Source: a virus. From it: a stretch of 56,225 nucleotides of DNA. How positions within the stretch are numbered: position 1 is the stretch's first letter; the number at the start of each line of letters is the position of its first letter. The position numbers and the translations under genes were made by a program. The stretch is from the IMG/VR virus record IMGVR_UViG_3300046787_000077, positions 1-56,225 of that record, one strand, 5' to 3'. Shown one piece after another: positions 1-56,225 of this stretch. Below the pieces are notes generated by a model that was not told the DNA's origin, made no database searches, and worked only from the letters and a program-made list of their open reading frames with translations.

Positions 1-83
1 TCGATCAGGAGCGTTTCCCTTTGGGCCCCGCACGGCTGAGATGGGGGTGTTGCCCACTACCCATATTTATCTAATATTCTTTT

Positions 84-91
84 TACCTTTG
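84..91 (+). promoter_or_regulatory. Bacteroidetes-type -7 box (TACCTTTG)
   Basis: TACCTTTG matches the TAnnTTTG consensus of the Bacteroidetes primary sigma factor. It lies 22 nt before the start codon at 114. No convincing -33 TTG is seen at the usual distance, so the call rests on the -7 box and its position. Confidence 0.5.
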
Positions 92-113
92 CCCAAACAA
101 ACCCAAACAAACA

Positions 114-254
114 ATGGCAAAAATGATCAAAGAATATGGTGGCAAAGAGAAGTATGCTTCGAAGGCCGCTATGATGAAACACGAAAAAACTGAGGGCAAG
201 AAAGTAGAGAAGATGGAGAAGAAAGGTGTCTTTCCTAAGATGAAGAAAAAGTAA
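114..254 (+). CDS. 46-residue lysine-rich phage protein
   Basis: Short ATG-started frame of 46 codons, preceded by a TAnnTTTG promoter box and followed directly by a hairpin terminator, so it looks like a single-gene transcription unit. The protein is about one third lysine, begins MAKM and ends in three lysines (KMKKK). This matches a family of short basic proteins encoded at 3.7-5.6 kb. No domain is recognised. A nucleic-acid-binding or virion-cargo role is a guess from charge alone. Confidence 0.65.
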   Translation: MAKMIKEYGGKEKYASKAAMMKHEKTEGKKVEKMEKKGVFPKMKKK

Positions 255-267
255 AATTTTTCTATGA

Positions 268-300
268 AAGCCCAGGTTCACAAGACTTGGGTCTTTTTTT
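268..300 (+). terminator. Rho-independent terminator
   Basis: AAGCCCA pairs with TGGG(T)CTT around a short loop, with one bulged T, and is followed by a run of seven Ts. It closes the small gene at 114-254. Confidence 0.65.
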
Positions 301-594
301 GCCCTTATATTTTGTACAGATTCTACATTTGTACACAATTATGACTTCTTTGTGTACAAAATATGTACAAAAGTATTTTTCTACAATCTTATAACTTATT
401 GATTATTAGTTATTTATATTAAGTATTTATTCTTTTATGAACAAAATGAACAAAATAAATAAGAAAAGTAAAAAAAATTTCACACGCTCAAAATAAAAAA
501 ATATATTTACGTAATACGGCAAAAAAGTTTGCAAGTTTACATATTGTACATTTGGCTTGTTTTTGTTATATTTGTACAAACAATAAAATATAAT
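301..594. promoter_or_regulatory. AT-rich control region with repeated TGTACA palindromes
   Basis: This stretch of about 290 nt has no credible gene. It is strongly AT-rich and contains six TGTACA hexamers, four between about 312 and 369 and two at about 545-578. Several are extended to TTTGTACA or to the full palindrome TTTGTACAAA (571-580). A TACATTTG box (324-331) and a TATATTTG box (567-574) both overlap such a motif. It could be an operator cluster, a promoter hub or part of a replication origin. The sequence does not decide between these. Confidence 0.45.
544..574 (+). promoter_or_regulatory. Promoter for the gene at 595
   Basis: TTG at 544-546, a 20-nt spacer, then TATATTTG at 567-574. 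This is close to the Bacteroidetes TTG-N19/20-TAnnTTTG arrangement and sits 20 nt before the ATG at 595. The -7 box overlaps the palindrome TTTGTACAAA, so a protein binding the palindrome could block it. Confidence 0.6.
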
Positions 595-888
595 ATGAAA
601 CTCTACAATTCCAGACCCCAAAAACTCATCAGAGTAAACATCAAGCAGGCTGGTCAGCCAGTTATACATTTGGCATTTGACGAATGCGAATTATTAGATT
701 GTGCAGAGGCACTATTGTCTTATATCAATTCGGGCTTACCACAAAAGAATACTTCTGACAAGCACAAGATTACTATTCAGTGTCGTGAATGGGAGAACTC
801 TAAGAATGGGCTGTCGACTAGTTTTAGTTTTGTTGGACCAGATAGTTCGTTTGTAAGAGATTGCATTGTCAGCCATTTTGACAATTAA
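595..888 (+). CDS. Conserved-type hypothetical phage protein (97 aa)
   Basis: A soluble protein of 97 residues starting MKLYNSRP. The frame is open upstream to 529, but the promoter lies inside that extension and the extra residues are a hydrophobic AT-rich translation, so the ATG at 595 is preferred. The protein has mixed alpha/beta character with several Cys and a central acidic stretch. No domain is recognised. It is followed after about 50 nt by the groEL promoter, so it is probably an early or regulatory gene. Function unknown. Confidence 0.6.
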   Translation: MKLYNSRPQKLIRVNIKQAGQPVIHLAFDECELLDCAEALLSYINSGLPQKNTSDKHKITIQCREWENSKNGLSTSFSFVGPDSSFVRDCIVSHFDN

Positions 889-890
889 TT

Positions 891-921
891 TTGTTTGGCG
901 TTATAATTGTATATAGATTTG
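891..921 (+). promoter_or_regulatory. groEL promoter
   Basis: TTG at 891-893, a 20-nt spacer and TAGATTTG at 914-921, 18 nt before the groEL ATG. It fits the Bacteroidetes promoter arrangement and suggests groEL is transcribed from its own start. Confidence 0.6.
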
Positions 922-939
922 TAACAAATTAAATTTAAC

Positions 940-2487
940 ATGATAGTAAAAGACATCGTCTTCGGAGATGAAGGCAGAAAGAAATTAATTAAGGGTGTTA
1001 ATACCATAGCAGATGCTGTAGGTTCAACATTAGGGGCTCGTGGTCGCACGGTGCTTATTGAGTCGGAGCAACACGTTGGTGGCATTACAGTTACCAAGGA
1101 TGGTGTGACGGTCGCTAAGTCAATTAACTTAATGGACCCAGCTGAGAACTTGGCGGTCATGATCATGCGAGAAGCATCTGAGAAGACTGCTAACTCGGCA
1201 GGTGATGGGACGACGACCAGTATGGTGCTCGCACAAGGCATCATTCATGCGGCAATGGACGAGATTAAGCCAGATGACAACATTACACAGGTGCTACGTG
1301 ACATTCAGGCTGCAGCATTACGTGTTGCAGAAGAGTTGACGGCTATGTCGACAGAGATCACATCAGACAAGTTGGTGGACGTGGCGACTATCTCGGCTAA
1401 TGGCGATGCGGAGATTGGCAAGATTATTGCTGATGCGTACAATCAAGTTGGCCTATCAGGCGTGGTGACCGTTGGAGCATCTGAGACATCGGACACTTAC
1501 GCTGAGGTGGTCAGTGGCATGAAGATAGACAGGGGATTTGCGAGCAAGTACTTTGTGACAGACCACAAGAAGCAAGAGGTGGTGCTAGATAAGCCATACA
1601 TTTTGGTTACTGACCAGCCTATTACAAACCTTAACGACATCTTGCCTATTCTAGAGTTCATCCACCAAGGCAGACATTCATTGCTCATCATTGGAGAGCT
1701 TGACGAGAACTCACTAAATTCACTTAACGTGAACAAGATTAAGTTGGGTCTAAAAGTAAGCACTATTATTCCTCCATCATTTGGCTACAAGCGTCATCAG
1801 ATCATGCAGGACATCGCTATTGCGACAGGGGCTAAGTACTTCTCTGAGCAGACAGGTGACAACTTGATGATGGTCACTATTGACGACTGCGGACAAGCAG
1901 GCAAGGTGGTGAGCTCACGCTTCAATACCATTATCTTCGATGCTGTCGGAGAAGGGGAGCAGAGAGTACAAGAGTTGCAAGAGCAGATGGCTGTGGAGAG
2001 CCAAGCGATAGAGAAAGAGTTCTTAAAAGAACGCATCGCTAATCTTGGTGGTGGCGTGGCTATCATTAAGGTGGGTGCTAACTCAGACATTGAGCAGAAG
2101 GAGAAGAAGGACCGAGTGGACGATGCGGTGTGTGCGGTGAGAGCAGCACTAGAAGAGGGCATCCTGCCAGGTGGTGGCGTAGCGTTGCAAGACATTGCTA
2201 TCAAGATGGAGTCAAGTAATAAGGGTGATGACATATTAAGAGAGGCGATGGTGACACCCATGATCAAAATACTTAAAAATGCTGGCATAAGCATAGACTC
2301 TATTGATAGAGATAAGATACACAAAGAAGGCATTGGCATTAATGTGGTGACGGGTGCATACTGCCACATGATGGACATGGGGATCATTGACCCGACTAAG
2401 GTGACTAAAGAAGCTCTCAAGAACGCTGTATCTGTTGCTACTACATTGTTATCCACAGAGACGGTCATTACCAACATTAGAGCATAA
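940..2487 (+). CDS. groEL: Phage-encoded GroEL chaperonin (HSP60)
   Basis: 515-residue group I chaperonin that would form the ATP-driven folding chamber, probably for capsid or tail proteins. The nucleotide site is intact: TKDGVTVAK near residue 50 (Asp52 equivalent), GDGTTT near residue 87, VDDAV (Asp398 equivalent) near 388 and the glycine-rich GGGVAL after it. The apical domain (about 190-365) is complete. The protein stops right after the equatorial strand (STETVITNIRA), so the disordered Gly-Gly-Met tail of bacterial GroEL (about 545 aa) is absent. A partner GroES lies 370 nt downstream, after one small gene, so the order is groEL-groES, the reverse of the usual bacterial operon. Codon choice looks richer in G/C than in the small genes around it, which may point to transfer from a cellular genome. 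Confidence 0.95.
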   Translation: MIVKDIVFGDEGRKKLIKGVNTIADAVGSTLGARGRTVLIESEQHVGGITVTKDGVTVAKSINLMDPAENLAVMIMREASEKTANSAGDGTTTSMVLAQGIIHAAMDEIKPDDNITQVLRDIQAAALRVAEELTAMSTEITSDKLVDVATISANGDAEIGKIIADAYNQVGLSGVVTVGASETSDTYAEVVSGMKIDRGFASKYFVTDHKKQEVVLDKPYILVTDQPITNLNDILPILEFIHQGRHSLLIIGELDENSLNSLNVNKIKLGLKVSTIIPPSFGYKRHQIMQDIAIATGAKYFSEQTGDNLMMVTIDDCGQAGKVVSSRFNTIIFDAVGEGEQRVQELQEQMAVESQAIEKEFLKERIANLGGGVAIIKVGANSDIEQKEKKDRVDDAVCAVRAALEEGILPGGGVALQDIAIKMESSNKGDDILREAMVTPMIKILKNAGISIDSIDRDKIHKEGIGINVVTGAYCHMMDMGIIDPTKVTKEALKNAVSVATTLLSTETVITNIRA

Positions 2488-2647
2488 ATCCAAACCAATA
2501 TGAGGAGGAAAATGATAATTATCCAAACCAATAGTTTATATTAGTAATGCACACTATTGACGAAACTTGTCAAAATTTGCAATTTCTGATAATAAGGTAA
2601 ACTACAATTTACAAATTGTAAATCAAACGTAAAATATAATTAATGTT
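2488..2647. promoter_or_regulatory. Intergenic region with a direct repeat and a perfect palindrome
   Basis: This 160-nt gap after groEL holds two exact copies of ATCCAAACCAATA (2488-2500 and 2521-2533), an inverted TTGAC/GTCAA pair (2557-2573), and the palindrome TACAATTT-AC-AAATTGTA (2603-2620) with 8-bp arms. No clear TAnnTTTG box is present. These elements look like protein-binding sites controlling the downstream 69-aa gene and groES. Confidence 0.45.
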
Positions 2648-2857
2648 ATGACACCAAAAGCAAAAGCTCTAAATATATATAATAGATTCTTTAGAGAAGT
2701 TCCATTCCTGCAAGCAAAAAATTCTCCAATAGATGATGTGGATGCAGCTAAAAAATGTGCATTAATAGCAGTAGATGAAATATTGAATGTTATAGAAGTG
2801 CCAAGTACGGAATATAAATATTGGAAAGAAGTTAAACAAGAGATAGAAAAACTATAA
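2648..2857 (+). CDS. Small helical phage protein (69 aa)
   Basis: 69-residue, mainly helical, charged protein (starts MTPKAKAL) containing an acidic DDVDAAKKCA helix. Its stop is one base before the GroES start, so the two are probably translated from one message. I believe similar short proteins occur in other Bacteroidetes phages, but I cannot attach a function. It could be a folding cofactor given its place between groEL and groES; that is inference from position only. Confidence 0.65.
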   Translation: MTPKAKALNIYNRFFREVPFLQAKNSPIDDVDAAKKCALIAVDEILNVIEVPSTEYKYWKEVKQEIEKL

Positions 2858-2858
2858 T

Positions 2859-3116
2859 ATGAAGGTAATCGGTAAAAATATTCTAATCGTCCCAATGGAG
2901 GAGGAGACAAAGTCCAAAGGTGGACTAATCATGACCGCAATGGACACAAATGAGCTACGCTACAAGAAGGCTACCGTGGTATCACAAGGCACGCTAGTAG
3001 ATGGCATAAAGCCAGGCTCATTCATTTACTTCGACAGAGCAGCCGGTCACAGCATCCGCATCAATGAGGACTTATATACAGTCATCACTGAGAAAGATGT
3101 GGTAGTGGTGCTTTAA
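2859..3116 (+). CDS. groES: Phage-encoded GroES-type co-chaperonin (Cpn10)
   Basis: 85-residue beta-barrel co-chaperonin that would cap the GroEL ring. The start MKVIGKNILIVPMEEE is the Cpn10 N-terminal strand. The mobile loop that contacts GroEL is present, with KSKGGLIM carrying the hydrophobic tripeptide, and the barrel strand around GIKPGSFIYFDR is typical. The length is slightly below bacterial GroES (about 97 aa). Its stop codon overlaps by 4 nt with the stop of the convergent gene at 3113-3622. It is expected to act with the GroEL encoded upstream. Confidence 0.9.
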   Translation: MKVIGKNILIVPMEEETKSKGGLIMTAMDTNELRYKKATVVSQGTLVDGIKPGSFIYFDRAAGHSIRINEDLYTVITEKDVVVVL

Positions 3117-3622
3117 AAATCTTTATTAAGTCTACCAATGACCCTGTCATATTGCCTTGTGGCAAAGTGATGGGGTTTATTACTTTTAGGCTTGATGTCA
3201 GATAGCTTAGGAATGGGCTTTTGGCCCTGCAACATCTCATAAACTTGTCGCATGATGGCTTTGGCTTGGTGAGATAGCTCATAAATCGCCCGTTTGCCCG
3301 GTTCAGGCTTTCGAAAATGGACAATTAAGCCTTTCTCCATCAAATCTCTGCGTCTATTTTCAGTAAATCCAAAGATTTGGCAGTACTGGTCAAACTGATT
3401 GGCATCAAATACGTGCTCGGAGTATAAATAACACAATAGTTCAAAGTCTTCTAGGCTCAATCCATGCTTATGGCGAGCCCAGGCACGCACAACTTTTATA
3501 TATTTTAGAAAGTCTTTGTCGACAGCTTCACGTCTAACGACAATTGGCTTGACTTTATATTCACGCACCTTGATAGCTCTAGGTTTAATCTTCCTAGGCT
3601 TCATATATGTTCGGATTGTCAT
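3113..3622 (-). CDS. Putative winged-helix DNA-binding protein
   Basis: 169-residue basic protein on the opposite strand to its neighbours. The N-terminal 45 residues are rich in Lys/Arg. Residues about 50-130 look like a winged helix-turn-helix: SLEDFELLCYLY, then FTENRRRDLMEKGLI, then a beta-wing and YELSHQAKAIM, which resembles the strand-helix end of MarR/PadR-like domains. Its start faces the gene at 3677 across a 54-nt divergent promoter region, a layout common for phage regulators. The role (repressor or early/late switch) is inferred; the exact family is not identified. Confidence 0.65.
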   Translation of the reverse strand: MTIRTYMKPRKIKPRAIKVREYKVKPIVVRREAVDKDFLKYIKVVRAWARHKHGLSLEDFELLCYLYSEHVFDANQFDQYCQIFGFTENRRRDLMEKGLIVHFRKPEPGKRAIYELSHQAKAIMRQVYEMLQGQKPIPKLSDIKPKSNKPHHFATRQYDRVIGRLNKDF

Positions 3623-3637
3623 TGTATTTTATTTTTA

Positions 3638-3645
3638 CAAAATTA
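3638..3645 (-). promoter_or_regulatory. -7 box for the minus-strand wHTH-like gene
   Basis: On the minus strand the sequence reads TAATTTTG, matching TAnnTTTG, 16 nt before the start codon at 3622. It lies back to back with the plus-strand box at 3648-3655, so both promoters share about 18 bp and a bound regulator could affect both. Confidence 0.5.
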
Positions 3646-3647
3646 CT

Positions 3648-3655
3648 TATCTTTG
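3648..3655 (+). promoter_or_regulatory. -7 box for the small-basic-gene operon
   Basis: TATCTTTG matches TAnnTTTG and ends 21 nt before the ATG at 3677. It probably drives the run of small genes from 3677 to about 5474. Confidence 0.55.
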
Positions 3656-3676
3656 TCAAATAATAATAAATAAATT

Positions 3677-4063
3677 ATGGGAAAGCAAAATCCAAAGTCA
3701 ATGATTAAGATTGGTGACTTAAAAAATGTTGTTAGTGATTTACAAACTAGAACTAACGAACTAAAAAGTCAATACCAACAAACTAAACAAGATATATCAA
3801 GCGGTGCTACTATGGGTCAATCTGGCGTAGGCCAATTGCAAGATATGCGTGCTCGTGAAATTGAGCATAATACATCTAAGATTAATCGCTATGGTGGTTT
3901 AATCCAACAAGGTACAATCATGCACGATAAAGCTCGTTTAGCAGAGAAAGAAGCTCAATACAAAAAAGACTATCCTTTAGCTGCAACATATAAGCAAGCT
4001 CAATTGAATGCTCCAGTAAAAAATGGTATGACAATGACAACTAAGATTGTTAAAAAGAAATAA
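3677..4063 (+). CDS. Coiled-coil basic protein, first of the small-gene operon
   Basis: 128 residues beginning MGKQNPKS. Residues about 10-50 form a heptad-like coiled coil (LKNVVSDLQTRTNELKSQY). The C-terminus is basic and ends in three lysines. It is the first gene after the divergent promoter and is followed after one base by the next gene. Function is unknown. Structural or DNA-binding roles are possible. Confidence 0.7.
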   Translation: MGKQNPKSMIKIGDLKNVVSDLQTRTNELKSQYQQTKQDISSGATMGQSGVGQLQDMRAREIEHNTSKINRYGGLIQQGTIMHDKARLAEKEAQYKKDYPLAATYKQAQLNAPVKNGMTMTTKIVKKK

Positions 4064-4064
4064 C

Positions 4065-4202
4065 ATGGCAAAGCAAGAAAAAACACCAATGACACGTCCA
4101 ATGCCTAAAACATATATGGGCATCACTAAACTTTCAGCTGCTGATAAAGCAATGAAGGTTGCTAAGGTAATGAAAGTTGCCAAGGCTATGAAGAAAAAGT
4201 AA
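4065..4202 (+). CDS. 45-residue lysine-rich protein
   Basis: ATG at 4065 gives 45 codons to a TAA whose last base is shared with the next ATG (TAATG). The first half contains TPMTRPMPKTYMG. The second half is an Ala/Lys/Val helix (KAMKVAKVMKVAKAM) ending in three lysines. It is one of the MAK...KKK family of short proteins in this operon. No domain is recognised. Confidence 0.6.
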   Translation: MAKQEKTPMTRPMPKTYMGITKLSAADKAMKVAKVMKVAKAMKKK

Positions 4203-4384
4203 TGAGAGGCTTAGGAGACGTAGTCGAGCATGTTGCTAAGGTAACAGGCGTTGCAGCCGCTGTTAAAGCCGTCGCAGGTGATGACTGCGGCTGTGCTGCT
4301 AGAAGAGATGCATTGAACAGGGTATTCCCATTTAATAAACCACAAGATGGCAAAGACAGCAGCTTGGACAAGAAAAGAAGGTAA
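4202..4384 (+). CDS. 60-residue protein with a CGC motif
   Basis: Starts at the ATG overlapping the previous stop (TAATG). It carries an N-terminal helix (MRGLGDVVEHVAKVTG), then DDCGCAARRDALNRVFPF. I recognise this CGC-x2-R-x-x-LN-FP arrangement as recurring in Bacteroidetes phage genomes, without a known function. The two Cys could bind metal. The tail is basic. Its end overlaps the next gene by 38 nt in another frame. Confidence 0.6.
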   Translation: MRGLGDVVEHVAKVTGVAAAVKAVAGDDCGCAARRDALNRVFPFNKPQDGKDSSLDKKRR

Positions 4385-4619
4385 GGATCCGAAGGGTGGT
4401 CTTAACGCTAAAGGCGTTGCATCATACAGACGTGAGAATCCGGGTAGTAAATTGCAGACAGCAGTGACTACTCCACCATCTAAATTAAAAGCGGGCAGCA
4501 AAGATGCTGCTAGACGTAAGTCATTCTGTGCAAGAATGTCCGGAGTCGATGGTCCAATGAAGAAGCCAAATGGCGAGCCAACAAGAAAAGCATTAGCACT
4601 AAGAAAATGGAATTGTTAA
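4347..4619 (+). CDS. DUF6321-like basic protein
   Basis: 90 residues with the pattern AAWTRKEGKDPKGGLNAKG at the start and SKDAARRKSFCARM in the middle. I recall this arrangement from short conserved proteins of marine phages (probably DUF6321). It is strongly basic and likely binds nucleic acid or is packaged in virions; neither is established. It overlaps the gene before by 38 nt and the gene after by 13 nt, typical of tight translational coupling. Confidence 0.7.
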   Translation: MAKTAAWTRKEGKDPKGGLNAKGVASYRRENPGSKLQTAVTTPPSKLKAGSKDAARRKSFCARMSGVDGPMKKPNGEPTRKALALRKWNC

Positions 4620-4750
4620 AAAGAAAAGACGGGTCAAAATCTCGTCGTGGCTTATGGGATAATATCCGTGAGAACAAAGGCTCAGGCAAAAAGCCTACCA
4701 AAGAAATGTTAAAGCAAGAGAAGAAAATCATTGCTAAGAATAAAAAATAA
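4607..4750 (+). CDS. 47-residue basic protein
   Basis: ATG at 4607, 47 codons, TAA sharing its last base with the ATG at 4750. The protein is about 30 % lysine and contains SRRGLWDNIREN and GSGKKPTKEMLKQEKK, a pattern I recognise from small proteins of many environmental phages. It ends in lysines. Role unknown. Confidence 0.65.
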   Translation: MELLKRKDGSKSRRGLWDNIRENKGSGKKPTKEMLKQEKKIIAKNKK

Positions 4751-5199
4751 TGGCAAAGCAAAAGAATTTAGTTCGTACATCTATTCCTTTGGGTGCAACA
4801 CAATTTGCAGCAGATGCAACATTTGTGAATAAGCCAACTCAGCAATTTGTTAGACCAGAAAATGTTGCTGTAAAAAGATGGGCTAATGGTGACTATCGTC
4901 AAAATCCTGATGGAAGTACAAGTACTCATATTATGACAGATTTTGAGGCTGATGGCAAACATTATGCTGCACCTACTTTATATCCTAAAGACAGAAAAGG
5001 TACAAAATCACGCAACCCTAAAGATTGGTATCAAGCACCAGAGAAGGGTTTTGCTTTTGCAGACACTGCTCAAGCAAGAGGTGAGTTATATGGTCCATTC
5101 CAAACTCAAAAAATTGCACACGATTTTGCTGCAAATGGGTACAAAAATATGCCAGCTCAAAAAATTGCATCTGGCAAGTTGTTAAAGAAAAAGAAATAA
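4750..5199 (+). CDS. Putative virion-associated protein with GKHYAAPTLYP motif
   Basis: 149 residues. The first half is polar. The middle holds a GKHYAAPTLYPKD segment followed by WYQ, AFADTAQARGELYGPF and a C-terminal AHDFAANGYK region. Similar 'HYxxPTxYP ... EAxxxGExxxF ... A..FA..' stretches occur in phage virion-associated and transglycosylase-bearing proteins, so a structural role is plausible. It ends in four lysines like its neighbours. Start and stop overlap adjacent genes by one base (TAATG). Confidence 0.6.
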   Translation: MAKQKNLVRTSIPLGATQFAADATFVNKPTQQFVRPENVAVKRWANGDYRQNPDGSTSTHIMTDFEADGKHYAAPTLYPKDRKGTKSRNPKDWYQAPEKGFAFADTAQARGELYGPFQTQKIAHDFAANGYKNMPAQKIASGKLLKKKK

Positions 5200-5474
5200 T
5201 GGCAGGACGGACATCTGAATACTATAAGACTCATCCGGAGGCTCGCAAAAAACGTCTTGAATATCAGGCTGAATATAACAAGAGAGCTGATCAATTAAAA
5301 AAGCGTATTGAGCTTAACAAGGTTAACCGTGACCGTGGTCAATATGGCGATGGTGATGGCAAAGATATGAGCCACAAAAGAAATGGTCGTATCGTTGAGG
5401 AATCAGCTAGTAAGAACCGTGGATCTCGTTCAAATATGCCTGGCGATCGTCGGGCAAGAGGCAAAAAAAAATAA
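5199..5474 (+). CDS. Conserved basic phage protein (91 aa)
   Basis: 91 residues. An N-terminal Arg/Lys-rich helix (YYKTHPEARKKRLEYQAEYNK) is followed by a KDMSHKRNGRIV segment and a basic tail ending GKKK. I recognise this order from short proteins in cyanophage-like and other environmental phages. It is highly positively charged, so binding to DNA or RNA is likely but unproven. It closes the first run of overlapping small genes. Confidence 0.65.
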   Translation: MAGRTSEYYKTHPEARKKRLEYQAEYNKRADQLKKRIELNKVNRDRGQYGDGDGKDMSHKRNGRIVEESASKNRGSRSNMPGDRRARGKKK

Positions 5475-5475
5475 T

Positions 5476-5483
5476 TAACTTTG
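5476..5483 (+). promoter_or_regulatory. -7 box (TAACTTTG)
   Basis: TAACTTTG matches TAnnTTTG directly after the stop codon at 5474 and 20 nt before the ATG at 5504. It is followed by a GTAC step, as in the boxes at 324 and 567. Confidence 0.5.
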
Positions 5484-5503
5484 TACTTTAAAATATCAAG
5501 ATT

Positions 5504-5632
5504 ATGAAAAAGGTAACTAAAAAAACAGCGTTCAACATCAAAGAAGCAAGTAACCAAAAATTGACAGCAACTGCACGTAAGCACTACGCAGAGAATGCAC
5601 AAGCTGCAATGAAAAACAAAAAGAAGAAATAA
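5504..5632 (+). CDS. 42-residue lysine-rich protein
   Basis: ATG at 5504, 42 codons, TAA at 5630-5632. It is an amphipathic helical protein (MKKVTKKTAF ... NAQAAMKNKKKK) ending in four lysines. It is preceded by a TAnnTTTG box and followed after one base by the spike-base-like gene. No domain is recognised. Confidence 0.6.
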   Translation: MKKVTKKTAFNIKEASNQKLTATARKHYAENAQAAMKNKKKK

Positions 5633-5633
5633 G

Positions 5634-5897
5634 ATGGGTGTTTTAAATTACGTACAGTCAGGGCGTGCTGCAGCAGTAACGCCATCAAACACTGATAATA
5701 TTCCTAGCGTATCAGGTGGCACAAATGATGAGGGATGTATCCTTTACATTGGTGGTACTGGTAACTTAAAGGTATTAACTATTGGTGGCGACGAGGTTAT
5801 CTTCTACGCAGTACCAGCAGGAACAACTTTGCAGGTTCGTGTTAAGAGAGTTTTCTCTACAGGAACAGCAGCTACTAACATCGTTGCTCTTTGGTAA
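5634..5897 (+). CDS. Small beta-rich virion protein (spike-base-like)
   Basis: 87 residues dominated by beta strands. The pattern CILYIGGTGNLKVLTIGGDEV, VPAGTTLQVRVKRVFSTGT and ATNIVAL matches what I recall of the Rcc01079-type spike-base family, found in gene transfer agents and many phages, where it anchors head spikes. The assignment is from memory. The gene lies between small basic genes and the lysis genes and overlaps the next start by one base. Confidence 0.6.
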   Translation: MGVLNYVQSGRAAAVTPSNTDNIPSVSGGTNDEGCILYIGGTGNLKVLTIGGDEVIFYAVPAGTTLQVRVKRVFSTGTAATNIVALW

Positions 5898-6061
5898 TGA
5901 CAGAAGACGATCTGAAAATAGGAATACTAAATTCGATAACTCTTATGTTATCGTTTACCACTATAGAAGCTACTCTTCGTATAGCATTATTGGCTGTGTC
6001 AATAATCTACACGGGCTTTAAGCTATATAAACTTATAAAAGAAAGAAAGAAATGGCTTTAA
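5897..6061 (+). CDS. Single-TM small membrane protein, holin-like
   Basis: ATG at 5897 (sharing a base with the previous stop) gives 54 codons. A charged N-terminus (MTEDDLK) is followed by one hydrophobic segment at about residues 15-43 and a basic C-terminus (KLIKERKKWL), the topology of small class III holins or spanin partners. It overlaps the next membrane-protein gene by 10 nt, inside a lysis cluster. The holin call is inference from topology and position. Confidence 0.6.
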   Translation: MTEDDLKIGILNSITLMLSFTTIEATLRIALLAVSIIYTGFKLYKLIKERKKWL

Positions 6062-6339
6062 TTGACATTTTTAAAGACGATAACGAGATCAACGAAAAGT
6101 CGGTTCTAGGATTCGCATCATTCGCAGTATTGGTGGTCTATGGATCAGTTGACATCGTCACAGGTGCAATGCAACAGCAATTTGTTATTGAGCCCATTAT
6201 TTTAGAGATTTTCGCAGGATTAACTGCAGCTTGTTTCGGTATCTCAGCATTTGAGAAGGTGAAGAACCGTGAGAACGAGACAGAAAGACAAAAAGCCCTA
6301 GGTGGCCAAATCGAGCCATATGAAGAGTCTGAAGGTTAG
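6052..6339 (+). CDS. Two-TM membrane protein, candidate holin
   Basis: 95 residues with two hydrophobic segments (about 18-37 and 48-67) and a charged C-terminal tail (KVKNRENETERQK ... EESEG). The size and topology fit a class II holin, which would release the GH19 endolysin encoded about 0.6 kb downstream. No sequence family is recognised. Confidence 0.6.
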   Translation: MALIDIFKDDNEINEKSVLGFASFAVLVVYGSVDIVTGAMQQQFVIEPIILEIFAGLTAACFGISAFEKVKNRENETERQKALGGQIEPYEESEG

Positions 6340-6934
6340 TATTATTATGTTTGTTATTAGCATGGTGCTTCTAGTTCTCTTAATGAGAGAAAGAGGCAAG
6401 AATGCTGAGGCAAGACCTAACGATACGATTACTGTTCACGACACGACTTGGCAAATTCACGATTCAATTCGGATTAAGAAAGTACCCGTATACAAAGAGG
6501 TTATTGTAGAGGTGGCATCCAAACCAGAGATGCTACCTGATACAAACTATGCACGCTTAAAAGAGCAGTACATGGCTTTGTTGCAGTTATATATAAACAA
6601 AATTGTTTACAAGGATACTATTAAGGTGGGCAATTATGGGTACATTGCTGTGTTAGATACAATTAAAGAGAATAAAATAGCCCACAGACGCACACGTGAT
6701 AATTTTAATATACCAGTCGTTAAAGAAACTAAAACTATTATTAAGTATGCACCACCAGTCCGTCAATTATACGTTGGAGGTGGCGTTATGGTTAACAACA
6801 CCCTTGGGATAAGAGGTGCAGAAGCTGGCTTACTCTACAAGACAAAGAAGGATGAGATATATAATATCACAGCCGGAGCTAATCTTGATGGAGCAGTAAT
6901 CTATGGTGTGCATTACTATTATAAACTAAATTAA
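6320..6934 (+). CDS. Membrane-anchored periplasmic protein, DUF6808/spanin-like
   Basis: 204 residues from the ATG at 6320. The frame is open to a GTG at 6302, but the ATG gives a normal signal anchor (MKSLKVSIIMFVISMVLLVL). After the anchor come polar segments such as DTTWQIHDSIRIKKVPVYKE and a C-terminal beta-rich region (LYVGGGVMVNN). I associate this arrangement with DUF6808-type proteins of Bacteroidetes phages, and its place between holin-like and endolysin genes suggests a role in envelope disruption. It overlaps the gene before by 20 nt. Confidence 0.6.
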   Translation: MKSLKVSIIMFVISMVLLVLLMRERGKNAEARPNDTITVHDTTWQIHDSIRIKKVPVYKEVIVEVASKPEMLPDTNYARLKEQYMALLQLYINKIVYKDTIKVGNYGYIAVLDTIKENKIAHRRTRDNFNIPVVKETKTIIKYAPPVRQLYVGGGVMVNNTLGIRGAEAGLLYKTKKDEIYNITAGANLDGAVIYGVHYYYKLN

Positions 6935-6935
6935 A

Positions 6936-7772
6936 ATGCTATTAAGAGTTGGATCGACAGGTGATGATGTAAAGAAGCTCCAAGAATTACTTGGCGTAGA
7001 TGTCATTGGTAAGTTTGGGCCAAAGACTGAGGCAGCTGTGAAGGGATGGCAAGCGGCTCACGGGCTGACCCCTGACGGGGTGGTTGGTGATGCTACGTGG
7101 GCGAAGATGTTCGCACAACCTGTTGTACAAGCTACTGCTCCAGCTCCACAACCTGCTGTTCAGAACACTACTTTTAAATTAGATAAGTTAAAAGGTCACG
7201 TACCACAAGCGGTGATTGATGCAATACCTGATACGGCTGCACGATTTGGGATTACAACATCTTTAAGACTTGCTCACTTCTTAGCTCAATGTGGTCACGA
7301 GTCAGGAGGCTTTAAAGCTGTGCAAGAGAATCTAAACTACGGAGCCAAAGGGCTTCTTGGTATTTTTAAGAAATACTTTAAGACCATAGCTCAAGCCACA
7401 GCGTACGAGCGTAAGCCTGAGAAGATTGCTAACCTAGTATATGCGAATAGAATGGGTAATGGCAACGAGGCCAGTGGCGAAGGATGGAAGTTCCGTGGAC
7501 GTGGGTACATTCAGTTGACAGGTAAAGAGAACTACAAAGCATTTGATGCGACTGTGCCTGAGGACATTATCGCTACTCCAGATCTTGTAGCTACAAAGTA
7601 TGCACTAGCTTCGGCAGCATTTTTCTTTAAGAAGAATAACCTGTGGTCTATTTGCGACAAAGGTAGTTCGCCAGAAGTTGTAACTTTGGTAACCAAAAGG
7701 GTAAATGGCGGTACAATTGGACTCGCTGACCGTCAGAAACATTTTAAAGAATACTATAACCTACTAAGCTAA
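6936..7772 (+). CDS. Endolysin: peptidoglycan-binding domain + GH19 glycosidase
   Basis: 278-residue lysis enzyme. Residues 1-60 are a PG_binding_1 domain (LRVGSTGDDVKKLQ ... GKFGPKTEAAVKGWQ). An Ala/Pro/Gln linker follows at about 65-80, then a GH19 (chitinase/lysozyme-type) catalytic domain with FLAQCGHESGGF (catalytic Glu), YANRMGNG, and FRGRGYIQLTGKENY. It would cleave peptidoglycan in the periplasm late in infection. No signal peptide is seen, so it needs a holin, consistent with the upstream membrane genes. The next small gene starts within its stop codon. Confidence 0.93.
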   Translation: MLLRVGSTGDDVKKLQELLGVDVIGKFGPKTEAAVKGWQAAHGLTPDGVVGDATWAKMFAQPVVQATAPAPQPAVQNTTFKLDKLKGHVPQAVIDAIPDTAARFGITTSLRLAHFLAQCGHESGGFKAVQENLNYGAKGLLGIFKKYFKTIAQATAYERKPEKIANLVYANRMGNGNEASGEGWKFRGRGYIQLTGKENYKAFDATVPEDIIATPDLVATKYALASAAFFFKKNNLWSICDKGSSPEVVTLVTKRVNGGTIGLADRQKHFKEYYNLLS

Positions 7773-7900
7773 TGGCAAAAGCAAAATCATCATCTGAAGC
7801 AAAGAAAATTGTGTTCGGAGTACGTCGCAAAGGGAAGCACGCTAAAACGTCTTCACCAAAAGACAAACAAACTAAAAAATACAGAGGCCAGGGAAGATAA
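7772..7900 (+). CDS. 42-residue basic protein (ends YRGQGR)
   Basis: ATG at 7772 overlaps the endolysin stop; 42 codons to TAA at 7898-7900. The protein is Lys/Arg/Ser-rich (KKIVFGVRRKGKHAKTSSPKDK) and ends KKYRGQGR. I believe this ending recurs in small phage proteins of Bacteroidetes. The last codons form the left arm of the terminator hairpin at 7889-7916. Role unknown. Confidence 0.65.
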   Translation: MAKAKSSSEAKKIVFGVRRKGKHAKTSSPKDKQTKKYRGQGR

Positions 7901-7916
7901 TACTTCCCTGTTTTTA
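7889..7916 (+). terminator. Rho-independent terminator
   Basis: CAGGGAAG (7889-7896) pairs perfectly with CTTCCCTG (7903-7910) around a 6-nt loop, followed by five Ts. It closes the lysis operon and overlaps the end of the 42-aa gene, separating lysis genes from the exported-protein cluster. Confidence 0.85.
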
Positions 7917-7926
7917 TATAAGCATT

Positions 7927-8463
7927 ATGAAAGTACTATTATTTCTTGTATCGTGTATAGTTGGAATTGCAGGAACAACGCAAGGCTACTTTGTGTATTT
8001 GCATTTCTTTGATTCTGCAAAAGCTAGAGAGATTATCTTGTCTCACAACGAGAGTATTGACATCTCATCTGTACAGAATAATGTACAGATTGGTGCACTA
8101 GCTGGCAACCGCAACCTAGAGTTTGGTGTGAAGGGTATGCTAGAAGAATTCGTAGAGGAGAAAGACTATTTGCTTAATCCATACGCAACTAAGAAAATAG
8201 AGGTAGAGATCTTATATCTAGATGTTATTAAGACTCAATCTAATTTATCTGTATTCCATCGCAATAGTGATGCGGTGGTGATACGTATGCGTGGTAAATT
8301 AATTAACAACGGTAAGGTTGTAAAGACAGTTATTGTAGAAGAGTCAGCAGAAGAGGTATCAATGGCTACTCTTTTAATTGACGAGGGTGGAAAATTTAAT
8401 CAAACTAATTTAAGTTCAGCTTTAAAGAAAACTTGTAACACTTTGATTAATAAACTTCTATAA
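7927..8463 (+). CDS. Exported/membrane-anchored protein of the secretion module
   Basis: 178 residues. An N-terminal hydrophobic segment (residues 2-26) with no lipobox Cys acts as a signal peptide or anchor. The rest is alpha/beta, with GVKGMLEEFVEEKDYLL and IEVEILYLDV, recalling the small envelope proteins that accompany CsgG/TolB-like systems; this is weak. It is the first gene after a terminator, and its stop overlaps the start of the cohesin-like gene (TAATG). Function unknown; location in the periplasm is inferred. Confidence 0.6.
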   Translation: MKVLLFLVSCIVGIAGTTQGYFVYLHFFDSAKAREIILSHNESIDISSVQNNVQIGALAGNRNLEFGVKGMLEEFVEEKDYLLNPYATKKIEVEILYLDVIKTQSNLSVFHRNSDAVVIRMRGKLINNGKVVKTVIVEESAEEVSMATLLIDEGGKFNQTNLSSALKKTCNTLINKLL

Positions 8464-10211
8464 TGAAACACCTAATTCTTGTTACCTTTTTATTTGTATT
8501 TGTAACAAACACTTATGCTCAAACGGTAAAACTTTATTTCCCTAATGACACGAACAATCTAAATGTGCGTGGTAATGTGATTAATAAAGGCGATACGTTG
8601 AATGTAGAAGTGCACGCAGACGGAAATAGCAATCTAACTACTCGTGCTTTGTACTTTGACTTTGAGTACCCTAACAATGCCTTGCAGTTAATTAACGTAA
8701 CAAACTCTAATACCATCTTGCCTACTAACTCGCAGTCAACGATGAGCTATTATACTTATCCTGGATACTCTTGGCAATCTACGACAGCTAACAATGTTAC
8801 AGATGGTAATGTGAGGTATCGTTATTCATCTTACACGTATACGCAAGGTGGCACAAAGACTATTCTTAGAGTTTATCTAAACTGGTCAGTTAACCAAGGC
8901 GGCTTAGGTGTGGGTAAATTATTAACTTTAAAGTATAAGTTAAAGACAGATGCACCAGGATACTCTTGGGATCCGATTAGAATGAACTTTGCTGCAGCTT
9001 ACAATCAGAATGGCTCAGAAGGTTCGACATTGATGACTACTCCACTAACGAGTGTTATTATGCTTGACCCTACGGCTAGTAAATACGTTACAGCAAGTAT
9101 TGGTAATAATGCTAACGTAGATGAATTTAGTTTACATAGAGTAGCGTTCACGGACTCAGTAACCAATCAAACTTATCTAGTGGATGCTTTGTCAGACGGA
9201 AGCATCCCAGTTGACCAAACTAGATTCCAACCCAACACAGTTTACCACGTGCGTGTTATGTTTAATATGGACAGCATTAAGGATTTAGCAGCAGCAGCAG
9301 TAACTGTATCTGACTACACTACAGCACAAGCTGAGTTTGTGACACAGAACTTAGATGGTACATTTAAGAATCAATCTATCATCACAGGTATCGGTTATTT
9401 TGCTGCAGATGTGAATAGAAGTAAGTTGTTTGATGGAGGCGACTTAGTGAGGCTATTCTCGCACGTATCAGGAGTGGACAACTTGGTTACATTACCGACA
9501 GGATACGCAGCTGGCACAGATATGTACATGAGTGCTCCAACATTTACAGAGACTGAGTTTAATGCAGCCTCCGCTTCTTCTTGGAAAGATATTACTAAGA
9601 ACTATGTTCGATTTAAGACAGGGGTGATTGGAGAGAACTTGCCATTAAAATTACGCTTTGTAATTCCTGGTGATATTAACCGTAGCCATAGCTCTCAGGT
9701 TGTTATTAATAATGCGATTGCGACTAATGCAATCCCTAGTTTAAAGAAAAACTTTGATGCATCTCAAACAGCAAGATTGTTAATAAACACTCCTGATGGG
9801 ATTAGTGTTAGTTTAAAGAATGCAACGATTACTTCTAGTACAATCGATATTCCTGTTAAAATTAACACTAATACGAAACAAGTATCTGCGTTGCAGTTTG
9901 AGTTTACTTATGACCCGACTAAGGTTAAGTTTGAGCAATTAATTAATGAGGTGCCAAATACTTGGTATACCTTTGTGGATAACAAAGACGGTAAAGTTAG
10001 ATTTGGCTCATTAGATAAAGAGTTAAAGACTCCTATCTCAGGAGAATCTACTCCATTCAAATTACGCTTTAGTTCAATAGGTAATCCTTTGGATATCAAC
10101 ACTTATATTAAAGTAACTCCTAATATGGATGCAAGTTCTAAGACTGGCTACCAGTTGGGAATTAATTTATCAACCGACTCGATCAAGTTGACGGGTTATA
10201 ATCTGTTTTAA
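8463..10211 (+). CDS. Secreted cohesin/dockerin-like surface protein
   Basis: 582 residues with a clear signal peptide (MKHLILVTFLFVFVTNTYA, cleaved before Gln). An N-terminal beta-sandwich (about 22-200; DTLNVEVHADG, YFDFEYPNNALQL) and a C-terminal one (about 455-580; IDIPVKINTNTKQVSALQFE, YDPTKVKFE) both resemble cohesin domains. Between them, ADVNRSKLFDGGDLVRLFSHV near 315 resembles a calcium-binding dockerin repeat, with a second DINRS stretch near 400. Cohesins and dockerins bind each other or sugars outside cells. Presence in a phage is unusual. It may coat the host surface or form a scaffold; the domains are read by eye. Confidence 0.65.
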   Translation: MKHLILVTFLFVFVTNTYAQTVKLYFPNDTNNLNVRGNVINKGDTLNVEVHADGNSNLTTRALYFDFEYPNNALQLINVTNSNTILPTNSQSTMSYYTYPGYSWQSTTANNVTDGNVRYRYSSYTYTQGGTKTILRVYLNWSVNQGGLGVGKLLTLKYKLKTDAPGYSWDPIRMNFAAAYNQNGSEGSTLMTTPLTSVIMLDPTASKYVTASIGNNANVDEFSLHRVAFTDSVTNQTYLVDALSDGSIPVDQTRFQPNTVYHVRVMFNMDSIKDLAAAAVTVSDYTTAQAEFVTQNLDGTFKNQSIITGIGYFAADVNRSKLFDGGDLVRLFSHVSGVDNLVTLPTGYAAGTDMYMSAPTFTETEFNAASASSWKDITKNYVRFKTGVIGENLPLKLRFVIPGDINRSHSSQVVINNAIATNAIPSLKKNFDASQTARLLINTPDGISVSLKNATITSSTIDIPVKINTNTKQVSALQFEFTYDPTKVKFEQLINEVPNTWYTFVDNKDGKVRFGSLDKELKTPISGESTPFKLRFSSIGNPLDINTYIKVTPNMDASSKTGYQLGINLSTDSIKLTGYNLF

Positions 10212-10212
10212 G

Positions 10213-10575
10213 ATGAATAGACTTATTATAGTATTATTTTTGTTATTCGTAATTTCGTGTGAAGAAATTAGCGTAGTTGAGCAGCCAATTAATCTAGGCG
10301 TTGAGTCTAAGGTAATGGTTGTTAACTCAGCAGTTGTTAAAGACAACGTATTACAAGTTAGTATTGCTACTACACCAGGTGCTAAGTATTTACTAGAAGT
10401 ATATACTTTTGGAGGCAAGGAGCCTGTTAAGAAGTTAGGCTTCACTGCAGATGCAAATGTTAGCAATAAAAGTATCCAAATGGATACACTTAAGAAAGGG
10501 ATGTATGATTTAAAAATTATCAACATCTCAGGAGAAGAAATTAAAAGACCAATTAACCACAATAATTATTTATAA
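10213..10575 (+). CDS. Lipoprotein with T9SS-sorting-domain-like beta module
   Basis: 120 residues. A lipoprotein signal (MNRLIIVLFLLFVISC) puts Cys16 at the lipidation site, followed by acidic residues as in exported Bacteroidetes lipoproteins. The remainder is a single beta-sandwich whose end, LKKGMYDLKIINISGEE, resembles the 'L-GiY-vki-' strand of type IX secretion C-terminal domains. It could be an adaptor attached to the outer membrane. It sits one base after the cohesin-like gene and one before the next, so co-expression is likely. Confidence 0.6.
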   Translation: MNRLIIVLFLLFVISCEEISVVEQPINLGVESKVMVVNSAVVKDNVLQVSIATTPGAKYLLEVYTFGGKEPVKKLGFTADANVSNKSIQMDTLKKGMYDLKIINISGEEIKRPINHNNYL

Positions 10576-10576
10576 A

Positions 10577-10882
10577 ATGGCAGAAGAACAAGAAGGAGGC
10601 TCAATCAAAGGGGCTATTATCGGAGGAGTAACATTGCTTATTACAACCGTCACAGGTGTGGTGGCTACTAAGTTTGAGTCTATCTTTGGAGACAAAGAAG
10701 AACCAAAGACTGAGGTGGTGCAACCTGTCGCACAACAACCACAGATTGTCATCAACAATGCACAGACTCAGCAAGCATCAAGCGGAGGCACTAAGACTGT
10801 CATTGTTAAGGAGAAGGCTGCAAAAGAAAAACCTAAAGCTCCTACAGCTAAAGAAGAATTAGAAAAACCACCACAATGGTAA
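10577..10882 (+). CDS. Single-TM protein with extended Gln/Pro/Lys tail
   Basis: 101 residues: a short acidic start, one glycine-rich transmembrane helix (about 10-30; GAIIGGVTLLITTVTGVVA), then a disordered tail rich in Gln, Pro, Lys and Glu. The topology suggests an inner-membrane protein reaching into the periplasm, as for small accessory proteins of envelope machines. It overlaps the CsgG-like gene by 7 nt. No domain is recognised. Confidence 0.6.
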   Translation: MAEEQEGGSIKGAIIGGVTLLITTVTGVVATKFESIFGDKEEPKTEVVQPVAQQPQIVINNAQTQQASSGGTKTVIVKEKAAKEKPKAPTAKEELEKPPQW

Positions 10883-11583
10883 GATGGAGTATTTGCTTAT
10901 TGCTCTTGTCGTTGTCATCTTATGGGCAGATTGCCACGACCAAAACGGAGGCGTATCAAGCTAGTTTTGAGAAGAAGATTAATATCGACTCATTGATGGA
11001 CTATGATGGTCCTAAGATTCCTATTCAATTACTATCGATTGGCATCAATGAGGATATTTATGCGTCTTACCCAGAACTAAAAGATAAGCGTGTAGGATTA
11101 GGTGTAACTAATATTGTGGTTGAGTTCTTGGAAGAGACTAACCGCTTCACATTTACTGAGGATAAGGCTGAGATTAAGAACCGTATGGTTAAGCAGTTTC
11201 AGGCTAGTCAGGCAGGCATATCAGAGAATAAGTTAGACGGACGTGGCAAGATTAAACTTGCTCAGTACTTTGTTTACATTGAGTGCTACGACTTCTCGGT
11301 TAGTGAAGATGAGTCTATTAGTTTAAAAGATGGTGCCAAGCAAACCGTAGTCACAAGACTTGGCTTGCAAGTTAAGTTTGTGAACGCTGAGACAGGAGAG
11401 TATTTTACAGGGTCAGGATTAGGTGAGGCTAAAACAACACGTGAGGCTACGCTAATGAATGACGGTAACTTTGCAGAAATTAAATTTAATCAATCCACTA
11501 TAGGCACAACGACTAAGAAAGCGTTGGAGAATGCTGCTAGTAAAATTATTGTGCGGATGATTAAAAAGAAAATCTTTAAATGA
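10876..11583 (+). CDS. CsgG-like outer-membrane export pore subunit
   Basis: 235 residues with a signal peptide ending SSYG before Gln, and no lipobox Cys. The body follows the CsgG pattern: KDKRVGLGVTNIVVEFLEE, a helix ending VKQFQASQ, AQYFVYIECYDF, then paired strands VTRLGLQVKFVNAETGEYF and GSGLGEAKTTREA, which would supply the membrane hairpins, and a C-terminal ALENAASKIIVRM helix. CsgG forms a nonameric outer-membrane channel for curli subunits. A phage-borne copy next to several signal-peptide proteins suggests a dedicated export route from the infected cell. It overlaps its downstream gene by ATGA. Confidence 0.7.
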   Translation: MVRWSICLLLLSLSSYGQIATTKTEAYQASFEKKINIDSLMDYDGPKIPIQLLSIGINEDIYASYPELKDKRVGLGVTNIVVEFLEETNRFTFTEDKAEIKNRMVKQFQASQAGISENKLDGRGKIKLAQYFVYIECYDFSVSEDESISLKDGAKQTVVTRLGLQVKFVNAETGEYFTGSGLGEAKTTREATLMNDGNFAEIKFNQSTIGTTTKKALENAASKIIVRMIKKKIFK

Positions 11584-12746
11584 AATGGATAGTATTTATA
11601 GCCATACTTATCTTACCCACGATTATGTACGCACAAACACTTACACAGGTGTTCGTGGATCCGTGCAGTGGCAAGGTAACAACTGTAGTGGTACCGCTCG
11701 CTGGTGGCAAGACTACCGTGGTTTACCGAGGGCAGTACAAGGTAGTAACGGCAAACGATATTACAAGTGGAGCTCTGCAAGCGTGGATAAATGAGTTAAC
11801 AGTTAACTTCCCTTGTCCACAAGCTACGATTGCAGTAACACAAACGGTAGCTAACGCAGTATCCCAAGCAGTAGCAGCAGCAACAACAGCGGCAACCGCA
11901 ACAGCAACAAGTGCGGCTACATCAGCAGCTACATCTGCAGCCACAGCGGCAGCAGCACCTGCACCGGTGGCAGAAACAAAAACAGAAACACCTGCAGTGG
12001 AAAGTAAATCAGAAACTAAAACAGAATCTAAAAATGAAGAGCAAAAGTCCGAAAGTGGGGGCAAAAGTAAGTCCGAAAAGAAAACCGAGAGCAAAAGCAA
12101 GTCGTCTTCGTCGAATCCAATTATTTATTCTTCGGATTTTACGGTCGCTCCGACTAGTGAAGTAACATCTATTATTGCTAGTGTTGGTATGAGTCAAGCA
12201 TCCTTGATGGGTAACTCATCGTGGGGCATTAACTCTATGATATGGTCAACTTTTGACCAATTCGCACTAGGAGCCAGATATACCTTGATGAATTTTAATC
12301 AAGGCAAGTTGGAGTCCATCTCAAACTTTGGCGTTACAGGCGTTTATTTAAGTGGAAATGTGTTAGGCTTCGCAACGGCTGCTTACATCGTCCCTATGGG
12401 CAAGTATGGCACCACAGGGGCCAACTATACTTTGTCGGTTGCTGGAGCAAATGACGAGGCTAACATATCCAATAATATATTGCTATTCTACACCGTACCT
12501 ATTAAGATAAATAAGTACGTATCAATTAGTCCTGATTTATACGTATCAGGGTCTTCCACGGGTTATCTAACTAAACAAAAAGTATTTGTAACTAGCAATG
12601 ATATAGGTATTCTAACAGGTGCCTCATTTGATATTGCACTAACAAAACGCTTCAAGTTTAACTTTGCCTTAAAGACAGGTGTTAATACTAATCCTGCTAT
12701 TCCTCAGTCCTATCTTGGGATGATAGGCACCAAAATTAATTTGTAA
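11580..12746 (+). CDS. Outer-membrane beta-barrel protein with low-complexity linker
   Basis: 388 residues. Signal peptide (ends IMYA before Gln); a small domain with two Cys (VDPCSGKVTTVVVPL, NFPCPQ) at about 25-80; an Ala/Thr-rich stretch (about 90-125); a Ser/Lys/Glu linker (about 130-178); then a C-terminal region of alternating strands (about 185-388; GVTGVYLSGNVLGF, LFYTVPIKINKYVSISPDLY) typical of an 8-10-strand outer-membrane barrel. It may be the partner or anchor of the CsgG-like pore. It is the last gene of the module, and a small-RNA candidate follows. Confidence 0.65.
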   Translation: MKWIVFIAILILPTIMYAQTLTQVFVDPCSGKVTTVVVPLAGGKTTVVYRGQYKVVTANDITSGALQAWINELTVNFPCPQATIAVTQTVANAVSQAVAAATTAATATATSAATSAATSAATAAAAPAPVAETKTETPAVESKSETKTESKNEEQKSESGGKSKSEKKTESKSKSSSSNPIIYSSDFTVAPTSEVTSIIASVGMSQASLMGNSSWGINSMIWSTFDQFALGARYTLMNFNQGKLESISNFGVTGVYLSGNVLGFATAAYIVPMGKYGTTGANYTLSVAGANDEANISNNILLFYTVPIKINKYVSISPDLYVSGSSTGYLTKQKVFVTSNDIGILTGASFDIALTKRFKFNFALKTGVNTNPAIPQSYLGMIGTKINL

Positions 12747-12771
12747 CTAATAATATTTGTTTTTATATTTG
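12741..12771 (+). promoter_or_regulatory. Strong Bacteroidetes promoter for the small RNA
   Basis: TTG at 12741-12743, a 20-nt spacer and TATATTTG at 12764-12771. It overlaps the last codons of the barrel gene, and transcription should begin near 12778, just before the first hairpin. This is one of the two best matches to the full promoter in the window. Confidence 0.65.
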
Positions 12772-12777
12772 CAGTGT

Positions 12778-12872
12778 AATAAAGCGAGTATTAGTGTAGG
12801 ACCTAATATTCGTTTTAAATAGTTGAAAAACTAAACAGCCCCGACGGTCCTACACGTTGGGGTTTTGTTTTT
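12778..12872 (+). ncRNA. Candidate small RNA: two hairpins with exactly complementary loops
   Basis: A promoter and a terminator bracket about 90 nt without a reading frame. Hairpin 1 has a 15-bp stem (12780-12794 with 12803-12817, two G-U pairs) and the 8-nt loop TGTAGGAC (12795-12802). Hairpin 2 has an 8-bp stem (CCCCGACG 12839-12846 with CGTTGGGG 12855-12862) and the 8-nt loop GTCCTACA (12847-12854), followed by TTTTGTTTTT, so it is also a terminator. The two loops are perfect reverse complements, allowing an 8-bp kissing complex, or a 10-bp long-range helix if the flanking pair opens. A 21-nt A-rich linker joins them. Family and function are unknown. Confidence 0.75.
12839..12872 (+). terminator. 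Rho-independent terminator (second hairpin of the small RNA)
   Basis: GC-rich 8-bp stem with one G-U pair and an 8-nt loop, followed by TTTTGTTTTT. The T tract runs directly into the start codon of the HNH gene at 12873. Confidence 0.8.
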
Positions 12873-13403
12873 ATGGAGATTTGGAAAGATGTTGTTGGCT
12901 ATGAAGGGCACTTTATGGTTAGCGAAAGTGGAAAAGTTAAATCATTAGATAGGAAATATAAAAGATCTGATGGATCTATATATCCTGTAACAGGAAAGGA
13001 GCTAACTCCTTTTATTAGTAATGTTGGATATTCTAGGATAGCACTAAGAAGAAATGGAAAACCAATGAAGTACTCTGTTCACAGATTAGTAGCTGAAGCA
13101 TTCTTGCCCAAAGAAGAAGGTCGTGATTTTGTGAATCACTTAGATGGAGATAAATTAAATAATCACTATTCTAATTTAGAATGGGTATCGATGATTGAAA
13201 ACAATTGTCACAGATTTAATAAAATCAATACAACTAGTAGATATACTGGAGTTACTTGGATAAAAGCAAAGCAACGATATGTCGCAGTTATGCAAATAAA
13301 CGGTGTACAGAAAACAATAGGTCATTTTCATAATGAAGAAGATGCTTATGCTGCTAGATGTAAGTATGAAAAGGATAACGGTATAATAAATAAGTATCTG
13401 TAA
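12873..13403 (+). CDS. HNH homing endonuclease (NUMOD4-HNH-AP2)
   Basis: 176 residues with three modules: NUMOD4 (1-30; EIWKDVVGYEGHFMVSESGKV), an HNH_3 nuclease (about 70-108; VHRLVAEAFLP, VNHLDGDKLNNH, LEWVSMIENN) with the catalytic His and Asn residues present, and an AP2-type DNA-binding domain (about 120-170; SRYTGVTWIKAKQRYVA, FHNEEDAYAA). Such free-standing enzymes cut a related phage genome that lacks the gene and spread by repair. No intron boundary is visible. The ATG immediately follows a terminator T tract, leaving no leader, so expression may depend on read-through. Confidence 0.9.
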   Translation: MEIWKDVVGYEGHFMVSESGKVKSLDRKYKRSDGSIYPVTGKELTPFISNVGYSRIALRRNGKPMKYSVHRLVAEAFLPKEEGRDFVNHLDGDKLNNHYSNLEWVSMIENNCHRFNKINTTSRYTGVTWIKAKQRYVAVMQINGVQKTIGHFHNEEDAYAARCKYEKDNGIINKYL

Positions 13404-13410
13404 AATTCCG

Positions 13411-13418
13411 TATTTTTG
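13411..13418 (+). promoter_or_regulatory. -7 box for the tail-fibre operon
   Basis: TATTTTTG matches TAnnTTTG and ends 26 nt before the fibre ATG at 13445. No TTG is found at the standard -33 spacing, so confidence is moderate. Confidence 0.45.
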
Positions 13419-13444
13419 TAAGATAACAAGCAAAGATACCACCT

Positions 13445-16400
13445 ATGTGTGCTAGAATTTCAACGTATTCTCCCGATTTAGATGTCACCGGCAACGACCG
13501 TTGGATTGGCTCAGACTGGCAAACTCCAGATAAATTAACCAAAAACTTTACAGCAAACGCTGTTGCCGATTATTTTAATCGTGTAGGTATTATCGATACA
13601 GGTAGTTTCAACTGGTCATACAGAATGTATGCACCGACAGAATCTCAACCTGCGAAGACGTTTGAACTAGTTGACCATCCATACGACACAGTAGATGTTA
13701 TTGGACTTGCAGGAACCATCAAGGTTTCATTCTTGACAATGGCTAATACTGAGCCGGGTATCTTCATTGAGCAGGCTTGGTTAGATAAAATTATCCTTGT
13801 TAATCGTCCAGGATTTCCTAGTGAATATGGATTATATAAAGTAACTGCTGTCGTTGAAGATGGTGATTACTATTTCTTAGACTTAGATTTTATTGGTGGC
13901 CATTCAGGTATTGTTAACGAAGATGAGCCAGTTACATTTGGGTTATTCTCAGGCGTAAGTGGCACATCGGGTACTACAGGAACATCAGGAACTTCTGGTA
14001 CTACAGGAACATCTGGTACTAGTGGAACAGATGGCACATCAGGTTCTTCAGGAACTACAGGAACATCAGGTTCTTCAGGAACGGATGGTACAAGTGGATC
14101 TTCAGGTACAACAGGCACATCTGGTTCTTCTGGAACAGGTGGCACATCGGGCACTTCAGGGACTAACGGTTCAGATGGTACATCAGGTACACGTGGTACG
14201 TCAGGTACATCAGGTATTGACGGTATTGATGGAACAGACGGTACGTCAGGGACTAGTGGCACAGATGGTACAGGAGGAACTAGTGGTACAAACGGTTCAG
14301 CGGGTACATCCGGCACTGATGGTACAGGAGGAACTTCGGGGATAGACGGAACAAGTGGGTCTAGCGGTACAGGAGGAACAAGTGGAACTAGTGGAGTTAA
14401 TGGCACCTCAGGTACAGGAGGAACAAGTGGTACAGATGGCACAGGAGGTACTAGTGGTACTGACGGAACAGGTGGTACTTCAGGTACATCTGGGTCTAGT
14501 GGCTCATCAGGCATTGATGGTACTTCAGGTACAGGAGGAACAAGTGGATCATCAGGTACAGACGGTACTGGTGGAACATCAGGGACTAATGGTACTGGAG
14601 GAACGTCGGGCACTAGTGGAGAGTCAGGAACTTCAGGTACAACAGGTACTAGTGGTACAGGTGGTGTTGATGGAACGTCAGGTACATCAGGTGAAAATGG
14701 TGTGTCTAATAACTTGTTCCTATATCAAGCTCACACAACAAGCCAAACAGGATATCCTGGAGATGGACATGTGTCGTGGAACAATACCACACAAATAAAT
14801 GCTACATCAATTAATATTAGCCATATTACTAATAATGGCATTGATATTGATATCTTCTTGGCATTGTTGCAAGATTTACAACAAATTACAATCCAAGATC
14901 AAAATACATCTGCTAACTATCAGATTTGGGATATTAATGGAACACCAACTCAAGTAACAGGTGCAAATAATTATTGGATTGTTCCTGTTACTTTAATATC
15001 GTCAGCTGGTACAGGCACAACAAACTTTGCTAATAATCACGACATATTTTTAGCTATTGTATCTCAATCAGGTACATCAGGAGTTGATGGTACATCAGGA
15101 ACTAGTGGCACAACAGGTACCTCAGGTACAGGTGGAACATCAGGTGTATCTGGAAGCTCGGGTACCTCAGGAGCCGACGGTACTAGCGGAGTAAGCGGAA
15201 CGTCGGGAGTTAGTGGCACATCAGGAGTAGATGGAACGAGTGGAGTTAACGGTACAAGTGGCAGTTCAGGAGTAAGCGGAACTAGCGGTAGCTCAGGAGC
15301 AAGTGGCACGTCAGGTGTATCAGGTACATCAGGTGTTAATGGAACTTCAGGCGTTGATGGTACTTCAGGGTTAAGTGGTAGCTCGGGAACCTCAGGTGCA
15401 AACGGTACATCTGGAACATCAGGAACAACTCCTGTTGGTCAGATCACAGGTACGTTAACCGCTAATAAAATACCTAAAGCAACAGGTACTAATACAATTG
15501 GAGATAGTATTATCACAGAGGCGAGTGGTGCTATTACAGTATCAGGTGCTGCGGTTGATAATTACGTTGCTAGTTTTATTAATACAGATGCAGGCTCAAA
15601 CGGTGTATATGTAAAGGCAGATGGAGCTGCGTTTGTTACCGAGCCATTATCAATGGTTGGTGGGATTACTTTAAACGCTAGTGGTTCAGCATCATTCAGC
15701 GGAGATATAACTGCTAATAAATATATTAAAGTTGGTGGTACATCAGCACAATATTTGATGGCAGATGGTAGTGTTACCACAGGTCCATCACTTGCAGGAT
15801 ATGTGCCTTATACGGGTGCAACTGCAAATGTTAATTTAGGTACTTATGGATTAACTGCAAATTCGATAACGGATGGTTACATAACAATGTCGGTTGCCCA
15901 AATTAATCGTGACCCCGGATTTGTAGAAATGCAATATACTGGGACAGGAGGAGTTCAAATTTTTGGAAATACTGCATATCCAATAGTTTTTAAAAGTGGA
16001 ACAGGAAACGTTATAATTGGAACTAACACAGATGCAGGATATAAACTTGATGTTAATGGTTCAAGTAGAATTGTTGGGGCATCAGGATATTCAAATGGAT
16101 TGTTAATTCAAAATACTTCTACATCATTAGCAAATATTACTGCATTAACTTTACAAGCAAATATTGACGGATACCCAATTCTTGAGTTTAAAGAAGGAAG
16201 TAATCAAAAATGGCAAATTTTTAATGATTATGTAAATGATTCATTAAGTTTTTATAAATGGGTTGGAACAGCAGAAACACTTTTAACATTAACTTCAACT
16301 GGTAAAGTTGGTATTAGCAATACAAATCCATACAGCAAATTTGAAATTTCAAGTTCAGCACAACAATATCAAACAGCACCTGCTATTTTATTTACAGATA

Positions 16401-18148
16401 CAGCAGGTGATGCTGCATCAAATAGATGGATTGTTGGCAATATTGCAACAACATACGGAGCATTTAATATAGCATCAGCACCATCGCCAACATCAACAAC
16501 GTTTACTCCTAGATTAACTATTTTGCCAAATGGAAATGTTGGAATTAATACATCAAATCCGACAGGTCAATTATCAGGAACATTTGGTCTTTCAATTGTG
16601 CATTCAACAAATGCATCATTAGGTTTGTCTAATGGAACAAATAATTGGTTAAATTATCTAGCAGGTACAACATATAGAATGTGGAATAATACTTCAAATG
16701 AAGTAATGGTTATTCATTTGAATGGCAATACAACTATTGGAAGTAGTGGAACAGATGCAGGATACAAACTTGATGTAAATGGAACGGGCAGGTTTATTAA
16801 TAGTGCAGTCGTTTCATCAACATCAAATGCGGGATTAACAGCGGCAACAAATTCTACTACAGGTTTTGCATTTTTAGATTTAATAAATAATGGTGCATCA
16901 GGAAGAAATTATCAAATAGGAGTAGGTGGCAATGGTGCCGCTTCGGCTTATGCAAATAATTTATATATTGATTTAGTAGGTGTTAGAAATATAGTAACAA
17001 TAGTACCATCAGGCAGTGTAGGAATCGGAACATCAGCACCAACATCTTATGCTTCTAATACACTTCACTTGAATACAGGTGGAAGTAGTTATTCAATTAA
17101 ATTAACTAATAGTTCGACAGGAACTGCATTAACTGAAGGATTAGATATTTTACAAAGTACAACTGATTCATATATATGGAATAGAAGTGGAGGTATAATG
17201 AGTTTTGGTACTTCTAACTCCGAACGGATGCAGATTACTAGTTTGGGTGATATACAATTCCCTAATTCTATTGCAATTAAAACTGTTGCTTCAAGTGGTT
17301 ACATTGCAATGTATGCAAATGGGGGTGGATTGTATTGGGGAGGGTCTGCATCAACAAATCAAATGTTTTTAAGCGGTGATGGTTCACTAGGAATTAATAA
17401 TTTGACTCCCGTAAATACAGCTTGGGGAAGTGGAACACAAACAAAACAATTAACAATCGATGGTGCAAATTATGCTGTAATAAATTTATTAGGTGGTGCA
17501 CGTAGATATTCAATGGGTGTTGGTGACAGCAACTTTTATATGTGTTATGATAATAATACATCAAGACATAACATTACGGTTTCAGGGGCAGGAAATGTGA
17601 CAATTAATGGTACAGCAGATGCAGGATATAGGTTAGATGTTAGTGGAACATTAAGAATTCAAGGAGCAGCCACGTTTTCTAGTAGTGTTCAAGCATCTTC
17701 ATTTACAGATGGATATATAACTTGGAGTTCAGCACAAATAAATAGATCAGGTGGATTTGTTGAATTACAATATACTAGTGGTGGTGGCGTAAAACTTTTT
17801 GGGGGTGGAGCTACTCCAATTACTTTTAATACTACAGGTTCAGGTACTTTTTCGAGTAGTGTTACTGCAACCGCTTTTTTTGAAAGCTCAGATAAGACCA
17901 TCAAGACTTTAATTGAAGATAACTATCAGACTAAAGGGATTGAATCCGTTGTAGCTAAGTTATACACTAAAAATGGAAAAGAAGAACTTGGATACTTTGC
18001 ACAAGATGTACAAGGAATATTGCCTAGTGCAGTAAGCAAAGGTGCTGATGGATTGTTAAGTCTTTCTTACCGTGAGGTGCATACAGCTAAGATTGCAAGA
18101 CTTGAGAAGCGTGTGGCAGAATTAGAACAACAATTAAACTTGAACTAA
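13445..18148 (+). CDS. Long tail fibre with collagen-like repeats and S74 autochaperone
   Basis: 1567-residue receptor-binding or fibre protein. Residues 1-172 form the virion-proximal head. Two tracts of Gly-Thr-Ser/Gly-x-x repeats (about 173-420 and 541-660) resemble collagen and are separated by a beta domain. Next comes a long stretch of trimeric-fibre modules with three DAGYKLDVNG-type repeats. The C-terminus (about 1480-1567) is a peptidase S74 intramolecular chaperone: ESSDKTIKTLI holds the Ser and Lys of the self-cleavage site, followed by GYFAQDVQ and a coiled coil. The repeats supply well over a hundred Ser/Thr, possible glycan acceptors for the glycosyltransferase encoded at 19.2 kb. 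The N-terminus shows no similarity I recognise. Confidence 0.9.
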   Translation: MCARISTYSPDLDVTGNDRWIGSDWQTPDKLTKNFTANAVADYFNRVGIIDTGSFNWSYRMYAPTESQPAKTFELVDHPYDTVDVIGLAGTIKVSFLTMANTEPGIFIEQAWLDKIILVNRPGFPSEYGLYKVTAVVEDGDYYFLDLDFIGGHSGIVNEDEPVTFGLFSGVSGTSGTTGTSGTSGTTGTSGTSGTDGTSGSSGTTGTSGSSGTDGTSGSSGTTGTSGSSGTGGTSGTSGTNGSDGTSGTRGTSGTSGIDGIDGTDGTSGTSGTDGTGGTSGTNGSAGTSGTDGTGGTSGIDGTSGSSGTGGTSGTSGVNGTSGTGGTSGTDGTGGTSGTDGTGGTSGTSGSSGSSGIDGTSGTGGTSGSSGTDGTGGTSGTNGTGGTSGTSGESGTSGTTGTSGTGGVDGTSGTSGENGVSNNLFLYQAHTTSQTGYPGDGHVSWNNTTQINATSINISHITNNGIDIDIFLALLQDLQQITIQDQNTSANYQIWDINGTPTQVTGANNYWIVPVTLISSAGTGTTNFANNHDIFLAIVSQSGTSGVDGTSGTSGTTGTSGTGGTSGVSGSSGTSGADGTSGVSGTSGVSGTSGVDGTSGVNGTSGSSGVSGTSGSSGASGTSGVSGTSGVNGTSGVDGTSGLSGSSGTSGANGTSGTSGTTPVGQITGTLTANKIPKATGTNTIGDSIITEASGAITVSGAAVDNYVASFINTDAGSNGVYVKADGAAFVTEPLSMVGGITLNASGSASFSGDITANKYIKVGGTSAQYLMADGSVTTGPSLAGYVPYTGATANVNLGTYGLTANSITDGYITMSVAQINRDPGFVEMQYTGTGGVQIFGNTAYPIVFKSGTGNVIIGTNTDAGYKLDVNGSSRIVGASGYSNGLLIQNTSTSLANITALTLQANIDGYPILEFKEGSNQKWQIFNDYVNDSLSFYKWVGTAETLLTLTSTGKVGISNTNPYSKFEISSSAQQYQTAPAILFTDTAGDAASNRWIVGNIATTYGAFNIASAPSPTSTTFTPRLTILPNGNVGINTSNPTGQLSGTFGLSIVHSTNASLGLSNGTNNWLNYLAGTTYRMWNNTSNEVMVIHLNGNTTIGSSGTDAGYKLDVNGTGRFINSAVVSSTSNAGLTAATNSTTGFAFLDLINNGASGRNYQIGVGGNGAASAYANNLYIDLVGVRNIVTIVPSGSVGIGTSAPTSYASNTLHLNTGGSSYSIKLTNSSTGTALTEGLDILQSTTDSYIWNRSGGIMSFGTSNSERMQITSLGDIQFPNSIAIKTVASSGYIAMYANGGGLYWGGSASTNQMFLSGDGSLGINNLTPVNTAWGSGTQTKQLTIDGANYAVINLLGGARRYSMGVGDSNFYMCYDNNTSRHNITVSGAGNVTINGTADAGYRLDVSGTLRIQGAATFSSSVQASSFTDGYITWSSAQINRSGGFVELQYTSGGGVKLFGGGATPITFNTTGSGTFSSSVTATAFFESSDKTIKTLIEDNYQTKGIESVVAKLYTKNGKEELGYFAQDVQGILPSAVSKGADGLLSLSYREVHTAKIARLEKRVAELEQQLNLN
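13960..14700 (+). repeat. Coding repeat tract 1 (Gly-Thr-Ser collagen-like)
   Basis: About 740 bp of short imperfect repeats encoding GTSGT, GTSGS, GTDGT and GTGGT units. The same amino acids are written with varying codons (ggt/gga/ggc, aca/act/acg), so protein repeats are kept while DNA identity is blurred, which would reduce slippage. The tract makes long false reading frames on both strands. Confidence 0.9.
15065..15430 (+). repeat. Coding repeat tract 2 (Gly-Val/Thr-Ser collagen-like)
   Basis: About 365 bp encoding GTSGV, GTSGS, GVDGT and GVNGT units in the same fibre gene. It is richer in Val than tract 1, so the two tracts are distinct expansions and not one recent duplication. Confidence 0.88.
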
Positions 18149-18149
18149 T

Positions 18150-18584
18150 ATGTCTTGGGCAGGAATAGCAAGTAATCAGTGTGTGAGTTGGGCTAATCTT
18201 CAGGATGCGGTGAACAATAATGTGTTCATACAGATTGGTACAATACCTCCTCCGGGAATACCTAGTAATAGGGAGATAACAAAGTTAGGTGCTTTAACAA
18301 CTGTTGATATTCAAACTTCTCCTCTATCAGGAAAGACTGATAATCAATTAGTTGTTAAGAGTAATCTAGTAGCATCTGCGTACACTTACTATCAACTTAA
18401 TCATTGTTCAGGTGGACCTGCTGCGTGGACAAAGATTACTCCTGTATTGGGAACGGGTCAGCGTTATGTACTACCAAGTGGTAGTCCTGTTTTCTATTAT
18501 TATAATGGAATATCGCAAACTACTTTACCTGCAGGATACAACGGATCAATACAAATCGTATCAGGACAAACGTATTGTCCTTAA
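18150..18584 (+). CDS. Small tail-associated protein with 'YNGSIQI' module
   Basis: 144 residues, beta-rich. Its last 70 residues (YYQLNHCS ... RYVLP ... YNGSIQI ... YCP) match, in order and spacing, the end of the 1377-aa nozzle protein at 32238-36371 (YYELSECS ... RFVLP ... YNGSIQI ... SCP), so the module is shared between two tail-related genes. It starts one base after the fibre stop. A fibre tip, adaptor or sugar-binding role is possible; none is shown. Confidence 0.65.
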   Translation: MSWAGIASNQCVSWANLQDAVNNNVFIQIGTIPPPGIPSNREITKLGALTTVDIQTSPLSGKTDNQLVVKSNLVASAYTYYQLNHCSGGPAAWTKITPVLGTGQRYVLPSGSPVFYYYNGISQTTLPAGYNGSIQIVSGQTYCP

Positions 18585-18613
18585 TTTTTAGTAATTTTAA
18601 AAAAAATATATAG

Positions 18614-18949
18614 ATGAAAAATATCGAAGCAGTCTCAATTTGGGACAATGGTACAGTACAACAAGCAACAATACTTAACTCTTATGCAGTTAATGTAACT
18701 TTAAATACATCTGCTACATTTTGGTACGGATTATTCTCTACAACCGAAGAAGGAAATGTAGGAACTCAACTTGCACAAGGAAACTTAACTATGACAGGAG
18801 AGGCTTATGCGGATTGGTCACAAGATACTTATGCTTGGGATTGGATTGCAGGTCAATTAAACTTAACTATTACAGGAGAATATGTTCCTCCAGTACCTCC
18901 TGAGCCAATTGTAGAAGAAGAAGTTGTAGTTGAAGAACCTATTGTGTAA
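18614..18949 (+). CDS. Small beta-rich tail-region protein with acidic tail
   Basis: 111 residues. Strand-rich body (TVQQATILNSYAVNVTLNTS, DWIAGQLNLTITGEY), then a proline- and glutamate-rich end (VPPVPPEPIVEEEVVVEEPIV). Preceded by an A-rich leader. It is likely a virion accessory protein by position among fibre genes; no family is recognised. Confidence 0.6.
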   Translation: MKNIEAVSIWDNGTVQQATILNSYAVNVTLNTSATFWYGLFSTTEEGNVGTQLAQGNLTMTGEAYADWSQDTYAWDWIAGQLNLTITGEYVPPVPPEPIVEEEVVVEEPIV

Positions 18950-18970
18950 CTTTACAAAAAAAAATATATT

Positions 18971-19240
18971 ATGAAACTAAACTTTAATTTTAATCTAGTC
19001 GATTTAGATGGTAAAGAAATCGAAAATGGTAACCTTGGTAAGATATTAGCCAATAACTTAATTAACCAAACTAAAGGGGATGCTGTTAAGTATTGGGAAT
19101 GGGCTCTTGCTTTAAACAAAGGAGAGGTTATTGACCTAGATACATCTGACCAAGAAACCCTTAAAACTTTTATTAAAGACAGCGAAGTATTGCCGGTATT
19201 AACTAAGGCCCAATCTCTTGCTGTTTTTGCTAAGAAGTAA
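18971..19240 (+). CDS. Conserved small phage protein (89 aa)
   Basis: 89 residues. The order of elements (FNLVDLDGKEI, GKILANNLINQTKGDAVKYWEWALAL, LPVLTKAQSLAVF) is one I recognise from short conserved phage proteins near tail genes; its function is not known to me. The leader contains ACTTTACAAAAAAAAATATATT, much like that of the gene at 21288. The last 42 nt overlap the 3' end of the convergent glycosyltransferase gene. Confidence 0.65.
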   Translation: MKLNFNFNLVDLDGKEIENGNLGKILANNLINQTKGDAVKYWEWALALNKGEVIDLDTSDQETLKTFIKDSEVLPVLTKAQSLAVFAKK

Positions 19241-21238
19241 TATTACATCATCAGCAGATATACTCCTCTGACACTCAAAATGTCGGGGAGTATTCTTCCA
19301 AATTGGACAAAAGTCCCAGTCCGAAGCATCGAATTTAAAGTTAGGGTTGTTCCAACAACTGTTGCATACTGACTTGTTAGTCACACGAATGCAGTCAAAC
19401 TCGTGGTCATCTGCAGCGAAGTTGTTTACCATAACCACTTGCTTGCCTAGAGCATTTGCTAACCATGAGACTCCGCTGCCCAAGCCCAGGTAAAATTGAC
19501 TATGGTGAATAATAGCCATTGTCTTTTGGATATCATAATTAATAATCTGCTCACAGTTGTCGAACGGATTCTCTTCTAGTGAAACATTTATCACTCGGTA
19601 TCCTTTGCCAACTAAATAGTTAATCACTCCTTGCCATCCCTCTTTTGTCCAAAACTTACAGCCTGATGTAGAGTTGGTAGCTATCGTAACATATTTACCA
19701 TACAAATTGTTACCAGCATCATACTTTAACTTAGGCATAATCTCTTGGAAGTCAAGTCCTAATATCTTAGTTGCTGCTTCTTGTAGCTTTATAGTATTTG
19801 GCAATACTGGTTCTTTATTTGTGTCATAGAACCAACCTATGTTATACTGAGCATAGATGTTGGGCACCACCGTTCCCGGTTCCACTAATTCTATCTCAGG
19901 AATGTCAAGTATTTTGTTCAAAAAAGTTGACATAATAACCTCGCATCTGTGCTTCTTTTGAAACTCTACAGCATATGGTGCCCAAGCAATTGTGTCGCCT
20001 AAAGACTTGCTAGATAAGGCAATGTACACACGCTTGCCTTCTAGGTCAAGTACGTTATCGTGAATTAGTTTACCATCCATGTAGACTTTACTGTGCCACT
20101 TAGTATAGTATTGTCTGTTTAGTTTGACCCAACAGTTTGATCCGATAGTATTCTCGTAGATTAACTTGTCGCCATCAAAGTATTGTACCTTAAAGTCGGC
20201 TTTTAGTCCTGACTTAATTTCTAGGTATGGCTGGCCAACAAAGTGTTGGATAATTTTAACATCTTGTTCTTGTTTGTCTAGTGTCATTACTTTGTTGTAG
20301 AATACCTTTTGCTTGTCCCAGAATTTAACTGATGTATTATCTGTAGGTATATTGTAATTACATTTAATAGTATTTAGATCGGTGTCGATAGGCTGAATAT
20401 ACTTATCAAACATTGAGCCATATTGTGGTAAGTTGTGAGCTACAATTGGTTTGCCAAAAGATATCGCTTCACGTAATACTAATGGGTTGCACTCCCAAGT
20501 AGAATTGAACATAAAGATATCTGCCATCTTAATGAACCTGTGTGCATCATTTCTCTCCAGCCACACGTGAACATTAGATGGCAAATCCTTCATTAATGGC
20601 TCCCAGTAATGCTTGAAATTTATAGCTTGGTTTCCGACAAAATGAAAGTCCATCTCAGGATACTTTCTAGCTATCTCAATCCCCTCAGCTTGATTCTTAC
20701 CAGGAGTCCAAAGACCTACGTTGACTACGTTTATTTTGTTTGTATAAAAAGGGTTATCATACGTCTCACTTATTCTATTGTCTATTGGAAACTCAATCAC
20801 CTCTTTGTAGGATGGTGATGAAGCGAATGTCTCTAAGTGATATGGCGTGCAGAAGTAGTACGCATCAGGATGAAATATCTTTTCTGTGTCGTGTTTAAAT
20901 GACACGTCGTGACACGTCTCCACGATTCGGTAACTTCGGTCTTCCCGATATAACTCAGCAATCATATCACGATTAAATCGCTCAGATGGCTCGTGAATGT
21001 GAACAATGTCAGGATTGAATTTTGCGATGATGTTGAATAACTCCATCTTGTCCTCGTGCAAGGTATGAAACGGAACTAGTTCCTTGATTGCATTTCGTTG
21101 CACGACATAATCTAAACTATGGCATTGATACTCTACTACCTCTATCTCAAATGTCTTGTAAAGAGTTTGAACACTCTTTAAAACAAAACCGGGCATCCCG
21201 CCAGTCGAACAGTGAGGAATTAAGTATAGTAGCTTCAT
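19199..21238 (-). CDS. Two-domain glycosyltransferase (GT4-like + BAHT/GT9-like heptosyltransferase)
   Basis: 679 residues, encoded against the surrounding tail genes. The N-terminal half (1 to about 330) is GT-B type and GT4-like: PHCSTGGMPGFVLKS at the start and REAISFGKPIVAHN in the donor-site helix. The C-terminal half (about 400-679) resembles bacterial autotransporter heptosyltransferases: ALSSKSLGDTIAWAPYAVE, an acceptor/donor core, and a four-Cys finger at about 625, 628, 644 and 656 (CNSC, DFC, FEC), whose CxxC-x15-C spacing fits the iron-binding finger of TibC. These enzymes attach sugars to Ser in repeats of surface proteins. Likely substrates are the virion fibre or host surface. 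It is probably a moron gene. Confidence 0.8.
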   Translation of the reverse strand: MKLLYLIPHCSTGGMPGFVLKSVQTLYKTFEIEVVEYQCHSLDYVVQRNAIKELVPFHTLHEDKMELFNIIAKFNPDIVHIHEPSERFNRDMIAELYREDRSYRIVETCHDVSFKHDTEKIFHPDAYYFCTPYHLETFASSPSYKEVIEFPIDNRISETYDNPFYTNKINVVNVGLWTPGKNQAEGIEIARKYPEMDFHFVGNQAINFKHYWEPLMKDLPSNVHVWLERNDAHRFIKMADIFMFNSTWECNPLVLREAISFGKPIVAHNLPQYGSMFDKYIQPIDTDLNTIKCNYNIPTDNTSVKFWDKQKVFYNKVMTLDKQEQDVKIIQHFVGQPYLEIKSGLKADFKVQYFDGDKLIYENTIGSNCWVKLNRQYYTKWHSKVYMDGKLIHDNVLDLEGKRVYIALSSKSLGDTIAWAPYAVEFQKKHRCEVIMSTFLNKILDIPEIELVEPGTVVPNIYAQYNIGWFYDTNKEPVLPNTIKLQEAATKILGLDFQEIMPKLKYDAGNNLYGKYVTIATNSTSGCKFWTKEGWQGVINYLVGKGYRVINVSLEENPFDNCEQIINYDIQKTMAIIHHSQFYLGLGSGVSWLANALGKQVVMVNNFAADDHEFDCIRVTNKSVCNSCWNNPNFKFDASDWDFCPIWKNTPRHFECQRSISADDVILLLSKNSKRLGLS

Positions 21239-21287
21239 ATGCTAAAATTAAAATATAATTAGTACTTTTACAAAAAAATATAATACA

Positions 21288-21542
21288 ATGGATAAATTAA
21301 CACAAGACGAGCTGGATCGTTTCAGAGCCGCTCATACAGAAATCAGAAATCTTCGCAATGCTTTAGCAGATGCTGAGATTCAAATTCACAATTCCAAAGT
21401 AGAGAAACAATCTATTTTAGCTCAGTTAGATACAGCTGGTACAACACACGTTGCTATCCAACAAGAACTACACGCTAAGTACGGAGATATCACGATTGAC
21501 TTTGCGACTGGAGAAATCAAGAACAAAGATGGTAATTCGTAA
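21288..21542 (+). CDS. Coiled-coil phage protein (84 aa)
   Basis: 84 residues. Residues 5-50 form a long coiled coil (LDRFRAAHTEIRNLRNALADA, KVEKQSILAQLD), followed by a short beta end (YGDITIDFATGEI). It follows an A-rich leader like that at 18950 and overlaps the next gene by 14 nt. It is probably a conserved structural or accessory protein; function unknown. Confidence 0.65.
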   Translation: MDKLTQDELDRFRAAHTEIRNLRNALADAEIQIHNSKVEKQSILAQLDTAGTTHVAIQQELHAKYGDITIDFATGEIKNKDGNS

Positions 21543-21747
21543 AATATCAGTTGGTGCAGATTACAAGAATGCAATGAATTATATGCATAATCAATCTGTA
21601 CTTCAGGGAAACTATAAGATACATTTGATTCGTCAGACCGAAGCAGGAGATATTGAAATCTTCATTGAAGCTAATGATGAGGTAGTCTTATGGAAAAAGA
21701 TTAATGGCAATATGCCGTTCTTAATTGAATATAATATAGATTTCTAA
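21529..21747 (+). CDS. Small conserved protein (72 aa)
   Basis: 72 residues from the ATG at 21529. The frame is open further upstream, but that part is the antisense-like reading of the previous gene in another frame. The MVIRKISVGADYKNAMNYM start and the IEANDEVVLWKKINGNMP end are familiar from Bacteroidetes phages. It is a single alpha/beta domain. It lies 3 nt before the next gene, in the packaging operon. Confidence 0.65.
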   Translation: MVIRKISVGADYKNAMNYMHNQSVLQGNYKIHLIRQTEAGDIEIFIEANDEVVLWKKINGNMPFLIEYNIDF

Positions 21748-21750
21748 ATC

Positions 21751-22314
21751 ATGAAATCACCTTTTTATTACATAGTAAGTCCCCGTGATGGCAAGAGATA
21801 TGACAACACGAGGGGAGAGCTTATTATTTCTACATCGAAAGAAGACCACCTTGCCACTATGCGTGAGGCTGTTGTTATCTCTACGCCTATTGGATACGAA
21901 GGGCCTATTGAACCAGGTGATACGGTCATTGTGCATCACAATACTTTTAGGTTGTATTACGATATGCGTGGTAGAGAGAAGTCTGCTTGGAATTACTTCC
22001 GAGAGGATTTGTACTTTATTGACGATCCGTATGCATACAAGAAGCCTGGTGCTGATTGGATTGGTATTGGACGCTACGTGTTCATCTCTCCTATGGAGAA
22101 TGATAGCACAGGCATACTTACTGCAGACGCAGAGAAGCCTCTTGTAGGCACGATAAAGTATCCAAACGAAGAAGTACTAGCATTGGGACTAAAAGAGGGC
22201 GACACGGTCACGTTTGAGCCCGATAGCGAGTATCCATTCTATATTGACGGTGAGAAAGTGTACCGTATGTATACTAAGAATCTAACAATTAAATTAGATG
22301 AACAAAATAACTGA
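21751..22314 (+). CDS. Beta-rich protein, possibly two GroES-like barrels
   Basis: 187 residues. Residues about 38-115 (AVVISTPIGYEGPIEPGDTVIVHH, RYVFISPM) and about 130-180 (VGTIKYPNEEVLALGLKEGD, YRMYTKNLTIKL) carry the strand-turn 'V...PGD.V' arrangement of Cpn10-like barrels, without an obvious mobile loop. The fold call is tentative. If right, the phage encodes a second GroES-fold protein beside the packaging genes. It overlaps the terminase small-subunit-like gene by 17 nt. Confidence 0.6.
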   Translation: MKSPFYYIVSPRDGKRYDNTRGELIISTSKEDHLATMREAVVISTPIGYEGPIEPGDTVIVHHNTFRLYYDMRGREKSAWNYFREDLYFIDDPYAYKKPGADWIGIGRYVFISPMENDSTGILTADAEKPLVGTIKYPNEEVLALGLKEGDTVTFEPDSEYPFYIDGEKVYRMYTKNLTIKLDEQNN

Positions 22315-22579
22315 GTTAAAGAAACGCATCATTGACTCTGGGTATAAAGCCGTTGAAGAGTTGATTAAAGTTGCTGAGGAGAAGATTGTCACCCACATGG
22401 ATGATGACTTGTCTGCAGACAAATTAAAGAACGCTGCAGCAGCAAAGAAACTTGCAATCATGGATGCCTTTGAGATTCTTAAAAGAGTCGAGGAGGAGAA
22501 TAATATTATTGAGGGAGTAGTTGGAAACTCTGCACCTACTAACCGTGGGTTTGCAGAACAAAGAGCAAAAGGTAAATGA
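22298..22579 (+). CDS. Putative small terminase subunit
   Basis: 93 residues, all helical: an N-terminal helix (ITELKKRIIDSGYKAVEELI), a DDLSADKLKNAAAAKKLAIMDAF segment, and a disordered end. It lies immediately before the large terminase gene, with start and stop overlapping (ATGA), the normal place of TerS. Size and helical nature fit a DNA-recognition subunit. No helix-turn-helix is certain, so the call rests mainly on position. Confidence 0.55.
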   Translation: MNKITELKKRIIDSGYKAVEELIKVAEEKIVTHMDDDLSADKLKNAAAAKKLAIMDAFEILKRVEEENNIIEGVVGNSAPTNRGFAEQRAKGK

Positions 22580-24789
22580 GTTTATTCTACATTGATGAGT
22601 CTAATGTTCCTGAGAAGATTCTTGCAAAAAGAAATGCAAAGAAGGATTGGGAGTATGGCTGGGATCCTGAGTACGACTTTGTGGTCATCTCTAAAGATGG
22701 CACGATTGGAGAAGTGTACAATATCAGTGGTTTAAGAGTTGCTCTGCCATTAGCTCCTGATAAAGTTGACTATGATGGCAACAAGTGGAAAGCCACCGAG
22801 CTCCCAAAAGAACTATCTCGTATCAAGACCATCTTTGATTGGAACCGTCGTGACAATTCATTTAAGTCTCAATGGGTAGACTACATCGAGAAGGAGTTTG
22901 ATAGACGTGAGTTAGGATATTGGTTTATTAACAATGGCGAGAAGACTTACATCACAGGTGCACATTATATGTACCTACAATGGTCAAAGACTGACGTAGG
23001 TCACCCTGACTTCCGTGAATCCAATAGAGTATTCTTTATATTTTGGGAAGCGTGTAAGGCCGACAGCAGATGCTTTGGTATGTGTTACCTTAAGAACCGT
23101 CGTTCAGGTTTCTCTTTTATGGCCTCCTCGGAAGCTGTCAATATTGCAACCCTAGCTAAGGATGCTCGTATAGGTTTAACATCTAAGACAGGTCCCGATG
23201 CTAAGAAGATGTTTACCGATAAGGTAGTTCCGATTGCGAACAACTACCCGTTCTTTTTTCAACCAGTGCGTGATGGTATGACAACTCCTAAGACGGAGCT
23301 TGCATTCCGTGTACCAGCTTCTAAGATTACCCGTAAGAATATGCACGAGGAGAACGAGGAAGAGATTGATGGATTGGATACAACTATTGACTGGCGTAAC
23401 ACAGCAGACAACTCCTATGATGGAGAAAAATTATTATATTTGGTTGAAGATGAAGCCGCTAAGTTAGAGCGTCCTATGAACATAGAGAACGGTTGGCGTG
23501 TCAGAAAAACTTGTCTTCGTCTAGGTGCTAGGATTATCGGTAAGTGTATGATGGGATCAACATCTAATGCACTCGATAAAGGTGGGGAAAACTATAAACG
23601 TATTTATTATGACTCGAACGTCAGAAAGAGAAACCAGAATGGTCAGACTATATCGGGTCTATATTCGCTCTTTATTCCAATGGAGTATAACTTTGAGGGA
23701 TATATTGACGAGTACGGTCACGCAGTCCTAGAGACACCTGAGAAACCTGTGCGTTCAGCAGAGGGCACTTGGATAACACAAGGCGTAATTGAGTATTGGA
23801 ATAATGAGGTGGCATCGCTAAAGGCTAACCCTGATGCACTGAACGAATTCTATCGTCAGTTCCCTAGAACAGAATCACACGCTTTCCGTGATGAGACTAA
23901 GTCATCTCTATTTAACTTGACTAAAATCTATCAACAAATAGATTACAATGACAGTTTAATCCAAGACCACGTAATTACACGTGGATACTTCCACTGGGCT
24001 AACGGAGAGAAGGACACTAAAGTAGTTTGGACACCTGATAAGAATGGTCGGTTCTTAGTATCTTGGATACCGGGGCCAGGCATCAACAATAATTATATTA
24101 CTAAGAATGGGAATAGATATCCGGGTAATGAGCATATTGGTGCGTTTGGCTGTGACCCCTACGACATCTCAGGTGCGACCTTTGGTGGATCAAACGGTTC
24201 GCTCCACGGGTTAACCAAGTTTAATATGACAGGTGCTCCGTCAAATACATTTTTTCTAGAATACATTGCTCGTCCACAGACAGCAGAGATATTCTTTGAA
24301 GAAGTATTGATGGCTTGCGTTTTCTATGGTATGCCTATTCTTTGCGAGAACAACAAAGCACGTCTACTTTATCACTTTAAGAATAGAGGCTATCGTGGGT
24401 TCTCAATGAACCGTCCTGATAAGCACGCACACAAACTGTCATTCACAGAAAGAGAGATTGGTGGTATACCGTCATCAAGTGAAGATATAAAGCAGGCACA
24501 CGCCACAGCAATCGAGACATATATCGAGCGTTTTGTGGGATTAGATATGGAGGGTACTTATCGTCAGCCTGATGAAATAGGTGATATGCCGTTCAATAAG
24601 ACACTTCAAGACTGGGCTAGATTCGACGTAAACGACAGAACTAAATATGATGCGTCAATTAGTTCGGGATATGCTATTATGGCAAATCAAAAGCACGTAT
24701 ATTTGCCTGAGAAAAAAGAGTCAAAAATAAGCATTAAATTTGCAACTTACGATAACACTGGTTCCTTCAGTAGAATTAACAAGATATGA
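22576..24789 (+). CDS. Terminase large subunit (TerL)
   Basis: 737-residue packaging motor. The N-terminal ATPase has an adenine/P-loop region around residues 170-180 (LKNRRSGFSF, a variant Walker A with Arg-Arg-Ser-Gly), Walker B LLYLVEDEAAKLE near 295 and a coupling motif (MGSTSNA) near 328. The C-terminal RuvC-like nuclease has AFGCDPYDISG near 525 (first Asp), PILCENNK near 590 and a later acidic cluster. It would pump DNA into the prohead and cut it. It overlaps the portal gene by 4 nt. Its order with the portal and major capsid genes is standard. Confidence 0.92.
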   Translation: MSLFYIDESNVPEKILAKRNAKKDWEYGWDPEYDFVVISKDGTIGEVYNISGLRVALPLAPDKVDYDGNKWKATELPKELSRIKTIFDWNRRDNSFKSQWVDYIEKEFDRRELGYWFINNGEKTYITGAHYMYLQWSKTDVGHPDFRESNRVFFIFWEACKADSRCFGMCYLKNRRSGFSFMASSEAVNIATLAKDARIGLTSKTGPDAKKMFTDKVVPIANNYPFFFQPVRDGMTTPKTELAFRVPASKITRKNMHEENEEEIDGLDTTIDWRNTADNSYDGEKLLYLVEDEAAKLERPMNIENGWRVRKTCLRLGARIIGKCMMGSTSNALDKGGENYKRIYYDSNVRKRNQNGQTISGLYSLFIPMEYNFEGYIDEYGHAVLETPEKPVRSAEGTWITQGVIEYWNNEVASLKANPDALNEFYRQFPRTESHAFRDETKSSLFNLTKIYQQIDYNDSLIQDHVITRGYFHWANGEKDTKVVWTPDKNGRFLVSWIPGPGINNNYITKNGNRYPGNEHIGAFGCDPYDISGATFGGSNGSLHGLTKFNMTGAPSNTFFLEYIARPQTAEIFFEEVLMACVFYGMPILCENNKARLLYHFKNRGYRGFSMNRPDKHAHKLSFTEREIGGIPSSSEDIKQAHATAIETYIERFVGLDMEGTYRQPDEIGDMPFNKTLQDWARFDVNDRTKYDASISSGYAIMANQKHVYLPEKKESKISIKFATYDNTGSFSRINKI

Positions 24790-27218
24790 ACAAACCTCTT
24801 GGAATATTAATGCCAGATACCCAATTCCCTTCGCAGTTAGCGACTGATCAGGAAAAGGCATCATGGGAATATGGCTTAAGAATTGGGCAAAGCATTTCAT
24901 ATGAATGGTTTGCAAAGACAGGCAACAGTTGCCGATACTATTCACAATGGATTGATTTCCACCGTATTAGATTATATGCTAGAGGTGAGCAACCGGTAGC
25001 TAAATATAAAAGCCAATTAGAGATTGATGGAGATATGTCTCACGTCAACCTAGATTGGACTCCTGTACCAATCATTCCTAAGTTTGTTGACATCGTTGTT
25101 AATGGTATGCATGACCGTTTATTTGAGGTTAAAGCATATGCACAAGATGCAATGTCATCTAACAAACGCTCTAAGTTTCAAGAGATGGTTGAGGCAGATA
25201 TGATTGCTAAAGACCTATTAGTTCAAACAAAACAAGAGTTTGGCATTGATGCATTCAATGTTCCTGAGGAAGATTTACCAGAGAACGACCAAGAGTTATC
25301 TTTATATATGCAGCTTAATTATAAGCCTGCAATTGAGATTGCTGAAGAGGAGGCAATCAATACTATTTTAGATTTAAACCATTATCAAGATATTCGCAAA
25401 AGGGTCGACTACGATATCACAACAATTGGCATAGGAGTAGTAAAGCACTCATTTGTCCCAGGAACTGGTGTTCGTGTTGAGTATGTTGACCCCGCTAACA
25501 TTGTTTATAGTTATACTGAAAACCCAACATTTGAAGATTGCTTCTATTGGGGAGAGGTAAAGCAAGTACCTATCACTGAACTAATTAAGATTAAGCCAGA
25601 CATTACAAAAGAGGAGTTGGCAGAGATTCAACAATTAGGAACAGCGTGGTACAATTATTATGGAATTATGCGTCCTTACCGTAGCGACATCTTCAACAGA
25701 GATGTGGTTACGTTATTATATTTTAATTATAAAACTGACAAGACATTTGTTTACAAGAAGAAATATCTTGAGAACAATGGCGTTCGTGTAATCCAAAAAG
25801 ATGAAAATTTCAACCCTCCTGAAGGAACTGAAGAAAGATTCGAAAGAATTGAGAAGAGAATTGACGTATGGTACGAAGGTATTATGGTACCTGGATCTCC
25901 TTATTTACTTAAGTGGGAGCTTGCTCGCAATATGGTTCGCCCTAAGTCTGCTTCTCAGTATGCGTTACCAAACTACATCGCTGTAGCACCAAGAATGTAC
26001 AAAGGAATTGTTGAGTCATTGACTCGTCGTATGATTCCTTTTGCTGACTTAATTCAAATGACCCATCTTAAATTACAACAAGTTCTACAACGTGTTGTGC
26101 CGGATGGTGTGTTCATTGATGCTGATGGTATCAATGAGGTTGATTTAGGAACAGGTGGTGCTTACAATCCAGAAGATGCTCTTCGTTTGTATTTCCAAAC
26201 GGGTAGTGTTATTGGACGTAGTATGACAACAGATGGTGATTTAAACCACGGTCGTATTCCTATCCAAGAACTTAATACTAATAGTGGCCAAGGAAAGATT
26301 ACTGCATTAATTAATGCATACAATCAATACTTGAGTATGATACGTGATGTAACAGGATTAAATGAAGCTCGTGACGGATCAACTCCTCATCCTGATGCAT
26401 TAGTTGGTGTACAAAAACTTGCTGCATTAAATTCAAATACAGCAACTCGTCATATCTTAGAGGGAAGTTTATTTATTACTCGCAAATTATCTGAGGCGTT
26501 ATCGCTTCGTGTTGCTGATATCTTAGAATACTCTGACTTTAAAGAAGAGTTTACTATGCAAATCGGTAAGTATGCTGTTGGTCTTTTAGAAGAAATTAAA
26601 GACTTGTACTTACACGACTTTGGTATTTTCATTGAGGTTGCCCCTGACGAAGAAGAAAGAGCTCAATTAGAAGCTAATATTCAGATGGCATTACAGCGTG
26701 ATCAAATTTCACTTGAAGATGCTATTGATATCCGTCAAATGAAAAATCTTAAGTTAGCTAATGAGTTACTTAAGATGAAACGTAAGGATAAGCAGAAGAA
26801 AGACATGGAGAATGAGCAAGCTAAGATTCAGATGCAGACTCAAGGTAATATCCAATCTTCTCAGGCAGCTGCTCAATCTGCACTACAAAAAGTACAAGCA
26901 GAGGCTCAAGCTAAAGCACAACTTGCTCAAGCACAAATGCAGTTTGATATTCAGCGTATGCAAGCAGAAGCTCAAATTAAAGAACAACTTATGGCTGTTG
27001 AATTTAACTATAACATGCAACTAAGAGGCATGGAAGTAGAAAAGGTTAAGCAGTTAGACATGGATAAAGAGAAAGCTAAAGATGATCGCACAAAACTTCA
27101 AGCTACTCAACAGTCTAAGTTAATTGAACAACGTCAAAAAGACCTTCCAGCAATGAACTTCGAATCAGAAGAAGACTCACTAGATGGCTTTGATTTAGAG
27201 CAATTCAACCCAAGATAA
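24786..27218 (+). CDS. Portal protein
   Basis: 810-residue dodecameric vertex protein expected directly after TerL. The body (about 1-630) is the portal fold: IPKFVDIVVNGMHDRLFEV near 95, the long central helices, VDPANIVYSYTENPTFED near 237 and GLNEARDGSTPHPDALVG near 527, which I recognise from portals of Bacteroidetes podoviruses. The C-terminal 150 residues are a Gln/Ala/Lys-rich coiled coil (QAKIQMQTQGN, AEAQAKAQLAQAQM), likely the barrel reaching into the head. Confidence 0.88.
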   Translation: MNKPLGILMPDTQFPSQLATDQEKASWEYGLRIGQSISYEWFAKTGNSCRYYSQWIDFHRIRLYARGEQPVAKYKSQLEIDGDMSHVNLDWTPVPIIPKFVDIVVNGMHDRLFEVKAYAQDAMSSNKRSKFQEMVEADMIAKDLLVQTKQEFGIDAFNVPEEDLPENDQELSLYMQLNYKPAIEIAEEEAINTILDLNHYQDIRKRVDYDITTIGIGVVKHSFVPGTGVRVEYVDPANIVYSYTENPTFEDCFYWGEVKQVPITELIKIKPDITKEELAEIQQLGTAWYNYYGIMRPYRSDIFNRDVVTLLYFNYKTDKTFVYKKKYLENNGVRVIQKDENFNPPEGTEERFERIEKRIDVWYEGIMVPGSPYLLKWELARNMVRPKSASQYALPNYIAVAPRMYKGIVESLTRRMIPFADLIQMTHLKLQQVLQRVVPDGVFIDADGINEVDLGTGGAYNPEDALRLYFQTGSVIGRSMTTDGDLNHGRIPIQELNTNSGQGKITALINAYNQYLSMIRDVTGLNEARDGSTPHPDALVGVQKLAALNSNTATRHILEGSLFITRKLSEALSLRVADILEYSDFKEEFTMQIGKYAVGLLEEIKDLYLHDFGIFIEVAPDEEERAQLEANIQMALQRDQISLEDAIDIRQMKNLKLANELLKMKRKDKQKKDMENEQAKIQMQTQGNIQSSQAAAQSALQKVQAEAQAKAQLAQAQMQFDIQRMQAEAQIKEQLMAVEFNYNMQLRGMEVEKVKQLDMDKEKAKDDRTKLQATQQSKLIEQRQKDLPAMNFESEEDSLDGFDLEQFNPR

Positions 27219-27228
27219 TTTTTATTAT

Positions 27229-27236
27229 TACTTTTG
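27229..27236 (+). promoter_or_regulatory. -7 box for scaffold/capsid genes
   Basis: TACTTTTG matches TAnnTTTG, 19 nt before the ATG at 27256, in the short gap between portal and scaffold genes. No -33 TTG lies at the standard distance. Confidence 0.45.
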
Positions 27237-27255
27237 TGCAACTAAATTAAATTAA

Positions 27256-28362
27256 ATGGATAATATTCAAGTAAAACTTGTAGACTTTGAAGAAAAGTCT
27301 GTGCAAGAAATCGAGCAACAGTTGCTTGAGGAGCACGCCGAAAAGACCGCTCCAATTGAGGAGATGGCCGCAGAATTAAGTGCAACTACCGAGGAAACTC
27401 AGGAAGTTATTGAAAGTCAGCCACAGTTTGGCGACAACGACGTTCTTTCATATTTAAAAACAAAGTTCAACAAAGAGGTAAACTCTTTGGATGAATTATT
27501 TACAGAACAACCACAGTCTCAACAGGAATTACTTCCTGAAGATGTAAATGCTTTTTTGAAATTCAAGAAAGAGACAGGGCGTGGTTTAGAAGATTTCTAT
27601 CGTGTTAACCAAGATTTTTCTAAGGTTAATCCAGAAAGACTTCTAGCTGACTATATGCGTGAAACTAATCCTGATTTTGATGATGAGGATATCGCATTCG
27701 AATACGAATCAAAGTTTGGATACGATGAGGAGATGGATGACGAGAAAGAAATTAAACGCAAGAAGTTAGCACTTAAAAAAGAACTTGGCAAGGCATCAAA
27801 GTACTTTGAAGAACAAAAGGAAAAATATAAAGCTCCCCTTGAGTCGAGGATGGACGCTTCTATTCCTGCTGAGGACAGAGAGGCTTTGGAATCTTACAAG
27901 CAATACATCAGCCAATCTGCTGCTATGCAGCAAGAACAGGCTAAAAAGTCGGAGTACTTTATGAATAAGACAAACGAATTATTCTCTAATGAATTCAAAG
28001 GTTTTGATTTCAAAGTTGGAGATAAGGAAGTATCTTATAAACCAGGAACTCCAGAGCAGCTGAAAGCTCAACAAACAGATATTGCCAAATTCTTTAGCAA
28101 CTTTGTTAACGAAGATGGATTTATTAAGGATGCTAAACAGTATCATAAAACAATTGCTGCGGCAATGAACCCTGATGCAATGGCTAAGTTTTTTTATGAC
28201 TTAGGTAAATCGGATGCAATCGATGACAGTGCACGTCAAAGTAAAAATATTGACATGAGCGTCAGAAATGCTCCACAAAACATTGAAAAAGGCGGGTTTA
28301 AAGTTACAGCGTTGGATAATGATCATGGTAGTGGACTTAGGATTAAATCATTTAAAAACTAA
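27256..28362 (+). CDS. Putative head scaffolding protein
   Basis: 368 residues, strongly acidic and predicted mostly helical and disordered, with many Glu/Gln/Lys (EEKSVQEIEQQLLEEHAE; EEMDDEKEIKRKKLALKKEL). It sits between portal and major capsid protein, the standard scaffold position. The last 60 residues (NPDAMAKFFYDLGKSDA ... RIKSFKN) are compact and may bind the capsid shell, as in other scaffolds. No protease domain is seen. Confidence 0.75.
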   Translation: MDNIQVKLVDFEEKSVQEIEQQLLEEHAEKTAPIEEMAAELSATTEETQEVIESQPQFGDNDVLSYLKTKFNKEVNSLDELFTEQPQSQQELLPEDVNAFLKFKKETGRGLEDFYRVNQDFSKVNPERLLADYMRETNPDFDDEDIAFEYESKFGYDEEMDDEKEIKRKKLALKKELGKASKYFEEQKEKYKAPLESRMDASIPAEDREALESYKQYISQSAAMQQEQAKKSEYFMNKTNELFSNEFKGFDFKVGDKEVSYKPGTPEQLKAQQTDIAKFFSNFVNEDGFIKDAKQYHKTIAAAMNPDAMAKFFYDLGKSDAIDDSARQSKNIDMSVRNAPQNIEKGGFKVTALDNDHGSGLRIKSFKN

Positions 28363-28377
28363 AAACTAAAAAAAACA

Positions 28378-29793
28378 ATGGCTGGATCAGTTCAAGCGTC
28401 ACCGGGTTATCAATTACAACCCTCGGCAGTAAAGGCAACATTGCCTACAAACTACATTACTAACTTCAATTTCTTAAACCAGTATCTTCCTGATACTTAC
28501 GAATCAGAATTTGAGCGTTATGGTAATCGTTCTATTGCATCTTTCTTACGTATGGTAGGTGCAGAATTACCTTCTAACTCTGACTTAATTAAGTGGGCAG
28601 AGCAAGGTCGTTTACACACTAAGTATGTTAACTGTACTTCAGCTGCTGCTGTTGGAGCAGATACAGCTACTTGGACTGTTAACGATGCAAACGTAATCGT
28701 TAACTTCCGTGTTAACCAAACTGTATTCTTATCTGCTAACGCTGGTTCAGCTTCTGACAAAGCGGTTATCACTGCAGTAGATACAGCAGCTAACACTTTC
28801 ACAGTTGCTTACTATGCTGGTCCTGGACAATCAATCGCAATCAATACAGCTTCAACTGCATTCGTTTACGGTTCTGAATTCACTAAGGGTTCATTAGGAA
28901 TGGAAGGTTCTCTTGAGTCTCAAGATATTTTCTTCGAGAACAAGCCAATCATCATCAAAGACAAGTACTCAGTATCAGGTTCTGATATGGCTCAAATTGG
29001 TTGGGTTGAAGTAACTTCTGAGAACGGTGCTACTGGTTACTTATGGTACATCAAGTCTGAGCACGAAACTCGTTTACGTTTCGAAGACTACTTAGAGATG
29101 TCAATGGTTGAAGGTGTTCCTGCACAAGCTAACTCTGGTGCTTTACCTTATTTAACTGTTGCAGCTTCTCAAGTACAACCTGGTGCTGCTGGTACTCAAG
29201 GTTTATTCAACGCAGTTGAGACTCGTGGTAACGTATGGAAAGGTGGTAACCCAACTACTTTATCAGACTTCGATTCAATCATCCAACGTCTTGATAAGCA
29301 AGGAGCTATCCAAGAGAACGTGTTATTCGTTAACCGTAAATTCTCTTTCGATATCAACGATATGTTAGCTGCACAAAACTCTTACGGAGCAGGTGGTACT
29401 TCATATGGTTTATTCGACAACAACGAGACTATGGCGTTAAACTTAGGTTTCACAGGCTTTAAGCGTGGATACGATTTCTACAAGACTGACTGGAAATACT
29501 TAAACGATGCTACTACTCGTGGTGGAATCGTAGGTGGAGCTATCAACGGTATCTTGGTACCTGCAGGTTCTACTAACGTATACGATCAAATCTTAGGAAA
29601 GAATGCAAAACGTCCGTTCTTACACGTTCGTTACCGTGCTTCTGAAACTGAAGATCGTCGTTACAAAACTTGGATCACTGGTTCTGCTGGTGGTGCTCAA
29701 ACAAGTTCATTAGATGCAATGGAAGTTAACTTCTTATCTGAGCGTGCTTTATGTACTCTTGGTGCGAATAACTTCTTCTTGTTCGAGAACTAG
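28378..29793 (+). CDS. Major capsid protein (HK97-fold likely)
   Basis: 471 residues following the scaffold-like gene after 15 nt of A-rich leader. The N-terminal arm leads into FNFLNQYLPDTYESEFERYG (E-loop/spine region), with alpha/beta P- and A-domains after it; the end SLDAMEVNFLSERALCTLGANNFFLF is the type seen in Bacteroidetes phage capsid proteins. Codon use is highly biased (aac, tac, cgt, ggt), which suggests very high expression. A strong terminator follows. The HK97 fold is assumed from context and not visible in short motifs. Confidence 0.88.
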   Translation: MAGSVQASPGYQLQPSAVKATLPTNYITNFNFLNQYLPDTYESEFERYGNRSIASFLRMVGAELPSNSDLIKWAEQGRLHTKYVNCTSAAAVGADTATWTVNDANVIVNFRVNQTVFLSANAGSASDKAVITAVDTAANTFTVAYYAGPGQSIAINTASTAFVYGSEFTKGSLGMEGSLESQDIFFENKPIIIKDKYSVSGSDMAQIGWVEVTSENGATGYLWYIKSEHETRLRFEDYLEMSMVEGVPAQANSGALPYLTVAASQVQPGAAGTQGLFNAVETRGNVWKGGNPTTLSDFDSIIQRLDKQGAIQENVLFVNRKFSFDINDMLAAQNSYGAGGTSYGLFDNNETMALNLGFTGFKRGYDFYKTDWKYLNDATTRGGIVGGAINGILVPAGSTNVYDQILGKNAKRPFLHVRYRASETEDRRYKTWITGSAGGAQTSSLDAMEVNFLSERALCTLGANNFFLFEN

Positions 29794-29802
29794 TAAACTT
29801 AG

Positions 29803-29827
29803 GGGGAGGCTTCGGTCTCCCCTTATT
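29803..29827 (+). terminator. Terminator with UUCG tetraloop after the capsid gene
   Basis: GGGGAGGC (29803-29810) pairs with GTCTCCCC (29815-29822), one G-U pair, closed by a C(TTCG)G tetraloop, followed by TTATTTAATTTTG. The stable hairpin would also protect the capsid mRNA 3' end. Confidence 0.85.
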
Positions 29828-29835
29828 TAATTTTG
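29828..29835 (+). promoter_or_regulatory. -7 box overlapping the terminator tail
   Basis: TAATTTTG matches TAnnTTTG and lies in the T-rich tail of the capsid terminator, 23 nt before the ATG at 29859, so the next gene restarts transcription there. Confidence 0.5.
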
Positions 29836-29858
29836 TTTAAAATTTAAAATCAAATATA

Positions 29859-30602
29859 ATGTCAACTACAGAATTCAAGGACAAGGTCTATGTCCTTAAA
29901 AGAGCAACATTTCCTATTTCGTTTATGATTTCTGGTAGAAATACCAATCGTAAACCTTTACTTTACTTTGATGAGAAAATTGGAGTTAACCGTGCATTAC
30001 GTTATGCAGTTAACCAAAAGTCTCCATTTGAAGATGAGCAAGATGGAAACTTCATATTAGAGCCAATCATCTTTGAAGATGGTTTGTTAGCAGTTCCAAG
30101 ACACAATCAAGTATTGCAATTATTCTTAAAATATCACCCAGAAAATGGCATTTTATTTGAAGAGGTTGATACTCAAAGAGATGCGAGTAAACAAATTGAC
30201 TCATTAAATGTTGAATTAGATGCACAAATTGCTGCACGTGAATTAGACATTAATACAGCTGACGCTTTAGGTCGTGTATTCTTAGGTTCTCGTGTTGATA
30301 GATTATCTAGCGAAGAACTTAAGCGTGACTTAATTCTTTATGCTCGTAGCTATCCTGAGGAGTTCTTAGATATGTTAAATGATCCAGAGCTTAAGTTAAA
30401 TGATATTGCTGCTAAAGCATTGATAGACGGAATCTTTGTATTGAAAAATAAAAAAAGAGACATCTTCTTTAATTTACCTGACAATAAAAACAAATTAATG
30501 GGCGTTCCATTTGGAGATGACCCAGTAAAGCTCTTAGCATCTTACCTGCAGAGCAACGATGGTCTCGAGATTTATGAGACGTTAGTTAAAAAATATCGTT
30601 AA
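29859..30602 (+). CDS. Head-completion/structural protein downstream of MCP
   Basis: 247 residues. N-terminal beta region (KVYVLKRATFPISFMISGRN, PLLYFDEKIGVNRALRY), a central helical part (DAQIAARELDINTADAL; SSEELKRDLILYARSYPEEF) and a C-terminal domain. Its own promoter precedes it and a terminator follows. I recognise the gene position (directly after the capsid) in Bacteroidetes podoviruses but know no assigned function; a head-completion or decoration role is inferred. Confidence 0.7.
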   Translation: MSTTEFKDKVYVLKRATFPISFMISGRNTNRKPLLYFDEKIGVNRALRYAVNQKSPFEDEQDGNFILEPIIFEDGLLAVPRHNQVLQLFLKYHPENGILFEEVDTQRDASKQIDSLNVELDAQIAARELDINTADALGRVFLGSRVDRLSSEELKRDLILYARSYPEEFLDMLNDPELKLNDIAAKALIDGIFVLKNKKRDIFFNLPDNKNKLMGVPFGDDPVKLLASYLQSNDGLEIYETLVKKYR

Positions 30603-30608
30603 ATTAAG

Positions 30609-30634
30609 AGGGCACACTGAGTGCCCTTTTTTTA
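30609..30634 (+). terminator. Rho-independent terminator
   Basis: AGGGCAC (30609-30615) and GTGCCCT (30621-30627) form a perfect 7-bp stem with a 5-nt loop, followed by seven Ts in total. It lies 6 nt after the stop at 30602. Confidence 0.88.
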
Positions 30635-30635
30635 T

Positions 30636-30643
30636 TATCTTTG
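30636..30643 (+). promoter_or_regulatory. -7 box 5 nt before a start codon
   Basis: TATCTTTG ends only 5 nt before the ATG at 30649. With the usual start point some 5-7 nt after the box, the transcript would be leaderless or nearly so. Confidence 0.5.
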
Positions 30644-30648
30644 TCATT

Positions 30649-31341
30649 ATGATAAATTCCGTACGAAATACTGTCCTAAATATTATCAATAAGGATAATA
30701 ATGGGTTTATTACACCAGAAGAGTTCAACAGCTTTGCAAAGCAAGCTCAGTTAGAACTGTTCCAACAATACTTCTATGACTTTCAAAAAGCTAAGATTAG
30801 TGATATGAAAGGATTAGAGTCTAGTGGATACTCTGATATTACAAAGCAATTAGACCAAACTATAGACTTCTTCTCTAAGAACGAAGATTTAGTTTATAAT
30901 AATACGTCAGGTCAATTTGATTTGCCTGCAAATTTCTTTTTATTAAATGTACTATACTATAATGGTAAAGAGGTTACTCACGTGGACCAAGGTAAATTAT
31001 ATTATTTGCTTAATTCCAATTTGACAGCACCAACAGAAACATACCCTACGTATGTAATGCAAGGAAATCAAGTTGCTGTGTATCCTGATACTATTACAGA
31101 CAACATTAATATCTACTACGTTAGATACCCACAAGATCCTAAGTGGACTTACACTGTTGTTAATGGTAGTCCATTGTTTAACCAGTCAGCTAATGACTAC
31201 CAAGATTTTGAATTAGCTATTTCCGATTTCCCTAAATTAGTTGTTAAGATTTGCGAATACGCAGGCGTTAATATTAGAGAGATGGATGTAGTACAAGCAG
31301 CAAGAGCAGAAGAAGCGTACACTGATCAAATGCAACAATAA
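30649..31341 (+). CDS. Head-tail connector/neck protein with an EF-hand-like loop
   Basis: 230 residues. The N-terminus holds NKDNNGFITPEE, matching the 12-residue EF-hand loop at positions 1, 3, 5, 6, 8 and 12. A helical body follows (YFYDFQKAKISDMKG; KQLDQTIDFFSKNEDL), then a beta domain (FDLPANFFLLNVLYYNGKEV; VAVYPDTITDNINIYYVRYP) typical of neck adaptors. It overlaps the next gene by one base (TAATG). Calcium binding is inferred. Position between capsid and tail nozzle genes supports a portal-adaptor role. Confidence 0.7.
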   Translation: MINSVRNTVLNIINKDNNGFITPEEFNSFAKQAQLELFQQYFYDFQKAKISDMKGLESSGYSDITKQLDQTIDFFSKNEDLVYNNTSGQFDLPANFFLLNVLYYNGKEVTHVDQGKLYYLLNSNLTAPTETYPTYVMQGNQVAVYPDTITDNINIYYVRYPQDPKWTYTVVNGSPLFNQSANDYQDFELAISDFPKLVVKICEYAGVNIREMDVVQAARAEEAYTDQMQQ

Positions 31342-32237
31342 TGAATCAGGAAAAATATTACACCAATGATGGGGTAACTCCCACAGATGCCAACTGGGGC
31401 AGTTATCAAAATGTAACATTAGGAGATGTTGTAAACAACTTCATCTTAATGTATACAGATGATGGCGATTTGTTGAACAATATCAACAGATATAAAGTAT
31501 TGTTCCACGCTAAGAGAGCAGTGCAAGAATTGAATTACGATGGTAATCGCCAAATTAATGCATTACAATTAGATGTGGCCCACGATCTAAAGTTTGTGTT
31601 GCCTCCGGACTACGTAAACTACGTTCGTGTTTCTTTGTTTTGGGGTGGTAACTTATACCCTATGTACGAAAACGTACAAGCTAATAGCTCTACTGAATTC
31701 TTGCAAGATGAGCAATATCAAATCTTATTTGATGATCAAGGTAATGCATTGCAGGGAACATCTAAGTTAGATTTATCCCGTATTGATGGAGTTAACTATA
31801 TGTTATGTCCATTCAATAATCAGTGGGGTTGGTATGTAGATGGTCTTTGGTATTTCACTTGGGGATTCGGTGCTGCTTATGGATTGAATACAGAGGTAGC
31901 TAATGTTAACCCAACATTCAGAGTAGACAAAGCAGCTGGTGTTATTAACTTTAGTTCAGGCGTATTTAATAAATCAGTAGTATTAGAATACATTTCTGAT
32001 GGATTGTATCCAGGTGATGACAATGATATTGTTATTAACAAATTAGCAGAAGAGTATATCTACTCATATATTAAATGGGCTATTTTAAATACTAAGGCAA
32101 ATCAGCCTGAGTATGTTATTAATAGAGCTCGCAAAGAAAAAGTTTCTAATTGGAGAAACGCAAAAATTAGATTAAGTAATTTACACCCAGGTCGCTTGTT
32201 AATGAACATGAGAGGCCAATCTAAGTGGATTAAGTAA
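31341..32237 (+). CDS. Neck/tail-tube adaptor protein
   Basis: 298 residues. The region about 50-110 (HAKRAVQELNYDGNRQI, LDVAHDLKFVLPPDYVNYVRV) and the C-terminal helical part (EEYIYSYIKWAILNTKANQ, RARKEKVSNWRNAKIRL) match what I recall of connector proteins of Bacteroidetes podoviruses, comparable in place to T7 gp11. It ends immediately before the nozzle gene. No enzymatic motifs are seen. Confidence 0.7.
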   Translation: MNQEKYYTNDGVTPTDANWGSYQNVTLGDVVNNFILMYTDDGDLLNNINRYKVLFHAKRAVQELNYDGNRQINALQLDVAHDLKFVLPPDYVNYVRVSLFWGGNLYPMYENVQANSSTEFLQDEQYQILFDDQGNALQGTSKLDLSRIDGVNYMLCPFNNQWGWYVDGLWYFTWGFGAAYGLNTEVANVNPTFRVDKAAGVINFSSGVFNKSVVLEYISDGLYPGDDNDIVINKLAEEYIYSYIKWAILNTKANQPEYVINRARKEKVSNWRNAKIRLSNLHPGRLLMNMRGQSKWIK

Positions 32238-35200
32238 ATGATAGAACTTCAAAGAAATTTCCTTTCGGGGGTCATGAATAAAGATCTTGACCCTCACTTT
32301 TTACCTGATGGTGCATATAGAGATGCACTCAATATTATTGTGGGCGATTCTGATGGGGCATTTGTCTCTGAGGAAGGCTCACATAATGGAGTAGCACAAA
32401 ACTATCTAGGTAATGTTTTGAAGGGAGGCAATTTAGGATTAACCAATGCGATGTGTATTGGTTCTCTTGCTTATGAGACTAATAACTCTATTTATTGGTT
32501 AGTAGCATCTGATAATTTAGATGCTATTTATGAGTATAACGAAACAACAAATACGTTAACTCCTGTAATTAGAGCTACTAAAACTTCTACTACAGTATCA
32601 AAACTTGGCTTTAACAAGAAGTTTTTTGTAACAGGTATCAATTATATCAATGGACTTCTTTTTTGGACTGACAACTTAAATCCTCCACGTAGGATTAATA
32701 TTGACCGTGCGAAGAATTATGCTGTGGATGGTTTTACTGAGGCTGACATTAATGTTATCCTAGCACCACCATTGTCTGCACCTACAATTAATTTATATTC
32801 ACAAGGAGAAGCTAATAACTTAGAAAACAAGTTCTTATATTTTTCTTACAGATATAAGTATTTAGATAATGAATATAGTGCTTTGGCTCCATTCTCGCCT
32901 GTAGCTTTCTTTCCAAAAGAATATGCTTATGACTATGGTGTTTCAGAGAACATATCTATGGTTAATAATTTTAACACAGCAGATATAACTTTCAACTCAG
33001 GATCAAAAAACGTAAAAGAAATACAATTAGTTTTTAGAGATACGCAAAGCACCAATACATATGTGATTGATAGTTTAGTTAAAGAACTTAACAATTACGA
33101 TGACAATACAGATTATGTATTTACATTCAAGAATAATAAAGTATTTACCTTATTGCCAATTGAGCAAGTAAATAGATTATTTGATAACGTACCAATTAGA
33201 GCTAAATCACAGGAGCTAATTGGTAGCCGATTGGTATATGGTAACTACACTCAATTCTTTGATTTATTAAAAGAAAACAAAGAACCTATCAATCCAGCTT
33301 TCTCTGTATCATTATTATCTGAATCCATCACAAGTGGAACACCTACTCCTACATTCAAGAGTAATAGAGATTATGAAATTGGTATTGTTTATTTAGATGA
33401 TTATGGCAGAACTACTACTGTAATTACACCAACAGATAATACCAACACTATTTATATTCCTGCATCGAATGCTATTGATGCAAACAATATTCGTGTTACA
33501 ATTGATGGCACTTATCAGCCACCTGCTTTTGCTACAAATTATCGGTTTATGATTAAACAAGATAAGCAAGAGTATTATAACGTATTCCCATTAACTTATT
33601 TTGAAGATGGGCAGTTTAAGTGGTTTTTGATTAACCAAGCAGACCAAGATAAGATATCTGTAGGGTCTTATCTTTATCTTAAAGGAGCTACAAACAATAC
33701 GAATACACAATATAAGGTATTAGATATTCAATCTAAAAATGCAAACTTCTTAAACAGTGCAGATAGCAATCAGCCTGCAGGAGTTTATTTTAGACTAAAA
33801 ATAGAAAGTACCATATTGCCTCCGATTACATACTTCTATGATTACAACGTAGGAGGTGGTGTAAATCCTCCTAGTACATTGGTTTCTAATAGATTTAATG
33901 TAGCAGAAGATGCTATATTTTACGGGATTGGTGTTGATGACATGATAACAGGTGCAAGTAATGCTTACACCGGTACTAATGATGCTAGATTTTATGTAGA
34001 AATTGATTCTACGGGTGGATCAGCTGATACATTTAAGTATTATGTTTCATATAATGCAAACTACAAATTATTAGTTGCTAGTGGAATTGCTATTAATTCT
34101 GCGGCAGACCAAACATTGACTTATTCAGGAAGTACTTGTTCTATCAGATTCCTATCTAGCACAGGTCATACAACTAAAGATTATTGGGTTGTAAACTGTA
34201 GAGGTAATTTAGAAAATGTGTGTTTAAACATATTTGGTGGAGCTATTGATTATAGCACTCCAGTTCCTGGTGTATTCTTTACTTTAGATAATTGGAGCCC
34301 ATCACCAGCAAACAATCAAGATAGACCTATTAAAGCAGGAGCTATCTTGACTTTTAAATACAAAGAAACCAATGGCACTGACCAATGGATTACTCAAACA
34401 TTTATCTCGACAAAAGATTATGTTAATATTGAAGAGTGGTTCATTGAAGATGGTGCATATCAAAAATGGGTTGCTTTGGATGAAAATGACCAAAGTGTTG
34501 GACCCAAGAATGTTTGCTTTAGACGTGGTGTATTAGTTTCTACTGGTAGACCAGGACTTATTTCACAAGGATCAACAATAGCTCCGACTACGTTGTCTTA
34601 TCCTGTGTATATGTATTTCTACTCATTCCAAGGAGGAGTTGAGCCTGCTATTGACACTAAGTTCTCTTTGCAGCAATCTGATTTTCCTTCTTTGTTTGAG
34701 ACTGTTCCAACTGACACCAACCAAGATATATACTATGAGCTTTCACAAACGTATCCTATTATCAATGGCAATCACTATGGAAATGTTGACAATCAGAACA
34801 TTGCATTGGGTGCTCCGGCGATAATAGACTTAAACACGTTTGATTTTAATTCCGATTTTAATGCGTTCTCATTTGGTAACGGAGTGGAAAGTTTTAGAAT
34901 TAGAGACGATTGGAATTCTGCAACTATGCAGTTTAGTCCACGTGCTAACTCTACCATAGAAGGATATGAACAACAAACACTTGTTCAAGCATTAACTTAT
35001 AGCGGAATTTATACTCAAACATCTGCAATCAATAGATTAAATGAGTTTAACTTATCACTTGGTAACTTTAAATACTTGGATAGATTCTTTGGTTCTATTC
35101 AGAAACTATTCTCTCGTGATACAGACTTAGTTGTATTCCAAGAGAATAAGATATCTAAAGTACTTTATGGTAAGAACTTGTTGAGTGACTCAACAGGTGG

Positions 35201-36371
35201 AGGTGTAGTTGCATCTATTCCTGAAGTATTGGGTACTCAAATTTCTTACGAAGGTGAATATGGTATTAGTTTAAACCCTGAAAGTTTTACTAGATGGGGT
35301 AATGACTTATTCTTTACTGATGCAAGACGTGGTGCTGTAATGGCATTACAACCTAATGGCTTATTTGAGATATCATCTCAAGGTATGAAAAACTGGTTCA
35401 AAGCAAACTTAGATACCAATACGGTAAAACTAGGTATGATGGATCCGTACTTTGAGCATTATGTATTAGCTATAGATAATGACAGACAGATTAAAACTTG
35501 TGCAATATCGGTAGCTCCTACAAGTTTATCATTTAATGGTACAACACAAAAGAAATCATTCTATATTCAATCTAATACAGATTGGTCAGTAACAGTTCCA
35601 ACAAATAGTTGGTTAACGGTTAGTGATAAGTTTGGCTCAAACAATCAGCTTATTTATGTTGAGGTTGTAGAGAATTTAGGTTCTCCACGTAACTTAAATA
35701 TAACTGTGTCTGGTTGCTCAGGCAATATTACAATACCTGTTACACAAGCTACTAAACCAGTAGTGTATGATTGGTATCAATTATTGAATTGCACGACACT
35801 TGCGACTGCGTATTCTGAACAACATGCGGAAAATGCATTTGATATAAATGAAAGAGTAACTTCAGATGGTGCTACATATACTATTACAAACATTCTTCAT
35901 ACAGCACCTGTTGGAACATTATTACCCATTGTAACAACAGGATTAACAGGTTGCCCTGGTCCTACGTATGATTGGTATGCATTATATAAATGCTCTGATG
36001 GCTCTACTGCTAATTCCCAATCATATGCAATTGGAACATTCGCTGTAAATGATAGAGTTGAATCAGGTGGATCTACATACACTGTAACTAGTGTATTAAC
36101 ATCAAGCCCTGGTGGAACATTATTATCTATTACAGATACAGGATTAACAGGTTGTCCTACTTTAACAACATATTACGAATTGTCTGAATGTTCTCCTGGA
36201 ACAGGATATGCATATACGACAATTAATCCAGGATCTGTTGGAAGAAGATTTGTATTGCCATATCCAACTGAGAAATTCTATACTTACACAGGAGCAACTT
36301 TAGTACAAAGCTCGCCTCCTCCATTGTATAATGGTTCAATTCAAATAACATCGTTCTATAGTTGTCCGTAA
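32238..36371 (+). CDS. Tail nozzle-type protein with BACON domain and Cys-repeat modules
   Basis: 1377 residues. The first about 1080 are a large beta-rich tail-nozzle protein (start MIELQRNFLSGVMNKDLDPH; DGAYRDALNI near 28; FTDARRGAVMALQPNGL near 1030), comparable in position to T7 gp12. Residues about 1090-1172 are a BACON domain (VAPTSLSF ... NTDWSVTVP ... WLTVS ... ITIPVTQ), known from Bacteroides enzymes and crAss-like phages, proposed to bind mucin or sugars. Then two repeats of about 67 residues (YDWYxL ... C ... TGLTGCP) and a third, different one ending YNGSIQI ... SCP, shared with the gene at 18150. The C-terminal half may be exposed for host contact. Confidence 0.83.
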   Translation: MIELQRNFLSGVMNKDLDPHFLPDGAYRDALNIIVGDSDGAFVSEEGSHNGVAQNYLGNVLKGGNLGLTNAMCIGSLAYETNNSIYWLVASDNLDAIYEYNETTNTLTPVIRATKTSTTVSKLGFNKKFFVTGINYINGLLFWTDNLNPPRRINIDRAKNYAVDGFTEADINVILAPPLSAPTINLYSQGEANNLENKFLYFSYRYKYLDNEYSALAPFSPVAFFPKEYAYDYGVSENISMVNNFNTADITFNSGSKNVKEIQLVFRDTQSTNTYVIDSLVKELNNYDDNTDYVFTFKNNKVFTLLPIEQVNRLFDNVPIRAKSQELIGSRLVYGNYTQFFDLLKENKEPINPAFSVSLLSESITSGTPTPTFKSNRDYEIGIVYLDDYGRTTTVITPTDNTNTIYIPASNAIDANNIRVTIDGTYQPPAFATNYRFMIKQDKQEYYNVFPLTYFEDGQFKWFLINQADQDKISVGSYLYLKGATNNTNTQYKVLDIQSKNANFLNSADSNQPAGVYFRLKIESTILPPITYFYDYNVGGGVNPPSTLVSNRFNVAEDAIFYGIGVDDMITGASNAYTGTNDARFYVEIDSTGGSADTFKYYVSYNANYKLLVASGIAINSAADQTLTYSGSTCSIRFLSSTGHTTKDYWVVNCRGNLENVCLNIFGGAIDYSTPVPGVFFTLDNWSPSPANNQDRPIKAGAILTFKYKETNGTDQWITQTFISTKDYVNIEEWFIEDGAYQKWVALDENDQSVGPKNVCFRRGVLVSTGRPGLISQGSTIAPTTLSYPVYMYFYSFQGGVEPAIDTKFSLQQSDFPSLFETVPTDTNQDIYYELSQTYPIINGNHYGNVDNQNIALGAPAIIDLNTFDFNSDFNAFSFGNGVESFRIRDDWNSATMQFSPRANSTIEGYEQQTLVQALTYSGIYTQTSAINRLNEFNLSLGNFKYLDRFFGSIQKLFSRDTDLVVFQENKISKVLYGKNLLSDSTGGGVVASIPEVLGTQISYEGEYGISLNPESFTRWGNDLFFTDARRGAVMALQPNGLFEISSQGMKNWFKANLDTNTVKLGMMDPYFEHYVLAIDNDRQIKTCAISVAPTSLSFNGTTQKKSFYIQSNTDWSVTVPTNSWLTVSDKFGSNNQLIYVEVVENLGSPRNLNITVSGCSGNITIPVTQATKPVVYDWYQLLNCTTLATAYSEQHAENAFDINERVTSDGATYTITNILHTAPVGTLLPIVTTGLTGCPGPTYDWYALYKCSDGSTANSQSYAIGTFAVNDRVESGGSTYTVTSVLTSSPGGTLLSITDTGLTGCPTLTTYYELSECSPGTGYAYTTINPGSVGRRFVLPYPTEKFYTYTGATLVQSSPPPLYNGSIQITSFYSCP

Positions 36372-36383
36372 TATTAAAATAAG

Positions 36384-36391
36384 TAAATTTG
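36384..36391 (+). promoter_or_regulatory. -7 box 7 nt before a start codon
   Basis: TAAATTTG, with TTG at 36362-36364 and a 19-nt spacer, ends 7 nt before the ATG at 36399, so the predicted transcript has almost no leader. Confidence 0.55.
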
Positions 36392-36398
36392 TAAGCAT

Positions 36399-37127
36399 AT
36401 GGCTAACTATACAATAACATATTCTCCGAGATTATCAGGATGGACATCATACCACTCTTACTTACCAGAGTGGATGGTGTCTATGAATAATTATTTGTAC
36501 ACATTTAAGAACGGTAACTTATATAAGCACAATTCCAATACGACTAGAAATAGTTACTATGGTGTGCTATATCCATCCAAAATTACGACTGTATTCAACA
36601 ACGAGCCATCTCAGACAAAGTCATTTAAAACAATCGCCACTAACTCAACGACTGCTTGGGATACAGCTATATTATCTGACCAAGGAGAAGGGTATATTGA
36701 TGCAGATTGGTATGCATTAAAAGAAGGTACATGGTATGGGTACATTAGACGCAATGAAGCAACTCATAATAATGTATCTATGACATCTGTGCAAGGCATA
36801 GGTAACGTGACTACGTATGCATCTAACGTGCTTACGTTTGCGTTTAATATAGGCGATATAATCAGCACAGGAGATAAACTTTATTGGGTCAACGCAGGTG
36901 TTCTTACTTTAATTGGTCCAATTACCGCACATACTGCAACTACAGTAACCGTGAGTGTGACTGGCACCGCACCAACAAATGGTAGCTTTATTCTTTATGA
37001 GAAAAGCCCTGTAGCTGAATCTACTCCCACACGAGGAACTTACTTAAGCGTAGAGTTTACAAATACTGATACTACATACACTGAGATGTTTATGGTAACT
37101 TCTGATATATTCAAGAGTTATCCTTGA
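36399..37127 (+). CDS. Tail-associated structural protein
   Basis: 242 residues, beta-rich with many aromatic residues. The start YSPRLSGWTSYHSYLPEWMV and NYLYTFKNGNLYKHN recall phage proteins located just after the nozzle gene in Bacteroidetes podoviruses. A central loop region is followed by a strand-rich part with VTVSVTGTAP. It has its own promoter box. A baseplate or nozzle accessory role is inferred. Confidence 0.7.
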   Translation: MANYTITYSPRLSGWTSYHSYLPEWMVSMNNYLYTFKNGNLYKHNSNTTRNSYYGVLYPSKITTVFNNEPSQTKSFKTIATNSTTAWDTAILSDQGEGYIDADWYALKEGTWYGYIRRNEATHNNVSMTSVQGIGNVTTYASNVLTFAFNIGDIISTGDKLYWVNAGVLTLIGPITAHTATTVTVSVTGTAPTNGSFILYEKSPVAESTPTRGTYLSVEFTNTDTTYTEMFMVTSDIFKSYP

Positions 37128-37136
37128 TAATTTAAT

Positions 37137-37144
37137 TATATTTG
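37137..37144 (+). promoter_or_regulatory. -7 box 4 nt before a start codon
   Basis: TATATTTG ends 4 nt before the ATG at 37149. A transcript from this box would be leaderless. Confidence 0.5.
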
Positions 37145-37148
37145 TAGA

Positions 37149-37556
37149 ATGAAATTTAATATAAGGTTACTAAACGAAAGTGACTACGATAATACATTGG
37201 TAAAATGGTGGAAAGATTGGAGATGGCAAGCCCCTCCAAAAGAAATGTTACCAAACAATGGATTAGGTGGTTTTATGATTTCAAAAGAAGATGTGGATAT
37301 TTGTGCAGGTTTTGCATATTTCACTAATTCAGGAATCGCATTTTGTGAGTTTATAGTATCTAATTTTGAATACAAGGATAAGGATAGACACGAAGCTATT
37401 GAGTTATTAATTGAAACAATATCTCAGGCTTGTAAAGATGCAGGGCATAAAGCTGTTTGGACTTGTCTTACTAACAATAGTTTGATTAATAAATATGAGA
37501 ATTGTGGATTTCAAAAGTCATCCATCAATTGCACAGAAATGATAAAACAGTTATAA
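37149..37556 (+). CDS. GNAT-type N-acetyltransferase
   Basis: 135 residues of GNAT shape: beta1 (MKFNIRLLNESDYD), a long loop with GLGGFMIS, strands around ICAGFAYFTNSGIAFCEFIVS (acceptor side), the acetyl-CoA region with the helix ELLIETISQACKDAGHK, and the closing strand/helix NNSLINKYENCGFQKSS, a classic GNAT end. The usual Q/R-x-x-G-x-G/A loop is not obvious, so catalysis is uncertain. It sits between virion genes; a target among virion or host proteins is unknown. Confidence 0.72.
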   Translation: MKFNIRLLNESDYDNTLVKWWKDWRWQAPPKEMLPNNGLGGFMISKEDVDICAGFAYFTNSGIAFCEFIVSNFEYKDKDRHEAIELLIETISQACKDAGHKAVWTCLTNNSLINKYENCGFQKSSINCTEMIKQL

Positions 37557-37557
37557 T

Positions 37558-38427
37558 ATGCCAGCAGCATCAACAATAATTTTAGGAGGTATTGCCGCAG
37601 GTGGATCTGCGATGAATATTATCCAAGGCTCAAATGCAAAAGGTGAGGCACAGCAAGCAGCGGCTAAAGCTGCTCAGTCAATAGTTCAAATGCAAGAGGC
37701 AGATAAGTTTAGAAACTTACAAGTCCCTACTCTTGGACTAGAGATGGCTCAACAAAATGTTCAAGCACGCCAAGCACAACAGCTTCAAGGATTGAGAGAT
37801 ATTGGAGCTGCTGGAGTATTAGGTGGTCTTACAGCATTAAATCAACAAGGACAACAAGAAGATTTGCAATTAGCAGCTCAGGCTCAACAAGCTCAGTATG
37901 CTCGTGATTTAGCTCAAGCAGAAAATGCTCAAGGAGTTGAACAAAGAAACTTAGCTCGTCAAACTGCTTTAGAACAACAAAGATTAACAGGTGCTCAAAA
38001 TGCAGCGGCAGCTGGACAAAGCCAAATAAACGCAGGTATTCAAGGATTAGCTCAAACGGCAGGAAATGTAATGGCTCAAAGTTTGGCTAATAAGGCTTTG
38101 TTTAATGAGCAAGCAGCTAAAGGCTTAAATCCAAATGGAACATTAACTGGTGCTCAAATTCAAAAGAATGCTCAAGCAGCATTTGCCCCTAAATTGCAAC
38201 AAATGAAAAGTCCGATAAATTCGGCTGCTAATCAAACTGCAACAGCAAACGCTATGTCTGCATTAACGCCATCGTTAACTGCTCTTCCTCAAGGTTATTA
38301 TGATAATGCTAGAGCTGGATATGAAGCACAACAACAAAGTGACTACATGGCTAATCTCAGAGCAGCACAAGGTATTTTTGATCAAAACTACGATTTTGTT
38401 GGCCCAGGATTAGGGTGGACTAGATAA
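37558..38427 (+). CDS. Internal virion/ejection protein, Gln/Ala-rich
   Basis: 289 residues. A glycine-rich hydrophobic start (IILGGIAAGGSAMNII) precedes a very long Gln/Ala-rich helix (about 25-170; AAKAAQSIVQMQEAD, AAQAQQAQYARDLAQ), then a looser end. This composition is typical of podovirus DNA-ejection proteins. It heads the block of three large ejected-type proteins (38439 and 39909 follow). One base separates it from the GNAT gene. Confidence 0.65.
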   Translation: MPAASTIILGGIAAGGSAMNIIQGSNAKGEAQQAAAKAAQSIVQMQEADKFRNLQVPTLGLEMAQQNVQARQAQQLQGLRDIGAAGVLGGLTALNQQGQQEDLQLAAQAQQAQYARDLAQAENAQGVEQRNLARQTALEQQRLTGAQNAAAAGQSQINAGIQGLAQTAGNVMAQSLANKALFNEQAAKGLNPNGTLTGAQIQKNAQAAFAPKLQQMKSPINSAANQTATANAMSALTPSLTALPQGYYDNARAGYEAQQQSDYMANLRAAQGIFDQNYDFVGPGLGWTR

Positions 38428-38438
38428 TTATAAAACAC

Positions 38439-39896
38439 ATGGCAGAATACGCAGGATATGTAGGTAATCAAGTACCTCCAACAGATTGGGGTAAGATTGG
38501 TACGCAATTATTTGACCAATACAATGAGGTAAAAAAAGATAGAGAAGAAAAGCGTCAAGTAATTGAGGATGACTTTGCTACCACATTCCAAAAAATTGGA
38601 GAATATGAAAGCACAACAAACCAAACTATAAATGAATATTTATACAAGGGTGTTGATGTAGCTCGTAATGCACTTAAAACTCAATACGACTTATTGAAGA
38701 GTGGTGCTATAACTATGGCTGATTATAAGCTAAAGAAAAATACACTTTCAACAGATTGGGGTAACATATCAAAAGCTCTAAAGAATAACGCAGGTATTAT
38801 GGAAAGCATTCAGAAAATGAATGCAAGTGGAGAAATGTCTGCAGTTGGAAGATATCGTTCTGAGGAATACGGTAGCTTACTAGATATTAAGGATGGTCAA
38901 CTTATGGCAAACCCAGATACGTTACGTATGTATGGTGTTAAGGCTAATCCTACTACAGGCAAAGTTGATTCTACTAGTAAAGTATATAGCCCAACAGAAG
39001 CTATTAATCAGTACAATATCATTGATAAGAAAGTCGATTTAAATAATGGTGTAACATCATTCTTAAAGCGTGTAGCTGATTATGGAATTGCAAAAAATCT
39101 AGGTGGCGGAAGAGTTGAATTAATTGAAAATGCTCGCCAAAATCCTTCTTATAAATCTGCACTTGATCTTCAAGTAAATGCAATGACAGTAACGCCTTTT
39201 GATGTAGCTAGTGTTTTAGCTGACTATGCAGGAGGATATCAATTAGCTACTGAGGATAAGAAAAAAGAATTGATTGCTAGTGGTGTTAAAGAAGAGAATA
39301 TTATTTCAATGCAACGTGTAAACGGAGTACTTACACCTGTTCCTACTAAAGCTCAAAAAGAAGCAGCACAGTCTTATGTTCGTAACCAAATAGAAGTAGG
39401 TGTTGGACAGAAGGAAAGTGAGACTGCTGGTTTTGCTCCTAGTAAGCCTGATAAGCCAACTAAAACTCCTGATATTACAGTTAGAAGAGTTGACCTATAC
39501 AACAAGGCTGTAGGTATGTCTGAGACATTTAGAAAAGACCCAACCAATCCTCAAGTTGTAGCTGAGATACAAGCATTATATCCTAAGAATTCGGTAAAGG
39601 TTACGGCTGCAAGAAGACCATCTGACAACGAAGTATATGGTATAAATGTATATAAGGTTGATGAGAATGGAAATATTCCAAAAGATGCTTCTGGTAAACC
39701 AAAAGTATACGACAGAATTAGAATTGATTCTGATGCTTTATATGAAAGATTAACAGGTAAGCAGGATAAAGGAGAGGAATATGGAACTTCTCAAACTGCA
39801 AAAAGAGAATGGGTTCAAGCTGGGAATGACCCTAACAGAACTTTATTCAATTACAAGGGTACGAATAAAAAACCAGGTCTATTGGACGATAAATAA
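38439..39896 (+). CDS. Internal virion protein
   Basis: 485 residues. An N-terminal region with a helix (FDQYNEVKKDREEKRQVIEDD) is followed by a long helical part and a more polar C-terminus (DPTNPQVVAEIQALYP; AARRPSDNEVYGINVY). No enzymatic motif is seen. Position before the 2115-aa protein suggests a structural or ejected partner. Confidence 0.7.
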   Translation: MAEYAGYVGNQVPPTDWGKIGTQLFDQYNEVKKDREEKRQVIEDDFATTFQKIGEYESTTNQTINEYLYKGVDVARNALKTQYDLLKSGAITMADYKLKKNTLSTDWGNISKALKNNAGIMESIQKMNASGEMSAVGRYRSEEYGSLLDIKDGQLMANPDTLRMYGVKANPTTGKVDSTSKVYSPTEAINQYNIIDKKVDLNNGVTSFLKRVADYGIAKNLGGGRVELIENARQNPSYKSALDLQVNAMTVTPFDVASVLADYAGGYQLATEDKKKELIASGVKEENIISMQRVNGVLTPVPTKAQKEAAQSYVRNQIEVGVGQKESETAGFAPSKPDKPTKTPDITVRRVDLYNKAVGMSETFRKDPTNPQVVAEIQALYPKNSVKVTAARRPSDNEVYGINVYKVDENGNIPKDASGKPKVYDRIRIDSDALYERLTGKQDKGEEYGTSQTAKREWVQAGNDPNRTLFNYKGTNKKPGLLDDK

Positions 39897-39908
39897 TAAC
39901 AAAAATTT

Positions 39909-42900
39909 ATGGATAACGGTAAAAGATTATACGATCAATTAAGTAAGGACAAATTATATACCAAATCTTATGATGAGTTTGTTAATCAGTTCGGTAGTCC
40001 TGATGGACAGAAGAGATTGTATAATACCTTAAAGGAGCAGAATCTTTATACAAAATCTGAACAAGAATTTGTAGGCCAGTTTTGGTCAAAAAAAAAAGAC
40101 CAGACTCAAGGTATGGTTTCAGCTACTCCTTCGGAAACTACGAAGCCTTCTTTGGTTTCCAAAGGTCAGATAGTAACTGGACCATCGGCATCATTTGGTC
40201 AATCAGGAAGTAAACTTTTAGCACAAGAGCCTACTAAACAAGAACTACCTTCAACTGAAGGTGAGCTTCTTCGTGCACCAGAAAAACCAAAGCCCTATAA
40301 TTTGAAAGATAAATCTTGGTTAGAAAATAAACAAGATGTTAATGCTTTAAGTAAAGGTGTCATTGAGAAATCAAAACTTGTGGCATCTGATATCAAGGCA
40401 TTTAATGCTGACTCGAAATCTTTTCAAGATGACTTAAATTCTTTTCAGCAATTAGCTGAACTTAATCCGTCTGATCCCCAATTAATTACACTTCAAAAAG
40501 ACTTACAAAAAAGACAAGAGGAATTAAACCAAAGATCTCAGGCACTTAATAATCAAGCAAGTGAGGTTGATGTAGCAAATCTTGAATTAAAAAAGAAAGC
40601 TGTAGCAAACTATAAGAAAAAAGCAGAGCAAGGTAATTGGGGAGGAGCTCTTTGGAATTCAATTATAAATGGTCTAGAAAGTTCTGCACAAGGATTTCAA
40701 CGGTCTACTATTGATGCAGGTATTGAATTGCTTGATTTAATGGGTATAGATTATGCAAGCAAGGAAAAGAAAGCTGAATTAAGAAACCAAGTTATAAAAG
40801 AAAGTAAAGGTAAACTTACTGAAGAGGATATCAACTCAAAAGTTAAAGACTTATCTAAAAAGGAAGTTATAAATACATTCAAACCTATTCTTAAAAAGGG
40901 GTACGAAGAAGTAAAGTCAAAGGGAACTACAGAAGAATTTATTCAAGAGAAGAAGAAAGAAGGAATTCTTCCACTTGCGACATTAGGTATAGCTGAAAGT
41001 TTACCTATAATGGCATCTGGTGGATATGGTCGTTTTGCTACTGGTGCGATGCAAACATATGCAAGCCTAAACGAACAAATGGATAATGATCCGGCATTGG
41101 CATCAATGGATGAAAATGAAAGGAAAAAAATCACATTACCTATTGCAATTATATCTGGTTATTTAGAAGATGTTAGCTTTGGTAGATTATTAAAACAAGG
41201 TGCTCCTGCATTAACTCCTGTTGTTGGGAAATTTGTTTCTGCGGTATTATCAAAAATACCTGCAAATGCAACAATGGATTTAATAGGCAAAGCAACTAAA
41301 GAATTTGCAGAAAGTACTGCTGGTAAATTACTATTAAAGACTGCAGAAAGTGCTGCAAAGTCTTATGGAGTTGAAGCTGAAACAGGAGCATTACAATCTT
41401 CTGCAGAAATGATTACTAAAGAAATTTATGATAAAGCAAATAACATAGATTTATTTAAGAATCCTGAAATACTTTCTAAAGAATTTTTAGGCAAAGTTAT
41501 ATATGATGCTAATGTTGAAGGTATTGGTGGTCTAATTATGGGAGCACCTATCATGGCAGCTCAATCTGCTTTAAAAGGCAAAGACTTATCTAATGATGAT
41601 TTTGTTGCAATGAAGTCTTTGATTCAAGACCCAGAAAATGCACAATTAACAATATCTAAAATAACAACTGATTTATCAACTGGCGTCATCACAAAAGAGG
41701 ATGCTGAAAATCAATTGAAAGCATTAAATGAATCTAAGCGAATTCTTGATTTAATACCTGATCAAATTCCTGTAGAAAGTCAAAGAAAAGCATTTACCAT
41801 ATTAGCAGATAATGCTAAAATTGAATCTGAATTAGAGCAGATGTCTAAATCTATTGTAGGTAAAGACCCTAATTTAGTTACAGATGTTACTGCTTCAATG
41901 AAAGAAAAAGAAGCACAAATAGAAAAAAATAATCAAGAACTATCTAAACTACCAAAAAATGCCGTTCAAGAGCAAACAACAAGTGAAGTACCTGTACAGC
42001 CAGAAACCGGAGTTAGCGGAGAAGTGGAGGAAGGAGAACCCCAAGCAGAACCTCAAGTCCCTACCGAAGAAGTTAAAGTCGAAGAAGTAGCTCAGCCAAC
42101 AGAGATGTCTCAAGAGGAATGGACAAAAGTCCAAGACTTAGCAGACAGAATATATAATGGTGAGGAGATTACGGCTGCAGAAGATTTACAAATGCAGCAA
42201 AACTATCCAAAAGCGATTGAATCTTTGTTGTCAAAAAAACAAGAGCCTTCTGAAACGCCTAAAGCTACAAAGTTGTCTGATGAGCAAAATTCAGCAATAA
42301 AAAACGGTATTAAAAAAGCAGAAGATTTAGTTAAAGCATTCCCTAAACGTCAGCCATTAGCTGTAAAAGAAAAAGCTATAACTGAATTTCAAAAAACAAA
42401 CCAAGAGTACATCGATGCTGATCAAACTCAGAAAGAAGAGATGATCAGACAAATGAACTATTCGCTTGGTACAGCTAAGAAAGTATCACCTCCATCTGTA
42501 AAGAAGGTGTTGGGTATTAAGCCGACAATGATTCTTGTGGATGAGATGAAGTCTTTGCAAGAGAAACTAAAACTACAAGAGAAAGCTGCTAAGAGTGGAA
42601 TGGACTTTGCAAACAAGGCTAAAAAACTTGTTAATCTAACACTCAAAAAATTGCCTAAAGGTGCGTTGGACACAAAAGCAATTAATTCTTTATTAACTGC
42701 TTTAGATGGTAAAGCAGAGACGGCTGAGCAAAGAAGTGTTATTATAGGTAAAGTATTAGATATTTTTAAGAAGTCAGAGGATAAGGTAGCTATTAGTAAT
42801 GCTAAGTTAGTATCTAGTCAAATTGAGGCTGAGATTAGAGGAGCTAAGAAAGGTGCAGACTTTGTAAAAAGAATTACAAAAAGTCTTAGCGAAACATTGA

Positions 42901-45900
42901 AGTCAATGGTTTCACGAGGTGCTATTACACCTTTTCAACAATCAGCTATTTTCAATGGGTTAAAGTCTAACCTTGCTAACCCAGCTATGCTTGATAAATT
43001 CATTGCTAAAGTGCAACAAATTATTGAGAAAGCAGATTATGCAAAAGACTTGTTTGATGCCAATAAACTTAAAGGTAGAATATCTAGTATAGCAAAAAGA
43101 AAAAACTTATCTCCTGAAGATAAGAACATTGCTAAAGGATTTACTTCTATTAACCCTGATTTAGTAACTAACCTACCTGAATACATAAATAAAGCTACCG
43201 CATTCATTGAGTCTGTGTCTGCTCCAAAGGTTGTTGAGGGTAAAACAGTTAAACCTAAAGTAATTAATTACAAGGAGTTTAATGATTACCTAAACAAGCA
43301 AGCTACAATACAGCAGAAAGCATTAGATGATGCTATGTCGGCTAAATACGATAAGCTATTGGAGGAGGGGAAAGTTACCAGCGATATGAATGTTGCTGAT
43401 ATCGAGGATTATTTAAAAGGTGTACAAGAAAACCCTAAATCATTTGATTACCCTAAGTCTGTTCAAGTACTAAAGGACTCTAGAGAGTTCTTTGAGGATT
43501 CAAAGAAAGAGGTACTTGAGATGATTAAGAATGGAGAGGTTGATAAAGAAGACCTACCATTGATTAAGAAGTTTATTGACATGAACTTGCTTAGAATGTC
43601 ATCAATTGATGCGTTTAAAGCCGCTAAATCATTAGAGAACTTTATTGTTAACGGATCTACGGCAAACATGGGTCTTATACTTGACACATACACAGGTGCT
43701 TTGAAAGCAGATCAAATGCTAAAGTTGCTTGAGTACAAGAAGCGTGTTGTCGATAAAAAAATAAAGCTAGGAGGCTACAAAAAATATGTATATGCTTTAG
43801 GAGATATTCCGTATTACTTAAGCAATAAAAAAGTAAAGAAGCTATCTGATGTTTACCAAGAGAATTGGTTGAAGGAGTTAGGTCATATAGATAATTTTGG
43901 TTCTACATATTTTGGGAAACCATGGGAAGATATAAAAGAGGCGATGGGATATGATAGAATTGAGCAAGGAGCTGTTCAAACAAAACAAGCAGTAATTGAT
44001 TTCTCTAATAAAATAGAGGAGAAGTATAAGGATAGGAAAAATGGTGAGCATAATTTCTTAACATCATATACAGCTAATGAATTGGCTATGGTTGGTATTT
44101 TGTACAGAGAGGCAACAAATATGGATACCAAACAGTATTTTGATGAAAGAAAGAAAAATATTAAAGAGACTATTGAGTACTTAGAAGAGCAAGAAGAGAA
44201 TAAGGACTTAGCTGAAAGACTTCGTGATATTTACGAAAAGTTAGATATTGAGAATGCTACTAGTGGCAAGGAAGTTTTTGATAGAGCTAATCCTGTTATT
44301 CGTGAAGTACTTAATGATTACATCTCTGAGTATCAAAAATGGTATCCTGAGTTTGCTAGAATTGCTAAAGAGCAGTTTGGTATTATACTTTCACCTGATG
44401 CTAACTACTTGCCTGACTTTTGGGAAAAGACTGTTGACTATGATCCAGAGGCTGACGTGTTCTCGACAAGAGGATTTAGTATCGGTCATGATATTGTTAA
44501 TACAAAGCCAGCAGGAAACTTTATTGCACCTAAATACCCTGATGGATTACCACGAAACGCAGATGGTAGTGTAAATAAAATTATTAATTTTGATTTCTTT
44601 CAAAATAATAACAGAGCACTTACATCTACTATTGGTAATGTAAAGACTGCACCTGGTATGAATCAATATTTGGGCTTTGTTAATTCACCTGCGTTTAGAT
44701 ACATTATCAAGAATAAGTACTCACGAGAGTTATTTAAAGATAAGATGGACTACACTATTCGTAGTTTGACTAATAATGCAAAAACTCCTAAGTCGGGAGC
44801 TATCTTTGATTTCTTAGCACCACTATATAGTTACCTTGGAAAGGCAGGTGCTAGATTAGGACTTAGTTCCGCTTTTGCGGCTAGTAAGCAGACTCTACCA
44901 TTGTTCTTAAATACATTAACTTACTTGAATAAAAATTCAGGTAAAATGCTTGAGGCAATGAAGATTATTAATGACCCTAAGGTTATGGAGTGGATGAATA
45001 AGATGCCATATACAGTTAGTGTAAGGAGTAAGGAGTCTGTTACGTCTATAGATTTTGCATCAAAGTTATTAGATAAAGGCGATTACTCGACTAAGGATAA
45101 GGCCGCAAAGTCAATTAAGAGTGCCTTGGATTTTATTATCGATAAGCGATTAGTGCCTGCCGATGTTTACATTGCTCGTACTTCTTGGCTTGCTATTTAT
45201 TTGAACGAACTACAAAAACTTGGTGTTAAAGACTTTGATTTTGATGGGTATGATAGCCCAGAAAGTATTAAAGCAGCAAAAGAAGCTGAGCGAATTGTCA
45301 AAAAGGAGCATAACCAAAGTATGTCTGAGCTATTGCCTAGACTATACTCAGGTAAAGACTCTGCAAGAAAATTCGCTAGGATGGCTTTTGGTCCATTCTC
45401 TGGATATTCAATGGCAATGAAAGATAAAATAAAAGCTAACTCAGCTATTTTATTTGACACAAACTTCAAAGCAACCAAAGAAGAGAAAGCTGATGCAGCT
45501 AAATCTATGGTGGCTACATTGATAGAACAAACTATGTTCAATGGATTAAGATGGGGTATTGGGGCATTTTTTATTGGTGTGGCTAACTACATTGATAATG
45601 AGGAGGAAGATGAGGATACTAAAACACTTAAAGCAATGCAGGAGGCTCAAAGGATGGGTACTAGCACATTGCAATCATTTACTGGATCACTTCCCTTTGT
45701 AGAGGAAGAGGCAGAGCAATATGCTATAAATGGGTTGTTAGACTTAGTTGACTATCTTCACGCTTATATTACTAATAAAGAAGATGGTAAAATGAGTCCG
45801 GAGCAAGAAGCTGCTTGGAAAAAGTTTGAGTCGGGTGGTGAAGAGTCTATGCCTGAAACTTATGAGGAAAAACAAAGAAAGAAGACAAAAGAGAAAATAA

Positions 45901-46256
45901 ATAAACCATTAAGAATATTTATTCCTGAGACAGAAGGTAAGTTCGATGCAATGATGAGCCTAATGGGTGGTACGACAGCTGTTTCTTATGAAGTTGGCAA
46001 AAAGGTTATATTCGACAACTTTATGGAGCTATATAAAGGAGGATACACAGATAAGTACGATAAATTCCATCCATATACCGAAGAAGAAAAGCAGAAAATT
46101 TTGAATAGAATGTATTTGGCTCCAGGTGAAATAACAGTATTCCCTACCGAGTATAGAAGCATTCAGAATAAACGTAAGAAAAACTTTATTAAGAATGTTC
46201 TTAAAAGAGAGGATTATGATAAAAAAATGGAAGCTGAATTCAATAAGATGAACTAA
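39909..46256 (+). CDS. Giant internal virion/cargo protein (2115 aa)
   Basis: 2115 residues, the largest gene in the window. The N-terminus has two copies of a 27-30 residue repeat (KRLYDQLSKDKLYTKSYDEF / KRLYNTLKEQNLYTKSEQEF). Next comes a coiled-coil region, a membrane-like helical stretch (about 350-560 with Gly/Ala-rich segments), an acidic Pro/Gln/Glu linker (about 685-735), and a long helical C-terminal half with SAFAASKQTLPLFLNTLTYL near 1655, which recalls LPD-type domains of phage polyvalent proteins. It is probably ejected with DNA. No muraminidase motif is visible. It ends at the bidirectional terminator. Confidence 0.78.
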   Translation: MDNGKRLYDQLSKDKLYTKSYDEFVNQFGSPDGQKRLYNTLKEQNLYTKSEQEFVGQFWSKKKDQTQGMVSATPSETTKPSLVSKGQIVTGPSASFGQSGSKLLAQEPTKQELPSTEGELLRAPEKPKPYNLKDKSWLENKQDVNALSKGVIEKSKLVASDIKAFNADSKSFQDDLNSFQQLAELNPSDPQLITLQKDLQKRQEELNQRSQALNNQASEVDVANLELKKKAVANYKKKAEQGNWGGALWNSIINGLESSAQGFQRSTIDAGIELLDLMGIDYASKEKKAELRNQVIKESKGKLTEEDINSKVKDLSKKEVINTFKPILKKGYEEVKSKGTTEEFIQEKKKEGILPLATLGIAESLPIMASGGYGRFATGAMQTYASLNEQMDNDPALASMDENERKKITLPIAIISGYLEDVSFGRLLKQGAPALTPVVGKFVSAVLSKIPANATMDLIGKATKEFAESTAGKLLLKTAESAAKSYGVEAETGALQSSAEMITKEIYDKANNIDLFKNPEILSKEFLGKVIYDANVEGIGGLIMGAPIMAAQSALKGKDLSNDDFVAMKSLIQDPENAQLTISKITTDLSTGVITKEDAENQLKALNESKRILDLIPDQIPVESQRKAFTILADNAKIESELEQMSKSIVGKDPNLVTDVTASMKEKEAQIEKNNQELSKLPKNAVQEQTTSEVPVQPETGVSGEVEEGEPQAEPQVPTEEVKVEEVAQPTEMSQEEWTKVQDLADRIYNGEEITAAEDLQMQQNYPKAIESLLSKKQEPSETPKATKLSDEQNSAIKNGIKKAEDLVKAFPKRQPLAVKEKAITEFQKTNQEYIDADQTQKEEMIRQMNYSLGTAKKVSPPSVKKVLGIKPTMILVDEMKSLQEKLKLQEKAAKSGMDFANKAKKLVNLTLKKLPKGALDTKAINSLLTALDGKAETAEQRSVIIGKVLDIFKKSEDKVAISNAKLVSSQIEAEIRGAKKGADFVKRITKSLSETLKSMVSRGAITPFQQSAIFNGLKSNLANPAMLDKFIAKVQQIIEKADYAKDLFDANKLKGRISSIAKRKNLSPEDKNIAKGFTSINPDLVTNLPEYINKATAFIESVSAPKVVEGKTVKPKVINYKEFNDYLNKQATIQQKALDDAMSAKYDKLLEEGKVTSDMNVADIEDYLKGVQENPKSFDYPKSVQVLKDSREFFEDSKKEVLEMIKNGEVDKEDLPLIKKFIDMNLLRMSSIDAFKAAKSLENFIVNGSTANMGLILDTYTGALKADQMLKLLEYKKRVVDKKIKLGGYKKYVYALGDIPYYLSNKKVKKLSDVYQENWLKELGHIDNFGSTYFGKPWEDIKEAMGYDRIEQGAVQTKQAVIDFSNKIEEKYKDRKNGEHNFLTSYTANELAMVGILYREATNMDTKQYFDERKKNIKETIEYLEEQEENKDLAERLRDIYEKLDIENATSGKEVFDRANPVIREVLNDYISEYQKWYPEFARIAKEQFGIILSPDANYLPDFWEKTVDYDPEADVFSTRGFSIGHDIVNTKPAGNFIAPKYPDGLPRNADGSVNKIINFDFFQNNNRALTSTIGNVKTAPGMNQYLGFVNSPAFRYIIKNKYSRELFKDKMDYTIRSLTNNAKTPKSGAIFDFLAPLYSYLGKAGARLGLSSAFAASKQTLPLFLNTLTYLNKNSGKMLEAMKIINDPKVMEWMNKMPYTVSVRSKESVTSIDFASKLLDKGDYSTKDKAAKSIKSALDFIIDKRLVPADVYIARTSWLAIYLNELQKLGVKDFDFDGYDSPESIKAAKEAERIVKKEHNQSMSELLPRLYSGKDSARKFARMAFGPFSGYSMAMKDKIKANSAILFDTNFKATKEEKADAAKSMVATLIEQTMFNGLRWGIGAFFIGVANYIDNEEEDEDTKTLKAMQEAQRMGTSTLQSFTGSLPFVEEEAEQYAINGLLDLVDYLHAYITNKEDGKMSPEQEAAWKKFESGGEESMPETYEEKQRKKTKEKINKPLRIFIPETEGKFDAMMSLMGGTTAVSYEVGKKVIFDNFMELYKGGYTDKYDKFHPYTEEEKQKILNRMYLAPGEITVFPTEYRSIQNKRKKNFIKNVLKREDYDKKMEAEFNKMN

Positions 46257-46263
46257 TAAAAAT

Positions 46264-46285
46264 GGGGACCATGAGTCCCCTTTTT
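46264..46285 (+). terminator. Bidirectional terminator between convergent blocks
   Basis: GGGGAC (46264-46269) pairs with GTCCCC (46275-46280), 5-nt loop, then TTTTT on the plus strand. On the minus strand the same stem is followed by ATTTTTATT, so it can stop both the late plus-strand and the minus-strand transcripts. Confidence 0.85.
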
Positions 46286-46308
46286 AATTAATCACCTTAT
46301 ACGCAATT

Positions 46309-46662
46309 CTAACTTAAAAATCTTAGTTTGTAAAGTGTAGAGCTTAATAACTCTTGAGTGTTGTCAACCATTTGTTGCAAGTAACCATCGGTTAAAGTAC
46401 CACGGTATCCTTCAAATGCTGTCATCTTTTCTTTCAAGTAATCTACCATGTCAAGACCTTCTTCTAATTTAAAAGACTTGTATCCTTTGACAATACCATA
46501 CTTACCTTGGTAAGCCTCAACGTAAGCGTCAAACTGATCAACAATGCCGTCATATAATTCATTCAAAGCCTTATGCTCCGCAAATGATGATGTCTGTAAG
46601 TGTGCGATGTGAGATACATTCTCAATCTCCATTAATGCACTAACGTATTCTTGAACTGTCAT
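46309..46662 (-). CDS. DUF5856-like ferritin/Dps-like helical protein
   Basis: 117 residues, all helical. The order SHIAHLQTSSFAEHKALNELYDG, VEAYQGKYGIVKGYKSF, and a C-terminal helix with LLSSTLYKLRFL matches what I recall of DUF5856, a Dps/ferritin-like family in phages. The pattern His-x(n)-Glu-His with Asp residues could bind metal. It has its own promoter box (46678-46685) and is the last gene of the minus-strand block. Oxidative or DNA protection is a guess. Confidence 0.7.
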   Translation of the reverse strand: MTVQEYVSALMEIENVSHIAHLQTSSFAEHKALNELYDGIVDQFDAYVEAYQGKYGIVKGYKSFKLEEGLDMVDYLKEKMTAFEGYRGTLTDGYLQQMVDNTQELLSSTLYKLRFLS

Positions 46663-46677
46663 AATATTATCTTTTCA

Positions 46678-46685
46678 CAAAAATA
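46678..46685 (-). promoter_or_regulatory. -7 box for the DUF5856-like gene
   Basis: On the minus strand the sequence reads TATTTTTG, 15 nt before the start codon at 46662. It allows expression independent of the upstream endonuclease gene. Confidence 0.5.
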
Positions 46686-46699
46686 CTAAAATATATTCA

Positions 46700-47110
46700 C
46701 TAGTCGTGCAATAAATATTCTATTGCATTTATTAATATATTAATATCATCACGCAACAAGCCAATACCACGGTTGCACTTATCACATAATAATCCTCTAA
46801 TTCTGCCTGTGTTGTGATCATGATCCACGCAGAAATTAAATTTTTTAGTACTAATTATTTCAGATATATGTTTTTTACATATGCCACAACAATTATTTTG
46901 CTTTAAAAGCATTTCATCGTATTGCTCGATTGTCATGTTATATGATTTTTTTAAATCATATTTTCTCATATAATCACGTGACCTTTGTGGTTTTTTACCT
47001 TTTTTAACACAATCGATACACCTAGACTTGTATCCGCAAGGTCTATTATATCTCTTGTGGAAATCCTCTAAAGGCTTTTCCTGTAAACATTTAGTGCAAG
47101 TCTTTTTCAA
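46700..47110 (-). CDS. Recombination endonuclease VII-family HNH nuclease
   Basis: 136 residues. An N-terminal zinc ribbon (CTKCLQEKPLEDF ... CIDCVK) and the His-Me/HNH core of T4 endonuclease VII family: CCGICKKH, DHDHNTGRIRGLLCDKCNRGIG, with catalytic DHDH and zinc Cys pairs. The start is a TTG that overlaps the metallophosphoesterase stop by 2 nt; no ATG is in frame after the preceding stop. It could be a Holliday-junction resolvase used in packaging or a mobile nuclease that invaded the operon. Confidence 0.85.
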   Translation of the reverse strand: MKKTCTKCLQEKPLEDFHKRYNRPCGYKSRCIDCVKKGKKPQRSRDYMRKYDLKKSYNMTIEQYDEMLLKQNNCCGICKKHISEIISTKKFNFCVDHDHNTGRIRGLLCDKCNRGIGLLRDDINILINAIEYLLHD

Positions 47111-48237
47111 AATATATGCAATAATCTAGCTACTTGTCCATTATTTTTATGATGTATAAATCCTTCAACCGCCTTAGGACTATGAGCGTATCCGGAACGA
47201 TGGTGCCAACTATCGGTACCACTGGGAGATCGGAGAGACTCGACGCACACGCCCATATAATCCTTAGAAGACTTGTGGTGCACGTGATGAGTATAAATGT
47301 AGCGGTGTTTTGAGTCTGCCCACTCTTTACTTGCTTCATGAGCCATTAATAGAGGTAAGTCTGATACCTTAGCCCCGTCTCCGTGTGTTGTACCAATTAG
47401 GTTTGACCCATATTGTGTGTACTTACGGTGGGCAATAGAGCAATCAAATGTGATGTTTGGATTATTATGGAACCAAGACTCGATTGCATCGGCTAAAAAG
47501 AAGCCATTAGTGTAATCGTGGTTTGATGGATTAAATACAAAGTGAACGTCAGCTATACCAACCAACATCTCAATGACCTCGATATATAGCTTCTTAGCGA
47601 CTCTAAAGTTGTCGTACCACATTCCATCCGTGTCCTGTGGAGTTCCGCTCGTAGTCGTACGTTTTGGGGTGTCTATGTGAAGGATGTCGTTGCCACCTAC
47701 AAAAAGAATCTTGTCGATGTTAAAACCTGATGCTTTCTGTACAATTCCACGTACACCTTCAAGTACACGCTGAACAGCAATCTGATTATTGTAGTCATCG
47801 CCAGTCTCAAAAGAGGAGGCTAACTTACCTATGTGAATATCAGCTGGGTCAACGACTAACAGGTGCCCATCCTGAATGTTACTGCGATCTAACTTAGGAT
47901 ATACAGGTGCGTGCTTCTGCATCTCAGCCACGATATCAGCTCGCATGTCATGATATGTTTGCACCGGGTCTTTCTTGTCAACCTTGACAAAAATAGACTG
48001 CTTATCAGTCTTCAGCCAGTAGTGCGACACCTCACCGATTGGTGCACCTTCTTTATCACACTCATCGTTTAGGCTGCGATGTTCTATCTTTAAAATGTAT
48101 GCGGATACTTTTTTGCGTATAGTCTCGACATTTCTGTCGTGCATATTGTAGTGCTCTTGGACTCTTTTAGCAATGTCGGCTTTGTTAAGGTCGCCTTGTT
48201 GGTGTAGTTCTAGTGCGTATTCTAGGTAAGGTTTCAT
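47107..48237 (-). CDS. Calcineurin-like metallophosphoesterase with N-terminal HTH-like region
   Basis: 376 residues from the ATG at 48237 (a GTG lies one codon upstream). Residues about 1-60 look like a helix-turn-helix (LNKADIAKRVQEHYNM). Then the metallophosphoesterase signatures follow in order: DPADIHIGK, GGNDILH, NPSNHDY, THGDGAK and YTHHVHHK, all metal-binding residues present. This arrangement occurs in phage proteins related to Mre11-like nucleases, so DNA or nucleotide phosphate processing is likely. The downstream nuclease start overlaps its stop. Confidence 0.85.
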   Translation of the reverse strand: MKPYLEYALELHQQGDLNKADIAKRVQEHYNMHDRNVETIRKKVSAYILKIEHRSLNDECDKEGAPIGEVSHYWLKTDKQSIFVKVDKKDPVQTYHDMRADIVAEMQKHAPVYPKLDRSNIQDGHLLVVDPADIHIGKLASSFETGDDYNNQIAVQRVLEGVRGIVQKASGFNIDKILFVGGNDILHIDTPKRTTTSGTPQDTDGMWYDNFRVAKKLYIEVIEMLVGIADVHFVFNPSNHDYTNGFFLADAIESWFHNNPNITFDCSIAHRKYTQYGSNLIGTTHGDGAKVSDLPLLMAHEASKEWADSKHRYIYTHHVHHKSSKDYMGVCVESLRSPSGTDSWHHRSGYAHSPKAVEGFIHHKNNGQVARLLHIF

Positions 48238-48385
48238 CACGTAATTGATTTAATTTTTCGATTAGAATTGAAATAGAGTCTTGAAGGTCTTCATACTCTT
48301 TGTCTATAAGAGCCTCATATATCTCGTCTGTCATCTTATTGATGAAGCGAATTGTTGTGTTAGTATAGTCAATATGCTCTTTCAT
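48185..48385 (-). CDS. 66-residue helical protein
   Basis: 66 residues from the ATG at 48385 (a TTG start two codons upstream is possible). It is a charged helical protein (TNTTIRFINKMTDEIYEALIDKEYEDLQDSI) with a basic end rich in Arg/Thr/Pro. It lies after the terminator and before the metallophosphoesterase, whose start it overlaps by 53 nt; the overlap is longer than usual, so confidence is moderate. Function unknown. Confidence 0.5.
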   Translation of the reverse strand: MKEHIDYTNTTIRFINKMTDEIYEALIDKEYEDLQDSISILIEKLNQLRDETLPRIRTRTTPTRRP

Positions 48386-48394
48386 AAACAAATA

Positions 48395-48428
48395 AAGGGG
48401 AAGTGTAAAACGATAAACACCTCCCCTT
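48395..48428 (-). terminator. Minus-strand terminator after nrdA
   Basis: AAGGGGAGGTGT and ACACTTCCCCTT (minus-strand orientation) form a 12-bp stem with one G-U pair and a 10-nt loop, followed by TTTATTTGTTT. It closes the RNR operon before the 66-aa gene. Confidence 0.75.
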
Positions 48429-48509
48429 CAAAAAAATTATCACTTTAACCTTTGTAAATTTAGTTAAATATCTAATTACTTGTACATTTTTAATAAAAAA
48501 TTTATAAGA

Positions 48510-48560
48510 ACCCATTTTCAAGGACACCACCGACCAAAGCCTGAGTGGTTTTAAATGGGT
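48510..48560 (-). other. Structured 3' untranslated element after nrdA
   Basis: Between the nrdA stop and the terminator lie two nested inverted repeats: ACCCATTT/AAATGGGT (8 bp, outer) and ACCAC/GTGGT (5 bp, inner) around a 14-nt loop. The rest of the 140-nt gap is AT-rich with no gene seen. It may be an mRNA-stability or regulatory hairpin; no known class is recognised. Confidence 0.4.
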
Positions 48561-48568
48561 AAACCCTA

Positions 48569-50347
48569 TTAACCATCACAAGATAAGCAATCCGGATCCG
48601 TTGCACGTGTAGCAATATCAGCACGCAACACAGACTCTGTACGCATGTAGTACAATGTTTTGATGCGTTGTCTCCATGCCTCCATGTGTACTTGATTAAT
48701 CCACTTAGGTGTAGCCTGAGATGGGAATGCTAGGTTCAATGAAACAGATTGGTCAATGTACTGCTGACGGATACCTGCCTGCTTAATTAATTCTAATTGG
48801 TTTATCTCCTTGAATGTTTTGAATACATCCTTAACTGGAGTAAGCATATCATCTGGGTAATCATACACATCGTTAAGATGCTTAACCTTACCCTCATGGT
48901 AGAACCAATTGTCAAGCTCTGCGATGTCTTGTACCGAGCCACCATCAGCTAAGATTTGATCCCAAGTTTCTTTGGTGTTAATACCAATCTTCTTCAATAC
49001 TTTCTCGAGCTCTCTGTTCTTGCGAATGAATGTACCCTTAGCTGACTGGTCTGTGAATACGTTAGCGGCCCAAGGTTCAACCCCAGCAGATACGTTACCA
49101 CTTAGCTTGGAATTGGATACAGTTGGAGCAATTGCACGCAAGTGTGTGTTACGCATTCCTGTCTCTACACACCACAATGGCTCACCATACTCTACAGCCA
49201 TGTCACGTGATGCACGCTCAGACTCAATTTTAATCTGAGAGAATATCTTACGTGTCTCAAATTGAGCAAGCAATCCTTCGAACGGAATACCTTTCTGTTG
49301 TAAGTATGTATGCCATCCTAGTACACCTAGTCCAATAGCACGACCTTTCTCAGCAAAGCGAACTACGTTCTCAAATCCTTTCATGTTCTTAGCTTTCTGA
49401 ATGAACTCCTCAAGCACACCATCTAGGAACCATGTAGCTACATAGATTAAGTCTGTGTCTTTCCACTCGTCATACTTAGCTAGGTTAACGGAAGATAGAC
49501 AGCACACAAAGCTATGGCTTTCATCTGTATGCAACACGATCTCCGAACAGATGTTAGTCATGTATACCTTCAAGCTATTCTTCTTGTATGCCTCAGGGTT
49601 CTGCTTGTTCACGTTACCCTTGAACATAATGTATGGCTCACCTGTAGCCTTACGCTTCTGTAGTAGCTTACCCCACTTGCGACGTGCATCTGGGTCCCCA
49701 TCTTCTAGCTTACGCATAAACTTATCACCCACTACAGCACATTGGTGTAGGTTTAAGCACTGGCGATTCACATCACCCTTAGGCTCACGAATCTCCAACC
49801 AATCCTCAAAGTCTTTGTGCTCAATGTTAAGGTTGCTTGATGCCGCACCACGACGCACATTACCTTGTGATGTTGCAAGAATAGTAGAGTCAAAGATTTT
49901 AGTGAATGGGATAACACCATCAGATGTTCCGTTCTTAGATATCTTTGATCCTGCAGGACGGATGCGATTAAAGCCTACACCTACTCCACCACCATGCTTG
50001 GCAAGTAGCATCATCTCTAAGTTTTTGGTACCAATGTCATAGACTGAGTCAGCTATGTCAATACCATAACAAGAGATAGGTAAGCCACGGTCGGTGCCTG
50101 TGTTAGATAGCACAGGTGTTGCTAGGTTTAACCATCCATTCCAAATGTATTGAAAGAACTTGTCAGCCATCTCAGGCTTACCAAGTCTGTCAGCTACAGC
50201 ACGAGACACACGTGCGTATGCATTAATTGGTTTCTCTCCTGCAAGCAGGTATCCACCTGAGATTGTCTTTACGTATTCGGGTGAGTTACCCCAAGCTGGG
50301 AAATCTACATCTAGTTCCCATCCTAGGTTCTCTGCGTGATTAATCAT
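48569..50347 (-). CDS. nrdA: Ribonucleotide reductase class I, large subunit (NrdA)
   Basis: 592 residues, short for NrdA because the N-terminal ATP-cone is missing (starts MINHAENLGWELD). The active site is complete: LPISCYGID (thiyl-pair Cys), TNICSEIVLHTDE (Asn-x-Cys-x-Glu) and CCLSSVNL (second Cys), with the phosphate-site segment around RIRPAGSKISKNGTSDG. The C-terminal CLSC gives the redox-shuttle Cys pair. It would make dNTPs for phage replication with NrdB encoded about 0.7 kb upstream in the operon. Three small genes lie between the two subunits. Confidence 0.95.
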   Translation of the reverse strand: MINHAENLGWELDVDFPAWGNSPEYVKTISGGYLLAGEKPINAYARVSRAVADRLGKPEMADKFFQYIWNGWLNLATPVLSNTGTDRGLPISCYGIDIADSVYDIGTKNLEMMLLAKHGGGVGVGFNRIRPAGSKISKNGTSDGVIPFTKIFDSTILATSQGNVRRGAASSNLNIEHKDFEDWLEIREPKGDVNRQCLNLHQCAVVGDKFMRKLEDGDPDARRKWGKLLQKRKATGEPYIMFKGNVNKQNPEAYKKNSLKVYMTNICSEIVLHTDESHSFVCCLSSVNLAKYDEWKDTDLIYVATWFLDGVLEEFIQKAKNMKGFENVVRFAEKGRAIGLGVLGWHTYLQQKGIPFEGLLAQFETRKIFSQIKIESERASRDMAVEYGEPLWCVETGMRNTHLRAIAPTVSNSKLSGNVSAGVEPWAANVFTDQSAKGTFIRKNRELEKVLKKIGINTKETWDQILADGGSVQDIAELDNWFYHEGKVKHLNDVYDYPDDMLTPVKDVFKTFKEINQLELIKQAGIRQQYIDQSVSLNLAFPSQATPKWINQVHMEAWRQRIKTLYYMRTESVLRADIATRATDPDCLSCDG

Positions 50348-50456
50348 TTTCTAAAGATTTAATTAGTTCAAGTAAAAATTCTATCATTTGCACAGCACTC
50401 TCTGAGCTACTTGCATCTATCGAAGCGGTTGACTTATCGGGCAACACTATCTCCAT
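50340..50456 (-). CDS. 38-residue protein in the RNR operon
   Basis: A short ATG frame of 38 codons whose stop overlaps the nrdA start (AATGATTAA) by 8 nt and whose start overlaps the previous gene by 23 nt. The protein is polar at the start (PDKSTASIDASSSESAV) and ends in an amphipathic helix (MIEFLLELIKSLEND). The tight overlaps on both sides support translation. Function unknown. Confidence 0.5.
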   Translation of the reverse strand: MEIVLPDKSTASIDASSSESAVQMIEFLLELIKSLEND

Positions 50457-50733
50457 TTTTATTGGGGAATTTGGCATAGCTAAATGATGTTAAAAAGTTT
50501 GTTAGCGGCTCTATCTCATCAAAGTACATATACTCATCATCAAATATATAAGCCTTCCATGTACTAAGTTTCGCCTCATCGTCTGCATTTGTTATTAATG
50601 ATGTATGCCTAGATACTACATATAAGTAATAATAAAAGTCTTCCGGGTATCCTGACTCATGTTGAGAGACAAGGACTTTCTCAAAACCTAAATCTATTAG
50701 GTCTTGCTCATGGATAGGATGGTGCTTTATCAT
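50434..50733 (-). CDS. Conserved phage protein in the RNR operon (99 aa)
   Basis: 99 residues, alpha/beta and acidic: DLIDLGFEKVLVSQHESGYPEDFYYYLY, a central part with TNADDEAKLSTWKAYIFDDE and the end LTNFLTSFSYAKF. I recall similar 'DLxxLGFExxxVxxEESG' proteins in other phages, without known function. It overlaps the MazG-like gene by 4 nt. Confidence 0.65.
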   Translation of the reverse strand: MIKHHPIHEQDLIDLGFEKVLVSQHESGYPEDFYYYLYVVSRHTSLITNADDEAKLSTWKAYIFDDEYMYFDEIEPLTNFLTSFSYAKFPNKNGDSVAR

Positions 50734-51038
50734 TCCTTTATGAAGACTCCGTTAGTTGTTTTTCCCTTGCGATGCTTAATCTCGTTCCATGCGGAGTTCA
50801 ATGCTTCCTGTGGTGTTAACCCACATTGCATTGTCAAGATGATAAGAGTAACGAACGTGTCACCTAAGCCGTCGATCAATTCATCAGGCTTGTTCTTGCT
50901 GATAGCGGAGGCCGCTTCGCCCAGCTCCTCAATTACTTTTACAAATTGAGACTTTACAAATGATGGGTCAATCAAACCTTTGTCGTTAGCCCAGTCATGT
51001 ACATTAATAATTAGTTGGTCAAAAGATAATTCTTCCAT
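50730..51038 (-). CDS. MazG-like nucleotide pyrophosphohydrolase
   Basis: 102 residues, all-alpha NTP-PPase fold. The metal-binding motif E-x-x-E ... E-x-x-D is present: KVIEELGEAAS followed by DELIDGLGDTFVTLIIL. It would hydrolyse (d)NTPs or ppGpp to monophosphates. In phages this is thought to keep nucleotide pools or the stringent response suited to replication. It lies between NrdB and NrdA genes, in keeping with that. Confidence 0.87.
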   Translation of the reverse strand: MEELSFDQLIINVHDWANDKGLIDPSFVKSQFVKVIEELGEAASAISKNKPDELIDGLGDTFVTLIILTMQCGLTPQEALNSAWNEIKHRKGKTTNGVFIKE

Positions 51039-51059
51039 TGTTATTATATTTAGTTTAAG

Positions 51060-52052
51060 TTAAAACATATCACTCCAGTCCTCGCCTTCATTGGCTTTGC
51101 TGTAAGCTGTTGGTCTGGTTGCAAAAAAATCTGAGTGCTCAACGCCTGCTGTCAATTGGTAGAACCAATCTAATTGTTCAGCGGCCGCAGGATCGTAAGC
51201 AAAGATGGCATCATAGCCTAACTCCACTAACTTATCGTTGATGCGTTTGTGCATAAAGTGTTTAAGGTCGTAAGCCTTTAAGTTTTCTAAGTCACCTCTT
51301 TCAAATATCTTGTCAATGAATTTCATCTCCATATCTAAGGTTAACTTAGCCGCTTCAATAATGGCATCCTTTGCATCTGTCTTTAGGTCAGGGAACTCCT
51401 CACACATATGACGGAATAATTGACATCCCATCTTAGAGTGCAGAGCCTCATCTCTTACTGACCACTTCATCTGTTGCCCAACACCTTTTAGTTTGTTGTT
51501 CAATTGGAATGAATAGAGTACAGCGAATGAGCTATACAACGCTACACCCTCAGTGAACGCTGAGAAGATAGCTAGTGACCTAGCCACATCTCTGCGAGCT
51601 GGTGCACTCGTGCAAAGTATCTTATAGTTGTAATGGTGTGGCACAGATGTCAATGCCTCCACACGACTAGCAATAGCAGGCTCGTGCATGAATCCTTCGT
51701 AGTCATCAAGACCAAGAGTATCATTAAGATACGAGTAAGCCGTTGCGTGAACAGTCTCCTGAGCTCCGAACATCATAGCCATCTGAATGATTTCATACTT
51801 AGGAAACCAATCAGTCACCATGCCTGTCCAATAGTCTGATACAGCACACTCCGTCTGAGCAAAGCCTAATAGGATATTACCTACCACGTGCTTCTCATTC
51901 TCTGTTAGATTCTCATTCCAATCCTTTACATCGGATGACATAGGAATCTCTGTGTGTAACCAGAATGCTTGGGCTTGCTTCAGCCATCCTTCTGTGTAAT
52001 ACTCAGGGTACTCGAAGGGTTTGTATGCAATACGTTTTTCAAATAAACTCAT
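51060..52052 (-). CDS. nrdB: Ribonucleotide reductase class I, small subunit (NrdB)
   Basis: 330 residues, ferritin-like radical-generating subunit. Metal ligands in order: Glu in AQTEC (in the position of E. coli Asp84, by the 31-residue spacing to the next ligand), AQETVH (Glu/His), SAFTEG (Glu) and RDEALH (Glu/His). The radical Tyr is kept (QETVHATAY). The C-terminus ends EDWSDMF, the tail that binds NrdA. The Glu in place of the first Asp while Tyr is kept is unusual. Its start overlaps the gene at 52039. Confidence 0.94.
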   Translation of the reverse strand: MSLFEKRIAYKPFEYPEYYTEGWLKQAQAFWLHTEIPMSSDVKDWNENLTENEKHVVGNILLGFAQTECAVSDYWTGMVTDWFPKYEIIQMAMMFGAQETVHATAYSYLNDTLGLDDYEGFMHEPAIASRVEALTSVPHHYNYKILCTSAPARRDVARSLAIFSAFTEGVALYSSFAVLYSFQLNNKLKGVGQQMKWSVRDEALHSKMGCQLFRHMCEEFPDLKTDAKDAIIEAAKLTLDMEMKFIDKIFERGDLENLKAYDLKHFMHKRINDKLVELGYDAIFAYDPAAAEQLDWFYQLTAGVEHSDFFATRPTAYSKANEGEDWSDMF

Positions 52053-52434
52053 AAGATGCTATAAATCGTTTTATTGTTTTGTCTTTAACTATTAAGTTCC
52101 CGTCTGATATCTCATCCAAGAACTGGTCAATGTCTATTTGCTCAAGCAATTCGACTGTAACCACCTTATCTGGTTCTTCTTTGTGGTCAAGATATATCTC
52201 GCCTTCAGAAGCGTAAAACCTAAAATACTTAGGCTCTTCTTCGACAACACTGAACGCAATTACACGTTCAATATCTCTATCTAATTCATTAGAGAAGTGA
52301 ACCATTGCATCAGCTATCTGATCAAAAGTATCCTCCCGCATCGAGCTCATCCATTTGAAAAGACTCTGTGGTACTGCTACCATCTGTCTCTCCTCGAAAT
52401 ACCTCGACACTAAATCCGTGTTTTCTGAGTTCAT
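52039..52434 (-). CDS. Hypothetical protein upstream of nrdB
   Basis: Open frame of up to 131 codons, mostly helical and acidic (FDQIADAMVHFSNELDRDIERV; LEQIDIDQFLDEI). The longest start overlaps the VRR-NUC gene by 113 nt; in-frame ATGs at 52383 and 52350 would give 62 or 29 nt overlap and are more likely. It overlaps the nrdB start by 14 nt. No domain is recognised. Confidence 0.55.
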   Translation of the reverse strand: MNSENTDLVSRYFEERQMVAVPQSLFKWMSSMREDTFDQIADAMVHFSNELDRDIERVIAFSVVEEEPKYFRFYASEGEIYLDHKEEPDKVVTVELLEQIDIDQFLDEISDGNLIVKDKTIKRFIASYEFI

Positions 52435-52627
52435 TTAGTCTAAATTTTTGTAAGTCTGATACTTTTCCTGTTGGTGTCTTCACCTCACTAAACAAAACTC
52501 CCTTGGTCGGATGCAAAGCTAGTAAGTCAGGGATGCCGTTCTTGTTAGTCTTAATTAACTTAAGAACATAGTACCCTTCTTTCTCTAGTTGCTTAATTCG
52601 TTTGGATTGTATTTGTTGTTCTGACAT
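52322..52627 (-). CDS. VRR-NUC/PD-(D/E)XK nuclease
   Basis: 101 residues of the VRR-NUC fold: QSKRIKQLEKEGYYVLKL, GIPDLLAL (catalytic Asp), FSEVKTPTGKVSDLQKFRLNEL (Glu-x-Lys, then Gln). These residues match the PD-(D/E)XK nuclease core; in phages such small enzymes probably act as Holliday-junction resolvases or with a helicase. It lies 4 nt after the SF2 helicase gene, suggesting joint action. Confidence 0.85.
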   Translation of the reverse strand: MSEQQIQSKRIKQLEKEGYYVLKLIKTNKNGIPDLLALHPTKGVLFSEVKTPTGKVSDLQKFRLNELRKHGFSVEVFRGETDGSSTTESFQMDELDAGGYF

Positions 52628-52631
52628 GGGG

Positions 52632-53867
52632 CTACGAATTTAAGAAATCTTTCTTGAAAAAATTTAGAGTGTAATCCTTTTTTTGTTGGACCACTTCGTA
52701 AATCTTTTCCTCGATTCCTCCAATCGTAAATACCCAATACACCTTGTTAAACTTGCGGTCGATGGTGGTCATTCTATCCTTGCTTTGCCAATAAGATGTT
52801 GCACTAAAGTCTATGTTATAATACACCAAGAAGTCAGCGTTGCGGAGGCTGATGCCCTCACGTCCTGATACAATCTGAAGAGCAATGTTCTTACTAGTTG
52901 TATTGAACTCTTCAAGGTCATCAGTCAACTCATCACCAAACACAAACTTCAACGCATCCCACTCAGCCTTGAACTTATAAAAGATTCCTATCTTCTTGTT
53001 CTTAAACTGATCCTTGATGTAGGTAGCCTTGGTGTAGTCAAACACTAATCTTCTACCTGACTCAAGTATGATGGTGCCTGAGTACATTTGATGTAACTTG
53101 TTCATCATCTTAGCCCCAGTGTCAGCAAGTATCGTGTCATCATCACCTTGCACAACAGAATCTTTCTTCAGTTTGTTAGCCAACTTGTAAGTCAAAGGGC
53201 TCATGCCAACTCTAAGTACTGCCTCCTCTACTGATGTAGTGAAGCCTGCTTTCTCTTGGGTGAATGATATCATTAGATGCTTGATAGCATCCATGATTTT
53301 ATCTTTCAACGCACCTGAGTAGTCATTAACTTTCATTGCACCTATGTACTTTATTTTTACTTTAACATAGTCATTAGCCCACCGATAAAAGTTAGCATAA
53401 GATTTAAATGGGTTATTAGGATGCACATAAAGTTGGTGGTATATCTGAGAGTAACTTTCAGGTGTCGGTGTGCCCGATAAAAATATAACCTTTGAGTTAA
53501 CTTTTTTTACCAAATCTTTAACTTGCTTCGCTCTTTTGCTAGGCTTAGGGAATGCACCCATCGTGTGTGCTTCATCGCAAATTATGAGGTTCCAATTTGT
53601 CCCCTCAAGTTTATGTAATGACTCATAGTTTACACACGTAAGGTTAAATTTACAACCTAAATCTTTATGGTCTTTCTTAATACCCGGCACCACCTTTAAC
53701 TTGGTGATGAACAACACTTCTTTAGCACCTAACGCATCGCAGATAGCTAATGATGTCATGGTCTTACCGGTCCTTACCTCCATAGATAAGTATAGCAGAC
53801 CATGTTCTTTAATAATGCCAAGCCCGTCGCTTACTATCTTCTTCTGGTAATCCCGTAGTTGTATCAT
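52632..53867 (-). CDS. SF2 (SNF2/DEAH-like) helicase
   Basis: 411 residues from the ATG at 53867 (MIQLRDYQKKIV, a typical start; the frame opens to 53909). Motif Q/I: DYQKK and EVRTGKTM (Walker A); motif II: ICDEAHTM; motif III: SGTPTP; then a C-terminal RecA-like domain with VSGREGISLRNADFLVYYN (V) and QSKDRMTTIDR (VI, with the arginine). It would unwind or remodel DNA during replication or recombination. The VRR-NUC nuclease gene follows. Overlap of 59 nt with the Cys-rich gene upstream. Confidence 0.88.
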   Translation of the reverse strand: MIQLRDYQKKIVSDGLGIIKEHGLLYLSMEVRTGKTMTSLAICDALGAKEVLFITKLKVVPGIKKDHKDLGCKFNLTCVNYESLHKLEGTNWNLIICDEAHTMGAFPKPSKRAKQVKDLVKKVNSKVIFLSGTPTPESYSQIYHQLYVHPNNPFKSYANFYRWANDYVKVKIKYIGAMKVNDYSGALKDKIMDAIKHLMISFTQEKAGFTTSVEEAVLRVGMSPLTYKLANKLKKDSVVQGDDDTILADTGAKMMNKLHQMYSGTIILESGRRLVFDYTKATYIKDQFKNKKIGIFYKFKAEWDALKFVFGDELTDDLEEFNTTSKNIALQIVSGREGISLRNADFLVYYNIDFSATSYWQSKDRMTTIDRKFNKVYWVFTIGGIEEKIYEVVQQKKDYTLNFFKKDFLNS

Positions 53868-54027
53868 TTGCGTATGTTTCGTTGTTCCAATAGTACTCAC
53901 ACGTACCATCTTCTTTCATTGGTGGAGTCATAAAGTATGACTGGTAGTCACTCGCTTTTGCTGTGTGCCTATAGCACATCTGCTTCTTTGGGCATTGTTC
54001 ACCCGTACACATTGCTATATCAGGCAT
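53809..54027 (-). CDS. Cys-rich phage protein, putative zinc binding
   Basis: 72 residues. The N-terminal CTGEQCPKKQMCYRHTAKASDY has three Cys (C-x4-C-x5-C) and a fourth at CEYY near residue 43, as in a compact Zn site. I recognise this CP-x-x-x-x-CYR start from many phage genomes; the function is unknown. It overlaps the helicase start by 59 nt and the next gene by 8 nt. Confidence 0.6.
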   Translation of the reverse strand: MPDIAMCTGEQCPKKQMCYRHTAKASDYQSYFMTPPMKEDGTCEYYWNNETYANDTTTGLPEEDSKRRAWHY

Positions 54028-54148
54028 TGTCTTGTTGTTTAAGTATTAACATAATCTCTCTTGTTAGAGAACCTGCTGTTTTAGTACCATCAATAACCCA
54101 TTTGATAATGGCATTTTCTATAGCACTATATAGTTTATCTTCAGACAT
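54020..54148 (-). CDS. 42-residue helical protein
   Basis: ATG at 54148 gives 42 codons (MSEDKLYSAIENAIIKWVI ... LILKQQDNA). The frame is open upstream to 54232, but that part is inside the preceding gene in another frame. It overlaps both neighbours by 8 nt (54141 and 54027), the normal spacing in this operon. No domain is recognised. Confidence 0.55.
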   Translation of the reverse strand: MSEDKLYSAIENAIIKWVIDGTKTAGSLTREIMLILKQQDNA

Positions 54149-54776
54149 TGTCTTCTTTTTTAAATTCTGTGAGGTAACTATAATCCGTCTCGTAGCCTGC
54201 CTTGTTCTCAATAGAGTAAACCGACATATCAATCTGATAGCCAGGGTTCTTATCTATTCTATTATAAGTCCAAGCGTTATCCATCCAAATGATTCTGTTG
54301 TTTGGGTAGATAAAGTAATTGCCATTGTCCATCTTGAATACGTGACCACACTTGTGCTCAGGTGTCTCAGAGAAGTTAGTATCCAACATACTTCTGTTCT
54401 CAAATGCCCAGTCCAATGTAAACAAGTACGTGCCTTGTCTCTTGATCCCTGATATGGACAGCAAATCTGCTCTCAGTCCTGACATCCTTGCTCTTACCTG
54501 AACATCTACGTATGAACTAAAGCAGTCCCAATACATATACTCAGTTAGCGGTAACTCCTCAGCATCTTTCTTCCAACAGAATGCATTGATAGGTCTACGT
54601 GTCCAGTTTACTCCGTTCTCCAAAAATGCCTCAAATAAAGGCGTTCTCTTCTCTATTGATGCGACCGAGTGAACGTCACATAGCGTGTGCTCTCCATGCC
54701 CTTTGGTATGGTTAAATAAGAACTCATTTCTAATGAAGCAAGTTAGTGTTGGGATGTTATGATTTAAGTATGGCAT
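54141..54776 (-). CDS. Conserved phage hypothetical protein (211 aa)
   Basis: 211 residues, alpha/beta. The start PYLNHNIPTLTCFIRNEFLF and GHGEHTLCDVHSVASIEKR, then WTRRPINAFCWKKD and LTEYMYWDCFSSYVDVQV, recall a conserved protein of environmental phages for which I know no function. Many Trp, Tyr and His. It lies 1 nt after the SF3 helicase gene, so a replication role is plausible by context. Confidence 0.65.
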   Translation of the reverse strand: MPYLNHNIPTLTCFIRNEFLFNHTKGHGEHTLCDVHSVASIEKRTPLFEAFLENGVNWTRRPINAFCWKKDAEELPLTEYMYWDCFSSYVDVQVRARMSGLRADLLSISGIKRQGTYLFTLDWAFENRSMLDTNFSETPEHKCGHVFKMDNGNYFIYPNNRIIWMDNAWTYNRIDKNPGYQIDMSVYSIENKAGYETDYSYLTEFKKEDNV

Positions 54777-54777
54777 G

Positions 54778-56225
54778 TTAAAGTAATTCTAATTGTTTAT
54801 CTTCTTTTAATGGGAACACCATCCACTTACCTGCACCATCTCGACCCTCTACTGGGTTACTTCCGGTCATATGCAAGCAGTAGGTACGTAGCCACGAATT
54901 GAATCGTTGCTTAGATAGCATACGGAACATGCCGTTGTTATCCGCTATGAACTTATCAAACACATCATCAGGTCTGAATCGCTGATTCATCGGTATGAAT
55001 GATGGACCAAACTCGTGAGCCCACTCAGCAAACTCAGCGTTAGTCTCTGCCCTGAACTTGCGTTCTTTAAGGTTCACAAAGTTACATTTAACCAATCCCG
55101 TATTGAGGTAGCCCTGCAATACTTTAATCATGTAGTTGTCGAACGCACACCAGTCATCTTGGCTCCAATCGTTGAACAATAACCGACCAAACTCATCCTG
55201 AGGTGTGAAGTCTTTGGAATAGAATTGCTTGAACTCCATCTCCCACTTACGTCTCTCAAATGAATTACCCTTACCTTGGATGGCATAGTTAGTCGTGATG
55301 ACCACCTTGGGTGACTTATGAAATGGAATCTTAATCGCATCCTTATTCTTACGCTCAACTGTGATACCCTCAGTGACAACCGAGAACAACCGCTCAAAGT
55401 CAAATGACTTCTTCACGTCATCAAACACCAACACCTGCGTGTCTGTGCTCACTAGCTGATAAGCAAATGACTTATCAAACGAGAATGACTTACCATCAAT
55501 AGTAACTGCCTTCTTCATCCGACTGATGCCGTTCATAAATAGACCCTTACCAGTACCTCCCTCAGGATTCTCTGATATCACCTCATCATTAATGATTACC
55601 GCAGGGCAGTAGCCACCATTCTTAAATGCGTGAAGGATGAATCCGATAGTTGACTCGATGGATTCCACACGTTGGTCATCATTGCCGCCGATGTTGCGAA
55701 TGAATGTTTTGTAGTCACACTCATCTGCGGGACAAAATATGAAGTCACGTTGGATAACTTGGTCAGACCACACGTAGCCACCTAAGTCCTCGTAGTTCAA
55801 TAGGACAGTTTGATTCTTAGTCACCTTGACCACGCCATTCTTGAAGTATAGGTACGCCTCATCCTTTGTGTCCTCCACAAAATAGATGTTGACCGAGTCA
55901 AGCATAGATAAGAAGTCCTCTCTGAAGAAGCGAGTCTTGTCAGCAAAGTAATTGTACACGCTCAGATCCTGAAAGTTATCAAGGATGTGGTTTAACACAA
56001 AGTCCTTGATGTCATCCTCAGTACACATCTCAATCAAGTTCTGATTGATACGTACAAAGATGAATCCCTTGTTACCCTCAGGCACGTACTTGCGATACCC
56101 ATTGTTTTCTAAGAATGTCTTGAGCTCGTAGTGTATCAATGTCACTACACCCTTGTCACTCTTAGTCCAGAATGTATTCTTGCTTTGCTCCTCCTCGATT
56201 CTAGTTAGTACTGAATCAATCGTTC
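54778..56225 (-). CDS. SF3 helicase (D5/P4-type primase-helicase C-terminal part), partial
   Basis: The frame is open to the right edge of the window, so the 5' end lies outside; the GTG at 56145 is not the true start. Visible C-terminal part (about 482 codons): a D5-N-like region (FWTKSDKGVVTLIHYEL), then the SF3 ATPase with Walker A NPEGGTGKGLF, Walker B VLVFDDVKKSF and motif C KVVITTNY, and a C-terminal DNA-binding part. It is probably the phage replicative helicase, perhaps fused to a primase in the missing N-terminus. It heads the visible minus-strand operon. Confidence 0.88.
   Translation of the reverse strand, partial: TIDSVLTRIEEEQSKNTFWTKSDKGVVTLIHYELKTFLENNGYRKYVPEGNKGFIFVRINQNLIEMCTEDDIKDFVLNHILDNFQDLSVYNYFADKTRFFREDFLSMLDSVNIYFVEDTKDEAYLYFKNGVVKVTKNQTVLLNYEDLGGYVWSDQVIQRDFIFCPADECDYKTFIRNIGGNDDQRVESIESTIGFILHAFKNGGYCPAVIINDEVISENPEGGTGKGLFMNGISRMKKAVTIDGKSFSFDKSFAYQLVSTDTQVLVFDDVKKSFDFERLFSVVTEGITVERKNKDAIKIPFHKSPKVVITTNYAIQGKGNSFERRKWEMEFKQFYSKDFTPQDEFGRLLFNDWSQDDWCAFDNYMIKVLQGYLNTGLVKCNFVNLKERKFRAETNAEFAEWAHEFGPSFIPMNQRFRPDDVFDKFIADNNGMFRMLSKQRFNSWLRTYCLHMTGSNPVEGRDGAGKWMVFPLKEDKQLELL

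Follow-up and report, generated by a model that had tools for sequence, protein, structure and literature searches.

An apparently undescribed kissing-loop leader RNA upstream of homing endonuclease and replication genes in phages of Bacteroidota

The window analysed here, a 56,225-nt stretch of viral DNA, contains a gene for a NUMOD4-HNH_3 homing endonuclease (Table 1), and a collagen-repeat tail fibre gene lies behind it at 13445. The terminase of the window matches those of Flavobacterium elemo phages at 44% and that of the unclassified record MW202828 at 66%, and on the strength of this relationship we take the window to be a phage of Bacteroidota. A glycosyltransferase gene (679 aa) is located on the minus strand between the tail-fibre and terminase genes, at 19199-21238. 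Four relatives (L003, L005, L012 and L016) have the same upstream gene followed directly by the tail-fibre promoter, with neither the HNH gene nor the RNA element that precedes it. Because relatives that lack the HNH gene also lack this leader, the promoter, RNA and HNH gene behave as a single inserted cassette.

The RNA element upstream of the HNH gene consists of two hairpins separated by a spacer. The preliminary description of this DNA had reported exactly complementary 8-nt loops, a near-consensus promoter, a T-tract terminator and no reading frame. It was right on each count: the loops, checked letter by letter, are exact reverse complements, and with the closing bases GTGTAGGACC/GGTCCTACAC the match extends to 10 nt. 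The promoter boxes follow the general Bacteroidota consensus. Direct inspection of the letters gives 15 pairs in the stem of hairpin 1, two of them G-U (2/15), and eight in that of hairpin 2, one of them G-U (1/8); the folding energy of the hairpin pair is -36.8 kcal/mol (z -6.0). Sequence and folding place a G+C-rich hairpin followed by a U tract, the pattern of an intrinsic terminator, at 12839-12872. Nothing separates the end of the U tract (12872) from ATG 12873 of the HNH gene, and no Shine-Dalgarno sequence is visible in the window between the stem of hairpin 2 and this ATG. An intergenic small RNA had been proposed; its structure holds, but its placement does not, since the RNA ends directly at the HNH gene ATG and thus reads anatomically as a 5' leader.

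Table 1. Features of the leader and its cassette in the window, and matched-word leaders in cultured phages
Feature	Location	Strand	Basis
TTTG, putative -33-type promoter box	12740..12743	+	sequence; N20 separates it from TATATTTG
TATATTTG, putative -7 promoter box (TAnnTTTG)	12764..12771	+	sequence; box common to nearly all other members
Hairpin 1 (P1), 15-bp stem and 8-nt loop (12795-12802)	12780..12817	+	sequence, folding; class P1 covaries, helix 1 100% paired
Hairpin 1 5' arm TAAAGCGAGTATTAG	12780-12794	+	sequence
Hairpin 1 loop TGTAGGAC	12795-12802	+	sequence
Hairpin 1 3' arm CTAATATTCGTTTTA	12803-12817	+	sequence
Kissing word UGUAGGAC (10 nt GUGUAGGACC at 12794-12803)	12795..12802	+	exact complement of 12847-12854
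A/U-rich spacer between hairpins	12818..12838	+	sequence
Hairpin 2 (P2), stem of predicted terminator, 8-nt loop	12839..12862	+	sequence, folding
Hairpin 2 5' arm CCCCGACG	12839-12846	+	sequence
Hairpin 2 loop GTCCTACA	12847-12854	+	sequence
Hairpin 2 3' arm CGTTGGGG	12855-12862	+	sequence
Kissing partner GUCCUACA (10 nt GGUCCUACAC at 12846-12855)	12847..12854	+	sequence; class kissing helix 252/252 paired
U tract TTTTGTTTTT of predicted intrinsic terminator, up to start codon	12863..12872	+	sequence
NUMOD4-HNH_3 homing endonuclease ORF, 176 aa	12873..13403	+	Pfam PF07463 4.8e-12, PF13392 4.5e-10; phrog_59 2.5e-36
TATTTTTG, tail-fibre gene promoter box, right edge of inserted cassette	13411..13418	+	sequence; relatives without cassette
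Kissing leader, words matched	Flavobacterium phage 11b 33621-33728		R2
Kissing leader, words matched	Polaribacter phage Danklef_5 29547-29649		R2
Kissing leader, words matched	Flavobacterium phage FCL-2 37475-37589		R2
Kissing leaders, words matched	Cellulophaga phages phi10:1 and phi18:3		R2
Kissing leader, words matched	elemoA		R2

How much weight can the loop match bear? The real window and dinucleotide-shuffled windows were scanned for a hairpin and a T-tracted hairpin with complementary loops of at least 8 nt. The real window yielded one match, the element at 12780-12872; shuffled windows yielded 0.42 each. A chance match had been called very unlikely; in the window alone it is only mildly so, and it is the comparison with other phages that excludes coincidence. 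Taken as a lone instance, the loop match is suggestive of kissing, and certainty about the window element therefore comes from comparative evidence.

The window RNA has copies in four further phage contigs (L002, L109, L110 and L150), each time before an HNH gene. The loops are invariant among these close copies, which are therefore uninformative by themselves on loop pairing. A scan for the exact pattern of the window words returned mostly chance pairs, the informative matches being the same RNA in L077, L109, L110 and L150. In L109 and L110 the RNA is near-identical to that of the window, and the HNH proteins are only 44-49% identical to the window protein; overall, the HNH proteins behind near-identical leaders show 44-80% identity. 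In L161, which has the HNH protein closest to the window's (94%), the leader is unrelated in sequence. These two observations indicate that leader and nuclease are exchanged independently. L110 also encodes proteins resembling its own GroEL and GroES chaperonins (2766-4313 and 4313-4570), and a GroEL-like gene lies behind the leader in L483 as well.

Among HNH genes gathered from viral contigs of other phages, many have leaders that are unrelated in sequence and share the same architecture. For a subset picked without regard to complementarity (TAnnTTTG 85-135 nt before the HNH ATG, plus a T run), an exact complement of at least 7 nt between the leader ends was found in 13 of 13 distinct leaders, as against 22% of cross-locus pairs and 23% of shuffles. 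Double-sided changes occur at 18 of the 21 pairs in an alignment of 11 leaders. We then have the results of a covariance model, R1, that contains the two stems and no loop pairing, run on whole viral records and newly fetched loci: 24 of its 25 distinct elements have an exact loop complement of 6-11 nt. In an alignment of 37 members, among them the nine sequences used to build R1, every member has a perfect 7-bp loop-loop match. Across this alignment the kissing helix is Watson-Crick in 252 of 252 cells, with zero G-U and 82 double-sided changes, and the covariation of the whole structure is 0.901, compared with 0.228 for shuffled alignments (0/500) and at most 0.132 for slid structures.

There are 18 distinct kissing words in the 37-member alignment and 41 overall, and different words do not cross-pair (0/306). 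The distance from word start to word start is 45-54 nt in most members, and a U tract lies behind the second hairpin in the aligned members. Independent variation of the loops, which the preliminary description had named as evidence against pairing, was not seen: the loops vary, and always together, both in the alignment and at the elemo locus. That description had also suggested that the terminator might compete with a long-range helix. This is not supported. The two stems are conserved alongside the kissing helix, which argues that all three co-exist, and an alternative-helix switch was rejected on this ground; moreover, the complementarity ends at the loops in most members. The comparative evidence strongly supports a real class of structured RNA in which two hairpins are joined by a strictly Watson-Crick kissing helix.

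The window element has a promoter box (12764-12771), an 8-nt loop match (at least 7 nt being needed for membership) and a U tract before ATG 12873. Many members of the class contain, a few pairs below the second loop, a tandem-purine internal loop (UGAU/UGAU, UGAA/GGAU or UGGAU/UGAAG) that was recognized by eye in the alignments; this is a common rather than a defining feature, and it is absent from hairpin 2 of the window, which is fully paired. Neither R1 nor a second covariance model, R2, gives the window RNA a score. Judged by these sequence features, the window RNA is a divergent subtype of the kissing-loop leader class.

R2 was used to search cultured phages, and it located the leaders with matched words in Table 1; the E-values of both models are rough, and weak phage matches with E >0.01 (phi38:1, phiST) show no kissing either and were discarded. 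In the elemo phages the small ORF and the replication gene behind the orthologous element stay the same, and its words differ between three lineages, each pair being exact: UGAGAGC/GCUCUCA, GUGGAGG/CCUCCAC and GUGAGAUG/CAUCUCAC. Paired change of this kind is what the preliminary description had named as support. Words also differ between sister phages that infect one host strain. In Danklef, phi19:3, elemoA and MD08, intra-operon HNH genes lie directly behind the preceding gene.

The majority of members precede an HNH gene, a balance of contexts that is biased because the searches were seeded with HNH proteins; the ATG usually lies 0-6 nt after the modelled element. One such gene, behind the leader at 1501-1613 of L485, belongs to a different HNH family (CxxC...HIDHIIPL), so NUMOD4 proteins are not the only ones that the leader accompanies. 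Most of the remaining members lie in front of early operons that carry genes of the replication-initiation, DnaD-like or primase type, including FCL-2 gp54 and the elemo replication gene; replication-initiator or DnaD-like genes are often found in the operon behind the leader in cultured and several metagenomic phages. A few members precede other genes (a phosphoesterase gene in L191; also L483 and L508). Two contigs, G313 (L184, L490, L495) and G310 (L150, L483, L492), each carry three kissing leaders with three words, and an HNH gene lies behind most of these. R1 gave no match in 296 Bacteroidota genomes, R2 gave five weak matches in 395, none with a credible kissing pair, and NUMOD4 genes in Bacteroidota genomes, inspected by eye where printed in sense orientation, have no such leader. 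Under these strict filters, the absence of a credible R1 or R2 member from the bacterial genomes makes the class look phage-specific.

Rfam release 15 gave 0 matches at the gathering threshold in the window and 18 related loci, and sub-threshold matches at a relaxed threshold were at chance level, which upholds the earlier statement that no known RNA class is present. We found no published description of a kissing-loop leader in the open-access literature. Hence, the class is apparently an undescribed regulatory RNA of Bacteroidota phages, a novelty that is provisional because the literature covered consists of open-access papers.

What might these leaders do? We consider it moderately likely that they are cis-acting attenuators: hairpin 1 would lock the terminator and thereby throttle endonuclease or replication genes. 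RNA polymerase would start ~7 nt after TAnnTTTG, and hairpin 1, at the very 5' end of the transcript, would fold first. Once a further ~50 nt had been made, the terminator-hairpin loop would emerge and immediately pair with its counterpart in hairpin 1, through 7-8 Watson-Crick pairs or up to 10 in the window RNA; this kissing would guide and lock the terminator stem. Most transcripts would then stop in the U tract, giving an RNA of ~90 nt with a hairpin at each end. In read-through mRNA, hairpin 2 would also cover the ribosome landing zone, because the start codon is directly behind the U tract. Such covering would matter in Bacteroidota, given that translation initiation in Flavobacterium proceeds without a Shine-Dalgarno sequence and is tuned by mRNA structure (PMC6847099). 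The predicted outcome is low, gated expression of the HNH nuclease and, in other members, of replication-initiation genes; with two different gene contexts, no single regulated function explains every member. Comparison supports the anatomy, the co-existence of the three helices, their conservation and the genomic contexts. We infer the function and direction of control, together with transcription from the promoter, termination, the sign of the kissing effect and the opening signal, if there is one; the kissing leader is probably an off-switch.

There is precedent for restraint of this kind. In T4-type homing endonuclease genes, RNA hairpins that cover the ribosome site silence expression; for I-TevI/II/III, segB and mobE of T4-like phages, as here, a structured RNA where the phage homing-endonuclease gene begins is thought to restrain expression (PMC2988022). 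The T4-like cases are single hairpins over a Shine-Dalgarno sequence and are relieved by late promoters, whereas members of the present class have two hairpins and a kissing helix, a U tract after the second hairpin, their own upstream promoter and no Shine-Dalgarno sequence; in the window leader no stem covers such a sequence, and Bacteroidota mRNAs are devoid of them.

A mere terminator lock would not obviously need diverse words without any G-U. This hints, against the attenuator, at extra selection on sequence, such as interactions in trans. In ColE1, RNAI and RNAII form kissing complexes between two RNAs, their seven-nucleotide loops pair completely, and words differ between types. The present class is alike in its full pairing over seven nucleotides and its type-specific words, but here both loops are in one RNA. 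It is conceivable, though we think it rather unlikely, that the leader is a self-antisense system, in which one ~90-nt RNA, bearing a word together with its complement, would control its own gene in cis through kissing and, after termination, act in trans on nascent leaders that share its word. A trans-acting signal, in which the terminated RNA pairs with same-word nascent leaders to give word-specific dosage control or exclusion among co-infecting phages or cassettes, seems to us similarly improbable. It would account for words that diversify while their complementarity stays perfect, and for the different words of sister phages; furthermore, copies within one genome never share a word (0/15 pairs in 11 genomes). 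However, intramolecular pairing should outcompete pairing in trans, and the absence of repeated words is near the chance expectation for words this diverse and is not significant by itself.

A third reading of about the same low likelihood reverses the direction of control: kissing near the start codon would open the initiation region or pause polymerase and turn the gene on, the gene being otherwise off. In ColIb-P9, translation of repZ, which encodes the replication initiator, depends on a pseudoknot upstream of the ribosome site (PMC8383071). Members of the class share with that leader an intramolecular pseudoknot before replication initiators, and their second hairpin is close to the start codon. 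In repZ the pseudoknot activates and an antisense RNA competes; in the present class the pairing is a kissing helix of 7-8 bp with a loop that resembles that of a terminator, and many members precede HNH genes. The second hairpin and U tract in aligned members look like a terminator with the start codon within a few nt, and 11 of 12 tested members have no opposite-strand promoter of the TAnnTTTG type over ~250 nt.

The HEARO/OMEGA RNAs of IscB are structured RNAs directly upstream of a gene for an HNH-bearing nuclease. The present RNA has the same position, and a strict Watson-Crick match would let two loops read both strands of one DNA target. Nonetheless, a role as RNA partner or guide of the HNH nuclease, with the loops addressing the target, is very unlikely: the words are no more frequent in flanking DNA than chance predicts (2 against 2.1 expected), there is no HEARO or other Rfam match and no guide segment, the nuclease family differs, the class also precedes replication genes and the unrelated HNH family of L485, and near-identical RNAs precede the divergent HNH proteins of L109 and L110. 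An ordinary small RNA or terminator with coincidental loop complementarity, for which the mild improbability of the window match left some room, is refuted by covariation and by loop matches (37/37 and 24/25) in sets that the model did not select for loop match.

The initial reading of the locus had missed that the RNA leads an HNH homing-endonuclease cassette and belongs to a large class whose members also stand before replication genes. The class, apparently undescribed, stands before two decisive types of gene, those for homing endonucleases and replication initiators, and includes cultured phages. This makes it possible to test what restrains free-standing homing endonucleases outside T4, how Bacteroidota phages time replication, and whether intramolecular kissing can set the strength of a terminator. 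In the 41 natural word pairs there is a ready-made set of compensatory mutants and, possibly, of orthogonal switches. If the self-antisense reading were true, words would divide phages and HNH cassettes into groups comparable to plasmid incompatibility groups, and matching words would lead to dosage control and exclusion of replication and homing.

A different recurrent structured leader, without an Rfam match, is located ~100 nt upstream of HNH genes at L165, L174 and L179, in what seem to be Firmicutes-type phages; an inner hairpin is enclosed by a long stem built around TAGTGAT/TAGGGTAGC.
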